Translations under genes and position numbers: made by a program
IMG/VR virus record: IMGVR_UViG_3300037628_000131
Coordinates: 1-45,272 of that record
DNA: 45,272 bases
Source: a virus
Reading direction: 5' to 3' (one strand)
Part shown: positions 1 to 45,272 of the stretch, one piece after another
How the letters are laid out: every line of letters starts with the position of its first letter
Position numbering within the stretch: the stretch's first letter is position 1
The notes under the pieces: model-generated
Databases searched by the model: none
What the model saw: the letters and a program-made list of their open reading frames with translations, nothing else
What the model was told of the DNA's origin: nothing

Positions 1-127
1 CCGTCCTGAAATTTGATAGAAGCACTTAACCGCCTAACCTCTACCGCCGTCAATCTAGAGCCAGCTATGTTTTGAAATTGAATTGCCGGGTTTGTTGTGC
101 TGGAATCTGTGCCACATTTAACACTGA
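1..127. repeat. Terminal direct overlap, left copy
   Basis: These 127 bases are identical to the last 127 bases of the window. The tail-fibre frame reads through the overlap without a break, so both copies are the same stretch of a circular (or circularly permuted) molecule. A length of exactly 127 matches a common assembler k-mer size. It is therefore more likely an assembly overlap than a physical terminal repeat. Confidence 0.95.
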
Positions 128-749
128 AGTTTTCCATAGCCGTCCGGCTGGCAGTGGATTTGATACCAATTACGTCAGACGTGACAATAACACCGCTTGA
201 ATCTTCCGCGTCATCTGAAAGCCCGCTTCCATTTAAAACAATAGCCTCGTCGATTGTAAGCATCGAACCAACAGCCGATAACTGATTCGCAAATGTTACC
301 GTACTGTGTGTAAGCTCTGCTGCGTCTATCGCAGACTGTATTTTTGTCACATCATCCGTAGACCCATCAGCAGAAACATTAAAATCTTCTGCGTGTATTG
401 AATCGGAAAGTCTTGCTTCAATTGTCCTATCAACTCCGCCAGTAAACGGAGGGGAATATGTTATGTTATTAGCAATCGGAGGGAAAACATCATCCCTTGA
501 GTAAATTTGAACATCACCAGCGGTTTTCAAAACTTCTGTATATGAAATAGCCTGCAAGAAAATATCACCAAAGCGCCCTGAGCTATCAGCAATAACCGGG
601 TTTGCGTTTGCGCTGGTTAGCGCCGGGTCAGAGTATGTCGCTTGATCCGTTGTGGTGCCGTTTTCATAAAAATGAAGCTTGGCACCGGCAATTGGAGCGC
701 CTGAGCTATCAAGTGCTTGTGGAACTGTGTATGGAACTCTATTGCTCAT
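1..749 (-). CDS. Tail fibre/tailspike, N-terminal part (continues at 45145)
   Basis: This is the 5' part of a 662-codon gene that crosses the contig ends: 749 down to 1, then 45145 down to 43906 (749 + 1240 = 1989 nt, an exact multiple of three). The start is fixed by a TAATG overlap with the stop of the preceding ejection-protein gene. The N-terminus (MSNRVPYTVPQALDSSG) leads into a segment describing a molecule-like moiety (GAKLHFYENGTTT), typical of the virion-attachment region of podovirus fibres. A following region (DFNVSADGSTDDVTKIQSAI) has the style of the start of a beta-helix tailspike, as in pectate-lyase-fold fibres. It sits directly after the three ejection proteins, at the end of the virion operon, which suits the host-recognition protein. 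The receptor is unknown. Confidence 0.9.
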   Translation of the reverse strand, partial: MSNRVPYTVPQALDSSGAPIAGAKLHFYENGTTTDQATYSDPALTSANANPVIADSSGRFGDIFLQAISYTEVLKTAGDVQIYSRDDVFPPIANNITYSPPFTGGVDRTIEARLSDSIHAEDFNVSADGSTDDVTKIQSAIDAAELTHSTVTFANQLSAVGSMLTIDEAIVLNGSGLSDDAEDSSGVIVTSDVIGIKSTASRTAMENFSVKCGTDSSTTNPAIQFQNIAGSRLTAVEVRRLSASIKFQD

Positions 750-3472
750 TATTCGTCTTTCTCTTGCATAACGTCCACCATTTCATTGTACCCAATGCTG
801 CGGAAAAATGACCGCCATTTACGCAACGGCGCGTCCTTGACATAAAGTTGGTGTACAGTCAGCAGGTTTTTAGGGTCTTCAAGCAGCTTTCCGAGCGCCT
901 TAACAGCACCTTTCCGCATATGCTTGATGGCACCAGTGGTTAACAGTCCGTTGCGGCTTAGTGGCCTTGCAACGGTAGCCCTCCAAACAGCAAGTGTTGC
1001 GCTAAGGGCTGGTGTTTCCTTCAATAATTCTGAAGCCTTCCCGCGAATTGACGGCGGCGAACCTATAATTCCTGATTGCTTGTTAAGCCACCGCAGGCCG
1101 TTAAGGTAATCTTTGCCCAAAACCTCGACCAATTCTCCCTTATCCGCCTTCAATCTGGCACCAAGTTTTTTTGTGGAAAACTCTGCGCCGAAAGAACCTT
1201 CCTCCATAACGCTGTCAAGAAAATCTCTGGCATAAAGGCGTTTGAAGTCTTCCCACTTTTCAGGGGATTTAGCCATAATTCGTTTAACGTCCCGCACTTT
1301 AGAAATGCTGCCCTTAACCTTATTCAAAACTTCCTCGGCATTGTAGCCTTGCAGCTTGTAGCCGATTGTGTTTTTAAGGTTTTTAATCTCTTGCTGTTCG
1401 ATTTTATCAATCAAGTCGATGTTTTTTTGTGCCGCCTGATATGTGTCGAATTTCTTCAATTCAGCAGGCGATAAAATTTCTTTCATAGATGCGCCGTATT
1501 TACGCATGAATGTTGAATGCTTGCCCGTTCCGTCAATTACTTGATCCCGGTATAGTGAGTTAAACCCGTCTTTGATTATAGACGTTCCCCCAAACCCAGA
1601 AAACTCAGGATCATTGATTAAGGCAGCAATGCGCCGCACCTCGCTAGGCTCACCCGCCAGCGTTTCAAACAGCTTACTTTCCCGGATTGTATACCCGCCC
1701 TGTTTGTTCTTGGAAATCATGCGTCCCAAAATGGAGCCATAAATCTCACGGTTGGCGGCAGCATAATATGTATCAAGGTCGCGCAATTGCTTGCTTAATT
1801 TAGGGTCAATATCGCGTAAGGCCGTGTCGCGGGCCTCTGAAAGAGCATCAATGAAATCAGACAGTAAGGCTTTCTGGCGTCCCTGTGACGGGAGTCCAGC
1901 GTCTAGCATACGCTTGTCTTCTTTAAGCTGAGAAATCGCACGGAAAACAGCAGGCAGACTTTCACCTTTGTTTTTGATTATACCCTCTTCAGTTAGCCCG
2001 CGTTTTGTTCCGGCCTTCAGGGCCTGCTCTATAATAGATCGGTCCTCGCCTGTCATTTTAGGCAGTATGTCGTTCCTAACCCGCTTTTCCCACTTGGCAG
2101 CAACCTTTCTGAAGTCGGACATATCAATAGAAACTTTATCATCTAGGCTTGCGTGGAATTCTTGATACTTCTTTTTAAGCGCTTCAAAGGTTTTCGTCTT
2201 GCCCGTTTCAATATACGTCCGTAAATCCTGAGAGGTTTCCAGCAATTCAGGCGCTTTTATTTCAGCGTCCCTTGCTTCTTCCAGAGCTTCTTTCCTGGTT
2301 TGTGCGGCAGTAATTATTTCAGCAGTTTCCTGTATTACGTCAGCCCTAGCTGCTGCCTGCACATCACGCCCAACCTGTTCAGACCCAAGCAAATCAGGTG
2401 CTGCGCCAACTTCTGCCTCGCGGGTAGCTATATCAACAGCCGTTTGTTGCGCGCCAAGTTGAGACCTCAAGCCCGGTGCTTGCCCCATTTCCGCCAAGGC
2501 TTCCTCAATGGTGCGCGCTTCGGATGCGGTATCTTTAGCGCCCTCAATCAGCCCCTTGCGCTGGGCTTCCTGAACGGATTGACCCGCAGTTAGTTTCTGC
2601 CCTGTTTCCGCAGCGTAATCATCAGCTGCTTTTATCGCCAGCTTAAGCTGTTCTTCGCTTAAATCTCCAACAATTTCCCGTCCAGCAGGGCTTGAAATCA
2701 TCCTGCGCACAATAGCACCACCGCCAAGCGTGGTTAGTTCCAGCCCCATAGCAATAGCAGCGTCAACAGCAGCTCGGCCATAAATAGCAGGATCGCTTAA
2801 ATCGTGGTAGCCACTATCTTTGCCTTTTTGAAGCCTAAGAACTTCGCCTGTAAACGCACCAGCGCCAACGCCCGTCACAACGCCACCAATACCGCCCGGC
2901 AAGCCCGCGATACCTCCAGCCAACTCTGATCCTAACGGCGCAAGTCCGCCGCGTAATCCTCTAATATCTTGCATATCTGCGCCCGGCTGATTAAATGGCA
3001 CAATCTCACCGCTTTTAAATCGGATAACCGGATCAGGGTATCCCTCATGTGTCGCAAGGTCTGCAAATGGGCCATAAGCTTTTTTGACAATCCGCCGCAT
3101 ATCTTCAACGCGCCCCGGCGTGAAACTTAACGCCTCTTGTAGCTTACCGTAGTTTTCAGCCTCAATTTCAGGAACCTCAGAAAACCCGTAGTATTCACCT
3201 AATCGGGTTTTATATGCGGTTTCGCTTTCTGGAAGGTCTACAATTGTCGGTTCTCCACCAAACATTCTTGTTTGACGCTTGATTATCTTTCTCTCAAGCG
3301 CAGGCAATTCAGATCGCAACATCAGCATTCCGCTTGCATCGCGTTCATCTGGTGGCGTTACAGGGCCAGCAGGAACCAGCGAAATGTTAGGAACCGTGCT
3401 TTTCGGTGGCACAATAGGTCCAGCAGGCACTAAAAGCGCTGCATCATCCGTCGCTTGTGGCATTGGTGCCAT
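749..3472 (-). CDS. Large internal virion/DNA-ejection protein (P22 gp16-like position)
   Basis: This 907-aa protein is the last and largest of three consecutive ejection-type genes between the collar/GNAT region and the tail fibre. The N-terminus is Pro/Ala rich. Residues about 165-215 are Gly/Ala rich and hydrophobic (for example GGIAGLPGGIGGVVTGVGAG) and could contact membranes. Residues about 265-450 are highly charged and likely helical. No lysozyme or transglycosylase motif was found. In P22-like phages such proteins ride inside the capsid and leave through the tail to make a path for DNA. The role here is inferred from position, size and composition, because the family is too divergent to name by sequence. 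The start overlaps the previous stop (TAATG). Confidence 0.7.
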   Translation of the reverse strand: MAPMPQATDDAALLVPAGPIVPPKSTVPNISLVPAGPVTPPDERDASGMLMLRSELPALERKIIKRQTRMFGGEPTIVDLPESETAYKTRLGEYYGFSEVPEIEAENYGKLQEALSFTPGRVEDMRRIVKKAYGPFADLATHEGYPDPVIRFKSGEIVPFNQPGADMQDIRGLRGGLAPLGSELAGGIAGLPGGIGGVVTGVGAGAFTGEVLRLQKGKDSGYHDLSDPAIYGRAAVDAAIAMGLELTTLGGGAIVRRMISSPAGREIVGDLSEEQLKLAIKAADDYAAETGQKLTAGQSVQEAQRKGLIEGAKDTASEARTIEEALAEMGQAPGLRSQLGAQQTAVDIATREAEVGAAPDLLGSEQVGRDVQAAARADVIQETAEIITAAQTRKEALEEARDAEIKAPELLETSQDLRTYIETGKTKTFEALKKKYQEFHASLDDKVSIDMSDFRKVAAKWEKRVRNDILPKMTGEDRSIIEQALKAGTKRGLTEEGIIKNKGESLPAVFRAISQLKEDKRMLDAGLPSQGRQKALLSDFIDALSEARDTALRDIDPKLSKQLRDLDTYYAAANREIYGSILGRMISKNKQGGYTIRESKLFETLAGEPSEVRRIAALINDPEFSGFGGTSIIKDGFNSLYRDQVIDGTGKHSTFMRKYGASMKEILSPAELKKFDTYQAAQKNIDLIDKIEQQEIKNLKNTIGYKLQGYNAEEVLNKVKGSISKVRDVKRIMAKSPEKWEDFKRLYARDFLDSVMEEGSFGAEFSTKKLGARLKADKGELVEVLGKDYLNGLRWLNKQSGIIGSPPSIRGKASELLKETPALSATLAVWRATVARPLSRNGLLTTGAIKHMRKGAVKALGKLLEDPKNLLTVHQLYVKDAPLRKWRSFFRSIGYNEMVDVMQEKDE

Positions 3473-4731
3473 TATTGGTTAGTCCCTTGGTCTAATGTCC
3501 ACTCACCGTTAACAACGATAATTGCTGTGCCGTCTGCGGTGGTTGAGCGGCTGCCATTAGGTGGAACGTCAGCGGCAGCAGCCTCAACGGCTTCCGCAGC
3601 GCCCAAATCCCCTTCAAACTCTCTGCCCTTGCTCATAACCTTGTAACGTATCTTGAATTTGCGGGCCAATGCGCGACTAACGTCTTCAACCATAGCCCTG
3701 CGTCCTGCTGGAGTTGATACGCCCCCAGCCCCAACGCGGCGCATTGCGTTTTTAACGTCTTTATCGCTCAATGCCTTGCCGGTTCCCAAACCAGAAGCAG
3801 CCGCATAAGATAGGGCCAAGTCGAATATTGCGCCCTTCGCAACATCGCTTTCAACACCTAATTTCGTGAATGAATCTTCATATTGCTCAAGGTCATAGAT
3901 TGTATCAGGAATATCCACACCCGCAGCCCTAGCAATTCCAACCGCTTCAGCAGACATACCAGAAACAAACGACGCCATAGAGCCTACTTGCTGGAATGCG
4001 TCAGGGTTTTCATCCATTTTAGCCAATATGTCATTAGCAGAAGCAATGGCTTGCCGTGTGCCAATTTCAGCCTCCAGCAATTCGCCCTTTTGCTTTTTGG
4101 TCAGATTGAAGTCACCGGGTTTTCCAACCTCCTGCTGGCTAGGCGCGGGTTTTCCACCAGCACTAACCGCATCCATGAAGCCTTGGCGCTGTTCTGGATT
4201 GGTAACGTCAAACGCTTCTTGTGTTCCGTCAGGCATAACCAGCGTTTTCAAACCGCCAACAGGGGACCTCTTAGGTGCTTCAATACCAAACCATCCATCC
4301 ATTTGCTTTACGAAATTTTCATTATCATCTTGTGCCATATAGCTGATGGGGTTTGCTTGCTCTTTTGTCAAAATACCGCTTTGAACGGCATGGGCAATCA
4401 TAGCCTGCGACGCCTGCTGCTGTTGCTCTTGGGGCAAGTTCCGCATGAGCCGCCAAGAATCCTTCATTTTTGCTTTTGACTGCTCTACCCTAGCCATATC
4501 AAGCTTTCCAAGCGTAGCAGCAGCGTTTATGCCCTCTGGCCCCATTTCCGCTATACCACCAAGTGCCGCTTTGTTTCCACGCGCGTATGAACCAAGCAAC
4601 CCAGAAAGACGCGCCTTGCGGCTGCCCTCGCGTTTTTCTTGTGCTTTACGGGTTTCGCGGTCTTCTTCTTGAAGCGCAATGCCGCGCCCGTAATCGTATC
4701 CTTGCAGAACTGTTCCAGTTAAATTTGCCAT
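3472..4731 (-). CDS. Internal virion/DNA-ejection protein (P22 gp20-like position)
   Basis: A 419-aa protein, Gln/Ala/Lys rich and predicted mostly helical, lying between the other two ejection-type genes. The N-terminus (MANLTGTVLQGYDYGRGIAL) is followed by a strongly charged stretch and a Gln-run helix (LPQEQQQQASQAM). The ATG at 4731 was preferred over the in-frame ATG at 4737, because the GGAGG upstream is then better spaced and the start overlaps the previous stop as TAATG. Gene order resembles the gp7-gp20-gp16 set of P22-like phages. The ejection role is inferred from that order, not from a catalytic motif. Confidence 0.65.
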   Translation of the reverse strand: MANLTGTVLQGYDYGRGIALQEEDRETRKAQEKREGSRKARLSGLLGSYARGNKAALGGIAEMGPEGINAAATLGKLDMARVEQSKAKMKDSWRLMRNLPQEQQQQASQAMIAHAVQSGILTKEQANPISYMAQDDNENFVKQMDGWFGIEAPKRSPVGGLKTLVMPDGTQEAFDVTNPEQRQGFMDAVSAGGKPAPSQQEVGKPGDFNLTKKQKGELLEAEIGTRQAIASANDILAKMDENPDAFQQVGSMASFVSGMSAEAVGIARAAGVDIPDTIYDLEQYEDSFTKLGVESDVAKGAIFDLALSYAAASGLGTGKALSDKDVKNAMRRVGAGGVSTPAGRRAMVEDVSRALARKFKIRYKVMSKGREFEGDLGAAEAVEAAAADVPPNGSRSTTADGTAIIVVNGEWTLDQGTNQ

Positions 4732-5534
4732 TACCATCCTCCGGCCAATGTTAAGTCTGTTCCTGCCAAGTATCCACTACTTGGGGCCGTTGGTGGCGCT
4801 GTAAAACCAGTCGTTGTTGGTGTTCCTGGCCTATTTCCATAGTATCCTAATGCGGTACCGGCTGCCTGTCCGACACCAGCCAAGGCTCCGCCCCATGCAG
4901 CAGATGATTGCTGTTGTCCTTGTGCTATAGCTTGCGCTGCTTGCGTGTTTGATTGTGCTGCCTGACCGGCAACGCCGATTCTAACATTAGCCCCTGCAAC
5001 AGCAGCATTATATCCCATGTCAGAAAGGCCAGCTAACCGCCCCATGTATTGATTGTACAGGCCCATTTCACGATTGTAATAATTACCATATTCCTGCGAC
5101 GCCAAACCAGATGAATATTCCGCCAAAGCCCCATATGTCTGCCCGGACATTGCTACACCCTTGACCGCTTGCGACTGTTCAATGCCGCGCAAAGCTTCCG
5201 ATCGCCGGAATTCATAGCCCGGCGATGTTTCAAAATTATCTCGTATCTGGTCAGGTGACATAATGCCGGGCGGTAAATCAACACCTTCGCCCCCAAGTCC
5301 TAGTTGTGAAGAATATTGATCTAATGCCGGAACGCCTGCGGCTTCCCATGGGGCTAGAGCGGATGCAGCTTGTTCCCCTGCCTGTTGCAAAGCCCGCGTG
5401 TTTTCTGTTTGAGATTCTGCAACTGTCTCAGCGGAACGCCTAGCACCACTAGAGGCTATGGCGCCACCAGCGATAGATGCTCCGCCGCCTATTACTGCGG
5501 CACCGACTAACGCGGCGGCTGTAGATAATACCAT
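4731..5534 (-). CDS. DNA transfer/ejection protein (P22 gp7-like)
   Basis: A 267-aa protein with an Ala/Gly-rich hydrophobic N-terminus (residues 5-30, AALVGAAVIGGGASIAGGAI). A middle part (residues 60-175) is rich in short Tyr/Gly motifs such as PGYEFRRSEALRGIEQSQA and GNYYNREMGLYNQYMGRL. This pattern is typical of the small DNA-transfer proteins of short-tailed phages, in which 'spGYefr...al..ie.s.a' is a familiar signature (from memory). It is the first of three ejection-type genes. The C-terminus is Gly/Ala/Gln rich and low complexity. Confidence 0.75.
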   Translation of the reverse strand: MVLSTAAALVGAAVIGGGASIAGGAIASSGARRSAETVAESQTENTRALQQAGEQAASALAPWEAAGVPALDQYSSQLGLGGEGVDLPPGIMSPDQIRDNFETSPGYEFRRSEALRGIEQSQAVKGVAMSGQTYGALAEYSSGLASQEYGNYYNREMGLYNQYMGRLAGLSDMGYNAAVAGANVRIGVAGQAAQSNTQAAQAIAQGQQQSSAAWGGALAGVGQAAGTALGYYGNRPGTPTTTGFTAPPTAPSSGYLAGTDLTLAGGW

Positions 5535-5968
5535 TATATTTCCCTCACAAAGTTCGTTTCTGTAGGCATATACCCAGCATCAACGTATAGCGCCGAAAGC
5601 CTCTCAAGGTTCTCATTGTTTAAGCAAGCCATTGTGATAGATGTTGCTCCCATTTTACCCACCCAATCAGAAAACCCTTCGTGAAGCATTTTTCCTTCTC
5701 CAGTTCCACGGCAATCCTCGTTAACCCACCAAAAAAGCTCTTGGCCAGTTTTAACAGATGCGTTGAAAAAATAAGGAAAAACCAGACCACCTATCGCCCC
5801 ATTGTCAGTCATCAAGACAACGGCATCAGGGCTAGAGATTAAATTTTCTATGGTTTTCGTCAGCGAGATATCATCAACAGGCACATTAAGAGGATGCCTT
5901 AAATCTTTGATAAAGCTCCTTGCCATTATCAAAAGTTTATCGATGTCTTTTTCTGAAGCTTCACGCAC
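5534..5968 (-). CDS. GNAT-family N-acetyltransferase
   Basis: A 144-aa GNAT-fold protein. It begins VREASEKDIDKLLIMARSF (the usual beta1-alpha1 start) and carries the acetyl-CoA loop as CRGTGEGKMLHEGF (R/Q-x-x-G-x-G) near residues 85-98. The C-terminal segment ends LYVDAGYMPTETNFVREI, as in many GNATs. A GTG at 5968 is chosen because AAGGA lies 7 nt upstream; an upstream in-frame TTG at 5974 is badly spaced. The gene lies between the collar and ejection genes, where podoviruses often carry a GNAT of unknown substrate. A hairpin covers its ribosome-binding site. Confidence 0.85.
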   Translation of the reverse strand: MREASEKDIDKLLIMARSFIKDLRHPLNVPVDDISLTKTIENLISSPDAVVLMTDNGAIGGLVFPYFFNASVKTGQELFWWVNEDCRGTGEGKMLHEGFSDWVGKMGATSITMACLNNENLERLSALYVDAGYMPTETNFVREI

Positions 5969-6006
5969 AAGCAAATCCTTTTATCTGGTTTACAGCGGAT
6001 TTGCTT
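5969..6006 (-). promoter_or_regulatory. Hairpin over the acetyltransferase ribosome-binding site
   Basis: A perfect 10-bp inverted repeat (AAGCAAATCC / GGATTTGCTT) with an 18-nt loop. The AAGGA Shine-Dalgarno of the GNAT gene overlaps one arm. In the transcript the stem would hide the ribosome-binding site, or end close to the start codon. It may damp translation of this gene relative to the virion proteins, or act as an mRNA processing or attenuation point. Confidence 0.6.
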
Positions 6007-6048
6007 GCTGCTTTTGATAATTTATAGGCTTTTGCGCGCAAGGTCAAG

Positions 6049-6816
6049 TTACATCGCCCTGATAATCACGTTCATGGCAAGAAACGGCATCATGTTTTCG
6101 TGCGCATCGTCATTACCAAACGATCCAATTGTAATATCCGTGTTTGCGTCTTCGGTGCCTGTTATTCCAGTAAAGGCATCGTCTACAGCAAGACCGGTAG
6201 ATGCTGTTGCCGTTTTTGCATTAAGCGTTCCCTTATCACCGCCTGTATTTTGGTATTCTGTCCCAGCTTGATCATCAAGGAAGTTTCCCCCTAAGTTCGC
6301 ATGATCATGAGGCGATTCTGTTGTGCTGTGGCTGTGTTCAAGGTCGATAATATCGTGATTGTGCATTGGATCATTAACTGACGGCGTAACTGTAGGTAGT
6401 TCTGCTTCTGTCAGTGTAACCGTTTCCGCGCCGCCAGTGGCAGCTATAGCCCTTAGTGTTAATCCTGCACCCTGCCCTGCCCCGATTAATGATCTGCCTC
6501 TGGGGTCCGGCAAGTTAAATGTGGTTGATCCGTCACCGGACCCGAATGTAGTTGATATAACACCAAACAATTCAGAATATGTGGATCGTGATACCGCCGC
6601 ACCATCGCATATTAGCCAGTTATCCGGTGCCGTTGCTGTGGGCCACCCAACCTGTGACCCAATAGGAGTCGCGTTGGCAATGCCGTCAGTTCGTCCACCA
6701 GTTCTGAGCCATAAATCTGAAAGGAAAATATACCAAACAGCCGAAACCGCCCCCGCCTTTTCATCCCACAAAGGAGATTGCGGTACTGGCGGATTGCTTA
6801 CACTAACGGCTGCCAT
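6049..6816 (-). CDS. Tail collar-domain protein
   Basis: A 255-aa protein with a clear phage tail collar domain. Residues about 50-110 contain GWPTATAPDNWLICDGAAVS, then YSELFGVISTTFGSGDGSTT, then FNLPDPRGRSLIGAG; this is the canonical 'CDG...y..Lf...ittFG.gdgsttFnlPDlrGR' pattern. The C-terminus (DDAHENMMPFLAMNVIIRAM) is the usual ending with a late His and Pro. Histidines in the middle (MHNHDIIDLEHSHSTTESPH) resemble the metal-binding HxH region of short tail fibres. It overlaps the gp10-like gene by 14 bases; ATGs at 6816 and 6822 are both possible. Probably part of the adsorption apparatus. Confidence 0.85.
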   Translation of the reverse strand: MAAVSVSNPPVPQSPLWDEKAGAVSAVWYIFLSDLWLRTGGRTDGIANATPIGSQVGWPTATAPDNWLICDGAAVSRSTYSELFGVISTTFGSGDGSTTFNLPDPRGRSLIGAGQGAGLTLRAIAATGGAETVTLTEAELPTVTPSVNDPMHNHDIIDLEHSHSTTESPHDHANLGGNFLDDQAGTEYQNTGGDKGTLNAKTATASTGLAVDDAFTGITGTEDANTDITIGSFGNDDAHENMMPFLAMNVIIRAM

Positions 6817-8212
6817 AACCATTCTCACTTGAAAAATAATATGCGCCCTTAACGCGAAATGCGTTCGGGTCAGTCATTCGCAGCCGATATATCCGCGAGC
6901 GGGCGCGGCCAAGCCTGTTCCAATACACGCGGGATGAATATTCCCCAATAGCCCCAATTGAGCGCGTTTTGTAATTGATAAAATCAAGTTGCCCGTCATT
7001 CACCCAAGCAATTGAGCATTGAGGGTCATTATCAGCAGCATTCCCTATGCCGCCATCAAAATCAACTTGTACCCTGTCATGCAAAACATATTCACCGTCC
7101 TGTGATGAAATCGTTCCGCTAGTAACAATGCGTTCAATTATTCCCGCATCCTCGGTATAGGTATCCAAATCAAGCTCGTATATTTTGCCGCTTTTAAAAT
7201 CACCAACCAAGCGCTTATTGTAGCAATACACAAACGTCTGCATTCGCCAATCATCATCGCCCCATGACCGGCGCTCGTGAAACTCTCCGGTTGTTGCGTC
7301 ATAAACAAACGTCACCTCGCCAGGGATGGTCAACACATAGAAATGGTGGCCTTCCTGAGAATATGCAAAACCTATCGCATTTTCAGGAGTAGCCGCTTCA
7401 TCAAGCTTTTTTTCTACCGCTGTCGTTGAAATTGGCTCGGCTGCATATCCGCTGCTGCGGTAAATCTTCCTGCCGCCGCGCCTATCAATGCCAAACCAGT
7501 ATTTGCTTTCGTGAAGCTTCGCCACGGTGTTTTTTGATATAAGGCCAGTTTCAAGAGCCACACCCTGGCGGGGCGCATACGGGAAAAACGCACCGCCAAT
7601 GCCAAACCAAGGAATAATAGCGTTCGGTCCGTAAACCCATAATTCGCTGTGATCCGCAAACACCTTTATCGTTATATCTGGATCATAGTTTTCATTGGTA
7701 AAACTCAGCGCGTTGTATGATGTGCCGTCATTCAAATCAGAGCTAAAAAGCCTTGACCCGTCATTGAATATGAAGAAACCATCAATGAATGTAACGGTAT
7801 CAGCTCCAGAAAAATCTGCATCTGTTATCTGTGCAAATGCCGCTGTGAGTCTATTGTATAAATACCCGTTTCCGCCTGCCACAACAACCAATTGCGTGCC
7901 GTTGTTTGCTATACTTACAAGTCCTGTGCCGGGTATCGTTCCCAAAGATGTCCCTACGCCGCCGCTGGTGACGCTATAGAGTAGCGTTCCGCTTACAACA
8001 TATAAAACATCGTTCATGACTTCCATGCCACGACTTGGTCCATTGCCTACCGTTCCAAAATCTTTGGTTCCTGGTGTTCCAACTAGCAGTATTTGTGATT
8101 TTGTGCCGCTATTTCCACCTTCTGGATATACATTAACAAGCTGTTGCTGCGAAAATGACAAAGACCTGGATTGAAACGAGCGAACACCAATAGGCAGTTC
8201 CATCAAGGCCAC
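6803..8212 (-). CDS. Tail accessory factor, P22 gp10-like
   Basis: A 469-aa protein beginning MALMELPIGVRSFQSRSLSF and continuing with QQLVNVYPEGG, the N-terminal signature of the P22 gp10 'packaged DNA stabilisation' family. Repeated beta-propeller-like segments follow (for example GMEVMNDVLYVVSGTLLYSV and VVAGGNGYLYNR). gp10 is the second adaptor plugged into the portal after gp4, holding DNA in the head and carrying the tail needle and spikes. Its position just after the gp4-like gene (10-nt overlap) matches P22 order. No tail-needle gene (gp26) was recognised nearby. Confidence 0.85.
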   Translation of the reverse strand: MALMELPIGVRSFQSRSLSFSQQQLVNVYPEGGNSGTKSQILLVGTPGTKDFGTVGNGPSRGMEVMNDVLYVVSGTLLYSVTSGGVGTSLGTIPGTGLVSIANNGTQLVVVAGGNGYLYNRLTAAFAQITDADFSGADTVTFIDGFFIFNDGSRLFSSDLNDGTSYNALSFTNENYDPDITIKVFADHSELWVYGPNAIIPWFGIGGAFFPYAPRQGVALETGLISKNTVAKLHESKYWFGIDRRGGRKIYRSSGYAAEPISTTAVEKKLDEAATPENAIGFAYSQEGHHFYVLTIPGEVTFVYDATTGEFHERRSWGDDDWRMQTFVYCYNKRLVGDFKSGKIYELDLDTYTEDAGIIERIVTSGTISSQDGEYVLHDRVQVDFDGGIGNAADNDPQCSIAWVNDGQLDFINYKTRSIGAIGEYSSRVYWNRLGRARSRIYRLRMTDPNAFRVKGAYYFSSENGYGSR

Positions 8213-9129
8213 CTCGTGTTAGAAAATGTCAGGAATATGCTTTGGTCCCCCTGATCCCAATCCTTAGCCGCTATAAGCGACCCTACGGCGCGTTCTTTGA
8301 TGTCAGGCATGACTTGCACCCCAAACATAGGAGCTACCCTCACAGCAAGGTTATAAACCAGCGCTTCAACCCATTCCTCTGGAAAGTCAGCCGTGTCAGC
8401 CGTAGATGTAAATTCCCCAATTTCCGCATAATAGGTGAACTTCGCCAGATAATCGGTAGCGCTTGGTAATGGCCAGAAATAAAATTGCCCGGTGGTTACT
8501 TGTGGGCGATAGTAGAAATTCGTAGGCGTCCCAGTTGTTCCCTTGTTAGGCAGTGCGAAATAATCCTGATTAGATAGGTCAATCATTTCGATCTCGCTGC
8601 CGTTCGTTCCGTCCGTATATTCAAAACGCCGTGAAGATTTAACCCGCAGGATTTTACCAAGCCCGGTTGTGTAAGTGTAAACCCGCGCGCCGCTTGCCGC
8701 ATCGTCATCAAGGGCATCATTTACCGTAACATTTAGGCTTGCAATACCATCAATTGTTGTCCAATGAATTGTTCCATCATCAACTTTAATCCCAAAGTTA
8801 TCTCCTGCGGTCATGCCAGTGACAGAAGTAACGGGAACCACCGTTGCCGCGCTTGCAGCCGCCGCCGTGCTGGTGGTTTCAACAAATTCCGATACGTCAA
8901 TTATATGGTCAGTGCCGGTTACATATTCCGCTTGGCTGGGCTGGAAAAACAGTATCCCCTGCTTGCGGGTCCATACGTGCATTCCCATTGTCTGCCACTG
9001 CGCAACCATCCGGTTAAGGAACCTTACGCTTAAAGCATAATCATCAGGGTCCGCCGCTTCACCAGCGGCCTTTGCCCTAATCAGCGAGAGCGCGTCGGAA
9101 ACAATATCTGTTTCGGTATTTGCAACCAT
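8203..9129 (-). CDS. Tail accessory factor, P22 gp4-like head-completion protein
   Basis: A 308-aa protein. Its N-terminus (TDIVSDALSLIRAKAAGE followed by LNRMVAQWQTMGMHVWTRKQ) matches the P22 gp4 family, in which an N-terminal helical part binds the portal. The middle contains a beta-rich insert, and the C-terminal part (FPEEWVEALVYNLAVRVAPMFG) is the usual conserved end. In P22, gp4 is the first protein added after packaging and also hydrolyses peptidoglycan; I see no motif that proves the hydrolase activity here. It is next to the gp10-like gene, as in P22. Confidence 0.85.
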   Translation of the reverse strand: MVANTETDIVSDALSLIRAKAAGEAADPDDYALSVRFLNRMVAQWQTMGMHVWTRKQGILFFQPSQAEYVTGTDHIIDVSEFVETTSTAAAASAATVVPVTSVTGMTAGDNFGIKVDDGTIHWTTIDGIASLNVTVNDALDDDAASGARVYTYTTGLGKILRVKSSRRFEYTDGTNGSEIEMIDLSNQDYFALPNKGTTGTPTNFYYRPQVTTGQFYFWPLPSATDYLAKFTYYAEIGEFTSTADTADFPEEWVEALVYNLAVRVAPMFGVQVMPDIKERAVGSLIAAKDWDQGDQSIFLTFSNTRWP

Positions 9130-9392
9130 TATAAATCACCCGGCGTTACATCGCCCACATCAATAAACACATCAGCATTTCCGGGCCTTGGCAATGGGAC
9201 TGCTTGAGGGTCAGGAAAGGCGCGTATAAGGTCCATTGGCTGGCGGGTTTCAAAGCTTTGATCGCGGACAAACAGCCCGTTCCATTCCATCTCACACTCG
9301 CTGGCTTTTTTCTTAAAAGAAGTGCGGTCGCAGATCACGTTATAATCACCGAGAACGGCGCGTGTGTAACCTTTTCTTGATCTCGTTGTCAT
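9129..9392 (-). CDS. Small conserved virion-operon protein, unknown function
   Basis: An 87-aa basic-to-neutral protein with no recognised domain. The N-terminus reads MTTRSRKGYTRAVLGDYNVI and continues with a stretch holding ECEMEWNGLFVRDQSFETRQ. It ends at the ATG of the gp4-like gene (TAATG overlap) and follows the inserted HNH gene. Small proteins with a similar 'G.yNviCDrtGfk.k.se...eWnGl.Vr...fE.RhPqdf' layout are common directly before tail genes in podoviruses and siphoviruses (recollection), so a structural role is likely. Confidence 0.6.
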   Translation of the reverse strand: MTTRSRKGYTRAVLGDYNVICDRTSFKKKASECEMEWNGLFVRDQSFETRQPMDLIRAFPDPQAVPLPRPGNADVFIDVGDVTPGDL

Positions 9393-9393
9393 A

Positions 9394-10014
9394 TCATACC
9401 CAATATCTAAGCTCTGCGGATAGCCTTGCTTTTATTGCTGAACCTTTGTCATTGAAAGACCCTACGGATACTTCTTTACCATTAACGCCAATTCTAACTC
9501 GCCACTTACTATTTGCTTTATACCACGAAACGCCGCGAGAGCCACTAGTGTTAGATTTCTTTAAGCGCTGGTTTCTGCTCTGTTGTGTCTTAGTTGCCCA
9601 CCTGCAATTTACTTTATTGTAGTTCCCGTTGTTATCAACCCTATCCAAAGTGTGCTTTTTTGATGGCCGTTTTCCCATATCTTCAATGAATTTAACAAAA
9701 CTGTTTTCCCATTCATCACAAACCGAAATGCCGCGCCCACCGTAATTCACATAATTTTTCAATGACGAGTTAAGGCATCTGTTTTTCATATCTGCCCAAA
9801 CCCTATATTCTGGCGTAGCAGTGGCGCTATGCTTTGTTTGGCGCTTTACTCGAAGCTCTTTAGCCAAACACCCGCAAGACTTGGTTGCTCCAGACTTTAG
9901 CGGGTATATATCCACCGCTTTCTTGGTGCCGCAATTACACTGTACCATTACGCGGCGATGCCCGTGTTTGCCCTTTGGTGCCTCACCTATAATTCTTAGC
10001 CGCCCGTATATCAT
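9394..10014 (-). CDS. HNH homing endonuclease with C-terminal AP2 domain
   Basis: A 206-aa protein in three parts. An N-terminal zinc-ribbon-like module has paired cysteines (C26, C28, C47, C49). A central HNH-type region of the AP2/HNH phage family (YGGRGISVCDEWENSFVKFI ... HTLDRVDNNGNYNKVNCRWA) spans about residues 90-140. A C-terminal AP2 DNA-binding domain occupies about residues 157-200 (SGSRGVSWYKANSKWRVRIG ... VGSFNDKGSA). Such free-standing endonucleases spread by cutting gene variants that lack them. It has its own strong GGAGG and a TATAAT-like box just upstream (10051-10056), and it splits the row of structural genes, which suggests independent insertion. Confidence 0.92.
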   Translation of the reverse strand: MIYGRLRIIGEAPKGKHGHRRVMVQCNCGTKKAVDIYPLKSGATKSCGCLAKELRVKRQTKHSATATPEYRVWADMKNRCLNSSLKNYVNYGGRGISVCDEWENSFVKFIEDMGKRPSKKHTLDRVDNNGNYNKVNCRWATKTQQSRNQRLKKSNTSGSRGVSWYKANSKWRVRIGVNGKEVSVGSFNDKGSAIKARLSAELRYWV

Positions 10015-10076
10015 ATAAAACCTCCATTAAACCAGATGGAAATATACCATATTATAATGCGCGATGGAAGCACACC

Positions 10077-11138
10077 CTAATCATCAACTAAAATAATATC
10101 GAACCCTGCTGATATTTTTATATTGCTATCAGACACAAATGCTACATTTACATAAATATCTGTCTGGGCTTCCAGCACAGCATACGGGTCATATTTATGT
10201 TGTAAATAACTGGTACCGGCAGAATTCAGACCTAATTCACAAAATATTCTTTTGCCGTATGGGTTTTCCATGCCATACGGAACAACAATAAGCTCTACAT
10301 CAGCCGTTGCCGCCTTTGTGGCGTCACGGGCAATAGATGCATACCACTGTGTTAAGTATCCCTGTTTGTTTTTTGGTATGGTATATACAGCCATTAACGT
10401 TTGGCCTTCAGCAGCAGCAACAATAGCCGTTACAGTTGAATCTACAGCCGCTGTCGCAGTTACGTTACCGACATTGACACCACCAGAACCAACACCATCA
10501 AAGTGCATCCGGCTAATACGCCAGTATGAATTAGCCGTATTAACCGGCGTAGTGCCGTTCATTACAATATATTCTGATATTTCATCTTTGTTTGCATCAA
10601 GCCCTTTTTTGATATGAAGAACGCTTGACCCAGTACTGCCTGGCGTCACAACAATGTATGAATTCCCGGACGCTATCGAACCATTATGATGAAGCTCGGC
10701 AATGGATAATTCAGTTTCGCTTGTAACAGCCAAAACAAACGAATGATCGCCATCTGTCGTATCAATCACAACATCGTTCACAGAAACCCCGTCAGAAACA
10801 AAGGTTGCAGCGGTATCAACCAGCGTTACGGTAGTTGTGTTTGTTGCCGTGCCGCTGGATACGGTTGTTCCTAAATCTGCGGTGCTTGAGCTAACAATGC
10901 TGTGTACTCTCGCAGCCGTGGGGCCTACCCACTGGCCACCACCATCCCAAATAGTTTCCGGCAGCGTCCCTGTGTCAATATCAGGGTTATGTCCAAACTT
11001 GTTGATATGGGTAATCCCGGCCATGTCGCCACGGCCAGACTGTAGAGCCATAGGATACTGAGCCACTGGAAGCTGATTCGCGGTTGCTGTTGTGAAAATG
11101 GTTCCGCCGGTAGCGTCTAAATATCCGATCTTAGGCAT
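10077..11138 (-). CDS. Putative minor structural protein, unknown function
   Basis: A 353-aa, Thr/Ser/Val/Ala-rich, low-Lys protein with alternating beta-type patterns (for example TATNTTTVTLVDTAATFVSD and STVTAIVAAAEGQTLMAVYT). I recognise no catalytic motif. Composition and position between coat-associated genes and the tail adaptors suggest a virion protein, perhaps a decoration or minor head protein. It overlaps the preceding gene by 8 bases. Confidence 0.6.
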   Translation of the reverse strand: MPKIGYLDATGGTIFTTATANQLPVAQYPMALQSGRGDMAGITHINKFGHNPDIDTGTLPETIWDGGGQWVGPTAARVHSIVSSSTADLGTTVSSGTATNTTTVTLVDTAATFVSDGVSVNDVVIDTTDGDHSFVLAVTSETELSIAELHHNGSIASGNSYIVVTPGSTGSSVLHIKKGLDANKDEISEYIVMNGTTPVNTANSYWRISRMHFDGVGSGGVNVGNVTATAAVDSTVTAIVAAAEGQTLMAVYTIPKNKQGYLTQWYASIARDATKAATADVELIVVPYGMENPYGKRIFCELGLNSAGTSYLQHKYDPYAVLEAQTDIYVNVAFVSDSNIKISAGFDIILVDD

Positions 11139-11508
11139 ATTTTTTCACAAAAAATAACGTCATGAAATAGTTAGCGGTCCCAGCAGGAACTGGAATAACC
11201 ACGTCACCCGTCACGCCCGTTCCGGCATCATTCCACAAGCCACCAGATGCCGACCAATCGTGGTTAGTCTGTCCCGGCGTAAACACTGCAAAGGTTTTAT
11301 CCGTGTTTGCGTCCCAATCAAGTTTGATAGTCGCGTCTGTGTTCACTTCGGCGCGCATAAGTTTAACGCCGGCCGGAACACCAATCGCATCCGCAGTGAT
11401 GGCAGATACGTCAACAATTTTTAGACCCTGAGTATCGGCCTCACCAACCACACTTATCGTATAGTTTCGGGTGCCGTTAAGCACCACTTGAACAACAGGA
11501 GCAGCCAT
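11131..11508 (-). CDS. Putative small structural protein
   Basis: A 125-aa beta-rich protein (MAAPVVQVVLNGTRNYTISV ... VVIPVPAGTANYFMTLFFVKKY). No named domain was recognised. Its location in the coat/tail operon and its tight junctions with the neighbours (2-nt gap upstream, 8-nt overlap downstream) indicate co-expression with virion genes. Proteins of this style often decorate phage heads or tails; that role is inferred. Confidence 0.55.
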   Translation of the reverse strand: MAAPVVQVVLNGTRNYTISVVGEADTQGLKIVDVSAITADAIGVPAGVKLMRAEVNTDATIKLDWDANTDKTFAVFTPGQTNHDWSASGGLWNDAGTGVTGDVVIPVPAGTANYFMTLFFVKKYA

Positions 11509-11509
11509 T

Positions 11510-12199
11510 CTACCTCTCCTTTGCCACCATTATATAATCAATGGTCATTGTCTTGGCGGTGGCCTCACCGTTCTGACAGGCAAAGCTGATAGTCAGCTCG
11601 GTATCGTCTGGAATGTTGGTTGTCACGCTAGTCGCAACATGAACATCGTCGGCAAAGATTTTAATCTTGTCTACACCGTCATAGTACCAGCCAAGCGTCA
11701 AATATGTATCATCGGCCATTGTCGCAACGCCAGCGGTGGTTGTCGCGGTGCTGTCTTTTTCAACCAATAGCCCGAAAGCCGTTGATCCGTCAGCCTTGAG
11801 AAAGAAAACGCCGTCCGTGCCGTCAAGCGGTGTGGTATCTGTGATTTGCAGACCAATTAAAATATCTGATTGTGTGGCACCGTTTGCTTTAAGCCTAGCT
11901 TTTAACCATGCTTTTTTACCGCTGGACAAGAGGAAGCTTTCACCAACCTTGTTCATGAAGATATGGCCGTCATCGCCCGTTCCGTTCGTCAGCAACAGCA
12001 ATCCGCCGTCGCCGTCTGTTAGCGCCTGTGTGGCATCAGTTGAGCCTGTGCCGCCAGTTGTGACAGTCCAGTCACCTGCGGTGTAATAATCAAAGTCTTC
12101 CATGTAAACATGGGCTGTAGTGGGATCGGGCATAATGAAGTCGCCCAAAGTCTTTTCTGCTTTTACAGTGGTAACGCCACCGGGGAAACGAGTAGTCAT
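11510..12199 (-). CDS. Putative capsid-associated beta-sandwich (lectin/LamG-like) protein
   Basis: A 229-aa protein whose sequence runs like a concanavalin/LamG jelly-roll: GKKAWLKARLKANGATQSDI, a 'dGvfFlkadGs' strand-turn and YLTLGWYYDGVDKIKIFADD, then a final TISFACQNGEATAKTMTIDY. This is the pattern of carbohydrate-binding beta-sandwiches also used as capsid decorations. It is the first gene after the coat terminator, so it is probably expressed at a lower level than the coat. The fold assignment is by eye only. Confidence 0.55.
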   Translation of the reverse strand: MTTRFPGGVTTVKAEKTLGDFIMPDPTTAHVYMEDFDYYTAGDWTVTTGGTGSTDATQALTDGDGGLLLLTNGTGDDGHIFMNKVGESFLLSSGKKAWLKARLKANGATQSDILIGLQITDTTPLDGTDGVFFLKADGSTAFGLLVEKDSTATTTAGVATMADDTYLTLGWYYDGVDKIKIFADDVHVATSVTTNIPDDTELTISFACQNGEATAKTMTIDYIMVAKER

Positions 12200-12258
12200 G
12201 ATATTCTCCTAACAGGCTTATCGCCCAGCCTTGCGGCCATCAGTTGAAAAGGTGGAAA

Positions 12259-12276
12259 TGGGGGCCGAAACCCCCA
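12259..12276 (-). terminator. Intrinsic terminator after the major coat gene
   Basis: On the minus strand a perfect 6-bp stem (TGGGGG / CCCCCA) with the loop TTTCGG is followed by TTT, 7 nt after the coat-protein stop. It would reduce read-through from the strongly expressed coat gene into the minor structural genes. Confidence 0.8.
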
Positions 12277-12282
12277 CCATAT

Positions 12283-13194
12283 TTAAACGCCCGGTGAACC
12301 GAACAGGCCACGGAAATCCGCCCAGCCCGGTACATAGCGCTCATAAGCTGCGTATTTGATGTTTTTGGTATCAAAATCGTTGTCTTCTGCAAACGAAATT
12401 GCCTCACGCTCATAGAACAACATGCCATTTTCACAGTTGGTACGGATAAAGAAGGCGTCCGTATCAGTGAGGTAATGATTTGTTGTATAGCCCTGTGGAA
12501 GCAGGCCCATGTTGCGAATTGCATTCACATCATTGTTAGCCGTTCCGCTTTGTAAGGTAGATTTCAGGATACGGTCAGCGTTAAACATCTCGTTCGGGTG
12601 AATAACTAGCTGAGTTCCTCGTGCCGCAATTGGCAAACCAGAAGAGTTTTCCATCAACTCGATTTTAATCAACAGACTTTCAAGTGAAGCCTCTGACAAA
12701 TCCGCATTGGCGGTAATCTGGTTTGATTGATTGCCTGCGTCCGTTGGGTGACTCGCAGAAATCAAGCTAACACCGTCCGCGCCGAGATAACTTCCGTTAA
12801 AGGCCCGGTTATAGATGTTTGCTGAAACGATTTCTTTAGTCGTCCGCATTGAGAAAGCCAAAGCGCTTGTACGCTCACGGGCAACCTTTGGATAAAGATT
12901 GTCCTTAATTTCCTCGTGTGTGCAGATGAACCCAAGGCCATACGCTTGGTTAGTGAAGGTTTGCGTATATGCTTGACGGGTTGCAGCGTACTGTGTGCTT
13001 GCGCCTTGCGTTTTAACAGGGGCCAAGCCGAAGCCAACCATTTCCTGCGTTTCTTCATACGCTTGATCGGAACTGCGAACTTCAAACAAGTTCTTGTATT
13101 CCATATCATGTTCGGCATACCGAAGACCCCAAATTGCCTCTAGTCCAGGCCATAACAGTTTAGGGTTTGAGCCTGTGGTAATTACACCAGACAT
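12283..13194 (-). CDS. Major capsid protein (HK97-fold type)
   Basis: A 303-aa protein in the coat position, directly after the scaffold and decoration genes and followed by a strong terminator. It contains the 'LWPGLEAIWGLRYAEHDMEY' N-terminal arm and a long-helix/P-domain region (LESLLIKIELMENSSGLPIA, then TQLVIHPNEMFNADRIL). It ends with the beta-rich FIRTNCENGMLFYEREAISF and YAAYERYVPGWADFRGLFGS. These resemble the Mu gpT / HK97-fold family of coat proteins in which the subunit is about 300 aa. No cleavable delta domain is evident at the N-terminus, in agreement with the separate scaffold gene. Confidence 0.85.
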   Translation of the reverse strand: MSGVITTGSNPKLLWPGLEAIWGLRYAEHDMEYKNLFEVRSSDQAYEETQEMVGFGLAPVKTQGASTQYAATRQAYTQTFTNQAYGLGFICTHEEIKDNLYPKVARERTSALAFSMRTTKEIVSANIYNRAFNGSYLGADGVSLISASHPTDAGNQSNQITANADLSEASLESLLIKIELMENSSGLPIAARGTQLVIHPNEMFNADRILKSTLQSGTANNDVNAIRNMGLLPQGYTTNHYLTDTDAFFIRTNCENGMLFYEREAISFAEDNDFDTKNIKYAAYERYVPGWADFRGLFGSPGV

Positions 13195-13197
13195 ATC

Positions 13198-13779
13198 TTA
13201 TACCCCCGCTTCATGAGACGTCAGAGTGTGGTTGTTGATTATCACTTCAACAACAGCATCTGCGCCGACTGAGTTATTTGGAATTTGGCGGAGGCGAAGG
13301 ATTTTGAGTTGATTCCCTGCGTTAGTTCCAACAGAAGATTGGTCAACCTCGAAAAGAGACTTGCCTTGTGTCGCCACGCCAGCCGTTAGGTTAGCGTTGT
13401 TGCTGATGTCAGTGACAACCAGTGTTCCATTGACTTGGATTTCGTAAACAATACCCGGTCCATCTTCAACCATGATATAGTCTTCAGTGGATGCTGGGCT
13501 GTTTAGAGCCTTGTCACGGGTTAGCGTAACATCGCCGTCAATCCCATCGGATCGCGAAATCATTACACCAGTTATTGCGTTTGATACACCCGCCGTAGCG
13601 CGTGTAATTGTGGGAATACCCCCTGTCGAGGCGGTTCCAGTTACAACAACTGGATCGCCCGGAGCAAGAATTTCAGTGTCACCTACCGCTTTGTAATAAA
13701 GCGAACCACTGCCATTATAGGGGCTTCCGTTGCTATTCTTTACAGCCCGAAGGCCGAAAGCGTTGTCAACATTTGCCAT
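13198..13779 (-). CDS. Probable head decoration/coat-associated protein
   Basis: A 193-aa protein starting MANVDNAFGLRAVKNSNGSP, a start frequently seen in proteins encoded immediately before the coat gene in podoviruses. The body is beta-type (TEILAPGDPVVVTGTASTGG ... IYEIQV-like strands), as in small decoration proteins that read 'gdvV...g'. It is 3 nt from the coat gene. Function inferred: cementing or decoration of the capsid. Confidence 0.65.
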   Translation of the reverse strand: MANVDNAFGLRAVKNSNGSPYNGSGSLYYKAVGDTEILAPGDPVVVTGTASTGGIPTITRATAGVSNAITGVMISRSDGIDGDVTLTRDKALNSPASTEDYIMVEDGPGIVYEIQVNGTLVVTDISNNANLTAGVATQGKSLFEVDQSSVGTNAGNQLKILRLRQIPNNSVGADAVVEVIINNHTLTSHEAGV

Positions 13780-13788
13780 TGTAGCGTC

Positions 13789-14415
13789 CTATACGTCGAA
13801 CGCGGTACTCCCTTGTGAGGGATCGTACATGACTGAATTGCCATCTTGGCCGCGCTCGTGACCTAAACCATTATCGCCTTTAGCGTTTCTGATTGAGTGC
13901 TCAATCCGCTGTCGGCGTGTTTCTTGATCAGATTGACGCTGTGCATAGATGGCTTCGTCGCATAACATCAAATATTGGCGGGTTGGCTCGCCATCTTTAC
14001 CCATAACGGAGATGCTAACTTGACTGCCCTCGTCCGTATTGTGAGTAACCCCCTTTAATGCGGGGAAATCCTTAATATCAGCCTCAAAGTAACCTTTATT
14101 TTTCATGGCGTCAACCCTTCCGCCTTCATCAACCACCCATCTGCTGACAAAGCCCGCTATAGGAGGGTGCCAAAGCTTATCGCCATCAGCAGCGCCACTT
14201 TTTTCCAAAAGCTTACGTTGATCGGCCCATCGCTGCTTTGCAAGCTCGGCTGCTTTGGGAATTTTTGGTGTGGTTGCAACTGGTGACGCCTGTTCTTCTT
14301 GGTGTTGTGGTGCAGTCATCGCTTCCGCTTTGTCTTCTGCTTGCTCAGTTACAATAGGCGCTGGTCGTCCGCGCTTCTTTCCTGCTGCTTTTGGTGTGAA
14401 TTGCTTGCTGGTCAT
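13789..14415 (-). CDS. Unknown protein between scaffold and coat genes
   Basis: A 208-aa protein. The N-terminal 65 residues are charged, Lys/Ala/Pro/Gln rich and probably disordered. The rest is mixed (WHPPIAGFVSRWVVDEGGRV ... FEADIKDFPALKGVTHNTDE), and the C-terminus (VMYDPSQGSTAFDV) is conserved-looking. Proteins with this 'vsRWvn..g.rv...k.kGw..v' pattern are common next to scaffold genes of podoviruses (recollection). A role in head assembly is plausible but not shown. Confidence 0.6.
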   Translation of the reverse strand: MTSKQFTPKAAGKKRGRPAPIVTEQAEDKAEAMTAPQHQEEQASPVATTPKIPKAAELAKQRWADQRKLLEKSGAADGDKLWHPPIAGFVSRWVVDEGGRVDAMKNKGYFEADIKDFPALKGVTHNTDEGSQVSISVMGKDGEPTRQYLMLCDEAIYAQRQSDQETRRQRIEHSIRNAKGDNGLGHERGQDGNSVMYDPSQGSTAFDV

Positions 14416-14418
14416 TGC

Positions 14419-15237
14419 TTATCTCCCTGCCTTATTGGCGTCATAGCGCTGGCAACTTTCAAAGTATTTCTTTTTCCCGGCAGCATCATTAGTGTAATAC
14501 TGGCCCATCGAATCAAAGTTGGCTTTTAGTTCCGGTGAGAGGCTGTCAAACCCTGATTTTTTACCAGATGAAGGACGCCTACCAGATGAAACTGTATTAA
14601 CCGCAGGACGCGGGGTTGCTGGTTGTGGTAGATATTTAGCCATGCGCGCATCCACTTCTGCAAATACTTGATCTGAGGTAAAATTAGGGTTTTGCGCGCT
14701 AACTTCACGGTCGATGTTATTGGCAAACATAGTCAATTCACGGTCAACATTATACCATGAACCATTTCTAGCAACCCAAGCAACAGCTTCGGCACTTGGC
14801 GCTGGTGCTCCTTGCTCTTGGCTAAACTCGGTTGCATTTTTTTCAGCCTGCGCCTTGTTGGCATACGCGCTTTCAATCTGCTCAGGGTCCATGCTGTCAA
14901 GGGCGTCCTTCACACGCATGTCAGCGTCTGCCTTCACCATATCTAGGTTCTGCTGCTGGAATTTCTGCATGGTTTCAATCGTGCGCTCTTGCTTGGCATA
15001 TTTGTTTTCCAAATCCCGCAAGTTTGCTTTGGTTATCTGGTGCCGATCATCCCCGGCGGTATTGAATTCTTCAAATCCAGTGTGCTGGTCTGGATCGCGC
15101 CCAGCCTTAACCCAAGCGTCCTTGTCCTTCCAGCCGTTCATTTCGGCGCGTTCTTGGTCCGATGGACCTTGCACCTCTGCTTGCAGGGTTTCGTCAGCGG
15201 CCTCTTGTGGTACTTCTGCTGCTTGTGCATCAGTCAT
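14419..15237 (-). CDS. Capsid scaffolding protein
   Basis: A 272-aa acidic protein, mostly helical, in the scaffold position between portal and coat. The N-terminus is Glu/Ala/Gln rich. Residues 73-130 form a probable coiled coil (NLRDLENKYAKQERTIETMQ, then KFQQQNLDMVKADADMRVKD). The C-terminus is basic and polar (GRRPSSGKKSGFDSLSPELK ... CQRYDANKAGR), as in scaffolds whose basic tail binds the coat. The start overlaps the GroES stop as ATGA. Confidence 0.75.
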   Translation of the reverse strand: MTDAQAAEVPQEAADETLQAEVQGPSDQERAEMNGWKDKDAWVKAGRDPDQHTGFEEFNTAGDDRHQITKANLRDLENKYAKQERTIETMQKFQQQNLDMVKADADMRVKDALDSMDPEQIESAYANKAQAEKNATEFSQEQGAPAPSAEAVAWVARNGSWYNVDRELTMFANNIDREVSAQNPNFTSDQVFAEVDARMAKYLPQPATPRPAVNTVSSGRRPSSGKKSGFDSLSPELKANFDSMGQYYTNDAAGKKKYFESCQRYDANKAGR

Positions 15238-15566
15238 GTTTTTCTCCTTACAATTGCTAATGCTTCTCCAGGGCGGATAAGTCTTAGACCGTATTCAGTC
15301 TTGCCTTCTGCCTCGTAATATTTTCCTGCGTGACGCGGTATTAGAACTAAATCACCAATTTTAGGCCTATTTTCAATCTCAAGGTCGGCAAATGCAATAG
15401 GCCCCATAGCCAATATCTTGGCCCTGCACTCCTGCCGGTTCTTTGCGTCAATCATGGTGTCAGTGAGGATAATTCCGCCAGATGTCTTTTCCGCAACCTC
15501 TGGAATTTCCACCAGTATGCGGTCATAAAGGGGGATGATTTCTTCTTCTTGGGTTAACGGTTTCAT
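15234..15566 (-). CDS. GroES/Cpn10-like co-chaperonin
   Basis: A 110-aa homologue of GroES. It aligns by eye to 'PLhDRviVk...veeKTsGGIvLtd' (here IIPLYDRILVEIPEVAEKTS then GGIILTDT). The mobile-loop hydrophobic tripeptide is IIL. Then follow '...AkIlAmGp', 'kiGDlVLIPrhaGk' and a C-terminal LIRPGEALAIVRR strand closing the barrel. GroES caps GroEL; T4 gp31 and RB49 CocO are phage versions that let the host chaperonin fold large coat proteins. Its place between portal and scaffold, coupled at both ends by ATGA overlaps, ties it to head assembly. Confidence 0.9.
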   Translation of the reverse strand: MKPLTQEEEIIPLYDRILVEIPEVAEKTSGGIILTDTMIDAKNRQECRAKILAMGPIAFADLEIENRPKIGDLVLIPRHAGKYYEAEGKTEYGLRLIRPGEALAIVRRKT

Positions 15567-15832
15567 TTCGCCCCCTCCAACTTTTCAAGATCATTGCAAA
15601 ATCCATCATAGGTTAAATCAACCAAAACCGCATATGCTTGGTTCTGCGCGTCCTTGATGATAGCCATATTTCGCACCGCTTCTGTATCCACTCGCGGGTG
15701 AAGAAGCATGCGGCCTAGCTTGTCAATGTCGGTGTTATTGAGGAGTTCCAGCTCCGTTAGGAATTCCCAGAGCCACTTCTGGCCCTCCTTCCAATCGTTG
15801 AACTGCTTCTCGTTCTTGAACGGGTTGTTCAT
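15563..15832 (-). CDS. Small protein overlapping the portal 3' end, unknown function
   Basis: An 89-aa acidic, helical protein (MNNPFKNEKQFNDWKEGQKW ... AIIKDAQNQAYAVLVDLTYD). It starts 98 nt inside the portal gene in another frame, after GAGG, and ends with an ATGA overlap on GroES. The sequence has ordinary protein composition throughout, including the overlapped part. Unknown function; probably assembly related given its place. Confidence 0.65.
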   Translation of the reverse strand: MNNPFKNEKQFNDWKEGQKWLWEFLTELELLNNTDIDKLGRMLLHPRVDTEAVRNMAIIKDAQNQAYAVLVDLTYDGFCNDLEKLEGAK

Positions 15833-17726
15833 TTTGTGCCTCTTTTAGCTGTTGAAGGCTTGCTGCTTGCTCTTGCTCGAACAGGTCAAGAATACCCGCC
15901 TCTGCCAGTGCTGTGCCGATGGTGCCGCCTTCGTTGGCTACCTCCTGCAATATTTTAACTACTTCTGCCAGTGCCTTACGGTTGGACGCCGCTACCTTGG
16001 CCGTATCGTTTGCTACTTTTTGTTTGTCGTTCTCTGCGTTTGCTAATTCTAACATCATTTGCGGCGTTACATCGTTTGACGGTGGGATTATGTATTTCTT
16101 CGGATCATCAATACCCAGTTCCATCAAGTATTCTTCGTAAATCGCAATCTTATTGACGAAAGGAAGCTCCATTGTTTCCATCAGAGCCTGCATCCGCATA
16201 CGCTTTTGCATGTCGGTCGCCATGTTCGGATCGGCAGCCGGTACGACGTCCATGTTTTCGGTGTTGTAATCCTCAACGCTCGCGTCTTTTTCGTCAAGAA
16301 TGTTCTGATATTGCTCGTCGGTCCTGAAACGCTGATTTAGCTTGAATATCATACGCAATTCATTTCGGAGGCCGCGATACACCCGCTTGAATATGGTGTT
16401 ATAGACCTTCATGCCCTGTTCAACTAGCGACATGGTAGTGCCTACAGGCTGATTTGCGGGCGCATCGCCGGTTAATGCGTCGCTAATGGATGCGATAGAT
16501 TTTCCGCTTTCAACCAAAACACCCATAAGCTGGAATAGCACCATTGATGGCTCCCTAACGGGAAGCGGTACAATAGCATCCTTCAACAGCATAGCAGGGA
16601 CATCGGTTTTCATCCACTCCCCTGGCGTAATTTTGGTGCTGCCGCTGGTAACTCTAAACTCACGGCCTAAAAAGCCGCTTTGGCTGTTTGAAAGCCTGCC
16701 AGCATCGAATAATTGGTTAATGGTGGTATTGATAGCCTCGTTATGCTCAAGCAATAGTGAACCAAAGCCCGGCGTGTAGAAATCACCATTTGGTGAAGGA
16801 AAACACTCGTATTTGGTGAAATAGTCCCTTCGACGAATAGCAACCACTACGAATTTTTCTTCGTCCTCAAACTCGACGTTTTCAATCTGGTAATCAGCGA
16901 CAATGCGAACAACTTGCCCGCTGTCCTCGTCAAAGGTCAATATATACGGTTCTGGGTATCCATCGCCATCAACATCAAATAAACAATGCTGCTCAATAAA
17001 AATACGTTCGTCTGAAGGGTCTTCATCTTCAAACATTGAAATTGCATCTTCGTCAAACTCGCCTACAGCAATGCGCTCCATAACCTCATATGCATAAACT
17101 GGCATACGCTGGGAAATGCGCGGGCAAGACCTTAGTCCGCGCGTGGCGTTGTTAACCACCAAGTCCTTAGCAAGAACCACCTCAACAGCCGTCTTGTTGC
17201 CTAATGTGGTGTAATATACCTTTTTAAAAGCCAGCCCATCTTGGGGCAGCGCCATTAGAAGCTGATCCATGCCAGCATCCCAATCTTCTATTTCCTCGTT
17301 AAGCTGGTATGACATATCCTTTGATACACGCAGCGAACGCCTTTTCTTCTCTCCTTGAGGGTCTGCTCCGATCACCTTTGCCAGTGCAATGTTGCCATTG
17401 TTCATAATCGTAGAATAGGCGCGGGCGTTAAACTGCAATATGGATTCGGTGATAAGCGGGTATATGATATTGGATGCGTCTTGAAACGGCGTGTTTTTGG
17501 CCTGCTTTTCCCGCAAGACCATTTTAGCAATGCGCTCTTGATCAGCGCGCCACTTTGATGTCGATTCGTAGTCTTCGGTATATCCAGATGCAGCCAGAAG
17601 CCCTATATGCGTAACCATCCTTTCATCAAGAATGCGCATTAAATTGTTGGCGTCGTCTAACTCAGCATCCAGAATATCATCAATGGAGGTGTGCGCATAA
17701 GCGCTTTCCGTTGTGTCGTCGTCCAT
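15735..17726 (-). CDS. Portal protein
   Basis: A 663-aa portal of the P22-like/podovirus size class. Diagnostic parts are the N-terminal helical region with ...FQDASNIIYPLITESILQFN ARAY, then a stem/wing region (YDPEP-like 'DGDGYPEPYILTFDEDSG'). A central GFGSLLLEHNEAINTTINQL FDAGRLSNSQSGFLGREFRV and the long-helix PAMLLKDAIVPLPVREPSMV follow, then '...GDAPANQPVGTTMSLVEQGM' near the crown. The last 100 residues are helical and Gln/Glu/Ala rich (barrel). The portal is the dodecameric DNA channel at one capsid vertex, where TerL docks. It is followed by GroES and scaffold genes. Confidence 0.9.
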   Translation of the reverse strand: MDDDTTESAYAHTSIDDILDAELDDANNLMRILDERMVTHIGLLAASGYTEDYESTSKWRADQERIAKMVLREKQAKNTPFQDASNIIYPLITESILQFNARAYSTIMNNGNIALAKVIGADPQGEKKRRSLRVSKDMSYQLNEEIEDWDAGMDQLLMALPQDGLAFKKVYYTTLGNKTAVEVVLAKDLVVNNATRGLRSCPRISQRMPVYAYEVMERIAVGEFDEDAISMFEDEDPSDERIFIEQHCLFDVDGDGYPEPYILTFDEDSGQVVRIVADYQIENVEFEDEEKFVVVAIRRRDYFTKYECFPSPNGDFYTPGFGSLLLEHNEAINTTINQLFDAGRLSNSQSGFLGREFRVTSGSTKITPGEWMKTDVPAMLLKDAIVPLPVREPSMVLFQLMGVLVESGKSIASISDALTGDAPANQPVGTTMSLVEQGMKVYNTIFKRVYRGLRNELRMIFKLNQRFRTDEQYQNILDEKDASVEDYNTENMDVVPAADPNMATDMQKRMRMQALMETMELPFVNKIAIYEEYLMELGIDDPKKYIIPPSNDVTPQMMLELANAENDKQKVANDTAKVAASNRKALAEVVKILQEVANEGGTIGTALAEAGILDLFEQEQAASLQQLKEAQNEQPVQEREAVQRLEGGPEVALGIPNGAGTPQ

Positions 17727-17810
17727 TAATTAAGCTCACAAAGCAGCTTTCGCCGCGACTACCCGTATAGTTTTACTATGGTTCGCACACAATATCTAGT
17801 GCGTTTCTTT

Positions 17811-18239
17811 TTACCCCGCCTCAAAGCTATCAACACCCCGTCCGCAACCCCCACAATGATACGATGTAATTTCAACAGCCTTCACAGCGTCGGCACCAGC
17901 CGACATAGCACCAATAGCGAACTCTCTACCATTTCCCCATGCAGAAAATTTATCTTCCAGCGAGATAGCAATTGGTTGATCAAGATATTCATTAACCTTA
18001 CCGCCAGATGCAACAATCAACACCGAAAAGTCTTCCGTATCCTGAAATTTTGGGTACTCTTCTGTTTTTGCTCCATCTAAATACCATTTCTTTAAAGCAA
18101 GACCTTTCGATAATGTCCCGCAAAAAGCGACAATATCAGCGCCATGCTTGAAGACCTTTGTTGTAGTGTGAAGGGTGTCCCCGCAACTAACCATCTTGTC
18201 AGCGGCTAGCGTCTTACCGTCCCATACTATAACTGTCAT
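17811..18239 (-). CDS. Proteasome/HslV-like Ntn-hydrolase
   Basis: A 142-aa protein beginning MTVIVWDGKTLAADKMVSCG, the pattern of the proteasome beta/HslV N-terminus. Thr2 would be the nucleophile after Met removal; Asp14 and Lys28 (TTKVF) fall where the catalytic Asp17 and Lys33 of HslV-type proteins lie. Further strands include IVAFCGTLSKGLALKKWYLD and FSVLIVASGGKVNEYLD. It is shorter than HslV (about 175 aa) and the C-terminus (CGGCGRGVDSFEAG) differs. Similar small phage proteins are often annotated as HslV-family. It lies between TerL and portal, where many phages keep a head maturation protease, so a role in head maturation is possible but unproven. Confidence 0.75.
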   Translation of the reverse strand: MTVIVWDGKTLAADKMVSCGDTLHTTTKVFKHGADIVAFCGTLSKGLALKKWYLDGAKTEEYPKFQDTEDFSVLIVASGGKVNEYLDQPIAISLEDKFSAWGNGREFAIGAMSAGADAVKAVEITSYHCGGCGRGVDSFEAG

Positions 18240-18475
18240 TTGTTTTCCCTTTTTGTCTTCGGCGTCATTGTAACAATCTTCTCCGATGGAGATAAAACCT
18301 CAAGCTTCTGTGCTGGCAACCCATCAAGAGCAGGAACATCAAGTGAAAATGTGTAACGCACATCACCATCAATTGGGCAATTGGGCGGATTTGTTGAACA
18401 CACAAAGCCGTGTTCTGGTATTTTTTCTCCGTGCGCCAAATAAGCAGGAATAACCAAATAAAACTTTACTATCAT
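18236..18475 (-). CDS. Small protein after TerL, unknown function
   Basis: A 79-aa protein (MIVKFYLVIPAYLAHGEKIP ... SPSEKIVTMTPKTKRENK). The ATG at 18475 is chosen because it follows TerL's TGA by one base and removes a spurious upstream extension that would overlap TerL by 68 nt. The C-terminus is basic. It overlaps the HslV-like gene by 4 nt. Unknown function. Confidence 0.65.
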   Translation of the reverse strand: MIVKFYLVIPAYLAHGEKIPEHGFVCSTNPPNCPIDGDVRYTFSLDVPALDGLPAQKLEVLSPSEKIVTMTPKTKRENK

Positions 18476-18476
18476 A

Positions 18477-20051
18477 TCAATATCCCGTCGATTGGTTGCG
18501 CCCTGACACAGCACTATGCTGGCTCGGCATGTCGTAATCTTCACGTTCTTGGCTTAAAGCATAGCCGTCTGAAAAAGTCATAAATCCATCGCTCCCGTGA
18601 CTCGCTATATCGTGCATAGGCTGCGGCTTCCATACATCTGTACCGTGTACGCGCTCTTTCCTGTAGCTTTCAAGTCGTTGAATTAACAGATCGCAACGTT
18701 CTATGTCAAAATAACATTGCGGCAGCACCCTGCGCGCTTGGTTGATGCTCGCTTGCTTGTCAGCAGTCCGCGTCACCACCCTTACGCTGTATCCTGCATT
18801 ATGTAGCACCTCGGCTGGCGATGATGGCATACCTTGCACAGACATCATGCTTTTGCGCGTTCCGTCATGTGGCAAATACATATCACCATAAATGTATGGT
18901 TTGTTCCCGTCCTTCATTGAGGCAAGTACTTGCAAATAGAAGTCCATCCCCTCGCCTGAGTGTTCGTAATAATTGATAAACCTGTAATCAAAGCCTATCT
19001 TTTGGAAAAACAGGATAACCGTAGTATCACGCCCCAAGTCCCAAAAGGTTTCAATTGGCGTGTATGGGTCAATAGGAATGCGGCAAATGCGGCCTGTGTT
19101 CCGAAGGTGTGCAATCTGCGAGGAAAAGTAAGCGCCATCAACCGACGCCTGAAATGCTTCCTCTGGTGTGGTTGGATGCTCACGGCCCATGTTGTCCTGA
19201 AGGTCTATCTTCTTTTTGATGTGCCACGCAATTTGTTGATTATCCAGCACAACGCCGGTCTTTTCAATCTCATCAAAATACTTGGCTGTTTCAACCGTGT
19301 GCTTTGGTTCTTCGTCCAGCCTGTTCTCTGGCGCACAGTACCACGGGTAGAAGTGAATTTTATAATCTAGCCGTCCTAAGTGTACATTGGATCGCTGGGC
19401 GCGCAGGGATGTTGTGCATTTATCGTAAAAATCACCTATTCTACCTTCCGCCGTGCTTTCAATCACAATCCAGCCATCAATAGGCACGGTTTCCATTGCG
19501 CCGGTTTGTATCTCGATCGCCTTGTCTGGGGCCTTAGAGCAAACCTTACCGTATTCAGAAACATGCAATAGTTGGTACGTCCCAGAACGCAAGCTAGTGC
19601 CAACAGACATCACAGAACCATTTTCAAACCGTAGCTCGTTCGCCGTGTCATTGGTTGCTGGGAACTTATCGCGGATATACGGTGCTAGTCTGTCGTATGC
19701 ATACTTCACTTTGTCCTTGAAGAACTTGATTGCATCGTCACGGTTATGCGCTACAACGCCAGCGTTGGTATCAGCATTAAACATGCATTCATCAAGAAAC
19801 ACGATCTGCATCAGTGTCGTGAAGCCCCTCTGCCGTAATTTCAGGATGATGTCGCGTCCGTGAGCGTTAAAAAGGAAGTTCTCTTGGCTGGAGTTAGGCC
19901 GAAACCGCACCTTGTTGCCATGTTTGTTCTTGATCCAGTATAGGTTATTTAACCGCCACCACCTGTTTTTCAGGTGAACGCCCCAAGCCTCCTTTTCAGA
20001 CTTTGGCTTGCTGTTTATGTCCAGCGATTTATCTATGGTTAGGCTAGGCAA
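18477..20051 (-). CDS. terL: Terminase large subunit (packaging ATPase/nuclease)
   Basis: A 524-aa terminase. N-terminal ATPase: the adenine-binding region around FRPNSSQENFLFN, a deviant Walker A (KLRQRGFTT), a Walker B-like strand (YQLLHVSEYGKV) with catalytic Glu in 'SE', and coupling motif IESTAEG. C-terminal nuclease: FWDLGRDTTVILFFQKIG with the first acidic residue, GDMYLPHD in the middle, and a late acidic cluster near HGSDGFMTFSDGYAL. It docks on the portal and pumps DNA into the procapsid; the family also cuts the concatemer. The length is typical. The type resembles headful packagers, which fits a circularly permuted genome. Confidence 0.93.
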   Translation of the reverse strand: MPSLTIDKSLDINSKPKSEKEAWGVHLKNRWWRLNNLYWIKNKHGNKVRFRPNSSQENFLFNAHGRDIILKLRQRGFTTLMQIVFLDECMFNADTNAGVVAHNRDDAIKFFKDKVKYAYDRLAPYIRDKFPATNDTANELRFENGSVMSVGTSLRSGTYQLLHVSEYGKVCSKAPDKAIEIQTGAMETVPIDGWIVIESTAEGRIGDFYDKCTTSLRAQRSNVHLGRLDYKIHFYPWYCAPENRLDEEPKHTVETAKYFDEIEKTGVVLDNQQIAWHIKKKIDLQDNMGREHPTTPEEAFQASVDGAYFSSQIAHLRNTGRICRIPIDPYTPIETFWDLGRDTTVILFFQKIGFDYRFINYYEHSGEGMDFYLQVLASMKDGNKPYIYGDMYLPHDGTRKSMMSVQGMPSSPAEVLHNAGYSVRVVTRTADKQASINQARRVLPQCYFDIERCDLLIQRLESYRKERVHGTDVWKPQPMHDIASHGSDGFMTFSDGYALSQEREDYDMPSQHSAVSGRNQSTGY

Positions 20052-20151
20052 TTGGTGGTTTACTCAAGGCCAGAAGGCCGACTAACTTCTCGTGTAATTT
20101 TGTGTAATGGCGTCCTTGTCCGCAGCGTCTGGGTTGTTTATGTATGGTACG

Positions 20152-20358
20152 CTATTCATCATCCTCGCCCCTATAATCGCCCCACGGCTGCAACCCCATT
20201 GTAAGCGCCGACATGGCTAGTTGAACATACAGCGGCACAGGTGTTATGCCCATGCGGTAGTTGTAGCTGGTCTTTGGTGTAATGCCGATTCCCCGGCAAC
20301 CGTCAGCCCAGCGCCAGCCCATTGATGTGTGCCAAGATATGAATTGGGCAGGTGTCAT
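20152..20358 (-). CDS. Small helix-turn-helix (Cro/XRE-like) protein
   Basis: A 68-aa protein (MTPAQFISWHTSMGWRWADG ... PVPLYVQLAMSALTMGLQPW). It follows the outline of short phage XRE proteins: an N-terminal 'mTpaqFi.wh..MGW' helix, a helix-turn-helix about residues 15-35 and a 'Y..G..pvP..v.lA..Al..g' third part. It is likely a DNA-binding regulator. It lies about 100 bp before terL in the same direction. The helix-turn-helix is weak by eye. Confidence 0.55.
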   Translation of the reverse strand: MTPAQFISWHTSMGWRWADGCRGIGITPKTSYNYRMGITPVPLYVQLAMSALTMGLQPWGDYRGEDDE

Positions 20359-20467
20359 ACAGTTAGGTGTCCGTAGGCAAGATCAAGCAGCGACCCAAAA
20401 AGACACAATGGATACGATTGCACAAATCCTAGCATAAAAATTACCGTCTACGTTTGCACCCCTAGCC

Positions 20468-20631
20468 TCAACAGCTAGAACATGCGCGCATTTCTTCTTT
20501 GGTTATCTTACCATCAATGTAATCTCTGGCAGCTTGGACGCAATCGCGCGGGCGCGTATCGTTCCGCTGGTACTGCCTTCACTCTGTCCACATGGATCGT
20601 GAGCGAGTATTTCGTCTAATGTGGTGTGCAT
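20468..20631 (-). pseudogene. Small gene with probable frameshift
   Basis: An ATG at 20631 opens a frame (MHTTLDEILAHDPCGQSEG...) with plausible protein sequence. About 60 nt later a different frame becomes the protein-like one, RQYQRNDTRPRDCVQAARDY then IDGKITKEEMRACSSC, ending at TGA 20468. The second frame has no start codon of its own after its upstream TGA. Joining the two gives an ordinary small phage protein of about 54 aa. This suggests a one-base indel (real decay or assembly error) near 20565-20575. The rest of 20359-20718 shows no other gene. Confidence 0.4.
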
Positions 20632-20718
20632 TTTCCTAATCCCAGTTGTTTAACTATGGGCATTATATAGGTAATATTACCACAAAGCCAACAAGCTCGG
20701 CATCAATATTTTACCGAT

Positions 20719-20877
20719 TTACCCGTTTATGTAGTAAAGCATGTCAGAAAGCTGGATGATTGCGCGCCTTGAGCCGGTCTTAGCTTCACCGCGTAGCCTG
20801 AGCATGGTTTGGGCCATAGGGGCTGAATACCGGCGCAGTATGTGCTTGCGGATGTCTTGCTCTGTAAGGCTATTCAC
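20719..20877 (-). CDS. Small basic helical protein overlapping the TerS stop
   Basis: A 52-aa protein read from a GTG inside the last codons of terS (VNSLTEQDIRKHILRRYSAP ... RAIIQLSDMLYYING). The amphipathic, Arg-rich sequence and the 8-nt overlap with terS argue that it is real and translationally coupled. Unknown function. Confidence 0.5.
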   Translation of the reverse strand: MNSLTEQDIRKHILRRYSAPMAQTMLRLRGEAKTGSRRAIIQLSDMLYYING

Positions 20878-21349
20878 TGCTGTCCTCCAATGATTTCAGA
20901 AACCCGGCGAAGTCTGTATTCAGGTTTACGTCATGCTTGTCCCGCCAGCCAATTACATTCTTTGCCGTGAAGATTGAGAACGCAGCGTTATAGCGGCCTG
21001 TAAGGGCGTTTTGGATCAAAATACGTTCTTGAAAAAGCTCTGCTTGCTTATAGGCGACGGAAAACTCTGGATGTTTTTTTGTCTCTCCATCCTCCAAAGT
21101 TGCGTTAGACCATTCATTGAGTGTGTCCCTGTCTACGCCTATCTCACAAGCAAATCCTGCCTTAGTTGGAAACTCCCCTACAGCCATCACAGGATTGCCG
21201 GCGGCGTTTGTCATTGGGATGCCCTCCTCGTCTGTGACTTGTGCTGTTGCTGGCACATCGAAAAATTCCAGCAGTTGCTTGGCATACTCTGGCTTATATA
21301 GCGTTGGCCTTCCGCCCTTGTTTTTGTCTTTCTTGCGTGGTGTAGCCAT
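20870..21349 (-). CDS. terS: Terminase small subunit
   Basis: A 159-aa DNA-recognition subunit of the terminase. The N-terminus is basic, with GGRPTLYKPEYAKQLLEFFD, the standard opening of this family. A helix-turn-helix follows about residues 60-80 (FPTKAGFACEIGVDRDTLNE W), then a helical oligomerisation part (FSVAYKQAELFQERILIQNA) and the C-terminal FTAKNVIGWRDKHDVNLN, also typical. TerS binds the pac/cos site and loads DNA onto TerL. terL follows about 820 bp downstream with small genes between. Confidence 0.85.
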   Translation of the reverse strand: MATPRKKDKNKGGRPTLYKPEYAKQLLEFFDVPATAQVTDEEGIPMTNAAGNPVMAVGEFPTKAGFACEIGVDRDTLNEWSNATLEDGETKKHPEFSVAYKQAELFQERILIQNALTGRYNAAFSIFTAKNVIGWRDKHDVNLNTDFAGFLKSLEDSSE

Positions 21350-21528
21350 TATATGCCCATGAGTTGTTGATAATACGTGTTGTTTGCTTCTTGCGCGTCT
21401 GCTTTACGCCATTCGTACATCTGCCATGCGTTGCGCACTTTTTGGTTCCATGCTGTTAGCTCATTCATTTGCCTCAAGCTGTCACCAGTTGGTAGTGTAG
21501 CATATTGTTGTTTGCGGGTGAATATCAT
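21349..21528 (-). CDS. Small helical protein upstream of terS, unknown function
   Basis: A 59-aa polar protein (MIFTRKQQYATLPTGDSLRQ ... TAWNQKVRNAWQMYEWRKAD). It is joined to both neighbours: its ATG overlaps the previous TGA (ATGA) and its TAA shares one base with the ATG of terS. Rich in Gln, Asn and Trp; predicted helical. No family recognised. Confidence 0.6.
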   Translation of the reverse strand: MIFTRKQQYATLPTGDSLRQMNELTAWNQKVRNAWQMYEWRKADAQEANNTYYQQLMGI

Positions 21529-21773
21529 TTCAGTCCGCCAGTTAAAGCGCCAACTTTTTTAAGGGCATCCTGCAAATCAATACCACAAGCCGATTCATCT
21601 ACCTCTTTTGGTCCGTCACAAATTAGGTTCTCGGCAACCTGGCATAGGTCTGCGGTGATTTCTGCTATATTATCCAAGCCAGCAAGCTCTAAATGCGCGG
21701 CTATATATGCAAGCGCGTCTAATACCACCTCTCCACGTGATGGTGCGTCTTTTTTTTCTTCTAGTTTTGTCAT
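21525..21773 (-). CDS. Small acidic protein, unknown function
   Basis: An 82-aa acidic helical protein (MTKLEEKKDAPSRGEVVLDA ... VAENLICDGPKEVDESACGI). Three cysteines lie in the second half. It overlaps the next gene by 4 nt and the previous one by 1 nt, so it is co-translated with the packaging genes. No family recognised. Confidence 0.6.
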   Translation of the reverse strand: MTKLEEKKDAPSRGEVVLDALAYIAAHLELAGLDNIAEITADLCQVAENLICDGPKEVDESACGIDLQDALKKVGALTGGLK

Positions 21774-22543
21774 TATTCCCCTCCAGCCATTTTATCTACC
21801 TCGTCAAACGGTATTGTTATCGCGTGGGTTATGTCTGCGCCGCGTTGGGCTTGCTGAATTGACGTTAGCACTTTTCCGAAGCATTCCGCTTCTGTGTTTA
21901 CCATTTGCAGTATGTCCGCATAGTTAGCGTATCGCTCACGGGCTACTTCACATTCTTTCAGGGCGTTCACCAGGCATGTAACAATTGGGTGATCTACAAC
22001 AATGCCCTTGTATTTCGCCTCTGTGTGTTTTTCGATACCGTATTTGTATGGGTAAAACCCCAATGCGCTTTCTTTTGGCCATGTTACCTTAATCCCGCGA
22101 CCTTCTGCAAATCCTATCCAGCCCTCAACGTGTGGGCGCTGCGTTAGATATTCATGGTTATCAACCAAATCAACACCGTAGATGGCTATCTCGTCAACGT
22201 TTTGCAGGATTGCATAGGCTATCATGTAAGAAATGGCCCCCTGTAGTGTCCAGCGCCCACGTAGGGATGTAGCTTCCTCATATGGGTAGTTATCAGGCCA
22301 AATTAGCTTGTTGGCGTCTAGAAGGGCTTTAATCTGCGGCCCGTATAGCTTGCGATATTGTTTAAACAGCTTTTTTGTGGGGTAATGCTTTTCGGCGTGA
22401 ACCTCAAATGCAAGGTCAAGGCGCTTATATTGGGGTAAGCGGTTTTGTGTTCCCCATATTTGCCATGATTTATCATCATACGGAGCCATGTCTCTCGTAG
22501 ATGGAGACCCGCCAACAATTGCAATTTTAACTTTTTTGTTCAC
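21773..22543 (-). CDS. Conserved phage protein with Rossmann-like N-terminus, unknown function
   Basis: A 256-aa protein beginning KVKIAIVGGSPSTRDMAPYD then DKSWQIWGTQNRLPQYKRLD. The opening is a beta-strand plus glycine-rich loop (VGGSPS) followed by a 'D...W.iWG.n' motif. A phage and bacterial group with this start occurs near DNA-packaging genes (recollection), and a later DEIAIYGVDLVDNHEYLTQR segment also looks like an alpha/beta fold core. It resembles the N-terminal half of DUF115-type proteins and sialyltransferase-like folds, but I cannot assign an activity. It is the first gene of the packaging operon as read here. Confidence 0.55.
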   Translation of the reverse strand: MNKKVKIAIVGGSPSTRDMAPYDDKSWQIWGTQNRLPQYKRLDLAFEVHAEKHYPTKKLFKQYRKLYGPQIKALLDANKLIWPDNYPYEEATSLRGRWTLQGAISYMIAYAILQNVDEIAIYGVDLVDNHEYLTQRPHVEGWIGFAEGRGIKVTWPKESALGFYPYKYGIEKHTEAKYKGIVVDHPIVTCLVNALKECEVARERYANYADILQMVNTEAECFGKVLTSIQQAQRGADITHAITIPFDEVDKMAGGE

Positions 22544-22613
22544 GCTTTGCCTGCCTGATTTTTTCTAACACTACAATAATCTTTTCAACGGATTGGTCAA
22601 GCGCAACCTTATC

Positions 22614-23081
22614 CTATGACACGCACTTATTAAAAAACGGTTCAAGCTCTTCACCTTCTAAAACAGTAACCTCGCTCGCAGATTTTGGAAAGCCGCCCTT
22701 GTACGTAACCGCCAGCACAAGCCTAAACCTGTAATCCCGACGATTATCAATCCACTCGCCAGTTTTGGTATTATAGGCCATGTGATACCCGAGCTTGGCA
22801 CCATCCATAACGCATGTTGGTAGATTTTCAGCCATGAATGCACAATTTGAAAAACAATCGCCGTTAAGTTCCATTGTCCAGCCTTGAGCGCGCCAGAATG
22901 ACACCTGTACACGGCTTGCTGATTGCCCGCCCCAATACCTGTCAATAACGATAACCTTGTCGTGGATGGTGTATTGTGTGTTCCATGATTTACGCAGATT
23001 TTCAAGTGGGTTAGCCCGCGCATTTATCGTAACAATCAGGCAAGCGATTATCAGTATTGATTTATATGCTGTTTTCACCAT
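22614..23081 (-). CDS. Secreted protein resembling the periplasmic COG3904 family
   Basis: A 155-aa protein with a signal peptide (MVKTAYKSILIIACLIVTIN ARA, cleavage probably after Ala22). The mature part holds GDCFSNCAFMAENLPTCVMD followed by GAKLGYHMAYN. The C-x3-C-x9-C-x5-lg-x-H layout resembles alphaproteobacterial periplasmic ClpP-like proteins in which 'CaSaCt...C....a.lGfH' is conserved. Here the upstream Gly-rich substrate-binding strand is mostly absent, so it may be a shortened or inactive relative. Four cysteines could form disulfides in the periplasm. A secreted, non-lytic phage protein could act in superinfection exclusion or envelope modification (inference). Confidence 0.6.
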   Translation of the reverse strand: MVKTAYKSILIIACLIVTINARANPLENLRKSWNTQYTIHDKVIVIDRYWGGQSASRVQVSFWRAQGWTMELNGDCFSNCAFMAENLPTCVMDGAKLGYHMAYNTKTGEWIDNRRDYRFRLVLAVTYKGGFPKSASEVTVLEGEELEPFFNKCVS

Positions 23082-23134
23082 CTAACTCCCTTGGAATCCG
23101 CCTGATATGTTTAAATTATGCATCTTTGAACGCA

Positions 23135-23596
23135 TCAAAATGGAATCTCGTCGTCAAGGTCATCAGCGCGTGACTGCCCGCCGTAAGCGCCATGGTGGTT
23201 TTCCGTTTTGTTATTAAACCCATCTTCCTGCTGTTGCGCGAGGGTTCTTCCTCCAAGCATGGTTAATTCACCGCGATACCGTTGCAATACGATTTCTGTG
23301 CTGTATTTCTCAATGCCGCTCTGGTCCGTCCATTTCCGGGTTTGAAGCTGGCCCTCAATGTATACCTGTGCTCCTTTTTTCAGGTAGTTCTGCGCCACCT
23401 TTGCCAGGTTTTCATTGAAAATCACAATCCTGTGCCATTCAGTTTTTTCCTTGCGCTCGCCAGTGTTCTTGTCTTTCCATCTTTCACTGGTTGCCAGCGA
23501 TAGATTGACTGCAGGGCTACCGTCGCCCATTTTCCGAACCTCTGGATCACGTCCGAGCGATCCGACCAAAATCACACGATTAACTGAGCCTGCCAT
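23135..23596 (-). CDS. ssb: Single-stranded DNA-binding protein
   Basis: A 153-aa bacterial-type SSB. The OB fold occupies residues 1-108: [69 protein letters not shown] Gln/Asn/Gly-rich linker and the acidic tip DDLDDEIPF at the C-terminus follow; the tip recruits partner proteins. It protects ssDNA in replication and recombination, matching the phage's annealing protein. Its ATG lies inside the last codons of the HNH endonuclease gene (17-nt overlap), with its Shine-Dalgarno (AAAAAGGAAT) in that gene. Confidence 0.95.
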
Positions 23597-24179
23597 CTTT
23601 ATTCCTTTTTCTGGTTTTCCCCGCCAATTTATCTAAAAGCCTATGAAGCCTAGCATGCCCAGACGTGGTGAGTAGGCATAAATTGTTATCAAGGTTATTA
23701 GATTTATCACCATCAATGTGGTGAACACACTCATCCTTAAAAAGCTTTCGCCCTATCCTGTCTTCAATAACAACAATGTGAACAGACCGGCCCTTGTTCC
23801 TGCCTCTTGTAAATACAACGTACCCCAACTTCTTCAGAGAAACGCCGTCAGCATTGACATCGGCGTGCCTGACTTTACCAATAGATATATTTTTCTTCCA
23901 CTGGTCAGAGAATGTCCTAGCGACGCCTTTGTTTGCGCTCATCCTGCCGCGCAATGCAGCAGACCTGACCCCATCCGCCCTTGTGCGCAGTATGCCAGCC
24001 TTCTTAAGCCGGAACCTAATTGTTGATAATGGAATTCCTGTCTTCACAGAAACCTCCGGGATACTCATTCCAGATATGTATAGTTCGAAAATATCCACAA
24101 TAAACCTCGTGTTTCTGGAAGCCAGCGACGGAACTGCCCCGTCTATGCAACAACGTTCCATATGCTGTGTTGCACACAT
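23580..24179 (-). CDS. HNH homing endonuclease inserted at the ssb start
   Basis: A 199-aa protein. N-terminal DNA-binding half: a helix-turn-helix at about residues 38-62 ([20 protein letters not shown]) followed by a basic stretch rich in 'SxxxG' NUMOD-like motifs. C-terminal HNH nuclease: [20 protein letters not shown] then [16 protein letters not shown], with the HH...N...H ligands. It is free-standing, and its last 17 nt supply the start of ssb. A second, degenerate ssb start lies upstream (24274-24321), showing where it entered. ATGs at 24179 and 24161 are both possible starts. Confidence 0.9.
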
Positions 24180-24273
24180 GGCTACCTAGTAATTACTTAC
24201 TCACGCGCTAATTTTCGAAGTCAGCGCACTTTCATCAGTTTTCAGCCCCACAACCAACATAATATGTTTATTC

Positions 24274-24321
24274 TTATAAGCAGCAGTTATCAACCATAAC
24301 TTTATTCACGCTGCCTGCCAT
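24274..24321 (-). pseudogene. Vestigial 5' end of ssb upstream of the HNH gene
   Basis: An ATG with a good Shine-Dalgarno (GGAAGG 8 nt upstream) opens MAGSVNKVMVDNCCL and then a stop. The first eight residues match the start of the intact SSB (MAGSVNRV), but with different codons. This looks like the original ssb start, cut off when the HNH gene entered. The intact gene now starts at the far side of the insert. It may still be translated as a 15-aa peptide. Confidence 0.75.
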
Positions 24322-24348
24322 TTCTTAACCTTCCTGATTATTTTGCTA

Positions 24349-24594
24349 TTATTTATAATTATTCCCGCTTGAATGAAATTCTTCCATCCTCTTTGCAGCC
24401 ATATTTGAACTCAAAACTGAATCCTTATATGCCATATTAATAATTCCGTTTTCAGTGCGCACCTTTTCTTTACTGCGCTTAATCCTCAATTCATGCTTCT
24501 TCATTTCGTTACCGGTAAAGCATAGTTTTTTGCGTATCGCCTTCGGGCTTTTTCCTTCTTCCATCAACCTGAACACTTCATCGGTTATATTCAT
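24349..24594 (-). CDS. Small putative DNA-binding (helix-turn-helix) protein
   Basis: An 81-aa, Lys/Arg/Glu-rich protein (MNITDEVFRLMEEGKSPKAI then RKKLCFTGNEMKKHELRIKR). The first 40 residues read as a helix-turn-helix ('vfrLmeeGkSpkaIrkkL...'). The remainder is basic and polar. It ends 27 nt before the vestigial ssb start. A role as a small regulator or nucleic-acid-binding protein is likely. Confidence 0.5.
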   Translation of the reverse strand: MNITDEVFRLMEEGKSPKAIRKKLCFTGNEMKKHELRIKRSKEKVRTENGIINMAYKDSVLSSNMAAKRMEEFHSSGNNYK

Positions 24595-24624
24595 GATATG
24601 CGCCTTATTGCTCTGTTGTATATT

Positions 24625-24852
24625 CTACGTGCCGTGAACATTGTCCACCACTTCATAATCATGATTTTTATATTTCTCATGGTTTATCAATCCTTTATCA
24701 ACCAGTGCCACCAAATGCGGACGCAATTGTGTTGCACACACAGCCAAATATTCGCACAGCCGCGTAACAGATACATATTGTTTCCGTTTTCTGAGACTAA
24801 CAACTGCGTCATATACGCTTTGTTCTGTTAGCCGTATGCGCTTAAATATCAC
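24625..24852 (-). CDS. Small winged-helix-like protein
   Basis: A 75-aa protein (MIFKRIRLTEQSVYDAVVSL then RKRKQYVSVTRLCEYLAVCA TQLRPHLVALVDKGLI). It has the layout of a compact winged-helix domain: 'v.daI..l......s...la..l......lr..l..L.d.GlI'. It overlaps the upstream XRE gene by 4 nt, so a regulatory role with that gene is likely. Confidence 0.6.
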   Translation of the reverse strand: MIFKRIRLTEQSVYDAVVSLRKRKQYVSVTRLCEYLAVCATQLRPHLVALVDKGLINHEKYKNHDYEVVDNVHGT

Positions 24853-25136
24853 TTGTTTACACCGGGGCGTTGTTTGACAGCCATGTCCGCCTGAATATGC
24901 CGCACCAAATCACAGGCCATAATCAAGGTCTTTGAAGGTGTGGTTTCTGACGTAAGTTCATCAATTGTCATGGCGAAAGACGCAGCAAATCTTAGTGCCA
25001 AATCTAGGCTAATATTGGTTAAACCTTTTTCTATTTCCCAGATATGGGTCTTGCTCACACCCACTCGGTCAGCGAGGTTTTGCAGCGACCATCCACAACT
25101 TGTGCGCCGGGCTTTTATGATTGGTCCAATAGTCAT
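24849..25136 (-). CDS. XRE-family transcriptional regulator
   Basis: A 95-aa protein with a clear HTH_3 domain at residues 4-60: IKARRTSCGWSLQNLADRVG VSKTHIWEIEKGLTNISLDL ALRFAASFAMTIDELT. No C-terminal peptidase domain is present, so it is a short Cro/C-protein-like regulator rather than a LexA-type repressor. It lies in an overlapping string of small minus-strand genes. It could act on the divergent promoters at 39.1-39.2 kb or on its own operon. Confidence 0.85.
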   Translation of the reverse strand: MTIGPIIKARRTSCGWSLQNLADRVGVSKTHIWEIEKGLTNISLDLALRFAASFAMTIDELTSETTPSKTLIMACDLVRHIQADMAVKQRPGVNK

Positions 25137-25363
25137 TCCGTGCCTCCGCTGTGTTCAGGGGGTTGTTTGACATGTGAAACCTCGAAGCCCAGAAGCCAGA
25201 AGCTGGATACGATAATTCCATTACTTTCCCATGCGTCGAAAAACGGGACTTTCAATCTGGTAGATTTCCAATGAAATGCTATGTACCAACCTCTGGAATG
25301 TCCGTCAGGCTGGCAATTATCCTTTAAGACCCACCAGCCCTTTGCTATTTTTCTAAACATCAT
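25133..25363 (-). CDS. Small protein upstream of the XRE regulator, unknown function
   Basis: A 76-aa protein (MMFRKIAKGWWVLKDNCQPD then GHSRGWYIAFHWKSTRLKVP). It is Trp/Lys rich with beta-type repeats. The ATG at 25363 is chosen because sequence upstream of it is antisense to the recombinase remnant. The last codons overlap the XRE start by 4 nt. No family recognised. Confidence 0.55.
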   Translation of the reverse strand: MMFRKIAKGWWVLKDNCQPDGHSRGWYIAFHWKSTRLKVPFFDAWESNGIIVSSFWLLGFEVSHVKQPPEHSGGTE

Positions 25364-25763
25364 GCTCACTCTCAACACGAGGGGATGTGTTGGCTGCTTC
25401 AAGCAGCACGTCTGCATGGCAGGGCTTATCCAGCGCGCACCAGCAGGCAAGCTGATGTTCAGAAGCATGGCCTCGTTTGCTGAATACGAACGCGATGTAA
25501 TCATTGAACGTACCAAAGCGGGCCTTGAAGCTGCCAGGCTGCGCGGCACATGGAAGCCCCGCAGTGCTACGATCATCCGTGAACAATGGGTGTTTATGCT
25601 TGAACAGGTTAGGCAAGAACCGTTGATTAGCGCCGGAGCATTGTGCCGTCACCCGGACATGCCCACTCGCAAGAAAAGGCCTTTTACGCCCAAGAGAACC
25701 ACACTTAACAATTATATGCCGCTGCTGCGTGACGGCGGCGAATATCCATTTGAGGAAAGTTGA
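25362..25763 (+). pseudogene. Truncated serine recombinase (resolvase/invertase) remnant
   Basis: A plus-strand frame carrying the end of a serine-recombinase catalytic domain: APAGKLMFRSMASFAEYERD then VIIERTKAGLEAARLRGTWK. This matches the universal 'tpaGkl.f.i..afAe.ER.li.eRt.aGl.aAr.rG' with the long E helix. The N-terminal part with the catalytic Ser and the Arg residues is missing, since only about 50 residues precede this block. The C-terminal 70 residues are basic and may be a degraded or substituted DNA-binding domain. It lies on the opposite strand to both flanks, so it is probably a decayed piece of an integrase, invertase or transposon. Confidence 0.75.
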
Positions 25764-25942
25764 TGATCCGCAATATAATGATATGGCTTGTGGGGTTTTT
25801 GCTTCTGTTTTCAGCAATAACTTTCCTCGAAGGCAGCGATAGTGAATATGTGCCATTATACTCAGCCATACTGATGGCCATAATAGCCGGGGTGATGGTT
25901 CATTTTGTTGGAAGGTGGTTTTTTGACCCGAAAGATTTCTAA
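25763..25942 (+). CDS. Small two-helix membrane protein
   Basis: A 59-aa peptide (MIRNIMIWLVGFLLLFSAIT ... YSAILMAIIAGVMVHFVGRW) with two hydrophobic segments (about residues 4-21 and 34-53) joined by an acidic loop. The ATG at 25763 shares a base with the recombinase stop (TGATG) and follows AGGAAAG. Possible roles are superinfection exclusion or holin-like function; nothing decides. Confidence 0.55.
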   Translation: MIRNIMIWLVGFLLLFSAITFLEGSDSEYVPLYSAILMAIIAGVMVHFVGRWFFDPKDF

Positions 25943-25954
25943 TATCCAGATACC

Positions 25955-26350
25955 TCATGCCGATTTACCTTTCCGCCAAGCATTCTTGAGAATGGCCGCT
26001 ATTACAGCCTCGCCCATTGGGCCAGCATTGAAGTAAAACAGGCCAACTAGGTCGGTGAAATATGTCAGGTGGGACTTGATGTAAGGTTGGTCATCCCAAT
26101 GCTTAGCTGTGATCCTTAAAATGCTTTGTCGGGTCATCCGCCTCATGCCGCCCCGTAAACGGAACATGTTGGCAGAGCCGCCTGCTTCGGATGCCGTTTC
26201 AGCACCTTCTGGGCCGTGGACTGCGCGCCTGCGGTCATACTCTTCTAAAGTCTGAGCAAGAGGACCACAAAATGTGTGCCCTGATAAATCAGCGCGCATG
26301 GTGGATAATTTTACTCCGTGCCCTTTGGAAACTTTGGACCGCTGGTTCAT
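25955..26350 (-). CDS. Unknown protein with Gly/Arg-rich middle
   Basis: A 131-aa protein. Residues 34-70 are Arg/Gly/Glu rich (EYDRRRAVHGPEGAETASEA). The C-terminal half is helical (YIKSHLTYFTDLVGLFYFNA then GPMGEAVIAAILKNAWRKGK). Its ATG overlaps the stop of the upstream small membrane peptide (ATGA). No family recognised. Confidence 0.5.
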   Translation of the reverse strand: MNQRSKVSKGHGVKLSTMRADLSGHTFCGPLAQTLEEYDRRRAVHGPEGAETASEAGGSANMFRLRGGMRRMTRQSILRITAKHWDDQPYIKSHLTYFTDLVGLFYFNAGPMGEAVIAAILKNAWRKGKSA

Positions 26351-26454
26351 TGGCTCAACTCCCTAAAAATTACGATGGCTGACCCCACTAAAAAACAGAG
26401 GGAACCCACGCAATAAAAGGTGTAGGGCAGCAAGTCGGTAAAAAGTCTGATCAT
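26347..26454 (-). CDS. 35-aa single-span membrane peptide
   Basis: A short frame (MIRLFTDLLPYTFYCVGSLC then FLVGSAIVIFRELSQ) with one transmembrane segment. It fits exactly between neighbours with ATGA overlaps at both ends: the adenine methylase stop and the next ATG. The precise coupling supports translation. Unknown function. Confidence 0.5.
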   Translation of the reverse strand: MIRLFTDLLPYTFYCVGSLCFLVGSAIVIFRELSQ

Positions 26455-27329
26455 GCTGAATCCCTTTCAAATAGTGGCCCGTGCCCGGTTGCGTTTATTG
26501 CGGCATCGTTGAGCCAAAGAACTTCTGTGCGCTGCCGTGCGCCATCTGCAAAGGCATCCCGCGTTACTCTGTGCCATCTGGGAAAAAGCTCGTTATCGTA
26601 GAGTTTTGAAGGGTAGCCGCTCAGAACCACCATTCCCGTCAAACTATGAAGCGCATCAGCAAGATCAGCATGATCTTCGTCAGTCAGTTCAAATTTGTAG
26701 GAGCCTCTAATCTCAGCCCGGTTTGGTTCGCGGGTGCTAACAACATATGGCGGATCAACGTAATGCAGCGTGTCCACACCATCATGTTGCTTGAGCACAT
26801 CAACTGCCAGGCGGTTCTCTACAACAACTTTCGCAAGTCTATCAATCACCGCCTTAAGACTAGCAGGATAGTTTTGCCAATCATGTGCGGGCGTACTGCC
26901 GGATCGGTTGCTATTGGCTCTAAAACCTGTTTTCCATTTCGGGTTATGTCCATTGGAACCAAAGCCCATAAATGAACGCACAATCAATCTGCGGATTTTC
27001 TCAACGGGGTCATCGGTCACATCGTAAGCACCGTTAAACTCTCTGCGTGAGAACGGGGTTAGCATTATTCGCTCTATCAGCTGGGCAGATAAATCAGTAT
27101 CCCGCAGAACTTGAAACAGCGTGACAACTTCATCATCAAGATCATTGTAAATCTCGGCATATGAACGGTCTTTGCGCAACAGTATGCTTGCCGCACCGCC
27201 GTACACTTCCGTGTAAACCCGGTGCGGTGGAAAATGCTGTATCACCCAAGGCGCAAGCATCCATTTACCGCCGTGATAACGAAGTACTGGCCGTTTAGGT
27301 TTACTGACAACTGATGACGATCTGGTCAT
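26451..27329 (-). CDS. D12-class N6-adenine DNA methyltransferase (Dam-like)
   Basis: A 292-aa Dam-family enzyme. Motif X/I region: PVLRYHGGKWMLAPWVIQHF (SAM binding), then VYTEVYGGAASILLRKDRSY. DPPY catalytic motif at residues 192-195 (HYVDPPYVVST). A late VVLSGYPSKLYDN strand is also typical. It transfers methyl groups to adenine N6 in a short target, which cannot be read from sequence. It is coupled by 4-nt overlaps to the PD-(D/E)XK-like gene upstream. Likely protects phage DNA from restriction or marks it for replication control. Confidence 0.92.
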   Translation of the reverse strand: MTRSSSVVSKPKRPVLRYHGGKWMLAPWVIQHFPPHRVYTEVYGGAASILLRKDRSYAEIYNDLDDEVVTLFQVLRDTDLSAQLIERIMLTPFSRREFNGAYDVTDDPVEKIRRLIVRSFMGFGSNGHNPKWKTGFRANSNRSGSTPAHDWQNYPASLKAVIDRLAKVVVENRLAVDVLKQHDGVDTLHYVDPPYVVSTREPNRAEIRGSYKFELTDEDHADLADALHSLTGMVVLSGYPSKLYDNELFPRWHRVTRDAFADGARQRTEVLWLNDAAINATGHGPLFERDSA

Positions 27330-27958
27330 GAGGCCACCTCATTCTTGTAAACTTGCTTGTCACCCCAATCGCGGCTGCGAAGCTGCTTAATCACTGCTGG
27401 CCGTATCTTTCCGAGTGGCACCAAGTCGGCAACGCGCCTGATGATGGATGCTTTGCCATCTTTCTGTACCGCATCAACACGCAGAATTTTTGCGGTGCGC
27501 ATCAGTTCATTTTTCCAAAGAACTTCCAGCATCCGGCCTGCACAATTCATTGGCCAGTGCTGCGGCTGCTGGTCTCTGTAACGCGCGCGAGGGTTTGTAA
27601 TTTCCCCACCCGACATTGTGAGCATGTCCCAACCGGTTGGGCGGTGGCCATTGCGGTCAATCACCCCTTGAATTTCAGGCGTGGCCAACAAGTAAATGCG
27701 GGTACACACCTGTGAATACATTGCGCCCTGAAGCTTGAGCCGCGCAGGGCTGTCGCCTTTGCCTTTAATTTCAATGCCTATGATTTCTGTGGGGGTGATG
27801 GCGGCAAGATCAATGAGCGCACCGCCCCACTGCGCAAGGCTGAACTCTCTGACAACATGGGCATCAGGGTACTGCTGCAACAGCCAATTAATGCCCAAGT
27901 CCCGCAATTCGAGCGCGGTGTATTCTTTTGTGCCATCTGACGACTTTGACATGTTCAT
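27326..27958 (-). CDS. PD-(D/E)XK nuclease-like protein (MmcB-like)
   Basis: A 210-aa protein with a PD-(D/E)XK core: a strand ending in Asp50 (GGALIDLAAITP), then IIGIEIKGKGDSPARLKLQG with Glu63-x-Lys65, and a following helix/strand (YSQVCTRIYLLATPEIQGVI). It resembles MmcB-type DNA-repair nucleases and VRR-like folds. The C-terminal half contains a helical DNA-binding-like part (IIRRVADLVPLGKIRPAVIK). It lies between a cytosine and an adenine methyltransferase with ATGA overlaps on both sides, which resembles a restriction-modification layout, although a repair or anti-host nuclease is equally possible. Confidence 0.7.
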   Translation of the reverse strand: MNMSKSSDGTKEYTALELRDLGINWLLQQYPDAHVVREFSLAQWGGALIDLAAITPTEIIGIEIKGKGDSPARLKLQGAMYSQVCTRIYLLATPEIQGVIDRNGHRPTGWDMLTMSGGEITNPRARYRDQQPQHWPMNCAGRMLEVLWKNELMRTAKILRVDAVQKDGKASIIRRVADLVPLGKIRPAVIKQLRSRDWGDKQVYKNEVAS

Positions 27959-29286
27959 TCTGCGGCCTCCATCATAGTAAATTCATTTGCGCGCTTGGCG
28001 GCGAAGTGGGCTGTAAGAGCATTTCTGAGAGTGCAATACGCATACGCTGCTGCCAGCGGGGAAACCCCGTTGCCTGTGAGGCGAAGTCTGTCCATCCGAG
28101 TGGAACGCCCATAAGCCATTCTACGAACAGCGGGTTCAAGGATCGGCGCACTTTCAAGCGCAGCGAGCCAAGCCCTGTGATCTGAGGGGCCAGGGGCAAA
28201 CAGCGGCAAGTGATTGGCACCGTATTCGCCAACCGGATCACTGACCGGCCGGAACCGTGGTGTTCCATCATAGTATAGGCTTGGGCCTGCGCTGGCAGCC
28301 CATTGCGTGGGTCCGCTGCGAGCTCGCCCCGCTTCTCTGCGTCGTTCGCTCGTGGGGTATGCCAGTGGTACGCTGTCGCATACAATCCCTTTGATTGCTG
28401 GCTGTCGCCCTTCAGCCTGTACTTGTGGGCTGATGCATCCGGGGTTGGCCAATTCACCACTTCCCGGCTCAGGTTCCTGCCTTGTGTGCTGTGAAGGTCC
28501 GGGCCCGGTCTGCGGCCGTCGTGGGCGTTTGGCGTGCTCCATGTCTCTGACCACACCGTTGCCTGCGTCCGGATGTCCGGAGTGTTCCTGTTCATTTCCG
28601 ATGGGCAGTGCCCTCGGTAACTGGCCCTCGGTGTAGCCCAATGTTTCGCCTGATGTTCTAAACCCACCTGCCGCTTCTTTCCGTTTGGCATTATCCCGGT
28701 TGGTGACATGCCCTTCGGGTTGACGCGGCCGCCATTCGGTGTGTTCGGTGTCTGCCATCCATCCGGGGTTCCATGCGAGCCAGAACAGTCGTTCCCGTTT
28801 GTGGTTTGCGCCGACTTCCTTCGCTGTAAACAGGCCTGCCGCAAGCGTGAAGCCCATGTCTTGCATATAGCGAGCGACGACATGGAAGGAACCAGATAGA
28901 TGAGCCCCGACATTTTCACAGAAGACGATTGGTATTCTGGCGTTTTCGATGTGGCCGGCGATGTGAGGGAAGATGAAGCGCGGGTCGCTGGTGCCTTTTC
29001 GCAATCCAGCAAGGCTTTCACCCTGGCAGGGGTATCCGGCAATGAGGCAATCCACTTTTCCGCGCCATTTGCTGCTGTCGAAGGTGGTAACGTCAGACCA
29101 GACAGGCGCCTGATCCAAGGCCGCATCTTCCATCCGTGCCACGAGAGTGGCCGCCGCACTTGCTTCCCGTTCGACGTAACATACACTTCGGGCACCGGGT
29201 TCTGCGATGGTGAGGCCAAGGTCAAGCCCGCCGTATCCTGCGCACATGCTAATGACGCTTGTGGGATGTAATACCAAGTCATTCAC
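27955..29286 (-). CDS. C5-cytosine DNA methyltransferase
   Basis: A 443-aa enzyme starting at GTG 29286 (GTGA overlap with the previous stop). Motif I: SMCAGYGGLDLGLTIAEPGA. Motif IV: LIAGYPCQGESLAG with catalytic Cys87; the usual Phe of PCQxFS is replaced (PCQGES). Motif VI: ENV at 124-126. Motif VIII: NHKRERLFWL. Motif IX/X: MDRLRLTGNGVSPLAAAYAY near the C-terminus. Between VIII and IX is the variable target-recognition stretch with repeated 'A-D/N/Y-T/P' units (MADTEH, LANPGC, LAYPTS). The whole stretch is also open and meaningful in the +1 frame (separate entry). The methylated target is not deducible. Confidence 0.92.
   Translation of the reverse strand: MNDLVLHPTSVISMCAGYGGLDLGLTIAEPGARSVCYVEREASAAATLVARMEDAALDQAPVWSDVTTFDSSKWRGKVDCLIAGYPCQGESLAGLRKGTSDPRFIFPHIAGHIENARIPIVFCENVGAHLSGSFHVVARYMQDMGFTLAAGLFTAKEVGANHKRERLFWLAWNPGWMADTEHTEWRPRQPEGHVTNRDNAKRKEAAGGFRTSGETLGYTEGQLPRALPIGNEQEHSGHPDAGNGVVRDMEHAKRPRRPQTGPGPSQHTRQEPEPGSGELANPGCISPQVQAEGRQPAIKGIVCDSVPLAYPTSERRREAGRARSGPTQWAASAGPSLYYDGTPRFRPVSDPVGEYGANHLPLFAPGPSDHRAWLAALESAPILEPAVRRMAYGRSTRMDRLRLTGNGVSPLAAAYAYCTLRNALTAHFAAKRANEFTMMEAAE
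27972..29282 (-). CDS. Overprinted +1-frame reading frame in the cytosine methyltransferase
   Basis: A 436-codon open frame, one base offset from the methyltransferase. The part from codon 176 (28757) to the end looks like real protein: five WxTP units at codons 176, 215, 248, 278 and 307 (WQTPNTPNGG, WATPRASYRG, WSTPNAHDGRRPG, WPTPDASAHKYR, WHTPRANDAEKRGE). Then NPLFVEWLMGVPLGWTDF (383-400) and a terminal QMNLL follow. From memory, these are trademarks of the variable and C-terminal parts of another branch of phage cytosine methyltransferases. Codons 1-175 show no such features and look like a shadow. It could be expressed from an internal start or by frameshifting after motif VIII; no classic slippery heptamer was found. 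Confidence 0.45.
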   Translation of the reverse strand: MTWYYIPQASLACAQDTAGLTLASPSQNPVPEVYVTSNGKQVRRPLSWHGWKMRPWIRRLSGLTLPPSTAANGAEKWIASLPDTPARVKALLDCEKAPATRASSSLTSPATSKTPEYQSSSVKMSGLIYLVPSMSSLAICKTWASRLRQACLQRRKSAQTTNGNDCSGSHGTPDGWQTPNTPNGGRVNPKGMSPTGIMPNGKKRQVGLEHQAKHWATPRASYRGHCPSEMNRNTPDIRTQATVWSETWSTPNAHDGRRPGPDLHSTQGRNLSREVVNWPTPDASAHKYRLKGDSQQSKGLYATAYHWHTPRANDAEKRGELAADPRNGLPAQAQAYTMMEHHGSGRSVIRLANTVPITCRCLPLAPQITGLGSLRLKVRRSLNPLFVEWLMGVPLGWTDFASQATGFPRWQQRMRIALSEMLLQPTSPPSAQMNLL

Positions 29287-29438
29287 AAAGTACCTCGTTT
29301 ACCGTTTGTAAGCTTGAAGGCAGCGCATCGGGAGCAGTCCCATTCGTACCAAGGGTCAATAGGACTTGGCCCCGCTGTAAGCTCCCAGCGATGCCCTAGA
29401 AGTTTGCAAATCAAGCGGGCAACTGACGACTTTTTCAT
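29283..29438 (-). CDS. Small zinc-finger-like protein (DUF1660-type)
   Basis: A 51-aa protein (MKKSSVARLICKLLGHRWEL ... DPWYEWDCSRCAAFKLTNGK). The layout 'l.CkllGHrw.l......W.CsRC' is that of small prophage proteins of the DUF1660 type, with Cys11, His16, Cys35 and Cys38 as possible zinc ligands. It is coupled to both neighbours (ATGA and GTGA overlaps). Function unknown. Confidence 0.65.
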   Translation of the reverse strand: MKKSSVARLICKLLGHRWELTAGPSPIDPWYEWDCSRCAAFKLTNGKRGTL

Positions 29439-29659
29439 GATGTTTTCTCCGATGTTGCCTTATCCAGCATTAAAACCATTATGGCCCATTCCTTGCCGGA
29501 CACGCTGCTTTTGCACCAATCCCAGCCGTTATTTTTGGCAATCGTGGCCGCTAAATCCCACGCTATGCCTTGAATGGGCATGTCTTTCATGTGTTGCTCG
29601 ACTTCTGCAACAGCCGCATCACGGACGCGCTTTATTAGCTCTGCTTGTTTAAGGCTCAT
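29435..29659 (-). CDS. Small helical protein, unknown function
   Basis: A 74-aa protein (MSLKQAELIKRVRDAAVAEV ... WDLAATIAKNNGWDWCKSSV), predicted helical and neutral. It starts with an ATGA overlap on the upstream gene and ends with one on the zinc-finger-like gene. No family recognised. Confidence 0.55.
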   Translation of the reverse strand: MSLKQAELIKRVRDAAVAEVEQHMKDMPIQGIAWDLAATIAKNNGWDWCKSSVSGKEWAIMVLMLDKATSEKTS

Positions 29660-29913
29660 GGTTTGCGCCTATCGTGTTTTGATTCCGCCGAATGAAACAT
29701 TGCGCATTTTTCATTATCCAACTGACTCTCTGTGCGAGGAATAAGCAAATGTAATATTGATTCCTTGTTATCGCACCCATCACTATTATACATCAAATGA
29801 GCCAGCCACACAGCACAACCACTTTCTCCATTCGGGCGGCGTTGGTGAATACATCCAGAACAATGCTTTTCCTCATATTCCATGCCTTGTGTGCCGTTTG
29901 AAAAATATCCCAT
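29656..29913 (-). CDS. Cysteine-rich small phage protein
   Basis: An 85-aa protein, MGYFSNGTQGMEYEEKHCSG then CIHQRRPNGESGCAVWLAHL, with Cys at 18, 21, 32, 47 and 70 in a spacing that suggests a metal-binding or disulfide-stabilised fold. The ATG at 29913 overlaps the previous TAA (TAATG) and is preferred to an upstream in-frame start. Phage proteins reading 'MGYFSNGTeG..Y...yC..CvH' with a later 'C..L' are frequent (recollection) in early modules; function unknown. Confidence 0.65.
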   Translation of the reverse strand: MGYFSNGTQGMEYEEKHCSGCIHQRRPNGESGCAVWLAHLMYNSDGCDNKESILHLLIPRTESQLDNEKCAMFHSAESKHDRRKP

Positions 29914-30575
29914 TACTTCACCCACCCCCATTTTACCGCGTAAATATCATATATTTCTTCCGGTATGTGCGGGTTGAATTTCACCCACGGGCTAGGGTTC
30001 GGAAACCACGGCATTTGCGTCCAATTCCCCTTAGCAAAACCGGGATGGAATTTTGAACCCACGCCGCCAAGTTTACGCCGCCAATCGTCATTTGTCCAAT
30101 CTCGCCAATCGTCTGGCGTTGCCTGCGGTTCGTAATCCTCCCAGCGCCTGCCAGATAGCCACCCTTGCGCCATCTTTGGTGTTGCACCGCCCGGCTTGCG
30201 CGCTATCACTGTCTGCTTTGCTGCATAGGTGATGTGCTGCATGAATTCATAGTCTTTGGTGTCAGGAATATCCATCCATGCTTGTGCGGCTTCGGCGCGA
30301 CCGTTCTTGTAATCGAATGCTTTCCAAAACACCCAGAACTTTTTAATGTCGCGGCCTTGGAGTTTTTTCTTTTTGCTGGTCAGAATGAACGGGGTAGAAA
30401 TTGTTGCGCCGTCATCCCTTCTTGATAGGTCGCAGTCGAAAAGTTCCGGTGCTTGCTCTTTCGGCAATTCGTCAATCATCACCCGCACAAGCTCGGATGC
30501 AGACACCGCACAATACACAGGCTCCGAAAGCCTCTTCTGTACGCGCTCTAGCCATTCTTTGTGTTCATGTGTCAT
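29913..30575 (-). CDS. Putative replication initiation / helicase-loader-like protein
   Basis: A 220-aa protein. Its middle holds KKFWVFWKAFDYKNGRAEAA QAWMDI and later GGATPKMAQGWLSGRRWEDY. The first block matches the 'F..FW.aY..k.gk..A..aw..' module and the second the 'p...WL.grRWeDe' ending shared by phage replication organiser proteins. After it, a Trp/Pro-rich tail (DDWRDWTNDDWRRKLGGVGS ... MPWFPNPSPWVKFNPHIPEE) is unusual. Position next to methyltransferases and before small genes suits an early replication gene. No separate helicase or polymerase is encoded, so the phage must use the host's. Confidence 0.6.
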   Translation of the reverse strand: MTHEHKEWLERVQKRLSEPVYCAVSASELVRVMIDELPKEQAPELFDCDLSRRDDGATISTPFILTSKKKKLQGRDIKKFWVFWKAFDYKNGRAEAAQAWMDIPDTKDYEFMQHITYAAKQTVIARKPGGATPKMAQGWLSGRRWEDYEPQATPDDWRDWTNDDWRRKLGGVGSKFHPGFAKGNWTQMPWFPNPSPWVKFNPHIPEEIYDIYAVKWGWVK

Positions 30576-31129
30576 TTTTTCCTCCCAAAGAACTCGGTGT
30601 TTCCATAAAATTTTCTGTCAAACAAATACCAGCAGCAATTATCTTTCCCTGTCTGCTTTGTCTCCGGAAACCAACACAGGCGGCCAACCGATACTATTTT
30701 AGCACAATGAACAAGGTATTTCTCAGCCTGCTTTGTGTGCATCCAGTCCGAATCAAACAACAACCACGTAGGCAACTGACAAGATAGATTATCGATTATA
30801 TTATGTAACAAATATCCACTTTTCTTGTCTCTTGACCATGGCGGGTTTGTTATAAAATGCGTTGTACGCTCAGGGATAACAAACCCGTAATCCTGCGTCT
30901 GCGCATCCGCTGTATCCATGAATATACCGCGAGGTTGTATGTCACTATTAAACACACACAGTGAATCGGAAATGTTCTTTGCAATATGTTCTTCAATTGC
31001 TCCATCCCCGCAGCACGGGTCTGCATAGTTGATGTCTGCAGGCAAAAACGGTATTAATGGTAAAATGCCATCTTCCGGCGTCACATAGAAATCTTTGTCT
31101 TTCCTGTCAAATTCTGATCTTTTCCCCAC
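30572..31129 (-). CDS. N6-adenine-type DNA methyltransferase (NPPW)
   Basis: A 185-aa protein with SAM motif I as INYADPCCGDGAIEEHIAKN (residues 34-53) and catalytic motif IV as FITNPPWSRDKKSGYLLHNI (NPPW at 95-98). The N-terminus (DRKDKDFYVTPEDGILPLIP) matches phage methylases of the 'DFy.Tp' type. It is small for a stand-alone enzyme, with little room for a target-recognition domain. It is the third DNA methyltransferase in the same module and is coupled to the replication gene by ATGA. Confidence 0.85.
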   Translation of the reverse strand: MGKRSEFDRKDKDFYVTPEDGILPLIPFLPADINYADPCCGDGAIEEHIAKNISDSLCVFNSDIQPRGIFMDTADAQTQDYGFVIPERTTHFITNPPWSRDKKSGYLLHNIIDNLSCQLPTWLLFDSDWMHTKQAEKYLVHCAKIVSVGRLCWFPETKQTGKDNCCWYLFDRKFYGNTEFFGRKK

Positions 31130-31166
31130 GTTCTCTCTCCTAAATCTGTTTCAGCCATAGCGCTGG

Positions 31167-31685
31167 TTATGCTGCGGGCTTACCTTCCCATAAATACGAA
31201 ACGTGTCTTGATGTGTTTTGCACCTTCTCAATAACTTTATTGTACCACCGGCCAGACCAGTTACAGCGCCGAGTGTTGCCAACATTAGTCCAGCGGCCTG
31301 CATCATCGCGCATGTGAATTTCACCGGACCTGTCCCACAGCGAACGGCCTTCAAGGGTATAGTTTTTTGTGAACCATTCCGTTATGTCTTCAAGCTCAAG
31401 GTGTTTAGGTGCAAAGGCCCACTTTTCAAGATACCCGCGCCCGCCGCACAGAATGTTTGCCAGACATTTCCCGCCAAACCAGCCATCATCACTTAAAAGC
31501 CGCCCTATATAAATCTGGTTCATTTTCGGGTTGCTGAAATCAAACGGTTTTGGTTTTCCCGTTATCCGGCACGTGTGAGACACATAAACTTGAGAGTGTC
31601 GGTGCTTCCTGAGAAACCTAAACAAATTGATGCTGAATTTATCAGACTTTTTGCCGTTTGCTGGCTTGAATTTAGTGTGGTCCAT
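31167..31685 (-). CDS. Unknown protein, early module
   Basis: A 172-aa basic protein (MDHTKFKPANGKKSDKFSIN ... HRHSQVYVSHTCRITGKPKP). Trp/Arg-rich C-terminal half (EGRSLWDRSGEIHMRDDAGR W). The ATG at 31685 is chosen over an upstream in-frame ATG at 31739 because AGGAAA lies 7 nt before it and the HNH gene ends at 31721. No domain recognised. Confidence 0.6.
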   Translation of the reverse strand: MDHTKFKPANGKKSDKFSINLFRFLRKHRHSQVYVSHTCRITGKPKPFDFSNPKMNQIYIGRLLSDDGWFGGKCLANILCGGRGYLEKWAFAPKHLELEDITEWFTKNYTLEGRSLWDRSGEIHMRDDAGRWTNVGNTRRCNWSGRWYNKVIEKVQNTSRHVSYLWEGKPAA

Positions 31686-31720
31686 GACATTTCCTTTCTG
31701 CTTTAAACAAACCTCTACCC

Positions 31721-32182
31721 TTAAGATAGGTGCTTCCACGTCCTTAATTTAATCACCGCGTCAACACATGAGACGCTTACCCCAAACACCCATGCAAGGT
31801 ACTTCGTGTCAAACCTCACGCGGTCATCGCTGTACATTTTCCGCATTTTAACAACCCCATTAGATGTTAGTTTTGAATTACCGTTATTCTCGCCACACAA
31901 AGCGCGGCGTTTCTTTACCTTATCCGCCATATTGTCGGCGTGTGTCCCCAGAAACAAATGTGAGAGGCGAACGCAACTTGTATTATCACACTTGTGCAAA
32001 CACTGGACGCCACTTGGTATTGCTCCATAATTATGCTCCCATATGGCGCGGTGAGAACGTTTAACTTTTCCATCAACGCCAAACCTTCCATAACCTTTAT
32101 CGGTCTTTGCCCCAACCCACTCCCAGCAGTCGCCAATTTTCACCACTTTAGTAAAGAAATTAACCAACGTTCGATCGTTCAC
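31721..32182 (-). CDS. HNH homing endonuclease
   Basis: A 153-aa enzyme of the HNH_3/I-HmuI-like type: CWEWVGAKTDKGYGRFGVDG then a SHRAIWEHNYGAIPSGVQCL HKCDN block. The signature 'H.Cdn.sCv...HLflGT..dN..D' is present (His63, His75, Asn84), followed by a basic, helix-turn-helix-like C-terminus (SNGVVKMRKMYSDD ... VFGVSVSCVDAVIKLRTWKH). It starts at GTG 32182 after AAGGAAG. It follows a 467-bp hairpin-rich noncoding stretch. Confidence 0.9.
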   Translation of the reverse strand: MNDRTLVNFFTKVVKIGDCWEWVGAKTDKGYGRFGVDGKVKRSHRAIWEHNYGAIPSGVQCLHKCDNTSCVRLSHLFLGTHADNMADKVKKRRALCGENNGNSKLTSNGVVKMRKMYSDDRVRFDTKYLAWVFGVSVSCVDAVIKLRTWKHLS

Positions 32183-32649
32183 TATGCTTCCTTTCCATTC
32201 TCTGCGGGCATAGCTCTACCCTCTTCCCCTTGGTATAACCAATCGCCAGTTAGGCAAAGCCGTTAGGCCGGGTACTCGTAGTTCCCAGAGAAGCATTCAG
32301 GCCCTTCTCTACAATGCACAGTCACTAACTAAGATTGCCTTTTGTGCCTACAACCAAAAATTGGTCGCCAAGGTGTCCGGTTCTATGGGTCACGAGTGCC
32401 GGAACATTTGTTTTGCCATACTAAGCAATGACTGCTTTATTCTGGAGGGAAGTTTCGAACACGATAAACTTCGCCTAAAAAAACTCGGTAATCTGGGGGG
32501 ATTTGGTCTGTTAAGACTGCGCTCCCGACAAGCGATCCGACAAATAAGAAGAAGACTGGGGCAGGGATGTGTCGGGCATCCCGTTTCGAAGCTATGCTTT
32601 ATAGCCCCGTCTGTGTGTAGTATACGCGCATTGTTGGTTGGCGCAAGGG
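32183..32649 (-). ncRNA. Hairpin-rich noncoding stretch, candidate structured RNA
   Basis: No convincing gene lies in these 467 bp between a complete 123-aa gene and the HNH gene. The stretch is dense in local inverted repeats: AGAGAAG/CTTCTCT (32287-32310), GAAGTTT/AAACTTC (32449-32472), TTGG/CCAA, GGC/GCC, and a three-way junction at 32553-32612. In the junction an outer stem (AGAC-GGGGC with GCCCC-GTCT, one bulge) encloses the hairpins CTAT/ATAG and GGGATG/CATCCC. Strand is assigned from the flanking genes. I find no group I intron P7 core (such as AGACTA with TAGTC), no tRNA and no CRISPR. A structured RNA or an origin of replication are both possible. Confidence 0.45.
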
Positions 32650-33021
32650 TTAATCTGCTACGCGGCGCGCTTGTTGTGTAAACGGATCGTAATCAGCATT
32701 ATTTGTGATGATATATTGACCCGGAGTAACAACCTGTTCGGCGTGCGGAGTTCCTGCGCTCTGCTTGAGAGAAACTGGCTCATTAACAATAGCGTACAAC
32801 ACTTTCATGCCTTTTTCTATCCCTTGGTACATCTGCACGCCTACGCGGTCTAAAACGTGATTGTGCCCGCTTTCACTATGCCCGACAATAAAGACGCCGT
32901 TCTCTGGTTCGAAAGGTTCAAGGGTTTTTACATCGACAGAACCCCCCGTTATTTTGAGGAAATTAACTTCGCCGTGTGCATTTGTTGCTTTTAGTGATTT
33001 AACATTTTTATAAATACTCAT
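32650..33021 (-). CDS. Unknown beta-rich phage protein
   Basis: A 123-aa protein (MSIYKNVKSLKATNAHGEVN ... EPENGVFIVGHSESGHNHVL). The 'GVfIVGHSESGHnHVld' segment and the C-terminal AEQVVTPGQYIITNNADYDP are conserved-looking and resemble a group of small phage proteins (recollection) found beside the repeat protein encoded upstream here. It starts 4 nt after that gene's stop. Function unknown. Confidence 0.6.
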   Translation of the reverse strand: MSIYKNVKSLKATNAHGEVNFLKITGGSVDVKTLEPFEPENGVFIVGHSESGHNHVLDRVGVQMYQGIEKGMKVLYAIVNEPVSLKQSAGTPHAEQVVTPGQYIITNNADYDPFTQQARRVAD

Positions 33022-33024
33022 GAT

Positions 33025-35178
33025 CTAGCTCCGTTGCTGTGGTTTGGTGTAAAGTTTTGCTGGTACGTTTGCGTGCCATGCATGCGCATGGTGTAGGTTT
33101 GGAACGTCTAGTTCCCTTTTATTTACAGCCTCCATCATTTCTCCGTTTCTGGGGCAGGTAAATTTTAAATAGAACTCTGCCTCTGGCAAGTCTGGCATTT
33201 TTATTTCTATTAAATCACCTATTTCAGGGTCAAGTGAACTGTCAATAATTTTATGGTTCAAACTGTCAAGCATCTTGTGCACGCCAATTATAGCGCACCC
33301 GGCTGCCCTCTGCTCGACATTTTTGCAGGATAAAACTTCTTGTGGTGATAAGTTTTCTTTGTCTTCAATCCAATGGCTAGGAACAGATACCCCGTGCCAA
33401 TTGTAAACCTTCCAACCGTCAGAAAACTCAATTGTAGGACCGTCATCATTATGGGGACGATTATTAAAATCAAACACCAATGAAGTTGGCCTTTCACAAA
33501 CAAAGGCCACGTCTGGGTAAAAATATCCCCACCCGCATTCAGTCACATATTTCCAATACGCATCAAAATGGCCTTGTTTGTCGTATTTAACGCCTATCAT
33601 TTGGCCGAACCTATAAAATGCCATCCACGGCATATCTTGCCCGCCCCAGAAATATGTGTTGGTGTAAACATTACCGAGGTTTTCCCCGAGGTTGTCCCTG
33701 AGGTTTTCCCTGAGGTTGGCCCAGAGGTTGGCCCAGAGGTTGGCCCTGAGGTTGGCCCAGAGGTTGGCCCCGAGGTTGTCCCCGAGGTTTTCCCAGAGGT
33801 TGTCCCCGAGGTTGGCCCCGAGGTTGGCCCAGAGGTTGTCCCTGAGGTTGTCCCTGAGGTTTTCCCCGAGGTTGTCCCCGAGGTTGGCCCTGAGGTTTTC
33901 CCCGAGGTTGTCCCCGAGGTTGGCCCTGAGGTTTTCCCCGAGGTTGTCCCCGAGGTTGGCCCTGAGGTTTTCCCCGAGGTTGTCCCCGAGGTTGTCCCAG
34001 AGGTTGTCCCTGAGGTTGGCCCCGAGGTTGGCCCAGAGGTTGGCCCCGAGGTTGGCCCCGAGGTTGGCCCAGAGGTTTTCCCCGAGGTTGTCCCCGAGGT
34101 TGGCCCTGAGGTTGGCCCCGAGGTTGTCCCCGAGGTTGGCCCTGAGGTTGTCCCCGAGGTTGGCCCTGAGGTTGGCCCAGAGGTTGGCCCCGAGGTTGGC
34201 CCAGAGGTTGGCCCTGAGGTTGTCCCCGAGGTTGTCCCTGAGGTTTTCCCCGAGGTTGTCCCCGAGGTTGGCCCTGAGGTTTTCCCCGAGGTTGTCCCCG
34301 AGGTTGTCCCCGAGGTTGGCCCTGAGGTTTTCCCCGAGGTTGTCCCCGAGGTTGTCCCTGAGGTTTTCCCCGAGGTTGTCCCCGAGGTTGTCCCAGAGGT
34401 TGTCCCTGAGGTTGTCCCCGAGGTTGGCCCAGAGGTTGGCCCCGAGGTTGGCCCTGAGGTTGGCCCTGAGGTTGGCCCCGAGGTTGTCCCTGAGGTTGGC
34501 CCAGAGGTTGGCCCAGAGGTTGTCCCCGAGGTTGGCCCAGAGGTTGTCCCTGAGGTTGGCCCCGAGGTTTTCCCTGAGGTTGGCCCTGAGGTTGTCCCTG
34601 AGGTTGTCCCTGAGGTTGTCCCCGAGGTTGTCCCCGAGGTTGGCCCAGAGGTTGTCCCAGAGGTTGTCCCTGAGGTTGTCCCCGAGGTTGGCCCAGAGGT
34701 TGTCCCCGAGGTTGGCCCCGAGGTTGTCCCCGAGGTTTTCCCCGAGGTTGTCCCCGAGGTTGTCCCAGAGGTTGTCCCTGAGGTTTTCCCCGAGGTTGTC
34801 CCCGAGGTTTTCCCAGAGGTTGTCCCCGAGGTTGGCCCCGAGGTTGTCCCCGAGGTTGGCCCAGAGGTTGGCCCCGAGGTTGGCCCTGAGGTTGTCCCCG
34901 AGGTTGGCCCAGAGGTTGTCCCTGAGGTTGTCCCTGAGGTTTTCCCCGAGGTTGTTATTCATTAAAATAGCGCGCATGAGCAAAGCCTGTGCTGGGGATT
35001 GTGCAACGAGAATAATTTTTGGCGCATCAAGACCAGCACTTATATAAAGGTTTGTTACAGCGTCCTTCGCAGCATCCCGGTTTATGGGCTTAGTCGAGAG
35101 ACCGATAGCTCTACATTCCTCCCTAAATATAGGCAACATTTCTTTCTGTTCGTCGGTTAGCTCTGTTATTTTTGTCAC
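33025..35178 (-). CDS. Tetrapeptide-repeat protein with DUF6745-like ends
   Basis: A 717-aa protein. Residues 1-75 form a globular N-domain (LTDEQKEMLPIFREECRAIG ... IILVAQSPAQALLMRAIL). Residues 76-501 are 107 consecutive N-L-x-x units with x1 = G, R or W and x2 = D, A or E. A C-domain follows (TYFWGGQDMPWMAFYRFGQM ... DGWKVYNWHGVSVPSHWIED), which I believe belongs to the DUF6745 family of phage and bacterial proteins. Leu and Asn every fourth residue could form a long solenoid or a single long amphipathic helix. It is not a pentapeptide-repeat protein (period four, not five). Function unknown. Confidence 0.85.
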   Translation of the reverse strand: MTKITELTDEQKEMLPIFREECRAIGLSTKPINRDAAKDAVTNLYISAGLDAPKIILVAQSPAQALLMRAILMNNNLGENLRDNLRDNLWANLGDNLRANLGANLWANLGDNLGANLGDNLWENLGDNLGENLRDNLWDNLGDNLGENLGDNLGANLGDNLWANLGDNLRDNLWDNLWANLGDNLGDNLRDNLRDNLRANLRENLGANLRDNLWANLGDNLWANLWANLRDNLGANLRANLRANLGANLWANLGDNLRDNLWDNLGDNLGENLRDNLGDNLGENLRANLGDNLGDNLGENLRANLGDNLGENLRDNLGDNLRANLWANLGANLWANLRANLGDNLRANLGDNLGANLRANLGDNLGENLWANLGANLGANLWANLGANLRDNLWDNLGDNLGENLRANLGDNLGENLRANLGDNLGENLRANLGDNLGENLRDNLRDNLWANLGANLGDNLWENLGDNLGANLWANLRANLWANLWANLRENLRDNLGENLGNVYTNTYFWGGQDMPWMAFYRFGQMIGVKYDKQGHFDAYWKYVTECGWGYFYPDVAFVCERPTSLVFDFNNRPHNDDGPTIEFSDGWKVYNWHGVSVPSHWIEDKENLSPQEVLSCKNVEQRAAGCAIIGVHKMLDSLNHKIIDSSLDPEIGDLIEIKMPDLPEAEFYLKFTCPRNGEMMEAVNKRELDVPNLHHAHAWHANVPAKLYTKPQQRS
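33676..34959. repeat. 12-bp tandem repeat array, 107 units
   Basis: The plus-strand unit is GAGGTT-(GT/GG/TT)CCC-(C/T/A). The hexamer GAGGTT recurs 107 times at exact 12-base spacing from 33676 to 34948 with no indel. On the coding (minus) strand it reads AAC CTC xGG GNN, where x is G, A or T and the last codon is GAC, GCC or GAA. All nine combinations occur. The array also leaves two long antisense frames open, which are by-products of the repeat. Confidence 0.97.
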
Positions 35179-35501
35179 GTCTTATCCCCTTTGTCTGCAA
35201 TGTGTGCGGTTATCATGGCTTTGTATGCCTTTGCCATTGTTATGACGCATTGCGAGTAACCTCTACCGGGCTTACATGCGCCGTTAATCATTGCCTTCGT
35301 CTCCACTTTGGGCATAGGCACATAGCCTGCATCGTCTAGCGCCTTGGCTACTTCTTTAGCGGCGGGCAAATACGCGGTGAATAAATAATCTTCCTCCCCG
35401 TTAAAATGGATAACCCTACAATCAGGACTAAGCCTAGCAAAGCTACATAATCCGCGCGCGACTTCCTCTATGGCTTTATTGTCCACCACCTCCACCTCCA
35501 C
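35175..35501 (-). CDS. Small unknown protein with GTG start
   Basis: A protein of up to 108 aa (VEVEVVDNKAIEEVARGLCS ... VPMPKVETKAMINGACKPGR). The start is one of several GTGs in a GGAGGT-repeat shared with the 3' end of the upstream gene (35501, 35495 or 35489). The repeat also supplies the Shine-Dalgarno. Helical and beta mixed with four cysteines; no family recognised. It overlaps the repeat protein start by 4 nt. Confidence 0.55.
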   Translation of the reverse strand: MEVEVVDNKAIEEVARGLCSFARLSPDCRVIHFNGEEDYLFTAYLPAAKEVAKALDDAGYVPMPKVETKAMINGACKPGRGYSQCVITMAKAYKAMITAHIADKGDKT

Positions 35502-35829
35502 CTCCTGCTGGTGATATGTCTGCGGGGTCGCAATAGTGGGTTACTCCTATGAATTCCCAACTTTCAGGCGCATTCATATCATTTTCAGGGCTATCACCAG
35601 TAGTAGGTGAATATCCATAAGCCTCAATTGTTCCGGTAATATCTAAGCATGCCCACATCTTACCACTTGGCGCTATTTTTCCTTTAGGCCACGTATCAGG
35701 CTTATCAGCATCGAACGGGTGCCACGCTGCATCCACAATGTCCTGTGCCACCTGTTTGTGGTCGCGGGTGTGCTGTGTGAATAATGCCCAGCTGTTTAAC
35801 CCGGCTTTTGCCATTTTGTTGCTAACCAT
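35476..35829 (-). CDS. Unknown protein with polyglycine tail
   Basis: A 117-aa protein (MVSNKMAKAGLNSWALFTQH then TRDHKQVAQDIVDAAWHPFD). Its last 14 residues are ISPAGGGGGGGGQ-like, made by a GGAGGT microsatellite. The start at 35829 follows GAGGGAAG and overlaps the upstream stop. A gene this variable at its 3' end could change length by slippage. Function unknown. Confidence 0.55.
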   Translation of the reverse strand: MVSNKMAKAGLNSWALFTQHTRDHKQVAQDIVDAAWHPFDADKPDTWPKGKIAPSGKMWACLDITGTIEAYGYSPTTGDSPENDMNAPESWEFIGVTHYCDPADISPAGGGGGGGGQ

Positions 35830-35971
35830 CGTCTTCCCTCATTTTTCTGGCGGCTTCAATTATGGTTTGCCGCTTTGTCTTAGGAACGCGAACACCAACT
35901 TTCACAATGTCCGCAGCGTCTTGGCGCTCTTTGTAAGCGGCCTCTGCTGATACTTGGCTGTCTATTCTCAT
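35822..35971 (-). CDS. 49-aa basic protein, unknown function
   Basis: A short frame, MRIDSQVSAEAAYKERQDAA then DIVKVGVRVPKTKRQTIIEA ARKMREDDG. It is charged and helical, with a ribbon-helix-helix-like 'VRvPktkrqtIieaar' ending. The ATG overlaps the in-frame end of the DUF551-like gene (ATGA) and the stop overlaps the next start. The overlaps support translation. It may be a small DNA-binding protein. Confidence 0.55.
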   Translation of the reverse strand: MRIDSQVSAEAAYKERQDAADIVKVGVRVPKTKRQTIIEAARKMREDDG

Positions 35972-36225
35972 GAATTAGCTTTTACGGTCGTTGGTGCTTT
36001 AGGTAGGGGCTTCCAGTGTGTGGCATCATCTCACATTCCAACATACCCGTCGTGAGGCTCAGTCCACCCATCTACATCGGGGTTTTCCTCCATGTCATCC
36101 CGAATTGAGTCGGCCCCTTTAACCCACTCAACAACAACCTGCGTAGGGTCATCTGGAAATGGAACGAAAACTAAAATTTCAGTCCCGTCTTTTGGCGCTG
36201 TTTCAATTGGAAGCCAATCACTCAT
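35968..36225 (-). pseudogene. DUF551-like small protein interrupted by an in-frame TGA
   Basis: The 5' part (MSDWLPIETAPKDGTEILVF ... DGWTEPHDGYVGM, 64 aa) matches the DUF551-type opening 'W.pIetaPkdGt.iLvf'. It ends at TGA 36031-36033. Without changing frame, the next codons read DDATHWKPLPKAPTTVKANS, which is exactly the expected family ending 'aTHWmPLP.pP'. The true stop at 35968 then overlaps the next ATG. So a single nonsense codon (TGG to TGA would restore Trp) separates two parts of one gene. It may be decay or read-through. Confidence 0.75.
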
Positions 36226-36251
36226 GTTTTCTCTCCGTTGTTTCTATAAAC

Positions 36252-36281
36252 ATAATATGGTAGCCCATATCATATAGTCAA
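36252..36281 (-). promoter_or_regulatory. Sigma70-type promoter for the leftward small-gene operon
   Basis: On the minus strand TTGACT, an 18-nt spacer and TATTAT, about 25-30 bp before the DUF551-like start. It follows a non-coding gap after the NinB-like gene, so it probably restarts transcription of the genes from 36225 leftwards. Confidence 0.65.
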
Positions 36282-36319
36282 GCACTAAATGTAAAACACA
36301 GCATTTATTTTGGGGAAGT

Positions 36320-36358
36320 GGGGCCAGCGCGAGGAAGGGGGAGAGAAGCGCTGACCCC
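36320..36358. terminator. Stem-loop between two leftward operons
   Basis: An 11-bp stem with one mismatch (GGGGCCAGCGC / GCGCTGACCCC), 17-nt loop, TTT on its plus-strand side. It stands 64 nt after the NinB-like stop and before the promoter at 36252-36281. On the minus strand the following bases are not U-rich, so it would be a weak intrinsic terminator or an mRNA-stabilising stem. Confidence 0.5.
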
Positions 36359-36421
36359 TTTAAGTTACACGGACCGTTGATACAAAGCCCGGTGCTAGTA
36401 TACACGGTTGTTAAAATATGG

Positions 36422-36871
36422 CTAATCGTTTCTCAATGCGTCATCAGGATGCCTCAATACAAGCCCCTGCGCCGTGTACGTGCTGTATATCTCGTTTGTG
36501 TATTCCACCATTTGCTTTGTCTTCATCAAGCGCGATACCGGGAACCCGAACGGCTCAGACATCATTTTAAGCTGTTGCTCGTAAGGCCAAGGCGCTATGT
36601 GTTCGAGATAGAACGCCTTGTATTCATCATCAGCCGCGCACAGTATTGGTACACCGATTTCAAGCTTACACCGTGCCTCGTATTCCTTCTGTGTCATGTC
36701 GCCTTGGTCTGCAAGCTGGCGCAGGTACCCATGATAAAGCCTGTTCTGTGCATTAGAGCGCGGCGCACCCTGTTTTATGCTCACAGTGAAAGGTGTTTTA
36801 CCACGGGACATAACCCGCAGACATGCGCGGTGTCTGTCTTCAGGTCCGCGTACTATGATTTGTTCAGCCAT
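36422..36871 (-). CDS. NinB-like recombination protein
   Basis: A 149-aa protein. It has the opening and first helix of the NinB/Orf family: TPFTVSIKQGAPRSNAQNRL YHGYLRQLADQG, then EARCKLEIGVPIL, with later YTNEIYSTYTAQGLVLRHPD. Lambda Orf/NinB binds ssDNA-SSB and helps recombinases load. Here it is coupled by TGATG to the annealing protein, which suits that task. ATG 36871 is taken over the GTG one codon earlier. Similarity is moderate by eye. Confidence 0.65.
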   Translation of the reverse strand: MAEQIIVRGPEDRHRACLRVMSRGKTPFTVSIKQGAPRSNAQNRLYHGYLRQLADQGDMTQKEYEARCKLEIGVPILCAADDEYKAFYLEHIAPWPYEQQLKMMSEPFGFPVSRLMKTKQMVEYTNEIYSTYTAQGLVLRHPDDALRND

Positions 36872-37641
36872 CACATATCACCGGGGAATTCTTCACGGCT
36901 TCTAGTGCCTATCCGCGCAAGTTCAACACAGCTATTTATTTGTGCAAACCATTTCGGCGCGCCTTTTTCCAGCTGTGCCAAGATGTCTGTTGATTTATCC
37001 AGAAGCGCGGCAATCTCATGGTGTTCGCCTTCTTTTTCTATGATTTTCAAACCCATCAAGATTGCGCGCGCACCTTTTTCAAGGTCACCGTCCGTGCGCG
37101 GCGCTTGCTGTTCGCCATGCTCTGCGCCTGGTGGGTTTTGCAGTGGTGTTTTTTGCGTAGGTGTTGCACCATCATTAGCATGAAGGTCGCCCTTGTGCCA
37201 TAAATCCAAAGCCATGCCGAAACGCATACCGGCATTTCTGAGCGCATCGCCAATCATTTCTTTTGTAGCATTTGTGCCTGTCTTGCCTTGAGCATCACCG
37301 ACGCCAAGCCGCATTACACCACACACGGTTAATTTAATCCACAACTCACCGCTAACGATAGCAGGCAACCCCCCATTGGTGACGGCCATCGGTTCCCAAT
37401 TCCACTTAGGGTCCGCATCCAAAAGCCTGTCTGTAAGTGGAGCATGTCCAACATAATCAAGGTGAACAACGTCCGGGTGATGCCATTGCTTGCACACACC
37501 GCACCGTATCCCCGCCCTAAAATCAGCTCTGACTTCATCAGTCTGCTTTTTCGTTGGCTTGGGAAGCTTTCCGATTTGGTTCTCAGGGAACGGCTCACGC
37601 AACAACTCAAGGCCGGTTTTCTTCTTTGGTTTATCAGTCAT
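36871..37641 (-). CDS. Rad52/Sak-like ssDNA-annealing protein
   Basis: A 256-aa protein whose central region (residues 60-155) reads YVGHAPLTDRLLDADPKWNW EP, LWIKLTVCGVMRLGVGDAQG then KTGTNATKEMIGDALRNAGM RFGMALDLWHKGD. This is the Rad52/Rad22 core: 'yi..h...drLn...g..W...', a strand pair, and '...a.sDAlkrAg..fG.g..lw'. Annealing proteins of this type promote strand annealing and invasion in phages. The C-terminal third is linker plus helical. It belongs to an operon with a coiled-coil protein and NinB-like protein. Confidence 0.85.
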   Translation of the reverse strand: MTDKPKKKTGLELLREPFPENQIGKLPKPTKKQTDEVRADFRAGIRCGVCKQWHHPDVVHLDYVGHAPLTDRLLDADPKWNWEPMAVTNGGLPAIVSGELWIKLTVCGVMRLGVGDAQGKTGTNATKEMIGDALRNAGMRFGMALDLWHKGDLHANDGATPTQKTPLQNPPGAEHGEQQAPRTDGDLEKGARAILMGLKIIEKEGEHHEIAALLDKSTDILAQLEKGAPKWFAQINSCVELARIGTRSREEFPGDM

Positions 37642-38381
37642 ACCACGCTCTTTTCTTCTTTAACGTTGAACCCTGGAATCTCACGACTTCCAGTACCTAC
37701 ATCTTTTGCCGCAAGTTCATTCACTAGATTTTCGAAAGCAACCCTGTCAATCTTCCAGTAATGCCCGATTGCAAGTTTCAAATCCACAAGCTGCGGCGTG
37801 TAAGATGCTCGCAATGAAGATGCTCGCCCAAACCCACCGGAAGCCTTAACTCTTGTGGTTTCAAGCTTTGTTGCAGCCGTATCAGCCTTTTTGGCATCAG
37901 CTAATTTTGCCTCAGCTTCTTCGCGGGCCTTTAGGTTGGCTGTTTCTTGTGCCTTGCGTAATTCTTCCATTGCGATGCGTTGCTGTTCTTCAGCTTCCTT
38001 GCGGGCCTTTTCAGCTTCTGCTTGACGCTCCTTTTCAAGATGTACCAGCCACGGAAGAAGGGCTTTTTTGCAAGAGCCTATAGCAAGATCACACTTGCCT
38101 TTGTCTTTCTGAATGAGTGGATTGTACCGTTTTTGTATTTCACTCTTGCCATCATCAAAAGGCTTGGCCTCCTTTTTCCGGTCCTTGTCGGCAGCCTTCT
38201 GAGCATTCTGTATCATGCGCATTAGTTTTTGCAGGCTATCAGCCTCGCCTTGCGTTGAAATTGGATCGCCGTCAAGCCAGTCTTCAGCCTGTTGGTAAAG
38301 GTCAAGAATAGCCTCTTGAGATTTTTCAAACGGTGTAGGCTCTGGTGGGTTGTTGTCACCGGCTTTTGGTGTATCGGTCAT
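37638..38381 (-). CDS. Coiled-coil protein, recombination operon
   Basis: A 247-aa charged protein. The middle (residues 110-170) is a long Glu/Ala/Lys coiled coil (ERQAEAEKARKEAEEQQRIA). The C-terminus has LVDLKLAIGHYWKIDRVAFE NLVNELAAKD. Phage proteins of this layout are often found beside Sak or Bet annealing proteins and may work as their partner nuclease-replacing or DNA-holding factor. No catalytic motif is present. It is coupled to the Sak-like gene by ATGA. Confidence 0.6.
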   Translation of the reverse strand: MTDTPKAGDNNPPEPTPFEKSQEAILDLYQQAEDWLDGDPISTQGEADSLQKLMRMIQNAQKAADKDRKKEAKPFDDGKSEIQKRYNPLIQKDKGKCDLAIGSCKKALLPWLVHLEKERQAEAEKARKEAEEQQRIAMEELRKAQETANLKAREEAEAKLADAKKADTAATKLETTRVKASGGFGRASSLRASYTPQLVDLKLAIGHYWKIDRVAFENLVNELAAKDVGTGSREIPGFNVKEEKSVV

Positions 38382-38383
38382 GA

Positions 38384-38698
38384 TTATTCCCCTTTTGCTT
38401 TTGCTATGGCTGCGTTTAACGTGCTGCGTAGGTTTTGAATTTCTTGCGTTGGTGGGCTGTCGCCTTCATAAAGCGCCAATACAAACCGGGCTGACACCTC
38501 AAGCGCCGCTAACAGGTCTTCATGCGCGTTGTAACGCTTGGCTATTTCATGGGCGTTCTTCTTTGCGTTCTTGAAGGCCCTAAATCTGCTGGGACCGGTT
38601 GAAATAACAGCATAAAAATCACAGATTAATTCACTGGTGTCTTCATCTTGAATCCAAAATACACGATGTTTTTTTGAGCGTCTTACTTCGATCTTCAA
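38384..38698 (-). CDS. Small unknown protein, early operon
   Basis: A 104-aa basic protein (MKIEVRRSKKHRVFWIQDED ... AFKNAKKNAHEIAKRYNAHE DLLAALE). The 'nAk.iA.ryNaheDLLaALe' piece is a common motif of small phage proteins of unknown role. It lies 2 nt before the coiled-coil gene and overlaps the previous gene by ATGA. Confidence 0.6.
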   Translation of the reverse strand: MKIEVRRSKKHRVFWIQDEDTSELICDFYAVISTGPSRFRAFKNAKKNAHEIAKRYNAHEDLLAALEVSARFVLALYEGDSPPTQEIQNLRSTLNAAIAKAKGE

Positions 38699-38955
38699 CG
38701 GCCTTCTCCCAATGTTATATATGTGGATGGAGTTTCGTCTTTAATGGCCTGTATCTGCCTATCAAATGACGCCAAGCACTTCAGGTACGCTTTGACCATC
38801 CCGTTTTTTGCAGGGTCAAAATTAGCTCTTTCTTCATCAGACCAATACGGCCCGTCAATGTGAGTTTCTGACCATATGAAAAGCTCGTCAACGCGTTTTC
38901 TGAAAGCGGCCCTTGTCTCGTTGACTTCATCAATCTGAATTTGTTTGTAATCCAC
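38695..38955 (-). CDS. Small unknown protein, early operon
   Basis: An 86-aa acidic helical protein (MDYKQIQIDEVNETRAAFRK then RVDELFIWSETHIDGPYWSD). It overlaps the previous gene's 3' end by 26 nt and the next by 4. Unknown function. Confidence 0.55.
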   Translation of the reverse strand: MDYKQIQIDEVNETRAAFRKRVDELFIWSETHIDGPYWSDEERANFDPAKNGMVKAYLKCLASFDRQIQAIKDETPSTYITLGEGR

Positions 38956-39115
38956 GGCGGCGCTCCTTTACTATGAATGCTGTTTGGACAGAACACTTTA
39001 CAGAACAATAAGCATCACCGTCACCAATGATGTGAGCATCTTCCTCGTCCCAGATTTCAGTGTCGCAACCTGTGCAAGTTTTCCAGAACTTTCTGTCATC
39101 ACCTGTGTAATACAT
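38930..39115 (-). CDS. Small zinc-ribbon protein, first gene of the leftward operon
   Basis: A 61-aa protein (MYYTGDDRKFWKTCTGCDTE IWDEEDAHIIGDGDAYCSVK CSVQTAFIVKERR). C-x2-C at 14 and 17 and C-x3-C at 37 and 41 give a compact zinc-ribbon-like arrangement. The ATG at 39115 is supported by a strong Shine-Dalgarno (AGGAGAGAG) and lies just after a promoter. It would be among the first proteins made after leftward transcription begins. Confidence 0.65.
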   Translation of the reverse strand: MYYTGDDRKFWKTCTGCDTEIWDEEDAHIIGDGDAYCSVKCSVQTAFIVKERRRGLQTNSD

Positions 39116-39134
39116 GTTCTCTCTCCTTACACCC

Positions 39135-39163
39135 AACATAATCACACTGTGTTTGTAATGCAA
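39135..39163 (-). promoter_or_regulatory. Leftward early promoter
   Basis: On the minus strand TTGCAT, 17-nt spacer and TATGTT, about 20 nt before the zinc-ribbon gene. The core includes the palindrome ACACTGTGT, and the 11-mer TGTGTTTGTAA of this promoter recurs in the opposite promoter at about 39225. It could be an operator shared by both. Confidence 0.55.
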
Positions 39164-39195
39164 GCTATTTAATATGCACGATGTGTTTTTAATTG

Positions 39196-39224
39196 TTGAC
39201 ATGGGTTTGAATGTGTGGTTATAT
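39196..39224 (+). promoter_or_regulatory. Strong rightward sigma70 promoter
   Basis: TTGACA, 17-nt spacer and TTATAT, a near-consensus promoter. It faces away from the leftward promoter 33 bp apart and is followed by a structured leader and the plus-strand operon. The downstream copy of TGTGTTTGTAA overlaps the expected transcription start, a place where a regulator would repress. Confidence 0.75.
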
Positions 39225-39230
39225 GTGTTT

Positions 39231-39595
39231 GTAACGAGCGGCGATAGTATCGCACGGTTTATGGCGTGAAAGTGGCCTAATCGACCCACTGGTTTCGGCA
39301 ACTAGATAAACCGTTCAGGGTGAACCTGCCAGCCTCTTTACATGTTTTGAGTAAGTGTGTGGTGAGGGTATGGAAGCCGGTCAGCATGTTAGATAGATGC
39401 CGGATTAAGATTGCCCAAGACCGACCAATTTGAGCGAGTAACGGCTTGCCACACACCGCTCAACATAAAGGAGTGATATTTTGTGATGTGCTGGTCGCTG
39501 CCGGTGATTGAATAAACGGATAGAGAATAAGGTCCATGATAGCGCCTGTCCCATAGCGGCACATCTTCACAATATCATTTGAAAGGAACAAACAA
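39231..39595 (+). ncRNA. Structured leader of the rightward operon, candidate regulatory RNA
   Basis: About 365 nt without a convincing gene, transcribed from the promoter at 39196-39224. Stems seen: GCGAT/ATCGC (39241-39253), a 9-bp pair ACGGTTTAT/ATAAACCGT enclosing an AGTGG/CCACT hairpin (39254-39314), CAGG/CCTG (39316-39328) and an 8-bp pair GTGTGTGG/CCACACAC (39355 with 39456) enclosing a CCGG-GCAT/ATGC-CGG hairpin. It may be a put-like antitermination RNA, an attenuator or an origin leader. A short AAGGAG-preceded frame at about 39480 could encode a leader peptide. Confidence 0.5.
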
Positions 39596-39697
39596 ATGGT
39601 GACTACAAAGAATAAGGTTTTATGGTGCATCTGTGCCTACTGGGTGGGTTGGATAGGGCACGCTGTAACAGCCTTTTTGCACTCCATTAACGTATAG
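39596..39697 (+). CDS. 33-aa single-span membrane peptide
   Basis: MVTTKNKVLWCICAYWVGWI GHAVTAFLHSINV, with one hydrophobic segment (residues 8-28). AAAGGAAC lies 8 nt upstream of the ATG. It is the first gene of the rightward operon. Unknown function. Confidence 0.5.
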   Translation: MVTTKNKVLWCICAYWVGWIGHAVTAFLHSINV

Positions 39698-39706
39698 AGC
39701 CAAACA

Positions 39707-39892
39707 ATGAGTATAGTAAAGGCCAACGTTGTTCGTGATCTAGGCGATAAGTTTGAATTACATATTGACGCGCACAAAGGCGGATGGAAGGTCAGTGTGG
39801 TTAACGCGGAAACGCTTGAAACTATTTCAACAGGCCCGCATCGGTTTCAGCTTGACGGGGTTATTGAAATACTCAAACAACACTGGAAATAA
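39707..39892 (+). CDS. Small beta-rich protein, unknown function
   Basis: A 61-aa protein (MSIVKANVVRDLGDKFELHI then DAHKGGWKVSVVNAETLETI) of alternating beta type. No family recognised. It is followed by the Cro-like gene 9 nt later. Confidence 0.5.
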   Translation: MSIVKANVVRDLGDKFELHIDAHKGGWKVSVVNAETLETISTGPHRFQLDGVIEILKQHWK

Positions 39893-39901
39893 GGGCAAAC
39901 A

Positions 39902-40120
39902 ATGAACGCACTAACAAAATGGCGGCAAAAGAAGTTCAAAGGATCGCGTAAGCTCGTGAAAGAGCAGCGTGAGATTATCGCGGAACCTTGGGGGGTTACT
40001 GAGCGCGCAATTCAATCATACGAGCTTGGCCAGCGCACACCGTCGAAACCCGTACAGCTGATTATAAGTCGGGGCACTAATAAAGCTGTACCTGTAGACA
40101 CATGGAAGGCTGAGACATGA
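39902..40120 (+). CDS. Cro/XRE-like DNA-binding protein
   Basis: A 72-aa protein with helix-turn-helix at about residues 15-50: SRKLVKEQREIIAEPWGVTE RAIQSYELGQRTPSKPVQLI I. The 'vteraiqsYElGqRtPskpv' block is the recognition helix and following segment of XRE proteins. It is likely the Cro-like or activator partner of the rightward promoter. The ATGA overlap couples it to the lysozyme-like gene. Confidence 0.75.
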   Translation: MNALTKWRQKKFKGSRKLVKEQREIIAEPWGVTERAIQSYELGQRTPSKPVQLIISRGTNKAVPVDTWKAET

Positions 40121-40635
40121 ACGCCGAAACCTTCCTAAAAGACACGCTGCGCCCTGTACTGCTTGAAATGGGCATGTGGTCCCATAGCGCTGAGAAGCTG
40201 CTGTTAATGACTGCCTGCCACGAAAGCGGCGGTTTCCGTACTAGGGTTCAAGACGGTGGGGGGCCTGCAAGGTCTTTCTTCCAGATAGAGCCTGCAACGC
40301 ATGATGACTTGTACAAGAATTATTTAATTTACCAGCCAACTAAACGCAAAAATATCGGCCCGTTCATACCAACCGTTGGAAAAACGGCGGAAATACTCAT
40401 GGATGACCGATATGCCACAGCCATTGCAAGGATGATCTATTCCCGCGACGTTGCGCCACTGCCAGCATTTGAAGACACTGAGGGCATGGCAGTCTATTGG
40501 AAGCGCGTATGGAACACCCCGGCAGGCAAAGGAACGGTTGAAAAGTTTCTTGCAGATTACGCGCTGTATATGCCGCTGGATTTTGAGTTGGCAGACGGAA
40601 CGCCGTATCTGCCTGGATTGCCGGAGGTGGTGTGA
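40117..40635 (+). CDS. Lysozyme-like/lytic transglycosylase-type protein
   Basis: A 172-aa protein. The N-terminal core LLLMTACHESGGFRTRVQDG GGPARSFFQIEPATHDDLYK matches lysozyme-superfamily phage proteins in which 'aHESgG...G.a.G.fQiePat.dd' carries the catalytic Glu (Glu36) and substrate-binding loop. No signal peptide. It lies in the early-type rightward operon, away from the other small lysis-type genes at 42.2-43.9 kb. It may be the endolysin or an early wall-modifying enzyme. Confidence 0.75.
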   Translation: MNAETFLKDTLRPVLLEMGMWSHSAEKLLLMTACHESGGFRTRVQDGGGPARSFFQIEPATHDDLYKNYLIYQPTKRKNIGPFIPTVGKTAEILMDDRYATAIARMIYSRDVAPLPAFEDTEGMAVYWKRVWNTPAGKGTVEKFLADYALYMPLDFELADGTPYLPGLPEVV

Positions 40636-40805
40636 TGTCAGATTACCAGTTTCACGCGCTTCTTTCTGTTGTTTGTTACATTGCGTTCAAGCAGGACGGC
40701 AATAGCGCCTTTTTCTGGGCCGGGTTATTAGCGGCGTTAATTGCGTTTGTTAGCACAGAGTTGTTTCAAGCGTTTTTAGATGGCCTGACAGGAAGAAAAA
40801 AATAA
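40635..40805 (+). CDS. Small membrane protein, holin-like
   Basis: A 56-aa peptide (MSDYQFHALLSVVCYIAFKQ ... AFFWAGLLAALIAFVSTELF) with one clear transmembrane segment (about 25-42), a weaker N-terminal one and a basic C-terminus (GRKK). It directly follows the lysozyme-like gene (TGATG) and precedes the nuclease by TAATG. Position and form suit a holin. Confidence 0.55.
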   Translation: MSDYQFHALLSVVCYIAFKQDGNSAFFWAGLLAALIAFVSTELFQAFLDGLTGRKK

Positions 40806-41143
40806 TGTCCAGAAACAAATACCGCGCAAAGCCCATTGTGATTGATGGCATAAGGTTTGCAAGCCAAGGCGAGGGACGGCGGTATGTTGAATTGCGCACC
40901 CTTCAGAAAGCGGGGCTTATCAGCAAGCTAGAGCTTCAGCCTGTTTACAAGCTGTATTGCGGTGTGACGCCCATCACATACGAAAGCGGACGCCACGCCA
41001 AATACATTGCTGATTTCAGATATATGGATATTGATCGCGGAATGGTTATTGAAGATTTTAAAGGAATGGACACTGATCTTTCAAAGCTAAAACGCGCCAT
41101 GGTTAAAGCGCATTACGGAATTACAATTGAAATCGTGAAATAA
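40805..41143 (+). CDS. DUF1064-type PD-(D/E)XK phage nuclease-like protein
   Basis: A 112-aa protein of the DUF1064 pattern: MSRNKYRAKPIVIDGIRFAS QGEGRRYVELRTLQKAGLIS KLELQPVYKL ('NKY.Ak....dGi.FaSq.EgrRY.eL..l.kaGlI..LelQp'). Then YIADFRYMDIDRGMVIEDFK G gives the catalytic D...ExK-like residues (D and ED-x-K). Similar proteins are tied to DNA processing in phages. Confidence 0.8.
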   Translation: MSRNKYRAKPIVIDGIRFASQGEGRRYVELRTLQKAGLISKLELQPVYKLYCGVTPITYESGRHAKYIADFRYMDIDRGMVIEDFKGMDTDLSKLKRAMVKAHYGITIEIVK

Positions 41144-41154
41144 GGGGAAATGTG

Positions 41155-41418
41155 ATGTTTGAGAAACTGATGAACAAAATCGGATACTATTCAAATATAC
41201 AGTGCCTAGAACGCATTGAAGATGCAAAGTATGCACAAGCAATCGGGCAGCGTGAATATTACCTAAATTTAAGGTACAGCGACCTAACGCAAGATATTAA
41301 ACTTGCAGACAAATGGAAACGCTCAAACAAAGACATTTCCCGCCGCCGGGCAATTGTCAAAGGTGAAATCCTTGATACAGAATTGGAAGCGTCAATACTG
41401 CCTGTTAGGTTAAAATGA
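41155..41418 (+). CDS. Small charged protein, unknown function
   Basis: An 87-aa protein (MFEKLMNKIGYYSNIQCLER then IEDAKYAQAIGQREYYLNLR) that is helical. ATG 41155 is preferred over a GTG one codon earlier, with AAGGGGAA upstream. It overlaps the next ATG by ATGA. No family recognised. Confidence 0.55.
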   Translation: MFEKLMNKIGYYSNIQCLERIEDAKYAQAIGQREYYLNLRYSDLTQDIKLADKWKRSNKDISRRRAIVKGEILDTELEASILPVRLK

Positions 41419-41549
41419 AACTATCACCATTCAAATACCTTCGCGGGCGTCCATTAAACGTGATGCCTGCGCATGTAATCAACCACATGCTGGTGACTGC
41501 CACAATGGCGGTGTTTATAAAGGCTCAGGAAAATGCGCACACAAGCTAA
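41415..41549 (+). CDS. 44-aa peptide, unknown function
   Basis: MKLSPFKYLRGRPLNVMPAH VINHMLVTATMAVFIKAQEN AHTS. Coupled to the previous stop (ATGA). It overlaps the following helix-turn-helix gene start by 17 nt. Moderately hydrophobic C-terminal helix. No family recognised. Confidence 0.45.
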   Translation: MKLSPFKYLRGRPLNVMPAHVINHMLVTATMAVFIKAQENAHTS

Positions 41550-41794
41550 GATAAACGCTGACAGCGTTCCGTATATGGCAATTTGTCAATAAATACGGGC
41601 GCACTTCATCTTCGGAAATTGCGCGCTGTTTACAGATGGGGCCAATATCAGTTCAGCACGACCTCCGTTTTCTTGGCCTGAGAATGACCGGATCGGATGT
41701 ACAGCATGAAAGATACTGCACAGGAGAGGGGTTATCAGAACATAACCAAAAAAAAGAAATCTACAACACGCCACTTGACGAGCTATTTGTATGA
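41533..41794 (+). pseudogene. Small helix-turn-helix protein with probable frameshift near its start
   Basis: An ATG at 41533 (AGGA upstream) gives MRTQAKINADSV then stops at 41590. The +1 frame, open from 41555 to TGA 41794, carries the recognisable body FRIWQFVNKYGRTSSSEIAR CLQMGPISVQHDLRFLGLRM, a helix-turn-helix of the 'ssseIA..L.m...svq.dLr.Lgl' type. That frame has no ATG or GTG start before its middle, yet its stop overlaps the next ATG (ATGA). One extra or missing base around 41565-41575, near AACGCT-gac-AGCGTT, would join start and body. Confidence 0.55.
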
Positions 41795-42117
41795 TGATCC
41801 CAAAGGTAAAGAAGCATAACCGCGTAAAACCACGGAGGGCAGCAGAGCCAACGCCGCCTGAGCGTATCCACATGGACCGTGTGCACTCTTTCGGGTGCCT
41901 TGTGTGCGGAATGATAGCAGAGATTCACCACATCATGCATATGGCCGATAAACGCATGCGCAGAGACCATAGATACCTTGTCCCGCTATGCTCACACCAC
42001 CACCGCAGCCATGAGGGTGTCCATGGGCTTGGCAGTGAGGCTAAATTTATGGAAGTCTATAAGGTTGATCTGGTGGCATGGGCTGTAAACGCATGGAGTG
42101 AATCATGCCCGGATTAG
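41791..42117 (+). CDS. HNH-type zinc nuclease-like protein
   Basis: A 108-aa protein with the HNH zinc ribbon: HSFGCLVCGMIAEIHHIMHM then RRDHRYLVPLCSHHHRSHEG VHGLGSE. The C-x2-C, HH, and late 'PLCshHHr..eGvHGLG' match phage Ref/DUF968-like recombination nucleases rather than homing enzymes. Last main gene of the rightward operon. Confidence 0.8.
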   Translation: MMIPKVKKHNRVKPRRAAEPTPPERIHMDRVHSFGCLVCGMIAEIHHIMHMADKRMRRDHRYLVPLCSHHHRSHEGVHGLGSEAKFMEVYKVDLVAWAVNAWSESCPD

Positions 42118-42200
42118 TGATAATAGCGTGTATCGTGTGGTTTTATATGAAGGCTGAAAAGGTTACTGACCGGCAGGCGATGCTTTTAATCTCGCGATAG
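42105..42200 (+). CDS. 31-aa membrane peptide at the convergence point
   Basis: MPGLVIIACIVWFYMKAEKV TDRQAMLLISR, with one hydrophobic N-terminal segment and a charged tail. It overlaps the HNH end by 13 nt and the 3' end of the opposing holin-like gene by 38 nt. It may be real or incidental. Confidence 0.3.
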   Translation: MPGLVIIACIVWFYMKAEKVTDRQAMLLISR

Positions 42201-42405
42201 CTAAAATTGCGCGGTTTTGTTTGCGTGTCTCAATAAGGTTTAGCGAATAAAACACAATGCCCGCCAATACGCCAACTGCGCTGACTATCAAGCCCAACGC
42301 TGCCGCATTTTCTCCAAGTACCCCAAGAAAATCTAAGGCTCCGGTTGCGCTACCGCCTATCGCGCCTGCCCCTGTTACTGCGCCGCTTGCTTCTTTCGAG
42401 ATCAT
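42163..42405 (-). CDS. Small membrane protein, holin-like
   Basis: An 80-aa protein with a Gly/Ala-rich N-terminus (SGAVTGAGAIGGSATGALDF) and a transmembrane segment (AALGLIVSAVGVLAGIVFYS), followed by a basic tail. Typical small holin layout. Last gene of the minus-strand small-protein cluster, 4-nt overlap upstream. Confidence 0.6.
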   Translation of the reverse strand: MISKEASGAVTGAGAIGGSATGALDFLGVLGENAAALGLIVSAVGVLAGIVFYSLNLIETRKQNRAILAIARLKASPAGQ

Positions 42406-42905
42406 TTGATTTGGCCCTTAATTGGTTCAATATCATTGCCGCCAGTATGTCGAATGCGGTAAATACCAGAAGTGTCACCCCCCACCATTCCACCATCAAA
42501 GCCCATAATTTTCCTAAAAGCTCCACTTAAACCACCCCAAAATAAAGCCAGTTGGCACAAATTCCACGCGAATATCATATTTTCATAGTGATGATACACG
42601 AATACAGGTTGTATTTTAAGTTCTATTAATAGCAATGCATTAGTAAATATGAACGCAGATAAGATGCCTGCTTGTAAAAACCTGCCGCCTTGGCCGAATT
42701 TAAGGATTAGCCCGGCTGTTACGGCGTCCGTTAGCCCGGCAATAAAATACAAATCTTGTGGCGTAGCTGTCGGCACGATGTATTCTGAAACAATGAATAT
42801 GTTAAACATGCTCGCACCCAGCACAAAGGCCGCAGTCACACGCCATGCCGGGTTAATCAAGCATATAGCCGCAACTGCAACAAGTATGTGGGGCATGTAC
42901 ATCAT
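42402..42905 (-). CDS. Multi-span membrane protein, unknown function
   Basis: A 167-aa protein with four hydrophobic segments (for example HILVAVAAICLINPAWRVTA and GRFLQAGILSAFIFTNALLL). The C-terminus is soluble and includes SGAFRKIMGFDGGMVGG. It is flanked by overlapping small genes in a lysis-type cluster. Function unknown. Confidence 0.55.
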   Translation of the reverse strand: MMYMPHILVAVAAICLINPAWRVTAAFVLGASMFNIFIVSEYIVPTATPQDLYFIAGLTDAVTAGLILKFGQGGRFLQAGILSAFIFTNALLLIELKIQPVFVYHHYENMIFAWNLCQLALFWGGLSGAFRKIMGFDGGMVGGDTSGIYRIRHTGGNDIEPIKGQIK

Positions 42906-42976
42906 TTCTTTTTGGTTTTTGTCTTTGTCTTGGGTATTTTCTTAGACTTCTTTGGTCCCGGTACTGTGGTTCCCAT
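42902..42976 (-). CDS. 24-aa lysine-rich peptide
   Basis: MGTTVPGPKKSKKIPKTKTK TKKK. The segment GTTVPGPK is shared with the C-terminus of the membrane protein at 43637-43858, so one is probably a partial copy of the other. It is coupled to the next gene by TGATG. Possibly translated, function unknown. Confidence 0.45.
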   Translation of the reverse strand: MGTTVPGPKKSKKIPKTKTKTKKK

Positions 42977-42977
42977 T

Positions 42978-43238
42978 TTATTTTCCCTCTATGCGCTTGA
43001 TTTGCCGGTTAACTTCTTCAATCTGCTTGCCAAGGCTAAATGCCCACTCTTGATTCGACGTTTCAATGGCAACCTTTAAATCGCGCTCTAAACGCTCTAG
43101 GCGGGCGTAAAGCACTAGCAGGGTAGTCTCACCCAATTTAACGCTTAAACGCTCCACAGATTGCGCGCTGGCAGGTATCCAGCCACCTAGCTGCTGCCAT
43201 GTAAGAACAAGTCCTAAAACTGCTGCAACGCTTCCCAT
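42978..43238 (-). CDS. Membrane-anchored coiled-coil protein, spanin-like
   Basis: About 86 aa, MGSVAAVLGLVLTWQQLGGW IPASAQSVERLSVKLGE ... RLERLERDLKVAIETSNQEW, with an N-terminal hydrophobic segment then a coiled coil. The ATG at 43238 is taken; an upstream TTG at 43265 is possible. Layout suits an inner-membrane spanin or a membrane-anchored adaptor. Not decisive. Confidence 0.5.
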   Translation of the reverse strand: MGSVAAVLGLVLTWQQLGGWIPASAQSVERLSVKLGETTLLVLYARLERLERDLKVAIETSNQEWAFSLGKQIEEVNRQIKRIEGK

Positions 43239-43255
43239 GGTTATATGTTTCCCAT

Positions 43256-43501
43256 TTACCCGCAAAACTTCTCTGCCAGTTCATTATTTTGGCGAATCTT
43301 GTTCAAGTCTTCATTAAGATACTTGGGCCAAGGCTGCATATCTTTCAATACAGCTTTGGTTTCATCCGAGAAATGCTGGTCTGCAAACCAAGTGCAATCT
43401 GTCGCCAGCTTAACGCGAACCGTTGGCGTCAGCAGGCTACAGCTTGCCGAGAATGTCGCCATCAGAAGAATTAGCAGTGTCTTTGCGGTATTGATTTGCA
43501 T
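43256..43501 (-). CDS. Lipoprotein-like small secreted protein, lysis cluster
   Basis: An 81-aa protein (MQINTAKTLLILLMATFSAS then CSLLTP). It has a signal sequence with a lipobox-like SAS-C and then conserved-looking VKLATDCTWFADQHFSDETK ... AEKFCG. The 'C.Wf...h.s..t...l.......n.....C' arrangement recurs in phage lysis-region proteins. Its 5' end overlaps the helical protein gene by 65 nt in another frame, an arrangement common for overlapping spanin pairs. Confidence 0.6.
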   Translation of the reverse strand: MQINTAKTLLILLMATFSASCSLLTPTVRVKLATDCTWFADQHFSDETKAVLKDMQPWPKYLNEDLNKIRQNNELAEKFCG

Positions 43502-43637
43502 CGTTTCTGATCTCGTCTTGTTTGTCCCGGCTTTCAATCTCGCCTTTCCGCAAGCCGTCTGCCTTCAATTCACTGTCACGGGTGTTTTGCATCCCGATAC
43601 CAATGATTGAAAGAATTGAGCTTAACCACCCCGGCAT
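43437..43637 (-). CDS. Membrane-anchored helical protein, inner spanin-like partner
   Basis: A 66-aa protein (MPGWLSSILSIIGIGMQNTR then DSELKADGLRKGEIESRDKQ) with an N-terminal hydrophobic segment and a strongly charged helical tail. It overlaps the lipoprotein-like gene's start by 65 nt. This pairing resembles i-spanin/o-spanin sets, though shorter than usual. Confidence 0.55.
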   Translation of the reverse strand: MPGWLSSILSIIGIGMQNTRDSELKADGLRKGEIESRDKQDEIRNDANQYRKDTANSSDGDILGKL

Positions 43638-43858
43638 TAGCCGCCGCCGGGCGGTGTTTTCGGACCGGGAACAGTGGTTCCTTTTGTGCTAATTTTCCCG
43701 GTATCGTTTGGCACATACGCGGACAGAACCTTTGATATTTTGCGAACCATGCCCAACAGGCCGGTAGCATCATCGGGAATAAGCTTTGCAAGGCGTTCAA
43801 GAACGATAACGCCCGTTACAATATATGCCAGTATTTCAGGACTTACTAAAGATTCCAT
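43637..43858 (-). CDS. Small membrane protein with Pro/Gly tail, holin-like
   Basis: A 73-aa protein (MESLVSPEILAYIVTGVIVL ERLAKLIPDDATGLLG ... GTTVPGPKTPPGGG). One hydrophobic segment near the N-terminus. ATG 43858 follows AAAGGAAA at good spacing. It is the first gene downstream of the tail fibre. The tail shares GTTVPGPK with the 24-aa peptide at 42902-42976. Confidence 0.55.
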   Translation of the reverse strand: MESLVSPEILAYIVTGVIVLERLAKLIPDDATGLLGMVRKISKVLSAYVPNDTGKISTKGTTVPGPKTPPGGG

Positions 43859-43905
43859 TGTATTTCCTTTCAAATAATTATATCTAAATTTACGATAGAA
43901 TAAAA

Positions 43906-45272
43906 CTACTCCTCAAGGGAGTCAAGCCTCGCCTCTAGAGCATCTTGGCGCTTGTCCTGTTCCTGCCAAGCCTTAATCATCGGCCCCCAAAACTCGTCCT
44001 TGAGAAGAAAGTGCTTGTCGGCTTCTTCATCATAGCGATAACCGCACCAGTCACCCCAACCTACATCAGTCATTGTTTTTTTCACATGCTGCGCCATCAG
44101 GCCGGTGTGCGGGCGTCCGTGTTTAATGATCTTTTCTGGTATGGTCTGCATGACGGGTGTACCGTCTTTTGCTACATCAATTTGATCTTCATGTTCAGGG
44201 ATAATAGTATCTTTGTATGAGAAAATACGCGGGTCAAGAAGGCGCATAAACTCACTGGCACTTTTTATTTCACCAAGGTCATTTTTCCTGCGCTCGTCAG
44301 AAACCGTAGGCGCGTTCTGAACAAACAGATTGTCCCATTCCCTTGTTGTTGATCCGAGGTCTTGGCTTTCGGTGGTGCCGGGGTTGATAGTCCCATCAAC
44401 CTCATACCGAATGATGTTGGTGAAAGAGCCGCCAGAAGTAGCAAACCGCAAAAATAACCTGCTGCTATCGGTCAGCCAGTCCCAGCCCGCTTGTTGTGCG
44501 GTGTCTTCAAAGATACCAAACCGAGCAAAGTTAGAGCGCCAAAGGGCCGTTATGTCACCAGACCACTGCTCCATATTAAGTGAAATTCTGTGATCAAGAT
44601 CAGTTCTCATCCCCACTCCGGATTGATTAACCATAAGTAGCTGTGTTGCGGTGCCACTATCCGAATAACTTCCATCAAGGTTTGTTCCAACAAGAAGTGT
44701 GTTTGTCGCGCCGGAATCAATCGTAATCGCGCCGATTACCCGGCAACCATAGAACTGATTAAAATTACTCCCTGTTTTAATCGTAAAGCCGGCATCGGCC
44801 CAGTTGCCACCAGCATAAAAACCCCAATCACTATTGGTAAGCTCTAAGTTATTTGTTGTGTTTTCAAGCCAGCAACCAACAACACAAATATTGTCAGCAG
44901 TATCAATGTCCATTCCAATGCCGCTGCCGCTTGGCTTTTCTATTGTTGTTCCGAAAAAGCTTGCGCCGACACTGTCTTTAACTTCTACATTAGCCACGCC
45001 TGCGCCAGCATAAAGGCCACCAAAGTCAGAGAACGCATTAGATGGATCGGTTAATGTGTCTTTTCTAACGCGTAAATTATAGTTTGTGGCATTTGTGGAA
45101 ATGACGCCATAATGATTAGCGTGTACAGAGCTTAGGTGGTCTATGCCGTCCTGAAATTTGATAGAAGCACTTAACCGCCTAACCTCTACCGCCGTCAATC
45201 TAGAGCCAGCTATGTTTTGAAATTGAATTGCCGGGTTTGTTGTGCTGGAATCTGTGCCACATTTAACACTGA
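43906..45272 (-). CDS. Tail fibre/tailspike, C-terminal part with S74 chaperone domain
   Basis: The 3' part of the 662-aa fibre gene (45145 to 43906, with the overlap). The body is beta-rich, as in a beta-helix (ITIDSGATNTLLVGTNLDGS, GVGMRTDLDHRISLNMEQWS). The last 131 residues (from 532) carry the peptidase S74 intramolecular chaperone: SDERRKNDLGEIKSASEFMR then LLDPRIFSYKD and HGRPHTGLMAQHVKKTM, ending in a coiled coil (KAWQEQDKRQDALEARLDSL). In studied fibres this domain drives trimer folding and then cuts itself off. Confidence 0.92.
   Translation of the reverse strand, partial: SVKCGTDSSTTNPAIQFQNIAGSRLTAVEVRRLSASIKFQDGIDHLSSVHANHYGVISTNATNYNLRVRKDTLTDPSNAFSDFGGLYAGAGVANVEVKDSVGASFFGTTIEKPSGSGIGMDIDTADNICVVGCWLENTTNNLELTNSDWGFYAGGNWADAGFTIKTGSNFNQFYGCRVIGAITIDSGATNTLLVGTNLDGSYSDSGTATQLLMVNQSGVGMRTDLDHRISLNMEQWSGDITALWRSNFARFGIFEDTAQQAGWDWLTDSSRLFLRFATSGGSFTNIIRYEVDGTINPGTTESQDLGSTTREWDNLFVQNAPTVSDERRKNDLGEIKSASEFMRLLDPRIFSYKDTIIPEHEDQIDVAKDGTPVMQTIPEKIIKHGRPHTGLMAQHVKKTMTDVGWGDWCGYRYDEEADKHFLLKDEFWGPMIKAWQEQDKRQDALEARLDSLEE
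45146..45272. repeat. Terminal direct overlap, right copy
   Basis: Identical to bases 1-127. The base before it (45145) joins the fibre frame to its 5' part at 1-749. See the left copy. Confidence 0.95.

Follow-up and report, generated by a model that had tools for sequence, protein, structure and literature searches.

Overlapping reading frames of a phage locus that probably specify two parts of one cytosine-C5 DNA methyltransferase

Two superimposed reading frames

The DNA analysed here (the window) is a viral stretch of 45,272 nucleotides that corresponds to IMG/VR record IMGVR_UViG_3300037628_000131. Its minus strand harbours two long open reading frames that overlap almost completely: a main frame, whose predicted product is termed alpha, and a +1 frame, whose predicted product is termed beta. 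The features of the locus, all on the minus strand, are as follows.

27955..29286, minus: alpha, main frame, putative C5-methyltransferase catalytic subunit; 443 aa, GTG start; PF00145, phrog_363
27972..29282, minus: beta, +1 frame, putative target-recognition array and motif IX; 436 aa, ATG start; phrog_1008, phrog_27243
29280..29296, minus: probable shared start region, from the sequence and the pattern across 80 loci; GAGG 29293-29296, alpha GTG 29284-29286, beta ATG 29280-29282
29215..29256, minus: alpha motif I (VISMCAGYGGLDLG)
29005..29040, minus: alpha motif IV with the catalytic Cys (AGYPCQGESLAG); P86, C87 and Q88 invariant in 62 homologues
28777..28809, minus: alpha motif VIII (ANHKRERLFWL); R164 and R166 invariant
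28207..28746, minus: alpha linker or shadow, residues 181-360; open, weakly conserved, predicted disordered
28027..28098, minus: alpha motif X (RMDRLRLTGNGVSPLAAAYAYCTL), residues 397-420
28758..29282, minus: beta N-terminal region, residues 1-175; overlaps alpha motifs I-VIII, constrained beyond the control
28293..28757, minus: candidate beta WxTP cassette array, residues 176 to about 330; five WxTP motifs on bases shared with the alpha ADT/ANP/AYP shadow
28083..28145, minus: beta motif IX (RRSLNPLFVEWLMGVPLGWTDF); strongest +1 constraint (z about 35), aligns with the actinophage motif IX

Alpha is matched by PF00145 over residues 10-176 (E=1.1e-22) and by phrog_363. Motifs I, IV (PCQ), VI (ENV) and VIII (RxR) succeed one another in the order expected of a C5-cytosine DNA methyltransferase, and motif X is present at residues 397-420. 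Beta matches phrog_1008 ('DNA methyltransferase', 3e-19) and phrog_27243 (1e-18), two families that are both matched by all 71 of the +1 homologues tested. It was recognized in none of the Pfam, NCBIfam and PADLOC searches, and comparison of its profile with PDB sequences returned chance-level matches only. A first-pass annotation, made from the letters of the sequence, had described a +1 frame open throughout its 436 codons and bearing five WxTP units, a PRANDAEKRGE block and LNPLFVEWLMGVPLGWTDF: all of these are found in the +1 frame, in an open reading frame that runs from an ATG across 27972-29282.

The five WxTP units lie at 28746-28757, 28629-28640, 28530-28541, 28440-28451 and 28353-28364, sites that are read as ADT, GYT, EHA, ANP and AYP, respectively, in the main frame. 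The main-frame A-[NDHY]-[STPA] units arise because the WxTP codons TGG CCN ACN CCN are read there as x-GCC-NAC-NCC. The earlier statement that every WxTP unit sits on an A-D/N/Y-T/P unit is thus strictly correct for ADT, ANP and AYP, three of the five, but not for GYT and EHA.

The two frames begin almost together. The beta ATG (29282-29280) is located 4 nt downstream of the alpha GTG and is immediately preceded by an in-frame TGA; the GAGG at 29293-29296 is spaced 6 nt from the alpha start and 10 nt from that of beta. Across 80 loci the +1 start codon is ATG in 68, is abutted by an in-frame stop in 43 and has an upstream Shine-Dalgarno (SD)-like sequence in 64, with main-frame starts a few nucleotides away, most commonly at -4 or +2. 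A single ribosome-binding site probably feeds both frames. The frameshift after motif VIII or internal start that had initially been invoked is not needed, as the +1 frame possesses its own start at the beginning of the gene and the SD-like sequence is common to both starts.

Conservation and distribution of the overlap

Synonymous shuffling of the main frame of the window generates a mean of 9.2 stops in the +1 frame; the observed number is zero, a value reached by none of 500 shuffles. The test was extended to 37 divergent genes with main-frame identity below 60%: their +1 frames contain no stop in 12,339 codons, and the remaining four frames hold 171-349 stops each. Given the main protein and codon usage, conservation of the +1 residues exceeds expectation over the whole length (overall z=67), by 0.4-1.7 BLOSUM units in each 40-residue bin, with peaks at residues 381-400 (LNPLFVEWLMGWPxGW, z about 35) and in the WxTP region. 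Since other control frames show some excess conservation, the D12 methyltransferase gene located two genes downstream was treated in the same way: its +1 excess is 0.08 overall, with 160 stops in 4,801 codons. When main residues are assessed given the +1 protein, conservation is strong at 1-180 and 361-420 and near zero at 181-360. In +1 alignments of the array, codon-position difference rates are highest at the +1 wobble position, as a +1 coding frame would predict, but this result is biased by the choice of alignment frame and is given little weight.

The second frame is therefore open and under purifying selection beyond that imposed by the first, which characterizes an overprinted gene pair. 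By these sequence measures the dual coding is real, both frames being genuine conserved coding sequence, and the N-terminal half of beta, which lies over motifs I-VIII, is likewise a constrained protein sequence. The first-pass annotation had regarded the 3' half of the gene as coding in two frames. Both frames do prove open and constrained, and the constraint on the +1 frame in fact extends over its entire length; the separate homologue searches and constraint analysis that it had called for yielded +1 homologues and no +1 stops in the 37 genes.

The viral set comprises 105 loci: 101 from IMG/VR searches with either frame, three from phage records and the copy in the window. Of these, 88 have two open frames; among the remainder, the main frame is split and the +1 frame open in six, and the rest are fragments, probable sequence errors or failures of the motif filter. 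Many loci were retrieved with +1 queries, which biases the set towards open +1 frames; both frames are open in all 17 full-length loci recovered by the main-frame query alone. Two loci display a broken frame relation: motif X falls in the +1 frame in L065 and the relative frame is 2 in L074, probably owing to contig sequence errors or recent frameshifts. Among bacterial genome loci checked by motif, which are mostly alphaproteobacterial and include one Acidobacteria MAG, 29 of 35 have both frames open.

The overlap is also found in the cyanophages Ssp-JY39 and Yong-M2-251 and in Acidovorax phage Alfacinha1. A distant branch includes Kagunavirus K1G, phiEc3, Edwardsiella phage eiAU, epsilon15 and Klebsiella and Salmonella plasmid records. 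K1G ORF31 ('C-specific methylase') and ORF30 ('Mte8-like protein'; GU196277) and the epsilon15 p22 locus show the same overlap as the window, with a +1 ORF that carries WxTP and LNPAHSRWLMG. Overall, the number of phages and prophages with this arrangement is well above one hundred. Public annotations mostly cover one half or the other: the 'cytosine-specific methyltransferase' of Alfacinha1 is the +1 ORF, epsilon15 p22 is the main ORF and the only one of the two annotated there, and both ORFs are annotated in K1G with no stated link. A literature search limited to open-licence papers found no published description of this overlap. To our knowledge, same-strand overlaps of about 400 codons in which both frames are conserved across distant genomes are rare outside small viruses.

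Division of the motifs and the candidate recognition array

A key to the two frames is provided by actinophage enzymes that consist of one chain each: IrishSherpFalk gp71, Phinally gp5, Shauna1 gp67 and prophi104-2 gp17. Their order is motifs I-VIII, LPTP repeats, RLNPAFxEWMMGWPxGWVT or close variants, and motif X (IGNGVVPQQA). As LNPxFxEWxMG is positioned between the LPTP repeats and motif X in these chains, it is assigned as motif IX, an assignment founded on order and on alignment to single-chain enzymes rather than on a solved structure. A tiling profile of 427 positions was built from five single-chain actinophage enzymes: 70 of 71 +1 proteins match about positions 200-395, and all 62 main proteins match about 5-200, most of them also 401-427. 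In hhalign comparisons with the actinophage target-recognition domain (TRD) plus motif IX, the +1 profile scores 98.5% (E=3.7e-15); alignment of the main-frame profile is confined to its end, in motif X. Main-frame profiles match M.HaeIII and M.HhaI across motifs I-VIII only, which were also the only motifs aligned when profile A6 was compared with the PDB.

These alignments show a partition in which motifs I-VIII and X belong to the main frame, and motif IX (LNPLFVEWLMG), with the region for target recognition, to the +1 frame. The impression that features of another branch of phage C5 methyltransferases occur in the +1 frame is borne out: they are those of the TRD and motif IX of the actinophage enzymes. 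The main-frame MDRLRLTGNGVSPLAAAYAY, originally read as motif IX/X, does represent motif X; the conserved copy of motif IX is in the +1 frame. The sequence EPAVRRVADG beside alpha motif X could be a degenerate motif IX, which would count against the proposed partition; conservation at this site is mostly predicted by the +1 frame.

Split versions of the actinophage enzyme exist as well. In Upyo (gp54/53), Toaka (83/82), DrYang (77/78) and Jarcob (69/70) the second ORF is always in the +1 frame; in the first three phages, motifs I-VIII are in the first ORF and the TRD, IX and X in the second. The existence of fused and split versions of one enzyme implies that the parts work together. Not every such enzyme needs the array: Magnar gp43 combines motifs IX and X in a single chain that has no LPTP repeats.

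The TRD and motif IX are missing from the alpha chain and match the +1 protein instead. In an AF2 model of alpha, pLDDT exceeds 90 through most of residues 10-180 and 410-440 and is below 50 over most of residues 206-356; the model gives no sign of a folded TRD. The ADT/ANP region of alpha is a shadow of the +1 WxTP array, unconserved and predicted to be disordered. Within this shadow the main frame is interrupted in nine loci (L028-L031, L058, L095 and the genome loci L172-L174), all with an open +1 frame; these loci retain motifs I-VIII and have motif X in a short ORF of its own, about 90-100 codons long. Elsewhere the main frame is kept open across the array because motif X lies beyond it. 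Modelling of beta alone was poor (pLDDT 55, pTM 0.26), and a Foldseek search with this model gave no PDB match, which says little about a chain modelled in isolation.

The WxTP array is built of units with a median length, from one WxTP or LPTP to the next, of 36 aa. The 471 units in 124 loci belong largely to recurrent types arranged in more than 100 distinct orders. Of the 294 units that make up 71 non-redundant arrays, 219 are related to a unit of a different array. Similar units within one array are scarce: one case was observed against 8.1 expected, a figure as low in only 2 of 2000 permutations. Between motifs VIII and IX there are, then, distinct modules in tandem. The same layout is known from multispecific phage C5 methyltransferases of the SPbeta/phi3T type, in which different recognition modules of about 40 aa follow one another between these motifs. 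The SPbeta/phi3T-type enzymes are single-chain, whereas the window array is in a separate frame and its cassette function is putative. The WxTP units are candidate recognition cassettes, and it may be hypothesized that each of them reads its own target. A bolder conjecture, which we put forward tentatively and rate somewhat short of probable, is that the +1 frame acts as a cassette cartridge: exchangeable WxTP units of about 36 aa would be reshuffled to yield sets of specificities, with the catalytic subunit read through the same bases and its middle being only a shadow.

Interpretation and comparison with known enzymes

The explanation that we favour, and hold to be probable, is that the locus encodes one phage cytosine-C5 methyltransferase made as two polypeptides from overlapping frames. 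Alpha, initiated at the GTG, would supply the AdoMet-binding catalytic domain with motifs I-VIII, a long disordered linker and motif X; beta, initiated at the ATG 4 nt downstream from the same SD-like sequence, would supply the WxTP recognition array and motif IX. Together they would form a single active methyltransferase acting on phage DNA, presumably as a defence against host restriction. In alpha, the disordered, ADT-rich middle would be mainly a frame-shadow, open so that ribosomes reach motif X. From the sequences we infer the translation of beta, an alpha-beta heterodimer, the methylation activity and its targets, and the purpose of the system. The N-terminal 170 residues of beta have no known counterpart, which counts against this explanation. 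The +1 frames of single-chain actinophage genes keep a similar stretch over about motifs VI-VIII, YSETLPTSGMTRNG...LPTPRATDGTKGGPNQRGSSGDLMLPSAV (L116:2056-2589, L117:2335-2772 and the +1 frames of L208, L209 and L210), which may be a relic of the beta N-terminus or a second small protein.

Alternatively, ribosomes might shift by +1 near the end of motif VIII to produce a fused chain of motifs I-VIII, TRD and IX, with unshifted alpha supplying motif X. The order of the single-chain actinophage enzymes and the constant +1 direction of the shift fit such a mechanism, which we nonetheless regard as unlikely: frameshifting requires neither a constrained beta N-terminus nor a conserved start right after an in-frame stop, inspection by eye revealed no common slippery sequence at the junction between motif VIII and the WxTP region, and the fused chain would lack motif X. 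Slightly less likely again is the possibility that alpha alone is the enzyme and beta an overprinted protein with another function, such as a regulator, an anti-restriction factor or a partner. Alpha does hold motifs I-VIII and X, neither the N-terminal half of beta nor its AF2 model shows a methyltransferase fold, and some actinophage single-chain genes also retain a conserved +1 ORF; against this, the C-terminal half of beta aligns with the single-chain TRD and motif IX, precisely the segment missing from alpha, whose AF2 model is without a folded TRD.

The first-pass annotation had envisaged two alternative target-recognition halves, and hence two specificities. Conservation of the two frames from motif VIII to motif X fits this reading, which is nonetheless very improbable, as main-frame residues 181-360 have near-zero conservation, are predicted to be disordered, are interrupted in nine relatives and are mostly unmatched by the single-chain TRD profile; the frames appear instead as complementary parts of one enzyme. 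The last proposal, a +1 frame that is a relic of frame-switching or open by chance or codon bias, can practically be dismissed and is refuted for the family of the window by the absence of stops and the whole-length constraint in the 37 divergent genes, even if the +1 fragments retained by fused actinophage genes may represent relics and, for four of five such genes, the longest-run test falls short of significance.

Natural precedents exist for a C5 methyltransferase in two pieces. M.EcoHK31I, which targets YGGCCR and alongside which M.EaeI is named, has its small ORF in another frame within the large one. Its larger polypeptide carries motifs I-VIII and X and the smaller motif IX, with the TRD predicted in the larger (PMC3404938). 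The division of motifs is thus like that of the window, the two being compared by description; the window differs in that the TRD array is in beta, beta spans almost the whole length of alpha, and the genes belong to a phage rather than to a restriction-modification system. In M.AquI (CYCGRG), a naturally split C5 methyltransferase, the smaller subunit comprises the distal variable region and motifs IX and X (PMC3404938). This split resembles that of Upyo, Toaka and DrYang; at the window locus, alpha retains motif X and the overlap of the ORFs is almost full. IrishSherpFalk gp71, Shauna1 gp67 and Phinally gp5 share with the window the series of motifs I-VIII, LPTP array, RLNPAFxEWMMG motif IX and motif X, all in one frame, whereas the window parts are divided over two. 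A phage methylase that conceals a gene in a different frame is also known from ShiLan (PMC11855218): there the concealed gene is an out-of-frame HNH gene, a homing insertion and not a part of the enzyme.

The overlap occurs in alphaproteobacterial and gammaproteobacterial phages and prophages, and it has matches in cyanophages and an Acidobacteria MAG. The favoured explanation would provide a mechanistic reason for it, namely two complementary enzyme parts served by one start region, and would account for the inconsistent labelling of the +1 families phrog_1008 and phrog_27243 as 'DNA methyltransferase' or 'hypothetical'. It further suggests that, were just one frame cloned, many phage 'Dcm' genes would seem to be inactive or mis-specified. 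Should the WxTP units be recognition cassettes, phages would possess a natural modular system for choosing methylation targets.

Neighbouring genes on the minus strand include one for a sce7726-family protein (27326-27958; NF033832, phrog_984), whose ATG overlaps the alpha stop by 4 nt. A stretch of this protein, IEIKGKGD...RLKLQGAMY, recalls PD-(D/E)XK nucleases, and the product is possibly a nuclease beside the methyltransferase. The gene at 26451-27329, two genes downstream of alpha, encodes a D12-class N6-adenine methyltransferase (PF02086), so that the phage carries two DNA methyltransferases. Elsewhere in the window, two ORFs of 465 and 451 codons on the plus strand (33568-34965 and 33692-35047) lie antisense to a 717-codon ORF on the minus strand (33025-35178), possibly as an effect of composition only.
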